A stretch of 23,729 bases of DNA, taken from IMG/VR virus record IMGVR_UViG_3300030380_000105, positions 1 through 23,729 of that record. One strand, 5' to 3'. Below are positions 1 to 23,729 of the stretch, one piece after another. The translations under genes and the position numbers were made by a program. The stretch comes from a virus. The first letter of the stretch is position 1, and the number at the start of each line of letters is the position of its first letter. The notes beneath the pieces were generated by a model. The model made no database searches and was not told where the DNA came from. It saw nothing but the letters and a program-made list of their open reading frames with translations.

Positions 1-297
1 GCAATCGTTGCAGGTGTGACTGCGGGTGGTGCGTTGGCTGGGAGTCTCGCAGTGGATGATAAGCCTTTAAGTGCTGCCGATTACGGTGGTGAAGATGGAC
101 AGATAAATTCGTTTTACGAACTAATGTCTTTCGCTATTGCAAACTTTATGCAGTATATGATTGGTATAGCTGTAGTTATTGGAGTGCTATGGATAGTAGC
201 AGGTTACTTAGGTGCTAGAAAGAAGCGTCCAGAAGAGAAAGCATTAGAGTCACAAATCAATGTATTAGTTGATAAAATTGGTAAAATGAAAGACTAA
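1..297 (+). CDS. Small membrane protein, 5' end outside the window
   Basis: The reading frame is open from the first base (AIVAG precedes a GTG at 16), and no ribosome-binding site stands before that GTG, so this is most likely the C-terminal 98 residues of a longer gene. Numbered from the GTG, residues 1-13 are small and hydrophobic (possibly the end of a first membrane segment), residues 14-42 are acidic and polar, residues 44-66 form a clear transmembrane helix (MQYMIGIAVVIGVLWIVAGY), and the tail is highly charged (ARKKRPEEK onward) with an amphipathic C-terminal helix. A hydrophobic helix followed by a basic/charged tail is compatible with a phage holin or a virion membrane protein, but no family signature is visible. 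It lies in the late strand just upstream of the ribonucleotide reductase. Its first 60 bases are about 60% G+C, well above the surroundings. Confidence 0.6.
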   Translation, partial: AIVAGVTAGGALAGSLAVDDKPLSAADYGGEDGQINSFYELMSFAIANFMQYMIGIAVVIGVLWIVAGYLGARKKRPEEKALESQINVLVDKIGKMKD

Positions 298-305
298 TTA
301 AATGT

Positions 306-331
306 CCCCTATAACATCGTAATTTTAGGGG
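306..331 (+). promoter_or_regulatory. Hairpin covering the ribosome-binding site of the reductase
   Basis: The arm CCCCTA (306-311) can pair with TAGGGG (326-331) around a 14-base loop. The 3' arm includes most of the Shine-Dalgarno run AGGGGG (327-332), which lies 7 bases before the ATG at 340. The structure could limit translation of the reductase, or be a fortuitous 6-bp helix. There is no T-run after it, so it is not an intrinsic terminator. Confidence 0.4.
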
Positions 332-339
332 GTGCAATA

Positions 340-2085
340 ATGCATAATACAGAATACTTAGGACCAGAAACATCTATATCAAAAGAAATTGATATGATGA
401 AATATAGACAAAAAGATGAAAGCTTTGATGAAAAAATTAAAAGAATATCAAGAGCACTATCAGATAATGATGAGCATAGATATGAACTAGAAGATATACT
501 AGGCAATATGAGATTCTTACCAGCAGGTAGAGTGCAAGCTGCAATAGGATCTAATAGGATTACAACTGCATATAACTGTTTTGTTTCAGGTGTAATCGAG
601 GATAACATGAACAGTATAATGGAGAAGGCCAGTGAAGCTGCTGAGACGATGCGTAGAGGGGGTGGGATTGGTTATGACTTTAGTCGCATCCGACCAAGAG
701 GTGACAAAATTAAATCACTCGATAGCCAGGCTAGCGGCCCTGTTTCCTTCATGGGTATCTTTGATGCTGTGTGTCAAACCATCGCTAGCTCAGGACACAG
801 ACGTGGGGCGCAGATGGGTGTCCTCAGAGTCGACCATCCGGATATTGAAGAGTTCATTACTGCTAAACGTAATTCTGATAATCTCACTGGTTTTAATATT
901 AGTGTTGGTATAACTGATAAATTTATGGAGGCATTAACAAATGATTTGGATAGCAGCTTTACGTTGGAATTCGAAGGAAAGCCATACAGGACTATATGCG
1001 CAAAAGACCTTTGGGATAAAATCATGGATAGCACTTGGGACTGGGCTGAGCCTGGTGTTTTATTTATTGATCGTATAGGTGAGATGAATAATCTTTTTTA
1101 TTGTGAAGATATATTTGCTACAAATCCGTGTGGCGAACAACCATTACCTGCATATGGTGCCTGCTTATTAGGATCTTTTAATCTTACAAAGTATTTAGAT
1201 GAAGAACAAATAGCTGGTGGTGAAAAAGCAGAATCACATTTTGAGTTTAATTTTAAAAAGTTTAAAGAAGATATATACGAAGTAGTTCGAGCAATGGATA
1301 ACGTAATTGATAGAACTATTTATCCGTTAAAGAAACAAGCTGACGAGGCAAAAGATAAAAGAAGAATGGGACTAGGTGTTACAGGTTTAGCTAATGCTGG
1401 TGAGCTAATAGGTTTACCTTATGCATCAGATGGATTTATGACTTGGGCTGAAAAAATATTTGCATGCTTAAGAGATACTACATATAAAGCATCTGCATTA
1501 TTAGCAAAAGAAAAAGGTGCTTTCCCATTATATAGAGAAGATTATTTAAAGTCAAATTTTATTAGAGGATTACCAGCATCAGTTAAAAAACTAATTAGAG
1601 AGTATGGTATTCGTAATAGTCATTTAACTTCAATAGCCCCGACTGGTACAATTAGTTTAGTAGCTGATAATGTAAGTGGAGGAATTGAACCTGTATTTAG
1701 TCATTACTATGATAGAACAATACAAACTTTCGAAGGTCCTAAGACAGAAAGAGTTGAAGACTATGCTTATAGAAAAGGAAAAGAAGGACGATCTGCTAAT
1801 GATATAAATGTACAAGAGCATTTATCAGTATTATTATTAGCACAAAATTATATAGATAGTGCTTGTTCTAAGACATGTAATGTAGGAGATGACGTTACAT
1901 ATGAAGATTTCAAACAAGTATATGTTGATGCCTGGAAAGGTGGTGCGAAAGGTTGCACGACGTTTCGACTTAGTGGCAAAAGATTTGGCGTCTTACAAAC
2001 AGTGGAAGAAGATAAAGACACTTCAGATGAAAAAGTCGAAGCGTGTTTTATAGATCCTGAAACTGGTCAAAAGGAATGTGCATAA
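340..2085 (+). CDS. nrdJ: Adenosylcobalamin-dependent (class II) ribonucleoside reductase
   Basis: Reduces ribonucleotides to deoxyribonucleotides for phage DNA synthesis, using a B12-generated thiyl radical. Visible signatures: NPCGEQ at 262-267, with C264 as the expected radical cysteine and E266 the catalytic glutamate; YNCF with C80 and YGAC with C275 as the reducible pair; APTGTIS at 433-439 as the phosphate-binding loop; and a C-terminal C569/C580 pair that would re-reduce the active site. The C264-to-C275 spacing of 11 is the same as I recall for the Thermotoga maritima class II enzyme (C322/C333). At 581 residues it is a compact monomer-type enzyme with no ATP-cone domain at the N-terminus and no visible separate small subunit in the window. 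The start at 340 has AGGGGG 7 bases upstream. It is unusual in being embedded in the structural-gene strand, and in carrying a G+C-rich patch at about 600-840. Confidence 0.93.
   Translation: MHNTEYLGPETSISKEIDMMKYRQKDESFDEKIKRISRALSDNDEHRYELEDILGNMRFLPAGRVQAAIGSNRITTAYNCFVSGVIEDNMNSIMEKASEAAETMRRGGGIGYDFSRIRPRGDKIKSLDSQASGPVSFMGIFDAVCQTIASSGHRRGAQMGVLRVDHPDIEEFITAKRNSDNLTGFNISVGITDKFMEALTNDLDSSFTLEFEGKPYRTICAKDLWDKIMDSTWDWAEPGVLFIDRIGEMNNLFYCEDIFATNPCGEQPLPAYGACLLGSFNLTKYLDEEQIAGGEKAESHFEFNFKKFKEDIYEVVRAMDNVIDRTIYPLKKQADEAKDKRRMGLGVTGLANAGELIGLPYASDGFMTWAEKIFACLRDTTYKASALLAKEKGAFPLYREDYLKSNFIRGLPASVKKLIREYGIRNSHLTSIAPTGTISLVADNVSGGIEPVFSHYYDRTIQTFEGPKTERVEDYAYRKGKEGRSANDINVQEHLSVLLLAQNYIDSACSKTCNVGDDVTYEDFKQVYVDAWKGGAKGCTTFRLSGKRFGVLQTVEEDKDTSDEKVEACFIDPETGQKECA
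600..840 (+). other. G+C-rich patch inside the reductase gene
   Basis: By hand count, bases 601-840 are 123/240 G+C (51%), whereas the lines either side are 35% (541-600) and 28% (841-900), and 1441-1560 is about 28%. The difference shows in synonymous positions: codons such as CGC, ATC, GAC, CTC, AGC, CAG, GGC, TCC, TTC and ACC cluster here and are rare elsewhere in the gene. The patch encodes residues about 88-167, a conserved region. A second, weaker patch lies at about 1930-1990. Homologous recombination with a less AT-rich relative is the simplest explanation. Confidence 0.7.
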
Positions 2086-2096
2086 AGGAGAATTAA

Positions 2097-4196
2097 ATGG
2101 CGAGTAAAGTTATACCTATTAATGACCTAACTAAATTTGGTGTAGTTAAAGATACACCTACAGTTGGGTTAGCGCCTAACGTATTTACTGATGCCAGAAA
2201 TATAAGATTTAGAGATATGGCTGCTCACAAAATGAAAGGTGATGTAGCATTAACAGCTGACTTAACTATACCAATGCCTGGAGGATCTACTGCAGGAGAT
2301 ATATTATTTATAACATGGTGGAATAATCCTAACTTAGTTCCATCTAATACTACTTATTATGTATTTGTAGCTGAACAAAAAATAGGTGGTAACGTAGTAG
2401 GTAATCGTACATTTCTTTATAGAACTGATGGTACTATAAATGATATAACACCTACCATAGACTTACAAAGTACAGGAGCTAATAAAGGTTTTTCTGCAAG
2501 TGAAAACTGGCAGTCAACTGAGTTTGCTGGTGGATTTTGTTTAATAATAAATAATGGTATACAAGCACCTCATTATATAATGGATGATGTTGATAATACA
2601 GATATAGCTGCAGTACCTAACTTTGCTAAACTACCAGGATGGGAATCATATAACTCAGCTCCTAAAGTATTAGAAGCTACAGTTAAGTTAGCATTTGGTA
2701 ATACAGGAGTTACAGTTGATAATCCTAGGTTATTTGATTTAGGACAGAAAGTAGATTTTACTAAGAACACTTTATTTGTAACTAAACAAACACCTAATGA
2801 AACTACAACTGAATGTGCACCTATAGCTGCTGGTACTAATGCAGGAAATAATCCGCCTAATGGTGGTGTAATACCAACTAACTTTGTACCAGGAGATGTA
2901 CCAGCAAGTCCAGCTACTTCAGCTAATAGTAATTTTCAATATGCAATATACACTGATACAGAAACAGATACTACTAATATTGTTTTTAATACTAATATTG
3001 TACAGGATGATGTTGTAAGATGTTTTGTTGTATCAAGAAATCCTATATTTACTAGATGTGGTGTTATAAGATCTTTCGGTAACTTTTTAGTTGCAGGTAA
3101 TTTAAAAGAAAGTACAACAGCTGGTGTTATACGTAGCTTACCAGGAGTTGTAAGAACTTCAGATGTAGCAGTACCAGGTTCAGTACCACAGAACTGGAAT
3201 CCATTTGCAGCAGGGACAAACACTGCAGATGAATTTACATTATCAGATACTGCAACTGTGCAAGACTTAGTACAGCTTCAAGGTAATATGTATATTTATA
3301 CAAATACTTCTATTCACAATTTAAGATTAACTAATAGTACTGTAACACCTGTTGCATTTTCACCAGTTACTTCACAGTATGGTGCGCAAACAACTAATGG
3401 TATTATAGAATTTAGTGGTAGACATTTAGTTATTGGTAGTAATGATATATACATATTTACAGGAAATCCTGGTAATATAACTTCTATAGCTGATGCAAGA
3501 GTAAGAGATTATTTTTATAGCAATTTAAATAATGCAAAAGCTAATAAGCTATTTGTATTACGTAATCAAAAAGAAGATGAGATATGGATTAACTATCCTA
3601 AAGGTACTAGCACAGTTTGTAATGAAGCATTAATATATAATTTTAGATTAAACAATTGGACATTAAGAGATTTGAATGGAGTTGTATCTGGCGTTATCGC
3701 ACCTGTTAAAGGTTCAGGAAATAATGAAAGACCTTGGACTACAAGCACAGTTAGCTTTGATAAATTATTTCCAGTGTTTGCACAAGTATGCACATCAGGA
3801 ACAAGTAACTCTGGCTCTTCTATCTTAGCAGCTGATATAGGTTATACACATAGAGTATTAGATAATAGTGATGATCCTTATACTTCTCATTTAGAACGTA
3901 ATACATTATCTATAACACCTGAATTTTATACAGAACAATTTAGTTCAATAGCTTTATTAACTCAGGGTACTGGAACATTAAATGTTAAAACAATTTCAAG
4001 TAATAATCCAGGAGCTGCAATAGACTTTGCTAATCCTACTCTTACAGGTACTTTTGATGTTGCCGCTTCTTATAAATCAGATGCTAGATTAAATGGTAGA
4101 TTTATGAGTTATAGAATAGATGATGGTACAGCTACATCAACATCATGGAATTTATCAGGTCTTCAAATAGAAGTTCAAGATGGAGGAACTAGATGA
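2097..4196 (+). CDS. Phage tail/head-stabilisation structural protein
   Basis: A 699-residue protein, rich in Thr, Asn, Gly and Ser and probably largely beta-structured. The N-terminus carries LAPNVFTDARNIRFRD (about residues 25-40), a pattern I associate with podophage 'stabilisation' or tail-hub proteins, in which a conserved DARN-x-R-F/x-D element lies near the start. No membrane segment or enzyme motif is visible. The start at 2097 is preceded by AAAGGAG at suitable spacing and lies 11 bases after the reductase stop. It is translationally coupled to the tail fibre gene through an ATGA overlap, which supports a tail-assembly role. The family call rests on the N-terminal motif and position. 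It could instead be another tail-tube or hub component. Confidence 0.6.
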   Translation: MASKVIPINDLTKFGVVKDTPTVGLAPNVFTDARNIRFRDMAAHKMKGDVALTADLTIPMPGGSTAGDILFITWWNNPNLVPSNTTYYVFVAEQKIGGNVVGNRTFLYRTDGTINDITPTIDLQSTGANKGFSASENWQSTEFAGGFCLIINNGIQAPHYIMDDVDNTDIAAVPNFAKLPGWESYNSAPKVLEATVKLAFGNTGVTVDNPRLFDLGQKVDFTKNTLFVTKQTPNETTTECAPIAAGTNAGNNPPNGGVIPTNFVPGDVPASPATSANSNFQYAIYTDTETDTTNIVFNTNIVQDDVVRCFVVSRNPIFTRCGVIRSFGNFLVAGNLKESTTAGVIRSLPGVVRTSDVAVPGSVPQNWNPFAAGTNTADEFTLSDTATVQDLVQLQGNMYIYTNTSIHNLRLTNSTVTPVAFSPVTSQYGAQTTNGIIEFSGRHLVIGSNDIYIFTGNPGNITSIADARVRDYFYSNLNNAKANKLFVLRNQKEDEIWINYPKGTSTVCNEALIYNFRLNNWTLRDLNGVVSGVIAPVKGSGNNERPWTTSTVSFDKLFPVFAQVCTSGTSNSGSSILAADIGYTHRVLDNSDDPYTSHLERNTLSITPEFYTEQFSSIALLTQGTGTLNVKTISSNNPGAAIDFANPTLTGTFDVAASYKSDARLNGRFMSYRIDDGTATSTSWNLSGLQIEVQDGGTR

Positions 4197-5626
4197 CGAT
4201 TAATGAACCTTCTTTAGATGTTAATAAAGATGACTCAACGTTAGCATGGGAAAAGTCTGTTACTGAAGCTACTAATAGAATGCAGCATCAAATAGATAAT
4301 ATAAATGAATCAGTAAATGTACCTCAAAATTTAATTGCAGTATATTCTAAAACACAAGATGGTGCAGTACAACAACTTACACCATTTGCAGACGGTGATG
4401 GTTTTGTTGCATATGTTGCATACACAGATACTATACCTACCTTACCTGTAGCGGGCGCAACATTCTCAGCATATTCAGATGAAGAAATAGATGTTATAAT
4501 AAAACAATATAGAGAAGTAGCAGCAAGACCTACTAATCCAGGTACAACATCTTATCAAGTATCGGGAGCTGTATGGAGTTCAAGTGCAGGATGGACTAAG
4601 ACAAAATTAAATAGAGCTGGTATTAATATATGGTTTTCTGAAGCTAGAATAAAAGGACAGGCCGGTCAAACAGTTACTGCTAAATGGAGTAATGCTAAAT
4701 TACTATATGGTGGTGCAGTAGCTAACGGTATACTTTATTATAATGCAGCATCTACAGGAGCACCCTCAGCACCAACAGCAACTGGTTATGATTATGATTC
4801 AGGTGTATTTACAGGATTAACTTCTGGCTGGCAATATGTTCCTATTACTTCTGCTATGGGTGGTGGTACAACTATATCACATAAGCATTGGCAAGTTACA
4901 TTTCATGTTGAAACTAGTGAAGTTACTAATGGTCAGATAATAACTTTTGGAACTGTAGAAGGATTTATACCTATTGGTTCTGATTTACAGTCTGATACTT
5001 ATAGTGCAGGTAGTGCTGGTTGGAAAATAGAAAGAGCATCAGGTAATGCAGAGTTTAATAATGTAACTGCAAGAGGTGTGTTAGATGCTAGTAGTATTAC
5101 AACAGGGACTCTTGATTGTAGTGGTATAACAGTATCTAATTTAAATGCAGGTAGTATAACTGCAGGGAATTTAAGTGCTACTAGAATTAGTGGAGGTACA
5201 CTTACTGTAGGCAATGTTACTGTTAGTGGTGCTTTTGAAGCAGTGAATTTAGTTAACGGAATTGTTATATCTGCTCATGGAGGATCTGGTGGTGGTAATA
5301 TTATAAGTTTTACTTCTGCTAATTTAACTGGAGTAAATACAGATGCTGTTATATTAGTAGGTACAGTAGCTAGTGCTCCTAGTAGTGGTCAAACTGCAAG
5401 TGCAAATACTAGATTTGAGTTTGCCAGTAATAATGGAGCTACTTCACCTAATATAAATTCAGGTGCAGCTACATCGCATGGGTTTGGTGGAGTAGTTGGA
5501 ATGGCTGGTGGTAAAGTACAATTAAATAAAAATACAGCTTATCAAGTAAGAGTATTTGGAAGTGTTAACCAAGATCATGGAGGAAGTTTTAGTGGTTCCT
5601 GTATGGTATTGGAGATTAAAAGATGA
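4193..5626 (+). CDS. Tail fibre / receptor-binding protein
   Basis: A 477-residue fibre-like protein, overlapping the preceding stop by four bases (ATGA). Residues about 1-60 are polar and helical (virion attachment is likely). A beta-rich region follows. Residues about 270-290 contain AGWKIERASGNAEFNNVTARG, split by the usual connector seen in phage fibres and tip proteins (GWKI...G-A-x-F-x-N-V-x-x-R-G). This leads into short hydrophobic/Gly repeats of the type SITTGTL, GITVSNL, SITAGNL, RISGGTL and VTVSGAF (about 298-352), typical of a triple beta-helix shaft. The C-terminal about 125 residues are Gly/Ser/Asn-rich, end in a beta-rich segment and would be the tip. The adjacent tail-chaperone-like gene fits a fibre. 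The receptor cannot be inferred. Confidence 0.8.
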   Translation: MTINEPSLDVNKDDSTLAWEKSVTEATNRMQHQIDNINESVNVPQNLIAVYSKTQDGAVQQLTPFADGDGFVAYVAYTDTIPTLPVAGATFSAYSDEEIDVIIKQYREVAARPTNPGTTSYQVSGAVWSSSAGWTKTKLNRAGINIWFSEARIKGQAGQTVTAKWSNAKLLYGGAVANGILYYNAASTGAPSAPTATGYDYDSGVFTGLTSGWQYVPITSAMGGGTTISHKHWQVTFHVETSEVTNGQIITFGTVEGFIPIGSDLQSDTYSAGSAGWKIERASGNAEFNNVTARGVLDASSITTGTLDCSGITVSNLNAGSITAGNLSATRISGGTLTVGNVTVSGAFEAVNLVNGIVISAHGGSGGGNIISFTSANLTGVNTDAVILVGTVASAPSSGQTASANTRFEFASNNGATSPNINSGAATSHGFGGVVGMAGGKVQLNKNTAYQVRVFGSVNQDHGGSFSGSCMVLEIKR

Positions 5627-5997
5627 TTAGATTAAAATTAAATAAAAACAATATTATATTAGATTGGCAACAATCAGAATCTGGTAATTGGTCTGATTTA
5701 AAAAAAGATGAAAAAGTTATTAATGATGATAGTCTTAATGTAGCCGAAGTTATGGAATCAGTAGGTTATAAATATAATAGTGATACTAAAACTATTACTA
5801 AACCTGATAGTATTAAATTTACAGAAATAAGAAATCAAAGAAATATATTACTAGCTAATTCAGATTATACACAATTATCTGATAGTACATATCCAAGTAC
5901 ACAAGATGCATGGAAAACTTATAGACAACAACTTAGAGATATAACTAAAGGAGTTACAGATCCTGATACGATTGTATTTCCTGAGGAGCCAAAGTAA
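5623..5997 (+). CDS. Tail-fibre assembly chaperone-like protein
   Basis: 124 residues, with a start overlapping the fibre stop (ATGA). The C-terminal half matches the signature of the phage tail assembly chaperone family (Phage_tail_APC type): RNQRNILLANSDYTQLSDST, then W-K-T-Y-R-Q-Q-L-R-D-I, and a closing P-D-T-I-V-F-P-E-E-P. The N-terminal about 60 residues resemble a small variable domain that would contact the fibre. In this family the protein is usually encoded next to a fibre gene and assists folding or trimerisation, or becomes a minor fibre component. Codon use is strongly AT-rich, like its neighbours. Confidence 0.72.
   Translation: MIRLKLNKNNIILDWQQSESGNWSDLKKDEKVINDDSLNVAEVMESVGYKYNSDTKTITKPDSIKFTEIRNQRNILLANSDYTQLSDSTYPSTQDAWKTYRQQLRDITKGVTDPDTIVFPEEPK
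5983..5988 (+). promoter_or_regulatory. Shine-Dalgarno supporting a TTG start
   Basis: GAGGAG lies inside the end of the chaperone-like gene, 9 bases before the TTG at 5998. The first in-frame ATG (6049) has no such site and would delete the N-terminal strand of the predicted fold, so the TTG is the better start. Confidence 0.6.
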
Positions 5998-6474
5998 TTG
6001 AAGATAAGATTAATAGAGGACAATGATACATTAGACGCAATACGTTTAATGAAAGAATACGTTACAATCAATGGTGAGTTTCATGGCTTTGAATATAATG
6101 AAGCTGTATGGATGAGATACTTTTTAGATATAGTTGAACATCAAAAAACAAACCCACATTATTTAGCAATAGGTTGTTATACCGAACATAATATACAGGG
6201 ATTCTTAACAGCGCATGCATATGTTAATTATTATAATAACAAATATATAATGGATGTTAAAGATTGTATTGTAAATTTAGAGAATAAGAATAATGCTTAC
6301 ATAGTATATAAATTATTTGATGCTATGGTAGAGCATACTAAAAAACATGGTGGTAAACACTGGAGGGCAGACTCAGTGAGAGGGGAAAGTGATTCATTGA
6401 GATATGGAAAACTATTAGCAAAAAGATATAATGCTAAATTAAGTACTTCGATAAGGGGTATCATAGGAGAATAA
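5998..6474 (+). CDS. GNAT-like small virion-cluster protein (T7 gp13-like position)
   Basis: 158 residues starting at a TTG directly after the previous stop (TAATTG). The order of elements fits an acetyltransferase (GNAT) fold: MKIRLIEDNDTLDAIRLMKEY as first strand and helix, AIGCYTEHNIQGFLTAHAYV as the central hairpin, a helix DAMVEHTKKHG, a strand HWRADSV, and SLRYGKLLAKRYNAKL as the last helix. The usual acetyl-CoA pyrophosphate loop (Q/R-x-x-G-x-G/A) is not visible, so it may not be catalytic. The T7 internal protein gp13 is, as I recall, placed in the same fold clan and sits at the same place, between tail genes and internal virion proteins. That comparison supports a structural role. 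A true acetyltransferase is the alternative. Confidence 0.5.
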   Translation: MKIRLIEDNDTLDAIRLMKEYVTINGEFHGFEYNEAVWMRYFLDIVEHQKTNPHYLAIGCYTEHNIQGFLTAHAYVNYYNNKYIMDVKDCIVNLENKNNAYIVYKLFDAMVEHTKKHGGKHWRADSVRGESDSLRYGKLLAKRYNAKLSTSIRGIIGE

Positions 6475-6477
6475 ATT

Positions 6478-7044
6478 ATGGGTGGAGGAAGCAGAGCGCC
6501 ACAACAAACGGTTACTCAATCAGGTATTGATCCGGAGTTTAAGCCGTATTTAGAAAAAGTTTTAAAAGATGTTACAGGTCAATACGAAACAGACATCGGT
6601 AAAATTAGAGAAGGAGATACAAGTAGTGTTGTAGCTGCAATGGATCCTAGTCAAACAGCAGCATTAGAAGCACAGAAAAAATTAGCTAACCAAGCTATTA
6701 CAGGAACGGGTGCATTTGATTATACGGGTGCAGCTCAAAGAGATATATCTAATCTTGCAGGTACTGCAGCAGGTCAAGCAGCTATGGGTGGTTCATTAGG
6801 ATCTGCACGTAACCAAGCAGCTTTAACAGGTGCATTAGCAGATAGATCAATGCAGTTTCAACAGCAACAACAAAAAGATATAGCGTTAGGCACTAAAGGA
6901 CTTGGTGATGTTGGAAGTACTTATCAAGCATACGAACAACAAAAGTTAGATGCTCCAGGTACTGTAGCTAAAAGATATTTTGGTTATTTAGGCTCAGCGC
7001 CTCAACAAACAACACAAACTAGTACTGGTGGCGGAGGTAAATAA
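6478..7044 (+). CDS. Putative internal virion (DNA ejection) protein, Gln/Ala-rich
   Basis: 188 residues with no membrane segment. The N-terminus MGGGSRAPQQTVTQ is followed by a helical, Ala/Gln-rich body, including AMGGSLGSARNQAALTG (about 101-117) and a polyglutamine-like FQQQQQKD stretch. The C-terminus is Gly/Thr-rich and ends in GGGGK. The G-S-L-G-S-A-R-N-Q-A-A-L pattern and composition resemble small ejection proteins of marine podophages, and it opens the run of internal virion genes. The RBS AGGAG is about 7 bases before the ATG. I recognise the type rather than a named family. Confidence 0.5.
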   Translation: MGGGSRAPQQTVTQSGIDPEFKPYLEKVLKDVTGQYETDIGKIREGDTSSVVAAMDPSQTAALEAQKKLANQAITGTGAFDYTGAAQRDISNLAGTAAGQAAMGGSLGSARNQAALTGALADRSMQFQQQQQKDIALGTKGLGDVGSTYQAYEQQKLDAPGTVAKRYFGYLGSAPQQTTQTSTGGGGK

Positions 7045-7568
7045 TGACTGTAAAATTAGCTAAATCAAATGAGGAAGAACAACAATTAGCTGCTGCTCAA
7101 TACTCAGCACGACCTGGACCAATGCAAGCACAACAACCTGGTGCTATGGAGACTATTGGTATGGCTGCAGGCCAATCAGCTGCTGGTAAATTAGGTGAAG
7201 CTGCTGCAGGTAAACTAATGTCAGGTAGTTTATTTGGTGCACCGGCTGCTAGTACTGCCGCGGCTACGGGCTTAGGTGCTGGAGCACCCGCAGGCGCTTT
7301 ATTAGCTGGTCCCGGATCGCTAGCCGCTACTGGTGCTGGTAGTGCTGCAGCTGCAGGTGGTATGGGTGCATTAGGTGCATTAGGTACTGCTATTCCTTAT
7401 GTAGGTATGGGATTACTTGCAGGTAAAGCATTTGGTTTGTTTAATCATGGTGGTATGGTACCAGAAATGATGATGGGACCTTTATCAAAAATAAGATATA
7501 AAAGAGGCGGAGGCGAAGTCGCCGAAGAAATAGAAGTTACATACGGACCATTAGCTAAAGGAGCTTAG
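7044..7568 (+). CDS. Ala/Gly-rich hydrophobic virion protein, possible membrane channel component
   Basis: 174 residues whose ATG shares a base with the preceding TAA. From about residue 40 to 135 the chain is almost entirely Ala, Gly, Ser, Leu and Met, including a segment (about 113-132) of the type MGALGALGTAIPYVGMGLLA. This forms long glycine-zipper-like stretches able to pack or insert in membranes. The tail has FNHGGMVPEMMMGPL and YKRGGGEV, a GG-x-V element that recurs as EGGAVHLDPGG in the next gene. Placed between two predicted ejection proteins, a role in the DNA-translocation conduit is plausible. This is inference. The Ala/Gly codons explain the locally higher G+C near 7230-7330. 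Confidence 0.5.
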   Translation: MTVKLAKSNEEEQQLAAAQYSARPGPMQAQQPGAMETIGMAAGQSAAGKLGEAAAGKLMSGSLFGAPAASTAAATGLGAGAPAGALLAGPGSLAATGAGSAAAAGGMGALGALGTAIPYVGMGLLAGKAFGLFNHGGMVPEMMMGPLSKIRYKRGGGEVAEEIEVTYGPLAKGA

Positions 7569-7569
7569 C

Positions 7570-10500
7570 ATGAAGTTAAAAAAGTTTACACAAAAAGATC
7601 GCTACGGGAATATGAGGTCTTTCGAGTTTGATATTGCAGAAGGACAAATGGAAGTTCCTCCTATGACTTCCTCCATACCCATGTATGATCATCCCGGAGA
7701 ACCTAGAGGTACTGATACGGTACCAGCATGGCTTACTCCTGGTGAATTTGTAGTAAACAAAGAAGCTACAGATATATATGGTCCTGTAATTAAACAGATG
7801 AATGATGTAGGTAGAGAAATACAGGATATGAAACCTGAGTATGCACAAGTTGGCATGCCTGTACCTAAGCCTAGTAAAGATGTTATAGCTGGAGAAAAGT
7901 TTAAAAATAAAAGAAGTAGACAATCTGATATTTATAACTACCTAAAAGAAAATTATCCTCAGCTAACTAATGATGCTATTGCAGGTATTATGGGAAATAT
8001 TGGTGTAGAAACTGGTTATACTTATGAGTACACTACTAGACAAAATGAAAATACTAGTGATAAAATGGGACCAGGTATGGGACTATTTCAATTTGATGAG
8101 CAAAGAAAGCCTTATAAAAACTGGTTAAAAGAAAATGATAAATCAGATTCTATGGAATCTCAATTAGATTTCTTTGTAGAAAGTATTTATAATCAAGGAG
8201 CTGTACCAAATCCTTCAGATAAAAGCGGATTTTTTATAGGTTCAGGAAATGCAGAAGCCTTACAAAAATCACTTAGCTCAGATAAACCTGCAGGAAAAAT
8301 AGCTTTAGATGTAATGAGTAAGCATTTAAAACCAGGTGTTCCCCACGCTGATAGAAGAGCTAATAAAGCTAAAGAAATAAAAGAGCTAATAGATAATAAA
8401 GCATTTGGCGATCCTTCAATTTATGATAAGTATAGAGAGGCAGGGGTAGAAGTGCCTCCCAGTTCAGATGGATTTAGCTTTAACATTCCTAATCCCTTTA
8501 GTGGTATTAAAGAAAAAGCTGCTAGCGTTGCTGAAACTGTAAAAGATTTTATAGATCCAAATAATATTGGTTTTAAGTTTGATAAACCAGAAAAAATAAG
8601 TCCTTTTAAAGAAGGTGGTGCAGTGCACTTAGATCCTGGTGGTAAAGTATATGGAGCTACCGGTCAGGCTACTTCTACAATGGATGATGATATAATGAAA
8701 CTTATATTTGATTCACAACAAAATGTAGCTAAAGCTAATGAAATATTAAATAATAACTCGTTAAGTTCTGTTCAAGTACCTGAAGATGATAGCACATCTA
8801 TATCAATGGATATGAGTGTACCACCAGTACCTAAAACTTTTGAAACTATACCTTTTGGTGCTGATGATATGATTATGGAAAGTAATATTCCGGATCCTAT
8901 AGGTAGAAGTAACAGAGATATTAAAACAGGTTTTGAAGAAGATATATCTGACGTATTACCATTAGATCAACAAACATTCGTACCTTCATATGATCCTCAA
9001 GGGTTAGGTGAAGAGCGTGCTCCAGAAGAAATACTAGGACAAATAAAAGAAGATGATATAACTGCAGAAGCTATGTCAACTGAACGTCCTACTTATGGCG
9101 CAGGTAACTTTGGTTATGATGTAAATAAATCTGATAGAACCACTAAAGCTATTGATAATGAAATTAATACTAATAAGAAAAGAATTAATAAATTATTACA
9201 AGATATTTCTAATACAAATGATAATGATAAAATAGAAAGATTTAGAAATCAAGTTATAGACTTAGAGAAGCAACAGCAACAATTAGAAATTGATAGACAA
9301 AAATCTATTGATTTACCTATTGATAAACCTAGTGAATTATATCAGGGTTTAATGGATGAAGCTGAAATTAAAAATATAATAGTTAATGCTAAAGCAGTAT
9401 TAAATAATCCTAACGCTACACAATCTGAAAAGTTAGCAGCACAAAAAGTGATAGATACAAATCAACCTAAGCTACCTCAACCTGATACTAGTGAAGCTGA
9501 AATTAATTTAAATAATGCAGCTAATCAAATGGATGATACAACAGCTAATGAAATATCAAATAAGCTTGCAACTAATGAGGGTAAAGCAAACTTAACAACT
9601 AATACAGATCCAAAGAATCCTAATGTACAGAAAGCTAAAGACGCTATGAAGTTTTTATTTGGTGATCTTATAGATGCTAAAGAAATCGGAAGAGCTGCTG
9701 CTGTTTATTTAGGTTCAAGAGCATTAGGCTATGACCATAACAGTTCAATTAACTATGTTGCTAAACAGTATCTTAAAAGAGTAGATGCTAAGACGGCTCA
9801 AATAGATAAGTATATAGCTGATAATGCAGATAAGTTTGAGCCTACATCTTTACAAGCATTTAAAGATTCTCGAGGTGACTATAGTAAGTTAATGCCTAAG
9901 GGTGCAAAGGTTAGAAGTACTGGTGAAAGAAAAGTATGGTATGGTAAAGACACTGGACCTTCTGGTCAAATGGCTTATAAATTTAAAATGAAAACAAATG
10001 AAGGTGATGTAGTTTATTGGTCATTTGATGAAAATGGTAAGAGCCGAATAGGTGCAGGGTATAGTCAAGATGGTACTAAAGTACGTAATAGTGATCCATT
10101 TAATGCTGCAGCTGAAAAGAAAATACCTGTTATTGCAGATCAAATGAAAGCCTTTTTAGAAAAGTTTGGTAGAAGAAAAACAAAGAAAGATAAAGCTACT
10201 GGAACAATGCAATATGAAGATTTTACAGATATTTTACCTGAAATAGATGCACAAAGAGTTGCTTTCTGGGCACAAGAAAATGGTGTACCTTTAACACGAT
10301 TAGCTGAAGGTTTAGAAATAGCTATGAGAGATGCAGTTAAAAATTATACTGATCCTCAAAAGGGAAAGACATCATCAAAAGCAGGTAGTGTAATACCTTA
10401 TTTAGAAGAAGCCACTATAAAACAAAGATTAGATAGGATGGTCCCAGGTTTAACTCAGGCTAAAGTTGGAGATGAAGTTGTTCAAATAGATACAGCTACT

Positions 10501-10749
10501 CTAATAAATATTAATGATAGAGTTAAATCAGTATCTCTAGATATTAATAGTTTTTATAATGAAGCTGCAAATATTTGGAATAATAGAGGTAAAGATAGTA
10601 ACGGTAAACCTAAAGGTATTAATCCAGACACAGGTAAATTATGGCGAAAAGAATATGAAGAAGCTGCAAAGAAACCCGGAAATGAAGGGCTAACACCGTA
10701 TGCATTATTTGTAATTGATATTACTAATAAACTAAGTGGAGTTAACTAA
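7570..10749 (+). CDS. Large internal virion protein with tail-lysozyme domain
   Basis: 1059 residues, ATG one base after the previous TAG, with AAAGGA upstream. Residues 49-66 read DTVPAWLTPGEFVVNKEA, a motif common in phage virion and tape-measure-like proteins. Residues about 118-270 match the phage tail lysozyme family (Phage_lysozyme2 type): IYNYLKENYP, IAGIMGNIGVETG with E147 the likely catalytic acid, then GMGLFQFDEQR. A flexible acidic/Ser region follows, and a predicted coiled coil around residues 525-580 (KAIDNEINTNKKRINKLLQD onward). The C-terminal 350 residues are unidentified. The role would be local peptidoglycan opening during DNA ejection, like the hydrolase domain of T7 gp16, but here on a separate polypeptide from the large gp16-like protein encoded next. 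Confidence 0.78.
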   Translation: MKLKKFTQKDRYGNMRSFEFDIAEGQMEVPPMTSSIPMYDHPGEPRGTDTVPAWLTPGEFVVNKEATDIYGPVIKQMNDVGREIQDMKPEYAQVGMPVPKPSKDVIAGEKFKNKRSRQSDIYNYLKENYPQLTNDAIAGIMGNIGVETGYTYEYTTRQNENTSDKMGPGMGLFQFDEQRKPYKNWLKENDKSDSMESQLDFFVESIYNQGAVPNPSDKSGFFIGSGNAEALQKSLSSDKPAGKIALDVMSKHLKPGVPHADRRANKAKEIKELIDNKAFGDPSIYDKYREAGVEVPPSSDGFSFNIPNPFSGIKEKAASVAETVKDFIDPNNIGFKFDKPEKISPFKEGGAVHLDPGGKVYGATGQATSTMDDDIMKLIFDSQQNVAKANEILNNNSLSSVQVPEDDSTSISMDMSVPPVPKTFETIPFGADDMIMESNIPDPIGRSNRDIKTGFEEDISDVLPLDQQTFVPSYDPQGLGEERAPEEILGQIKEDDITAEAMSTERPTYGAGNFGYDVNKSDRTTKAIDNEINTNKKRINKLLQDISNTNDNDKIERFRNQVIDLEKQQQQLEIDRQKSIDLPIDKPSELYQGLMDEAEIKNIIVNAKAVLNNPNATQSEKLAAQKVIDTNQPKLPQPDTSEAEINLNNAANQMDDTTANEISNKLATNEGKANLTTNTDPKNPNVQKAKDAMKFLFGDLIDAKEIGRAAAVYLGSRALGYDHNSSINYVAKQYLKRVDAKTAQIDKYIADNADKFEPTSLQAFKDSRGDYSKLMPKGAKVRSTGERKVWYGKDTGPSGQMAYKFKMKTNEGDVVYWSFDENGKSRIGAGYSQDGTKVRNSDPFNAAAEKKIPVIADQMKAFLEKFGRRKTKKDKATGTMQYEDFTDILPEIDAQRVAFWAQENGVPLTRLAEGLEIAMRDAVKNYTDPQKGKTSSKAGSVIPYLEEATIKQRLDRMVPGLTQAKVGDEVVQIDTATLININDRVKSVSLDINSFYNEAANIWNNRGKDSNGKPKGINPDTGKLWRKEYEEAAKKPGNEGLTPYALFVIDITNKLSGVN

Positions 10750-13700
10750 TGACTATTAATATAGATGTGTCTGGTTTTGATAGACCACCACCTATAGATA
10801 ATATGGAGCATCGTTTTATTGATGGTGATACTCTTGTAAATAAAGAAGGTAATCTTCTTAGAATACAAGGTTTAAGTGCACCTGAAATAATGCGTATGAT
10901 AGATGGTAATTTAAAACCTGGAACTGCTGGTGGTTGGGAAGCTACTAAACAAATTAGAAACCTAGCTGAACAGTTTGACTTTAACAACGTACATTATCTT
11001 ACAAATTCTGATGGTACTCCTATGATGGATGCTACTGGTACTAGACAGTTAGTTAGAATTACTGATCCAGATGGTAGAGATTTTGTAGAAACTTTAAACT
11101 CTTATGGTATAGGTAAGCTAAATAGATTTAGTTCACCTGAAGAAATAAGAGCATCACAAATAGGTGCAATGCTTAGAGCAGAAGGTACACCTAGCTTACA
11201 AGATGAAAGCTTAGATCAGTTTGATAAAGCAAGAATAGCTATTAATCAAATGGCTGATAGTGAAAAGTTTTATGAAACTGAATTTAAAAAAGTAGCACTT
11301 GATGAACAAACATTAGCTAGGTTAAATGCTGAAAGACAACCTGGTGAATCAAATGCTATGTATGCTTTAAGAAAAAGAAGAGCTGCTGATTACTCTAATA
11401 ATATGGTATACAAAAGGCATGGCGATAGAACACTTCAAAATAAAGCACTTCATCCTTGGTCTGAAAGTTTTGATACAGGATGGACTGGTGTTATTGAAGG
11501 TGCCTATGGTATGGCTGATATGATCGGTGAAAAAACTGGTATCAATTGGTTAGAAGAGCTTGGTAAAGAAGGTATTAAAAGACAACACGAATATCTTGCT
11601 AACAAACCTGAAACAAAAAATAATATACTAAAATATAAATTAGATGATGATGGTAATGTTACAGGAAATGAATGGGATATAGATGGTGTTGGTGGTTTCT
11701 TTGAGTATATGGGAAACATGACAGCTATGGCTTTACCTTATATGGGTGTAACTATAGGTGGTGCTGCGTTAGCTCCTGTAACTGGTGGTACATCTTTAGC
11801 AGGTGCTACAGGTATTGCTGCGCTATCTAATGTTGGTGCTAGTATGCTTGCGCCTGTTTCAGTATATGCAGGACAGAACTGGAATGAAATGGAAGGTGAA
11901 GATAAGAGTGCTAGCTTAGCTGTAGCAGCTGGTGTTACTATGTCGGTGCTAGATAGACTAGGTCTTAAAGGACTTATGGGAGGTGCTAAGGGTACTTTAT
12001 TAGATTCTAAGTACAGAGATACTATGATACAAGCATATAAGCAGGCTAACCCAGGAGCAACTGATGATATAGCTAAAGCAGCTATAGGTAATATGACTCG
12101 AAAAGAATCTGCAAAGTTAGCAGGTGATGTAGTAAAAGTTGCAAAGGATCAATTAAAGTTTGGTAGTTTATTAAAAAACTTTTCAAAGAATGCCGCTAGA
12201 GGATTTGGTATAGAATCAAGTACTGAATTAGGTCAAGAACTTACTGGTTATATGGCAGCAGTATATGGTAGTGATAAGCCATTTGATTCTGTTGAGCTAT
12301 CTAATAGATTAATTAATGCTTATATTGCAGGAGGAACTTTAGGTGCAGGATTTTCTGTACCTGGAACAGCTTATAATGCAGGCGCATGGGCTGATGTAGC
12401 TGTAAGACAAGCGCCAGCTGAAGATAAACGTTTATCTCAAGAAGGTAAATGGGCTGAAGAAGAAATGACTTTAAATAATGGTATACAAAGAAGTAATAAA
12501 GATATAGCAGAAGAAGCTAAGAAAAGAGCTAGAGCTAGACCATTATCACCGTCTGATGATTTTAATGCTATGGCAGATGCTGGTGAACAACAAGCTAAAG
12601 ATAGAGATACATGGTCAAGTGTAAAAGAAACTGCTAAAGAATTACCATTCTTATGGAAAGGCGCTATGCCTCATTTATTTTGGAAGGATTCTTTTCAAAG
12701 TAAAGCTATAAGAAAATTAGGTTCATTAGTAAATGGTTACTTACATCGAATACATTCTGGTGAAACATTTGAAGAATACAAACATCTTCAATTAGCAGAA
12801 TATAAAAATATGGCTATGACACCTTCTCAAGTTGCACAAGCTTTAGGAAAAAATAATAGAGACCCTATAAGAGATTCAAAATTAATATATGCTTTTGGTA
12901 GATGGTTAGTTTCTAAAGGTGATCCTACTAAAATAATGAATATAGATTGGAATACTTTACCAACTGATTTTGAAGGTGAGTTTGATTTAAAAGCAAATGA
13001 AAAGTTTCTTAGAGAATATTATGTAAAAATAAATAAGCTTGGTAATAAGTTATTTAATGATCAAGTTAAAGTTGAAGAAGAATATAGTGATGGTACTAGA
13101 ACAGGTAAACAAAGTAAATTAAGAGATAATAATGGTAAAGATAGATTTACTAAAAACTATTTATTAAAATATAAGTCTTTAAATAAAGCTAGTATTGAAA
13201 AGAACAAGAATGAATTTATTAAAGCATTGCAAGATGAATTTGGATTTACTTTAGATAGTGCTACTGATTTAACAAATGATATACTTGATAATAATGAAAT
13301 GGTTGATCAAGAAAGTATATATCAAGTTGGTAAAGGTAAACATGTACCAGCACAATTTAAAAGAAGATCATTAGGTTTATCAGAGCGTGCTAGATTTAAT
13401 CAGTTTATGGAAGAAGATCATTTTGTAAACATATCTAATGCAGCTAAATCAGCTACAAGATTTATAGCATACGAAAAGTTTCTTGGTGATAATAATGAAG
13501 TTTTTGCACAGCTATTAAGAGAAGCTAAAGCTGAAGGTTTATCTGAAGAAAGAGTTAATAGAATAGCAGCAGGCTTAAGAGATTACTTACAAGCTGAATC
13601 AGGTAACTATAAAAGAATACAAAATAAAACATTAGAAAATATACAAAAGAATATATTAGTATGGACTACACTTGCAGGATTACCTTTAGCAACTGTATCA

Positions 13701-14846
13701 TCTTTTGTAGAATTTATGATGACTATGAGAGCTTTAACACCTGAACAAATACGTACAGTAATAGGAGTGTCTGCTAAAGAATTTGCACAAGCATTATGGA
13801 GTGGCATAACAAATCCTGGTATTAATTCTGTACAAGCAAGACTTAATAAAGAAAAAAGACAAGCTCGTTTACAGAAGTTAGGATTCTTTGATTGGGATGT
13901 TGGTGCATCACAAACTACAGGTGCTACAGAAAATACTTATGCTTCAAGATATTTATTAGATAAATACTTTAGAGTAATTGGTTTACAACAATGGACAGAC
14001 TACACACGTAATATAAGAGCTGCTATAGCTGATGATTTTATTATGGATCACTTAGCTACTATACAAGTTGCTAGACAAGGTGGTGGAGTTAAAACTAATG
14101 AAGTACAAGAAGCTGAAGAACAATTAAGAAACTTAGGTATTAATGTTAATAGACTTTTAGATTTAGCTAATCAACCAGTTAATGTAATGCCAGGTGAAAG
14201 CATACAGAACTATAGATTAAGAAGATCACAAACAGATGCAGAGCTAGATAGAATATTTATGCAAGCTGAATACAATTTTGTTAATGAAGCTATTGCATTA
14301 CCTGGTACTGCTAATAGACCTTTGTTTTATAACAACCCACACTTAGCTTTATTCACACAGTTCCAAGGTTTTATAGCTACATTTACAGCTAATCAAATAC
14401 CTAGAATGTGGGGTGATTATGTTAAACGTGGTACACCTGCAATGAAGTATAATGCTTTTGCAGTTATGTCAACAATGGTTATGCTAGGATTTGTATCACA
14501 GTATTTAAAAGATCTATTAAAATATGGTATGGCTACACCGTATTTAGATAGAGCTGAAGTAATTCAAAGAGGTATAGGTGCATCAGGATTAATTGGTGTA
14601 GCTGAAAGACCTTTAAACTTCTTCTTTCCAATCTATGAAACATCATCAAGTAACATGGTAGAAGAATTATTTCAAACAGTATCAGGAGAAGCAGCTGCGT
14701 TATCTAATATAACAAGAGCTGCTACAGGTGTCGGTCAAGTTGTAGAAGGGAAAACTGAAACAGGTATCTATAAAATATTAAAGACTATGCCTATTATCGG
14801 ACCTGTTAACCAGCTTAACAGAAATATAGCCGAGCTATTTGCATAA
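10749..14846 (+). CDS. Giant internal virion (ejectosome) protein with N-terminal SNase-like domain
   Basis: 1365 residues, start overlapping the previous stop (TAATG). Residues about 20-125 look like a staphylococcal-nuclease (thermonuclease-like) domain: IDGDT (24-28, D27), R38, GLSAPE (41-46, E46), D-A-T-G-T-R-Q-L-V-R-I with R99, then FVETLNSYGIGKL matching the family's 'V-N-x-x-L-V-x-x-G-L-A-K-V'. The residue equivalent to SNase D40 is serine (S43). Residues about 320-375 and 520-545 are hydrophobic Gly/Ala segments. IESSTELGQELTGY (488-501) is a pattern seen in large polyvalent/ejection proteins. C-terminal hydrophobic helices lie near 960-990 and 1235-1260, with LFTQFQGFIATFTANQIPRM near 1200. 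Size, composition and position indicate a T7 gp16-type ejection protein. Nuclease activity is unproven. Confidence 0.75.
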   Translation: MTINIDVSGFDRPPPIDNMEHRFIDGDTLVNKEGNLLRIQGLSAPEIMRMIDGNLKPGTAGGWEATKQIRNLAEQFDFNNVHYLTNSDGTPMMDATGTRQLVRITDPDGRDFVETLNSYGIGKLNRFSSPEEIRASQIGAMLRAEGTPSLQDESLDQFDKARIAINQMADSEKFYETEFKKVALDEQTLARLNAERQPGESNAMYALRKRRAADYSNNMVYKRHGDRTLQNKALHPWSESFDTGWTGVIEGAYGMADMIGEKTGINWLEELGKEGIKRQHEYLANKPETKNNILKYKLDDDGNVTGNEWDIDGVGGFFEYMGNMTAMALPYMGVTIGGAALAPVTGGTSLAGATGIAALSNVGASMLAPVSVYAGQNWNEMEGEDKSASLAVAAGVTMSVLDRLGLKGLMGGAKGTLLDSKYRDTMIQAYKQANPGATDDIAKAAIGNMTRKESAKLAGDVVKVAKDQLKFGSLLKNFSKNAARGFGIESSTELGQELTGYMAAVYGSDKPFDSVELSNRLINAYIAGGTLGAGFSVPGTAYNAGAWADVAVRQAPAEDKRLSQEGKWAEEEMTLNNGIQRSNKDIAEEAKKRARARPLSPSDDFNAMADAGEQQAKDRDTWSSVKETAKELPFLWKGAMPHLFWKDSFQSKAIRKLGSLVNGYLHRIHSGETFEEYKHLQLAEYKNMAMTPSQVAQALGKNNRDPIRDSKLIYAFGRWLVSKGDPTKIMNIDWNTLPTDFEGEFDLKANEKFLREYYVKINKLGNKLFNDQVKVEEEYSDGTRTGKQSKLRDNNGKDRFTKNYLLKYKSLNKASIEKNKNEFIKALQDEFGFTLDSATDLTNDILDNNEMVDQESIYQVGKGKHVPAQFKRRSLGLSERARFNQFMEEDHFVNISNAAKSATRFIAYEKFLGDNNEVFAQLLREAKAEGLSEERVNRIAAGLRDYLQAESGNYKRIQNKTLENIQKNILVWTTLAGLPLATVSSFVEFMMTMRALTPEQIRTVIGVSAKEFAQALWSGITNPGINSVQARLNKEKRQARLQKLGFFDWDVGASQTTGATENTYASRYLLDKYFRVIGLQQWTDYTRNIRAAIADDFIMDHLATIQVARQGGGVKTNEVQEAEEQLRNLGINVNRLLDLANQPVNVMPGESIQNYRLRRSQTDAELDRIFMQAEYNFVNEAIALPGTANRPLFYNNPHLALFTQFQGFIATFTANQIPRMWGDYVKRGTPAMKYNAFAVMSTMVMLGFVSQYLKDLLKYGMATPYLDRAEVIQRGIGASGLIGVAERPLNFFFPIYETSSSNMVEELFQTVSGEAAALSNITRAATGVGQVVEGKTETGIYKILKTMPIIGPVNQLNRNIAELFA

Positions 14847-14850
14847 GGAG
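14845..14850 (+). promoter_or_regulatory. Shine-Dalgarno fixing the start of the virion RNA polymerase-like gene
   Basis: AAGGAG directly after the preceding TAA, 6 bases before the ATG at 14857. A longer frame from an ATG at 14839 exists but would place this site inside the coding region and lacks its own ribosome-binding site. Confidence 0.8.
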
Positions 14851-14856
14851 AATTAT

Positions 14857-17800
14857 ATGGCAATAAATGTTAATGTACCAGGACAAACCCCTTCAATAAC
14901 TCAGGGCAATTTACCTACGGATATATTAGAAAAATCTAAAAACTTACCGCTAGCAGGATTCATGCCTACGATTGCTGAAGATACTTTTGTACAGCAGCAA
15001 GATGTTGCTAGAGTTATGGGTGCAGACTTACAAGATCCAGGTATTACAGAGCAACCTGAGCAAGGTAATGCAGAACCTTCAGCACAAATTGAAATACCAG
15101 ATCAAGTAGTTAAGCCTGCTCCTGGAGAAGGTATATCTATTGAAGCTCAGCAAAGAGAACAGGAAAGAGTTAAGTCAATACCAGAAGTACAAGGAGTAGT
15201 TACATTAGCTGGATTAGATGCAGTTATTAATGGAACTGATTCTGCTATGGTTGGTCCTATGATAAGAGCTAAAAATTTACAGGGTATTAATGTAGGTGGT
15301 CAGGCTTTTGGTAGATTAGAAAGAGAAACTTTAGCAGATACAAATAGTTGGGAAGCAACTTTTACTGCAAGAAGAAAAGCAAATGAAGCTAAGAAAACTG
15401 GTAAAGATCCAGTAGATGTAGAGCTGACTACTAAGTTTCCTTTACTAAGAAACTCTACAATTGAAATGAGTAATAAAGCAATACTATATCATCCTGAAGT
15501 ATTAGATGCAGGATTAATAGATGATCAAGGTTTAGTACAATTAGATAATGATTTATTAACAACTATGGGTTTAGTAGCTGAGCAGTTTTATATTCAGGGT
15601 ATGTATACTACAGATAATAAAAGTGCTGAAGCTATAGATGAAACTGAATTGGCTGATGGTAATGTAGCTAAACAAATTAAGTATAGTAAAGCACAGGGAA
15701 GAGCACAATTAGGTAGAGAAGTATTTAAACAATATAAAAGATTGCAAGCAGATAAAAGAGGTTTACCTACAGATACTTATGCTGCTAGTATGCAATCAAT
15801 TCCTAATCATGTATTTGTACAGATAGGTGACTTAGCTAAAGAAGGGTATCATAGAGCCAACCCAGATATGCTTACACGTTCATTAGAAAATGGGCAAGTT
15901 ACTTTTACTTTAACACCAAAAGGTTCTGGTATATTTGAAAATTTATATCACATGTATTCAGGTTTATTTGGTAGAGAAGAAGTTAAACCTATGGTTGCAC
16001 CAAGTGAAGACGGCCAAATGGTTTTTGAGGGTCAGACATATACTAGGAAAGTTACTACACAGATTGGTGATCTTGGTGATACAACAAAAGTATTTGAAGC
16101 AATGTCTAATATGAATAAAGTTGCTTTTGTAAATGATCCTCGTAGAGAAGCTACTAGTGTTATGTTATTTATGTTAGCATTAGCAAATGCAGGAAGACCT
16201 GAAAAAGTACAAGATAATCAAGAACCTATGTATAGATCTAATCCTACAACAGATGACTATGCTAATATGTTTAAGATAGGTAAACAGAAATATCAAAACT
16301 TAGTTAGTGAAAAAGCAAAACTATTTAATGCTGCTGAAAGAGCTTCACAACAGAGTAAAGATAAAAAAGCAGCATCGCTAAGAGCACAAGCAGAAGCTTA
16401 TGATCCTATTAATATTCTTAATCTTGAAAGAGAAAATGCAATAGGTATTGTTGAAGGTATGCTAAGATACTCTGGTAAAGCTAATTATTTAACTTTTGCT
16501 ATGCAAGCATTAACTGGAAGGATGCATGCACAACAAACTGTATATAATCCTCAGGCAAAGAAAATAATTAGAAGTGTTGTAGGTAGTGGTAATGTTTATC
16601 AATGGGTTCCAGGTCAAGGTAAACTAGACACAACTTTTATTGAAGCTATGTCTGCACATTTATTTGAAAATCCAAAGCTATCTGGAATGGATGTAAACTT
16701 TAAAAAGAAATATGGTATTGCTAGAACACCACAAGAAAGAATTAAAGTTTTTAAACAAGAAGAATTAAATGCTGAAACTAATCCTGCTAATAGTTTATAT
16801 ATGAAATATGTAGCAATGGGTGAAGAATTAATTAAGCTTACTCGTAATTATAAAACAAAAACTGCGCAAGGATTATTAGCTAGATTTAAAAATGCTACAA
16901 GTCCTAGTGAAGTAAGATCAATTAAACAAACTATAGGTCAGCAGTTTGGCGGTGATCCTATGACGCAGGGTTTAAAATCTTATCTAGCAAAGTATGAAGA
17001 TGAAGCTGTATTGCAAGCAGATTATTTAATGGCATTAGCAGATTATCATAGAATTAAACAAGCTAACTTAAAAAATCCAAGTAGCCCTCAAACTTTTAAA
17101 TCTACTATTTCATTAGAGATGGATGGTAAAACTCATGGTCCTTCTACTATGGCTGTGTTATTAGGTAGTACTAATATGGCTAAAAGATCTGGTATTATAA
17201 TGGATCAGAACTTTGAAAAGATGGTAGAGTCCGGTGAATTTGCAGATCTTAGAGATGCTATGGCTGATACTATGATAAAGAAATTTGATACAATAACTCA
17301 AGGTGTTACTTATATTAATCATGAAAATCAGGATGTATATAGAGATATACTTATTGCTGCTATTGATGATAGAGAAAACTTTTTAAAGAAGTCACCTATG
17401 ACTATGGGTTATGGTCAAGAGATTGGATCATTAGTTGGTCATGTAGATAATGCAGTATTTATGAGTTCTGATATTCAAGATATGATTAGAGATCATAACT
17501 TAAATACTAATGAGGTTGTAGAATTTTTACACACAATATTAGTTGATTCTATATTTGAAACTATGGATCCTGAAACATTAGCAGCAGCTAGACTTATAAA
17601 AGCTAATGCATTTATGTCTGCTATATCAGGATCATTAATGAAAATTAAGCAACCTACTGGAATACTTTCTACAATTGCAGGTACAGATTCTTTACAGGAT
17701 GGTGCTACACAATATGAATTAGATGGTAAACCTACTACAGTACAACAATATAAAACTGTTACTAACCCAGGAGCATCAAGAAAATTATTTGGTGAAACTG

Positions 17801-18552
17801 AAATTGCTGGTGCCTTTACTACTGGTAGATTATTACCTGCATTAACACAAGGCTTTGATGCTAATATGATTACTAGAACTTTTACAGATTCATGGTCAGC
17901 AATACAACAAGCTGCTAAATCAAATGGTGCTTCAAATACTTTTGTGCTACCTATCTTTGATGCGTTTTTATTAGACTTAGGAACTGCTGATATAGTTAGG
18001 AAAGAAGCAAATAGACATCATAAAGAATCATTAATTAATGAAGATTTCTTAGAAAAAGTTACAGGATATTATAACAATAAATTTAAAAGTGACTTAAATA
18101 AAATACCAGATAATGAAGTATTTGATACTACAGAAGATGCTAGTAAATTTAAAGTTATTAGTGAGCTATTTGAAGTAAGTGAAACTAATAGATCTTCTAC
18201 AGGAACTTCAAAAGGTATTGCACAAATGCTTAGAGCACTAGGCTTTGGTAAATATAATTGGAATAGACAAGAAACTTTAGCAGAGTGGAATGATAGAATA
18301 TCAAAACAATCTTTTATTGATTCTAAAATAATTGAAGCTAAGCTAGATAAGATGTTAAAGAAAAAAATATCTACTAGTTTAGATAAGCTTACTGGTAAAG
18401 AAATAAAAACTATTATAAAAGAAATAGATAATGCTTTACAAATAGCAGCTAGAAATAAAGGTGCTGAAAAAATAATAGGTGATAAAAGAGCAGCTGTAAG
18501 AAGTATTGTTAATAGTGATATGAATACAGTTAACGTAGATCACAATACTTAA
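14857..18552 (+). CDS. Candidate virion-encapsidated single-subunit RNA polymerase (N4 vRNAP-like)
   Basis: 1231 residues, the last gene of the virion cluster. Four signatures of the T7/N4 polymerase fold occur in order. LTGRMHAQQTVYNPQ (552-566) matches T7 GRVYAVSMFNPQ, with R555 for T7 R425. LEMDGKTHGPSTM (753-765) is motif A, D756 for D537. KKSPMTMGYG (844-853) is motif B, with K844 and Y852 at the T7 K631/Y639 spacing of 8. FVLPIFDAF (1029-1037) is motif C, D1035 for D812, preceded by LTQGFDANM (996-1004) for VHSQDGSH. Intervals A-to-B (88) and B-to-C (191) are close to T7's 94 and 181; R555-to-A (201) is longer than T7's 112. Some positions are degenerate: A551 replaces the D of DxxGR, and motif C has F-D-A-F instead of H-D-S-F. 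The first about 500 residues have a Pro/Gln-rich linker (60-110) and are unidentified, and about 195 residues follow motif C. I infer packaging and early transcription from gene position. An inactive structural derivative is the alternative. Confidence 0.78.
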   Translation: MAINVNVPGQTPSITQGNLPTDILEKSKNLPLAGFMPTIAEDTFVQQQDVARVMGADLQDPGITEQPEQGNAEPSAQIEIPDQVVKPAPGEGISIEAQQREQERVKSIPEVQGVVTLAGLDAVINGTDSAMVGPMIRAKNLQGINVGGQAFGRLERETLADTNSWEATFTARRKANEAKKTGKDPVDVELTTKFPLLRNSTIEMSNKAILYHPEVLDAGLIDDQGLVQLDNDLLTTMGLVAEQFYIQGMYTTDNKSAEAIDETELADGNVAKQIKYSKAQGRAQLGREVFKQYKRLQADKRGLPTDTYAASMQSIPNHVFVQIGDLAKEGYHRANPDMLTRSLENGQVTFTLTPKGSGIFENLYHMYSGLFGREEVKPMVAPSEDGQMVFEGQTYTRKVTTQIGDLGDTTKVFEAMSNMNKVAFVNDPRREATSVMLFMLALANAGRPEKVQDNQEPMYRSNPTTDDYANMFKIGKQKYQNLVSEKAKLFNAAERASQQSKDKKAASLRAQAEAYDPINILNLERENAIGIVEGMLRYSGKANYLTFAMQALTGRMHAQQTVYNPQAKKIIRSVVGSGNVYQWVPGQGKLDTTFIEAMSAHLFENPKLSGMDVNFKKKYGIARTPQERIKVFKQEELNAETNPANSLYMKYVAMGEELIKLTRNYKTKTAQGLLARFKNATSPSEVRSIKQTIGQQFGGDPMTQGLKSYLAKYEDEAVLQADYLMALADYHRIKQANLKNPSSPQTFKSTISLEMDGKTHGPSTMAVLLGSTNMAKRSGIIMDQNFEKMVESGEFADLRDAMADTMIKKFDTITQGVTYINHENQDVYRDILIAAIDDRENFLKKSPMTMGYGQEIGSLVGHVDNAVFMSSDIQDMIRDHNLNTNEVVEFLHTILVDSIFETMDPETLAAARLIKANAFMSAISGSLMKIKQPTGILSTIAGTDSLQDGATQYELDGKPTTVQQYKTVTNPGASRKLFGETEIAGAFTTGRLLPALTQGFDANMITRTFTDSWSAIQQAAKSNGASNTFVLPIFDAFLLDLGTADIVRKEANRHHKESLINEDFLEKVTGYYNNKFKSDLNKIPDNEVFDTTEDASKFKVISELFEVSETNRSSTGTSKGIAQMLRALGFGKYNWNRQETLAEWNDRISKQSFIDSKIIEAKLDKMLKKKISTSLDKLTGKEIKTIIKEIDNALQIAARNKGAEKIIGDKRAAVRSIVNSDMNTVNVDHNT

Positions 18553-18606
18553 ATGTCTCCTTTAAGAGGAAAAGTGGAAATATATTATATGATGTGAGAC
18601 AATACG

Positions 18607-18690
18607 ATGATAAGTAAATTTTTTAGGAGAAGATTTTTAGATTTTAATTATGACTATGTAGATTTTTCAAGACTGTTTAGCCGATATTAA
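18607..18690 (+). CDS. Possible 27-residue basic/aromatic microprotein
   Basis: A short frame between the polymerase-like gene and the terminator encodes MISKFFRRRFLDFNYDYVDF followed by SRLFSRY. It has an unusual concentration of Phe, Tyr and Arg. No good ribosome-binding site precedes the ATG, and a frame of this length can arise by chance, so it is listed as possible only. Confidence 0.2.
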   Translation: MISKFFRRRFLDFNYDYVDFSRLFSRY

Positions 18691-18695
18691 AGATG

Positions 18696-18735
18696 AAAAA
18701 AAATACCCCGAGCTTTTAAGCCCGGGGATATTTTT
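18696..18735. terminator. Bidirectional intrinsic terminator
   Basis: CCCCGAGCTT (706-715 of the 18-kb block) pairs with AAGCCCGGGG (718-727), nine base pairs plus one A-C mismatch around a tight loop. It is flanked by eight A's (18696-18703) and five T's (18731-18735). With an A-run before and a T-run after, it can end transcripts from both strands, exactly where the convergent blocks meet. Confidence 0.9.
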
Positions 18736-18738
18736 GGT

Positions 18739-19011
18739 TTACATATTATACATATAAGATTTAGCTTTCTTTAATGCTTGGTTCTTATATTCTGTTGCAC
18801 GTTGCATGCCTTCTTCTTCCATACCTTTACCGTTATAGAAGTCTACTATTCTATCATGCTCTGTTTGAATTATATGAGCATCTAATTGTTCATCAGTCAT
18901 TTGATCTGCCAAAGCTGGATCCATTCCTAACTCTTTTAATGCTGTTTTATTATCAGGTTGTAAACCTAATTTTACTGGTAATATTCCTTTCTTATGCGAA
19001 GAAGTATTCAC
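18739..19011 (-). CDS. Unknown 90-residue early protein
   Basis: Last gene of the minus-strand block. It starts at a GTG inside the end of the RNA polymerase gene (20-base overlap), with GAGAGG about 10 bases upstream. The product is soluble, charged and mostly helical, with an acidic central stretch (MTDEQLDAHIIQTEHD) and a Lys-rich C-terminus (NQALKKAKSYMYNM). No membrane segment, cysteine pair or known motif is visible. Co-translation with the T7-like polymerase suggests it is made at the same time, for instance as a host-takeover or polymerase-modulating factor, but nothing in the sequence shows this. The terminator follows directly after the stop. Confidence 0.7.
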   Translation of the reverse strand: MNTSSHKKGILPVKLGLQPDNKTALKELGMDPALADQMTDEQLDAHIIQTEHDRIVDFYNGKGMEEEGMQRATEYKNQALKKAKSYMYNM

Positions 19012-21181
19012 TTTTATTTACCTCTCTAATATCTAAGCTTCCAAGCCTAGGTTGGTTATGATTAAAATTATCAGGATTAGTTATGATCATTCTTTCAATT
19101 ACTTCAAAGAAGTTAGGGTAGCTATACATTTCTATAAATTGATCTTTAATAAGCTGTAATAACTCATCAACATCACATGCATGTACACTAAATGAATCGT
19201 GTACGGCGCCAAAATCCTCCCCCCATTTAGAAATAACTTTAGCCATATGAGATGCATCCATTGAATGCACAAAGTTAGGTGAGATACCCGACATAAAAGA
19301 TCTGATCTTAGGTTTATCAGTAGGCTCTTTACCTACGTGTTGTATTCTTATAGTATCAGTTTCTTCTTTAGTACCATCTTCTTTAATTATAGTAGGCTTA
19401 ACAGCTCTCTCACTACAACTTATAATAGCTTTTTCTTTGAATTCATTCTCAACAAATGCTTCATATATAACAGGGAATCCTGATGGTGTTGTCCATTTTA
19501 TTGCTTTTTGTTTAATAAACTTAGCATAGTCAGAGGCTATCTCAGCTTCTGCAATCTTCTGTAAAAATTTCATAGTTTGTAGTGGACCTGCACAAACATT
19601 ATCAATTGCTTTAATTAAATGCTTTGCAAGCATCTCACAATCTTCTTTAGTAATATCATACTTATTTAAATACCCTTCAACATGACAATCAAGATACATA
19701 TTCTCTGCAATCTTCTGTGCTCCAGCACTATATGCTCGAGTCATTGAACCGCGTTTAGCTATACCTTTACGTATATGTTTCATTGGCATTTGTCTTTCTT
19801 CAAACCAATCAGGAACTCTCTTGATTAAATCTTTAGCACACTGTACATAAAAATCTTTTTGTATATCCTGTGGTACAATTCCAACTAACTCTCCTGCTTC
19901 TTTATCTTTAGACATAGCACATAGATGTTGCCATCCATTATTAGAACCGTCAATTGGTATTGGAAGATAAGTAATATATTCTTCTTGTTCAAGTGCATCT
20001 TTAATTTCTAATACACTAGCTAATAAACTAATAGGTTTTTCTGCATTAGCATCGATAATTTCTTTATCAGCTATCTCTAATAACTTTTCAATATTATTAT
20101 CTGACCATGCTTCACGATCTTCTAACGTCATTTTATCTACAGATATATCATCTAACTCTTCATCTTTTAAGTAAGGTTTATAATCTGTTGTTAACCAGTT
20201 AGGAAGATTATCTTTATGATATGTTTCATTATAACAACATGCTATATGAATCTTTAATCTTCTTAATCCCTCATCAGTCATAGGCTTTCCTTTAGAGAAA
20301 AGCATTTGACCTCTAGCTATATCATTACCCTGGAAGTTTAAGAAAGGTGTTGTGTAATATAACCTACCTCTATAATCTGCTTCAGTATATTGATAAAATG
20401 GTTTGTCACCTATTAAATCCGATCGTGCCATAGTTAAATCAAATTCTATTATCTTTGATTTATATTTCTTAGGAAAGTTTTTGTACTGATCGAGTATCTT
20501 ATCTCTATTACGATTTAATATATCTCTAACTTTAGTATTAATTTTCCATTCAGTTTGTTGTAATACATTCATACTTTTAATAAATGTATTAGCTAAGTAA
20601 GGTTTAAATAATTTATTTTTATCTAAGGTCCAACCTTTTATTACAGGTCTTCCTGTAGATTGCATTAAATTATTTATAGGTTCAGGCTTTATAAATACAG
20701 TACCTTTAAGTAAGTTTTCACTACCTTCTGGTATACTTAAATCCCATTTTTCAGGTACTACTATATAATGTGCGCGACTTCTTTTAAGACTTCTATCAAG
20801 TTTTTCTATAGGTATAAAAGTATTATCTCTAGTTTTACCTATATTAATTTGATGTGTTTGATAGAACGGTTCTAAAAATAAATCACCCATCATTACTCTA
20901 AGCTTAAACCAATCCCAGGGTGCATCCTTTTCATTATTATAATTAATTTCAGTTAATATATGTGTACCAATAGCCACACTTAAATGAGTAAGATTAGCTT
21001 CACCCTGGTATGATTTGTTTCCTCGCATACTATTACGAGTAAAGTGTTGTTGAATAGTATCCATAGCAAATACTAAGTACGCTTTTAGATCTTCTAACGA
21101 AGTTTCTTTTAAAAGATTACAAGCGATATGTGCTTTAGATTTAGTAATCTTTAACTTTAAGTAGTTAAGTTGTTCCTCCAT
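18992..21181 (-). CDS. T7-like single-subunit DNA-directed RNA polymerase (compact)
   Basis: 729 residues. The catalytic set is complete: DYRGR (269-273), motif A PIDGSNNGWQHLCAM with D411, motif B KRGSMTRAYS with K476 and Y484, PNFVHSMDASHM (635-646), and motif C AVHDSF with D662. The C-terminus GSLDIREVNKSEYFFA parallels the T7 C-terminal foot (LRDILESDFAFA), so the gene is intact. The first conserved element lies about 150 residues closer to the N-terminus than in T7 (D421), so the N-terminal promoter-binding domain is reduced; the size is nearer the summed N4 RNAPII subunits than T7's 883. The ATG has GAAGGG upstream, and the start overlaps the dCMP deaminase end by 25 bases. It should transcribe middle/late phage genes from phage-specific promoters, none of which I could identify here. 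Confidence 0.95.
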   Translation of the reverse strand: MEEQLNYLKLKITKSKAHIACNLLKETSLEDLKAYLVFAMDTIQQHFTRNSMRGNKSYQGEANLTHLSVAIGTHILTEINYNNEKDAPWDWFKLRVMMGDLFLEPFYQTHQINIGKTRDNTFIPIEKLDRSLKRSRAHYIVVPEKWDLSIPEGSENLLKGTVFIKPEPINNLMQSTGRPVIKGWTLDKNKLFKPYLANTFIKSMNVLQQTEWKINTKVRDILNRNRDKILDQYKNFPKKYKSKIIEFDLTMARSDLIGDKPFYQYTEADYRGRLYYTTPFLNFQGNDIARGQMLFSKGKPMTDEGLRRLKIHIACCYNETYHKDNLPNWLTTDYKPYLKDEELDDISVDKMTLEDREAWSDNNIEKLLEIADKEIIDANAEKPISLLASVLEIKDALEQEEYITYLPIPIDGSNNGWQHLCAMSKDKEAGELVGIVPQDIQKDFYVQCAKDLIKRVPDWFEERQMPMKHIRKGIAKRGSMTRAYSAGAQKIAENMYLDCHVEGYLNKYDITKEDCEMLAKHLIKAIDNVCAGPLQTMKFLQKIAEAEIASDYAKFIKQKAIKWTTPSGFPVIYEAFVENEFKEKAIISCSERAVKPTIIKEDGTKEETDTIRIQHVGKEPTDKPKIRSFMSGISPNFVHSMDASHMAKVISKWGEDFGAVHDSFSVHACDVDELLQLIKDQFIEMYSYPNFFEVIERMIITNPDNFNHNQPRLGSLDIREVNKSEYFFA

Positions 21182-21612
21182 TTGCTGCCCTTCACTTTTA
21201 TATTATTATTTAATAACAATAGTATACCTGCTTCATCAGTATATGTTTCACTGAAAAGAACTCTTGTTATACCTGCTTGCATTATAAGTTTAGCACATTC
21301 AATACAGGGTGAGAGAGTGCTATATAATGTAGCACCCTCTGAACTTACTGTACCTTTTGCTAACTTACATAATGCATTAGCTTCTGCATGTATAACTTCT
21401 TTCTTAGTAGAACCGTTAGGATTTTTGCATTCATTATTCATACCCGAAGGCATACCATTAAATCCAAATGCAAGTATATTATTATCTTTAACTATTACGA
21501 CACCGACTTTATTATCGGTATCGTGTGACATGTTACTTACTTCTTTAGCAATATTTAAATACAACTTATCATATCTATCTTGCTTAGTTACTGCATCAGT
21601 GTAGTTACTCAT
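21157..21612 (-). CDS. Deoxycytidylate (dCMP) deaminase
   Basis: Converts dCMP to dUMP, feeding dTTP synthesis. The 151-residue sequence has the cytidine deaminase-like zinc site: HAEANAL with H75 as ligand and E77 as proton shuttle, and SPCIECAK with C103 and C106 as ligands. VVIVKDNNILAFGFNGMPSG (38-57) is the typical dCMP deaminase start, and the length fits the phage family. The ATG shares a base with the stop of the primase-helicase (TAATG) and has GGAG 6 bases upstream. It overlaps the RNA polymerase gene by 25 bases, so replication, nucleotide and transcription genes form one coupled unit. The enzyme works with the reductase encoded on the other strand. Confidence 0.93.
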   Translation of the reverse strand: MSNYTDAVTKQDRYDKLYLNIAKEVSNMSHDTDNKVGVVIVKDNNILAFGFNGMPSGMNNECKNPNGSTKKEVIHAEANALCKLAKGTVSSEGATLYSTLSPCIECAKLIMQAGITRVLFSETYTDEAGILLLLNNNIKVKGSKWRNNLTT

Positions 21613-23252
21613 TAGATCTCCATAAATACATTATCAGTAGATGTTAATCTTCCTGTTTTAGTATCGTACACAGCTGAACCTGCTGAACCTGTAAGACCTG
21701 TAAATCTAGATTTTAATACTCTAAACTTAATTGTATTACGTTCAATTGCATTATCAGCTACTAAGTTTCTAGCAAATGCTACTATATCAAATGATATTTG
21801 TTTGATAGAACCACTACCTTTAATATCATCTATAGAAGCTAGCTTACCTTCCTCGAATGAAGCACCACCACCTGGGGCTTTTCTTAAGTGTGAGATTAAA
21901 CATAACCATACATTATGTTTCTTAACAATCTTAAGTAAGTCACTCATTACTTTATCGATTGCTTCGTTACCAGATAAACCTTCAGCGCCTTCTGATACCG
22001 CTATAGTTATATGGTCTAGTACTAGGTATTTACAACCCATTAAACACATATACTCTATCTTATCTGTTAATGTTGAGTCACCAACAGAACCTTGATGATC
22101 TAGTAATATTAATCGTTCATCACCAAATACTTTCTCAAATCCTTGTCGTAAATCTTTATCAGAAAGATTATTAGTTTCGTGATCTAGCTTTTGATTCAAT
22201 GACATTTCAATAAACTTTTCAGCTGTATCACCTACACTTTCTTCGAGTGATATTAAACCAACTTTATTTTCTTCTATAACGCCATCATTATCTGGTTTAT
22301 CTTCAAGTAAATCAAGTATAATTTCTTTAACGATTGTTGATTTACCAGAGCCAGTACCACTTGTAAACAAAGTAATCTCGCCTTGCCTTATACCTTTAAG
22401 CTTATCATTTAAACCTGTTAAGCATTTAGGATAAGGTCTAGACTTAGTTTGTTGTCTTTGTTGAAACTGTTCCCATATAGATTCACCCATTACTAAACCA
22501 GCGGGTGACCAGGTTTCTGCATCCCAGTAGCTTTGTAATAAACTTTGAGGTCCATGCTTTAGTAGTTGTTCACATGGATCTTTCTCTAATAGATTAGCTA
22601 CTTTAACTTTACCAGCACCAATTATCTTAGCAACTTTTTGTACTGCAGCTTGACCAGCTTCATCTTTATCAAAGAATAATATTACAGATTCAAATCGTCT
22701 AATCCATTCTCGTTGTGCTAGTACAACTTTACAACCTGTAGCACTAGGCATAGATACTACTGGAAATATTTTATTATATTTATTTAAGAATGCCTGAGCT
22801 ACTGCGCAAGCATCTAGTTCGCCTTCAGTTATAACAAGTGTTTTACCACCGCTTGAAACTGATTGACCAAACAATTCTACATTATTAAAGTTACCGTGTG
22901 CTATAAAACTTTTTGGCAACTTACGTTCTTTATATGCAATTACTCTACCTTCATTAGTGTAAGGATAGAAGTGTGAACCACCGGAACCATCAGGATTTAC
23001 AGCCATTTTAATTCCGAAGTGATCTACTACTTGTTTAGATATACCACGACTGTTAATAGGAAAACTATTTAAGTCATGAATTTCATCAAGTGTTATGCTA
23101 CTATTAGGTTTAGTAACAGGTTCTAAGTCATTCATAATGTTTACTTTCTTAGTTGAATATTGACATGAGAAACAATACGCGCCGTCTTCATAGATTGTAA
23201 ATGCATCTGATGAATCACACTTAGGGCATGATGTTTGTTTATAATTTCCCAC
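21612..23252 (-). CDS. T7 gp4-like primase-helicase
   Basis: A bifunctional replication protein of 546 residues. It has an N-terminal zinc ribbon (C9, C12, C27, C30), a TOPRIM primase core with VITEGELDA (E143) and ILFFDKDEAG (D195, D197), then a RecA/DnaB-type helicase with Walker A SGTGSGKS (298-305, K304) and Walker B YLVLDH (D413). LISHLRKAPGGG (452-463) resembles the later helicase motifs. The order and length match T7 gp4 (566). It starts at a GTG with AAAGGA 9 bases upstream and overlaps the end of the RusA gene by 14 bases. An in-frame ATG at residue 40 could give a zinc-less helicase as in T7, but its ribosome-binding site is weak. No DNA polymerase is in the window. Confidence 0.95.
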   Translation of the reverse strand: MGNYKQTSCPKCDSSDAFTIYEDGAYCFSCQYSTKKVNIMNDLEPVTKPNSSITLDEIHDLNSFPINSRGISKQVVDHFGIKMAVNPDGSGGSHFYPYTNEGRVIAYKERKLPKSFIAHGNFNNVELFGQSVSSGGKTLVITEGELDACAVAQAFLNKYNKIFPVVSMPSATGCKVVLAQREWIRRFESVILFFDKDEAGQAAVQKVAKIIGAGKVKVANLLEKDPCEQLLKHGPQSLLQSYWDAETWSPAGLVMGESIWEQFQQRQQTKSRPYPKCLTGLNDKLKGIRQGEITLFTSGTGSGKSTIVKEIILDLLEDKPDNDGVIEENKVGLISLEESVGDTAEKFIEMSLNQKLDHETNNLSDKDLRQGFEKVFGDERLILLDHQGSVGDSTLTDKIEYMCLMGCKYLVLDHITIAVSEGAEGLSGNEAIDKVMSDLLKIVKKHNVWLCLISHLRKAPGGGASFEEGKLASIDDIKGSGSIKQISFDIVAFARNLVADNAIERNTIKFRVLKSRFTGLTGSAGSAVYDTKTGRLTSTDNVFMEI

Positions 23253-23661
23253 TTTGTACTGTCCTTTCTAACAACTCTTTGTTGTTTACTACCGTTAATG
23301 GTATAGCATCTATATACCTTTCGACTTTTACATATAGATACTCATCACCTTTATTTGTTATTTGTTTAGTTAATTTTATATGATAAACTTTATTATCATT
23401 AAATTCTTCAAAGATACTTTGATAAGTATCTAACAAAGGCTTAACTATATTATCTAAGTCAGCTGCTCTGTTAGATACGCCAGCAATAATTTCAAACTCA
23501 AGAAGTTGTAATGGTTCAAATGGCCACTCAACTCCTTTGAGTTCGTCTCTTAATTCATTTTGATATTCAACGTACTTAATTTGCTTTATTGATTTGTTCC
23601 TGTACGTCATTTGATTTGCTGATAGGGGCTTTAGCTTGAATGTGTGTTCTAAGATCTTCAT
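23239..23661 (-). CDS. rusA: RusA-family Holliday junction resolvase
   Basis: About 140 residues. The RusA signature is clear: KPLSANQMTYRN near the N-terminus, and RAADLDNIVKPLLDTYQ followed by FNDNKVYHIKL. The acidic triad and lysine (numbered from the upstream GTG: D70, D72, K76, D91) have the same spacing as the catalytic residues I recall for E. coli RusA. It would cut branched DNA made during replication and packaging. I prefer the ATG at 23661 over the GTG six bases upstream, because GGAG lies 5 bases before the ATG and overlaps the GTG. It overlaps the following primase-helicase by 14 bases. Confidence 0.88.
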   Translation of the reverse strand: MKILEHTFKLKPLSANQMTYRNKSIKQIKYVEYQNELRDELKGVEWPFEPLQLLEFEIIAGVSNRAADLDNIVKPLLDTYQSIFEEFNDNKVYHIKLTKQITNKGDEYLYVKVERYIDAIPLTVVNNKELLERTVQSGKL

Positions 23662-23729
23662 ATTCACTCCATGATTTAAGCATAGCTAATAACCTATGGC
23701 TTAGCTTAAGTTCTTTTTCAGATCTTTCA
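23576..23729 (-). CDS. C-terminal end of an unidentified gene, cut by the window edge
   Basis: The only minus-strand frame open at the right edge encodes 50 residues, ERSEKELKLSHRLLAMLKSW onward, ending NDVQEQINKAN before a TAA. It is charged and helical, with no recognisable motif. It would overlap the RusA start by 86 bases, which is long even for this compact genome. The alternative is that the upstream gene ends outside the window and this frame is incidental. Confidence 0.4.
   Translation of the reverse strand, partial: ERSEKELKLSHRLLAMLKSWSEYEDLRTHIQAKAPISKSNDVQEQINKAN
23667..23670 (-). promoter_or_regulatory. Shine-Dalgarno deciding the RusA start
   Basis: GGAG on the minus strand, 5 bases before the ATG at 23661 and overlapping a GTG that would otherwise give two more residues. 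Confidence 0.55.

Follow-up and report, generated by a model that had tools for sequence, protein, structure and literature searches.

N4-type virion RNA polymerases (vRNAPs) are described in PMC12633501 as giant schitovirus proteins of about 3,500 residues built on a three-part domain plan, and a 2015 review (PMC4496689) ties them to a heterodimeric second RNA polymerase (RNAP). PMC12629253 has a different phage group as its subject. The window analyzed here, a stretch of 23,729 nucleotides from the viral record IMGVR_UViG_3300030380_000105, carries a gene that would otherwise be catalogued among the large phage particle proteins of unknown function (Table 1); our results support its identification as a second RNAP with kinship to the N4 vRNAP. 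A vRNAP of the N4 type was already known, and it is the compact polymerase that is new.

Table 1. Features of the window around the compact polymerase gene
Feature	Coordinates	Strand	Basis
Putative virion protein with tail-lysozyme domain, 1059 aa	7570..10749	+	Pfam Phage_lysozyme2, 1.5e-17
Putative ejection (internal virion) protein, 1365 aa	10749..14846	+	PHROG virion structural matches, tblastn
Compact virion-type single-subunit RNA polymerase gene	14857..18552	+	1231 aa; motifs, profiles, predicted fold
R555 codon	16519..16521	+	TxGR...NPQ motif; pairs with N4 R424
D756 codon, motif A	17122..17124	+	E-x-DG-x-THG; pairs with N4 D559
K844 codon, motif B	17386..17388	+	Pairs with N4 K670
Y852 codon, motif B	17410..17412	+	Pairs with N4 Y678
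D1035 codon, motif C	17959..17961	+	Pairs with N4 D951
T7-like single-chain RNA polymerase, 729 aa, convergent	18992..21181	-	Pfam RNA_pol, 5.2e-60; PHROG 414, 5e-102
Toprim/DnaB-type primase-helicase, replication (early/middle) arm	21612..23252	-	Pfam

The open reading frame begins with an ATG at 14857, and its stop codon ends at 18552. A script check of the translation found R555, D756, K844, Y852, and D1035 all at the positions given in the first-pass annotation, which had read them as the catalytic set of a single-subunit RNAP. R555 lies in LTGRMHAQQTVY, followed by NPQ; D756 lies in EMDGKTHGP; and D1035 lies in PIFDAFL, preceded in the translation by TQGFDANM, as had also been noted. Motif B reads KKSPMTMGYG, with the claimed K844-to-Y852 spacing of 8. 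MTxxYG in motif B is an RNA polymerase form, and the motif A, B, and C residues of T7 RNAP are D537, K631, Y639, and D812. A sequence check found no HExxH in the 1231-aa protein. Searched alone, the protein gave nothing relevant in Pfam, PHROGs, PDB sequences, or INPHARED phages; a GLEYA match of 22.1 bits, below the cut-off of 26.2, was regarded as chance.

Relatives of the polymerase form a family in uncultured marine phages, with ORFs of 1163 to 1599 aa (n = 50 ORFs of at least 1160 aa, measured stop to stop). Across alignment A2 (45 rows; mean column identity, 22%), D756, K844, Y852, and D1035 are invariant (45/45), and R555 is kept in 43/43 rows, the remaining two being fragments that lack the region. 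Loci were collected with peptide patterns containing motifs A and B, so the conservation of those two motifs is partly selected; R555 and D1035 lie outside the patterns. The five-residue set is not due to chance. Identity to the window polymerase is 24 to 44% in 20 of 21 representative loci, compared with 48 to 90% for the T7-like RNAP encoded there. Such fast divergence might suggest a former polymerase that has become a structural or ejection protein and lost catalysis, but retention of all five catalytic residues (43/43 or 45/45 relatives), at identities down to about 24%, makes this very improbable.

With hhalign, significance was reached only by comparing profile against profile. The family profile matched a profile of 14 N4-type vRNAPs across 738 columns (Prob 98.7; E, 2.3e-16), while seven control profiles, one reversed and six column-shuffled, gave Prob ≤0.3 in the same comparison. 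The alignment pairs R555, D756, K844, Y852, and D1035 one to one with N4 R424, D559, K670, Y678, and D951. The match to T7-like RNAPs was weaker (Prob 93.4; E, 2.6e-7), with the motif A, B, and C residues in register, and profile scores were 161.6 against N4 vRNAP versus 74.0 against T7-type RNAP, which agrees with the kinship to N4 proposed in the first-pass annotation. Against single sequences, hhalign with A2 was not significant (N4 gp50, Prob 8.9; T7 RNAP, 1.5; the window's own RNAP, 0.1); searching PDB sequences with alignment A1 returned zero relevant matches, and one distant relative, compared with INPHARED by tblastn, likewise gave nothing relevant. Searched singly, 13 of 23 relatives matched the RNA polymerase family PHROG 414, and 1 of 23 matched the virion RNA polymerase family PHROG 2206.

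The AlphaFold (AF2) model of the window protein, predicted with confidence (pLDDT, 84.6; pTM, 0.83), has the cupped-right-hand polymerase fold according to a fold search. Among the 50 PDB matches listed, all were single-subunit RNAPs (T7, mitochondrial, or N4), and N4 mini-vRNAP aligned to the model across 763 to 764 residues (Z, 20.5 and 19.8). The five residues are predicted to form a joint active site on the basis of their alignment to the N4 catalytic residues and the overall fold. The first-pass annotation had named a lack of single-subunit RNAP matches as the outcome that would count against it; both the profiles and the fold search returned such matches, so its identification of a single-subunit RNAP stands. 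The empty single-sequence searches could also be expected of a family-A DNA polymerase or of an unrelated protein with chance motifs, but the MTxxYG form of motif B, the profile matches to RNA polymerases, and the exclusively RNA polymerase hits among the 50 PDB matches listed leave that reading a negligible probability.

The gene had been placed at the end of a run of ejection-protein genes, and to the extent that homology can tell, this setting is correct. The adjoining 1365-aa protein is weakly homologous to structural proteins of virions, mainly those of Pseudomonas podophages, and has a tblastn match to the cultured Roseobacter phage CRP-7, and the 1059-aa protein before it has the tail-lysozyme domain. 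An ejection-type gene adjoins the polymerase gene in the family loci as well. The description of a second RNA polymerase is likewise borne out, by the separate T7-like RNAP identified by Pfam RNA_pol. Of 99 loci, 90 have a T7-like RNAP gene opposite the polymerase gene, and the 9 others end too soon; with repeats of an identical ORF collapsed, the figure is 56 of 63. A PF00940 search of related records gave one match each, to a single ORF of 729 to 808 aa, in 13/13, and the 729-aa RNAP of the window aligns end to end with the single-chain RNAP of CRP-7. A split of the giant N4 gene, with the 1365-aa neighbor carrying its N- and C-terminal domains, was unsupported (hhalign Prob, 0.1 to 0.3) in a test that is weak because N4 alone served as the comparison.

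Gene position and kinship suggest that the polymerase would be present in the virion. Single-subunit RNAPs usually work inside the cell, and the protein might instead be an active enzyme that stays unpackaged, being synthesized intracellularly for late transcription, with the T7-like or host RNAP doing the early work. HExxH is missing, and with 1231 aa the protein has no space for the N4 flanking domains. Against such an unpackaged enzyme, the gene adjoins an ejection-type gene on the structural strand, as N4 gp50 does with gp51 and gp52, its kinship is nearer to the N4 vRNAP than to T7-type RNAP, and the genome already has a T7-like RNAP; we consider it improbable.

In comparison with N4 gp50 (Schitoviridae vRNAP), the compact polymerase shares profile homology across most of the polymerase domain, singly paired TxxGR and motif A, B, and C residues, and adjoining ejection-type genes, and the early arms of five relatives contain hairpin elements similar in plan to those of N4. 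It differs in length (1231 aa versus 3500 aa, about one-third, as had been estimated), in being without the N-terminal membrane domain and the C-terminal HExxH domain of gp50, and in its T7-style MTxxYG motif B. Its partner is one chain, whereas the second RNAP of N4 and other Schitoviridae is the heterodimeric RNAPII (gp15 plus gp16). The T7 and Autographiviridae RNAPs share the fold and the register of motifs A, B, and C but give a weaker profile match than N4 vRNAP, and the window gene, unlike theirs, stands with virion genes in a genome that has a separate T7-like RNAP. Novelty had been claimed for so compact a phage; the compact polymerase is new, but the genome size is not, since Enterobacter phage EcP1 carries a full-length vRNAP gene in a genome of 59,080 nt. 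CRP-7 has the same order of T7-like RNAP, two small genes, an opposite-strand gene for the 1235-aa gp33, and an ejection-type gene. In gp33, a hypothetical protein, E-x-D-A, R-x7-Y, and IHDA can be seen by eye in order. Its profile match to the family is not significant and its AlphaFold model, from six sequences, is poor (pLDDT, 35.7); therefore, gp33 is a candidate homolog, kept as a lead.

Beyond the window, 21 hairpins with genome-specific loops were found in 5 of 10 related records. All 21 family-loop hairpins in early-strand orientation sit in the early arm (25 to 29% of each of the five records), the family loop was not found outside the early arms of these records, and a single hairpin turned up in the opposite orientation. 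Within one genome the loop is constant and the stems vary. In plan, the hairpins resemble the three early hairpins of N4. One of the copies comes from a contig with a vRNAP gene that matches that of the window along its full length. No hairpin family appeared in G003, G004, G005, G006, or G012 by hairpin and repeat scans; for G004, G005, and G012, at most about 10 kb is available upstream of the RNAP gene. The G002 family was missed by a G+C-filtered scan and recovered by repeat search. In a one-mismatch shuffle test, G001, G008, and G009 were unremarkable (reached by 10, 3, and 27 of 40 shuffles, respectively), a test that is not promoter specific because it also flagged the late region of N4.

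Alternatively, these hairpins may act as terminators of transcription or form structures at RNA 5' ends, in which case they would be uninformative on the polymerase. Consistent with terminators, the stem is followed by T's in G001 and G002 and in the majority of G007 copies; of the 21 copies, 11 lie ≤35 nt past, or overlap, a same-strand stop codon (median, 34 nt), compared with a median of 104 nt to the next start codon that has a ribosome-binding site; and an identical 22-mer occurs in four contigs unmatched to this phage group. However, loops stay constant while stems vary inside a genome, family-loop hairpins are confined to early arms, and most G008 copies have no T run. Position also argues against termination: the first G002 copy lies in the divergent region ahead of the first early gene, and a hairpin precedes the DNA polymerase ATG by 26 to 28 nt in G007, G008, and G009, with differing stems and loops (the loop of this G009 hairpin also differs from the loop of the G009 family). 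In G001, one hairpin is situated within the 3' end of a small ORF, and in L167, where the upstream stretch is deleted, a G001-type copy is retained beside the downstream gene. On balance, we regard the terminator reading as rather unlikely, and we propose from these relatives that the early-arm hairpins are promoters of the compact polymerase, which we consider reasonably likely.

The product of the gene would thus be a DNA-dependent single-subunit RNA polymerase of the N4 vRNAP type, cut down to the polymerase domain. It would be synthesized late, when the particle and ejection proteins are made, be packaged inside the head, and be delivered along with the DNA, whereupon it would begin early-arm transcription at hairpin promoters; the early/middle arm would in turn yield the T7-like RNAP, presumably serving the remaining genes. 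We consider this course of events probable as a whole; packaging, ejection, catalytic activity, and the early role are what we infer for the polymerase itself. For the marine phage family, we lean toward N4-style early transcription by a stand-alone vRNAP of 1200 to 1600 aa that reads genome-specific hairpins, with loop and polymerase coevolving. Such coevolution would explain why, within these genomes, sequence change is faster in this polymerase than in the T7-like RNAP.

If this is true, vRNAPs need neither a giant three-domain chain nor a heterodimeric second RNAP. A vRNAP that is minimal by nature, from another group of marine phages, would allow the roles of the extra N4 domains to be tested by comparison, and the family may supply small enzymes that initiate on DNA hairpins of varied sequence. 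The compact polymerase would also account for one class of large genes labeled "hypothetical" in viromes from the sea, and it predicts that these phages can begin infection without host RNA polymerase.

The first-pass annotation had read a large gene at the end of the ejection-protein cluster as encoding an N4-like virion RNA polymerase (vRNAP), and the catalytic residues that it named, R555, D756 (motif A), K844 and Y852 (motif B), and D1035 (motif C), were each found where it had placed them. The virus record containing the window is 23,729 bases long. Searched alone, the window protein matched no relevant family in Pfam or PHROG, had no match in a PDB sequence search, and gave no tblastn match to INPHARED phages at an E value of 0.01. 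The profile-profile comparison proposed in that annotation recovered single-subunit RNAPs. Alignment A2 of the protein with its relatives matched a 14-member N4-type vRNAP profile (Prob 98.7, E 2.3e-16, 738 columns), for which control profiles (one reversed and six column shuffled) reached Prob ≤0.3. It also matched an eight-member T7-like profile (Prob 93.4, E 2.6e-7, 371 columns), in which all three motifs, A, B, and C, aligned in register. The N4-type profile contained N4 and 13 vRNAPs picked from a spread of 40 of 381 matching records (Ochrobactrum phage ZX86 is without a family assignment, and the other 13 members belong to Schitoviridae), and the T7-like profile combined the RNAPs of T7 and of the window itself with six further T7-like RNAPs. 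Residues paired between window and N4 as R555-R424, D756-D559, K844-K670, Y852-Y678, and D1035-D951 (mini-vRNAP numbering). When the members of a second alignment, A1, were scanned singly, 13 of 23 matched PHROG 414 "RNA polymerase" (best 7.1e-8) and one matched PHROG 2206 "virion RNA polymerase" (6.2e-5); the same scan gave no RNA polymerase family match for the window protein. Together, the profile matches and the PHROG matches of relatives indicate that the window protein, as judged from sequence, is a single-subunit RNAP more closely related to the vRNAP of N4 than to the RNAP of T7; its motif B (MTxxYG) is of the T7 form.

An AlphaFold2 model built from A2 (pLDDT 84.6, pTM 0.83) gave 72 Foldseek matches to the PDB at E ≤0.001, and all of the 50 listed were T7, mitochondrial, or N4 RNAPs. 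VIA-align superposed the model on T7 RNAP with Z 22.0 (542 residues, 5.4 Å) and on N4 mini-vRNAP with Z 20.5 (764 residues, 7.9 Å) and 19.8 (763 residues, 7.3 Å). Matches listed from BFVD were mainly phage RNA polymerases and vRNAPs, with some rows nameless.

Scans of viral contigs yielded 4 near-identical loci, 32 loci with the motif region, and 70 through A1, with contigs recurring between scans; the resulting 99 loci held 63 nonredundant open reading frames (ORFs), of which 50 were at least 1,160 amino acids (aa) long when read stop to stop (range, 1,163 to 1,599). A2 comprises window residues 100 to 1231 and 44 of these ORFs, excluding close duplicates and some short fragments. D756, K844, Y852, and D1035 were invariant (45/45 each), and R555 was kept in 43/43 rows, the other two being fragments without the region. 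Conservation of motifs A and B is partly selected, because both were part of the search patterns, which included neither R555 nor D1035. One relative (L072:5153-9586, 1,478 aa) has an insertion between motifs B and C (residues 1045 to 1150) that weakly matched the NADAR domain (E 2.1e-4; 22.0 bits, below the Pfam cutoff of 35.1).

Gene order around the polymerase was largely constant. A T7-like RNAP lay downstream on the opposite strand in 90 of 99 loci (contigs recur), the remaining nine ending ≤0.8 kb from the gene, and in 56 of 63 when each distinct ORF was counted once. An ejection-type gene lay upstream in every locus holding >0.5 kb of upstream sequence. Two related records, G002 (58,008 nt) and G008, are probably complete genomes, since they carry end repeats of 77 and 55 nt, respectively; in G002, two arms of opposite transcription hold most genes, and the vRNAP-like gene is close to where the structural arm ends. 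Identity to the window in 20 of 21 representative loci was 24 to 44% for the vRNAP-like protein, 48 to 90% for the T7-like RNAP, and 33 to 59% for the ejection-type protein (values available for 19 loci); L038, a close relative, had identities of 94, 92, and 95%, respectively. In a contig from the same species as the window (G017:C1:8878-11062), the T7-like RNAP gene is broken or misassembled, since it matched in two pieces with one internal TGA. The window's ribonucleotide reductase gene (340-2085; Pfam Ribonuc_red_lgC, 2.5e-108) adjoins structural rather than replication genes.

The system differs from that of N4. According to a 2025 preprint (PMC12633501), N4 gp50 has a membrane-type N-terminal domain, an RNAP domain spanning 998-2103, and a large C-terminal domain that is autoinhibiting and carries HExxH. 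In size, the window protein corresponds to the polymerase domain with a short N-terminal tail; it lacks HExxH, as do all 63 family ORFs. A 2015 review (PMC4496689) describes a heterodimeric RNAP in all species with a vRNAP homologue, two excepted. The second RNAP in the window's group is a single chain: PF00940 matched exactly once in each of 13/13 related records, within one ORF of 729 to 808 aa. Among the literature search results listed, which were a subset of all matching papers, no title or abstract opening described this family.

The cultured roseophage CRP-7 was published with one RNAP, ORF30 (PMC6918029). Its gp33 (L121:17859-21566; 1,235 aa), annotated as hypothetical, occupies the same position as the compact RNAP gene and, on visual inspection, contains E-x-D-A, R-x7-Y, and IHDA in that order. 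It is possible that gp33 is a very divergent homologue in which the motif B Lys is replaced by Arg. The CRP-7 annotation splits ribonucleotide reductase into two ORFs separated by a hypothetical ORF of 157 aa (gp44-gp46, L121:35552-38170), a pattern that an intron or inserted gene would give.

A repeat search in G002, followed by a scan of ten related records, detected families of perfect hairpins in which the loop is nearly constant within a genome and the stem varies.

Compact polymerase gene of the window and hairpin families of related records
Feature	Position	Loop	Copies	Strand	Basis
Compact virion-type RNAP gene, 1231 aa	14857 (ATG) to 18552			+	ORF reading
G001 hairpin family		TCRC	2	early strand	
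G002 hairpin family		TAWC	5	early strand	
G007 hairpin family		ATYC	6	early strand	
G008 hairpin family		ARAA	4	early strand	
G009 hairpin family		ACAAG	4	early strand	

All 21 family hairpins lie in the early (replication-side) arm, which makes up 25 to 29% of each record; one further copy, also in the G007 early arm, has the opposite orientation. G003, G004, G005, G006, and G012 showed no family, and little early arm is present in G004, G005, and G012. The families were defined post hoc, after inspection. With one loop mismatch allowed and stems of at least 7, the largest family exceeded the maximum of 40 shuffles in G002 (8, three of them nonfamily, versus 6) and G007 (6 versus 4) but was reached by 3/40 shuffles in G008, 10/40 in G001, and 27/40 in G009. 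With exact loops and stems of at least 6, G007 (4), G009 (4), and G008 (3) exceeded 20 shuffles each (≤2), and G001 and G002 had under 3. The N4 late region likewise exceeds its own shuffles, so the shuffle test is not promoter specific.

N4 has three vRNAP promoters in its leftmost 10%, each a hairpin with a 3-base loop, which need a loop-closing G:C pair and a loop 5′ G and 3′ A and have four As close to the start (PMC4496689). Within its first 5 kb, N4 carries AAGAAGC-TCC-GCTTCTT and AAGCTGC-TCC-GCAGCTT and, located with a pattern built after these two, GTTGC-TTC-GCAAC, all of which we infer to be the three described promoters. The G001 hairpins AAGAGGC-TCGC-GCCTCTTTTTC and AAGTGGC-TCAC-GCCACTTTTTC share this plan, and template-strand loops of G001 and G002 start with G and finish with A. 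An exact 22-base hairpin pattern occurred in nine contigs. DNA similarity to G001 places five of them in the window's group, and one of these five carries the window's polymerase at full length (99.6 to 100% identical) together with its T7-like RNAP. The other four (L169-L172) matched neither of the two polymerases of the window; their copies are flanked on both sides by A and T runs and resemble ordinary, bidirectional terminators.

Early-arm hairpins might themselves be terminators: in G001 and G002 and in most G007 copies, the stem is followed by T's, 11 of 21 copies overlap a same-strand stop or lie ≤35 nt from one, and the median distance is 34 nt to the preceding same-strand stop and 104 nt to the next start with a ribosome-site-like stretch. 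Pointing to promoters, 10 of 21 hairpins lie 20 to 75 nt upstream of an ATG with such a stretch, compared with 7 to 10% of random arm positions, coding included. A hairpin also precedes the DNA polymerase ATG by 26 to 28 nt in G007, G008, and G009, with differing stem and loop letters (the G009 loop is not of its family); none precedes this start in six other genomes, and the start is outside the G012 record. Finally, one G001 copy, located 34 nt upstream of the next gene and inside the 3′ end of a small ORF, is retained in L167, a related contig in which the sequence upstream of the hairpin is deleted. On balance, the early-arm hairpins are more probably promoters than terminators.
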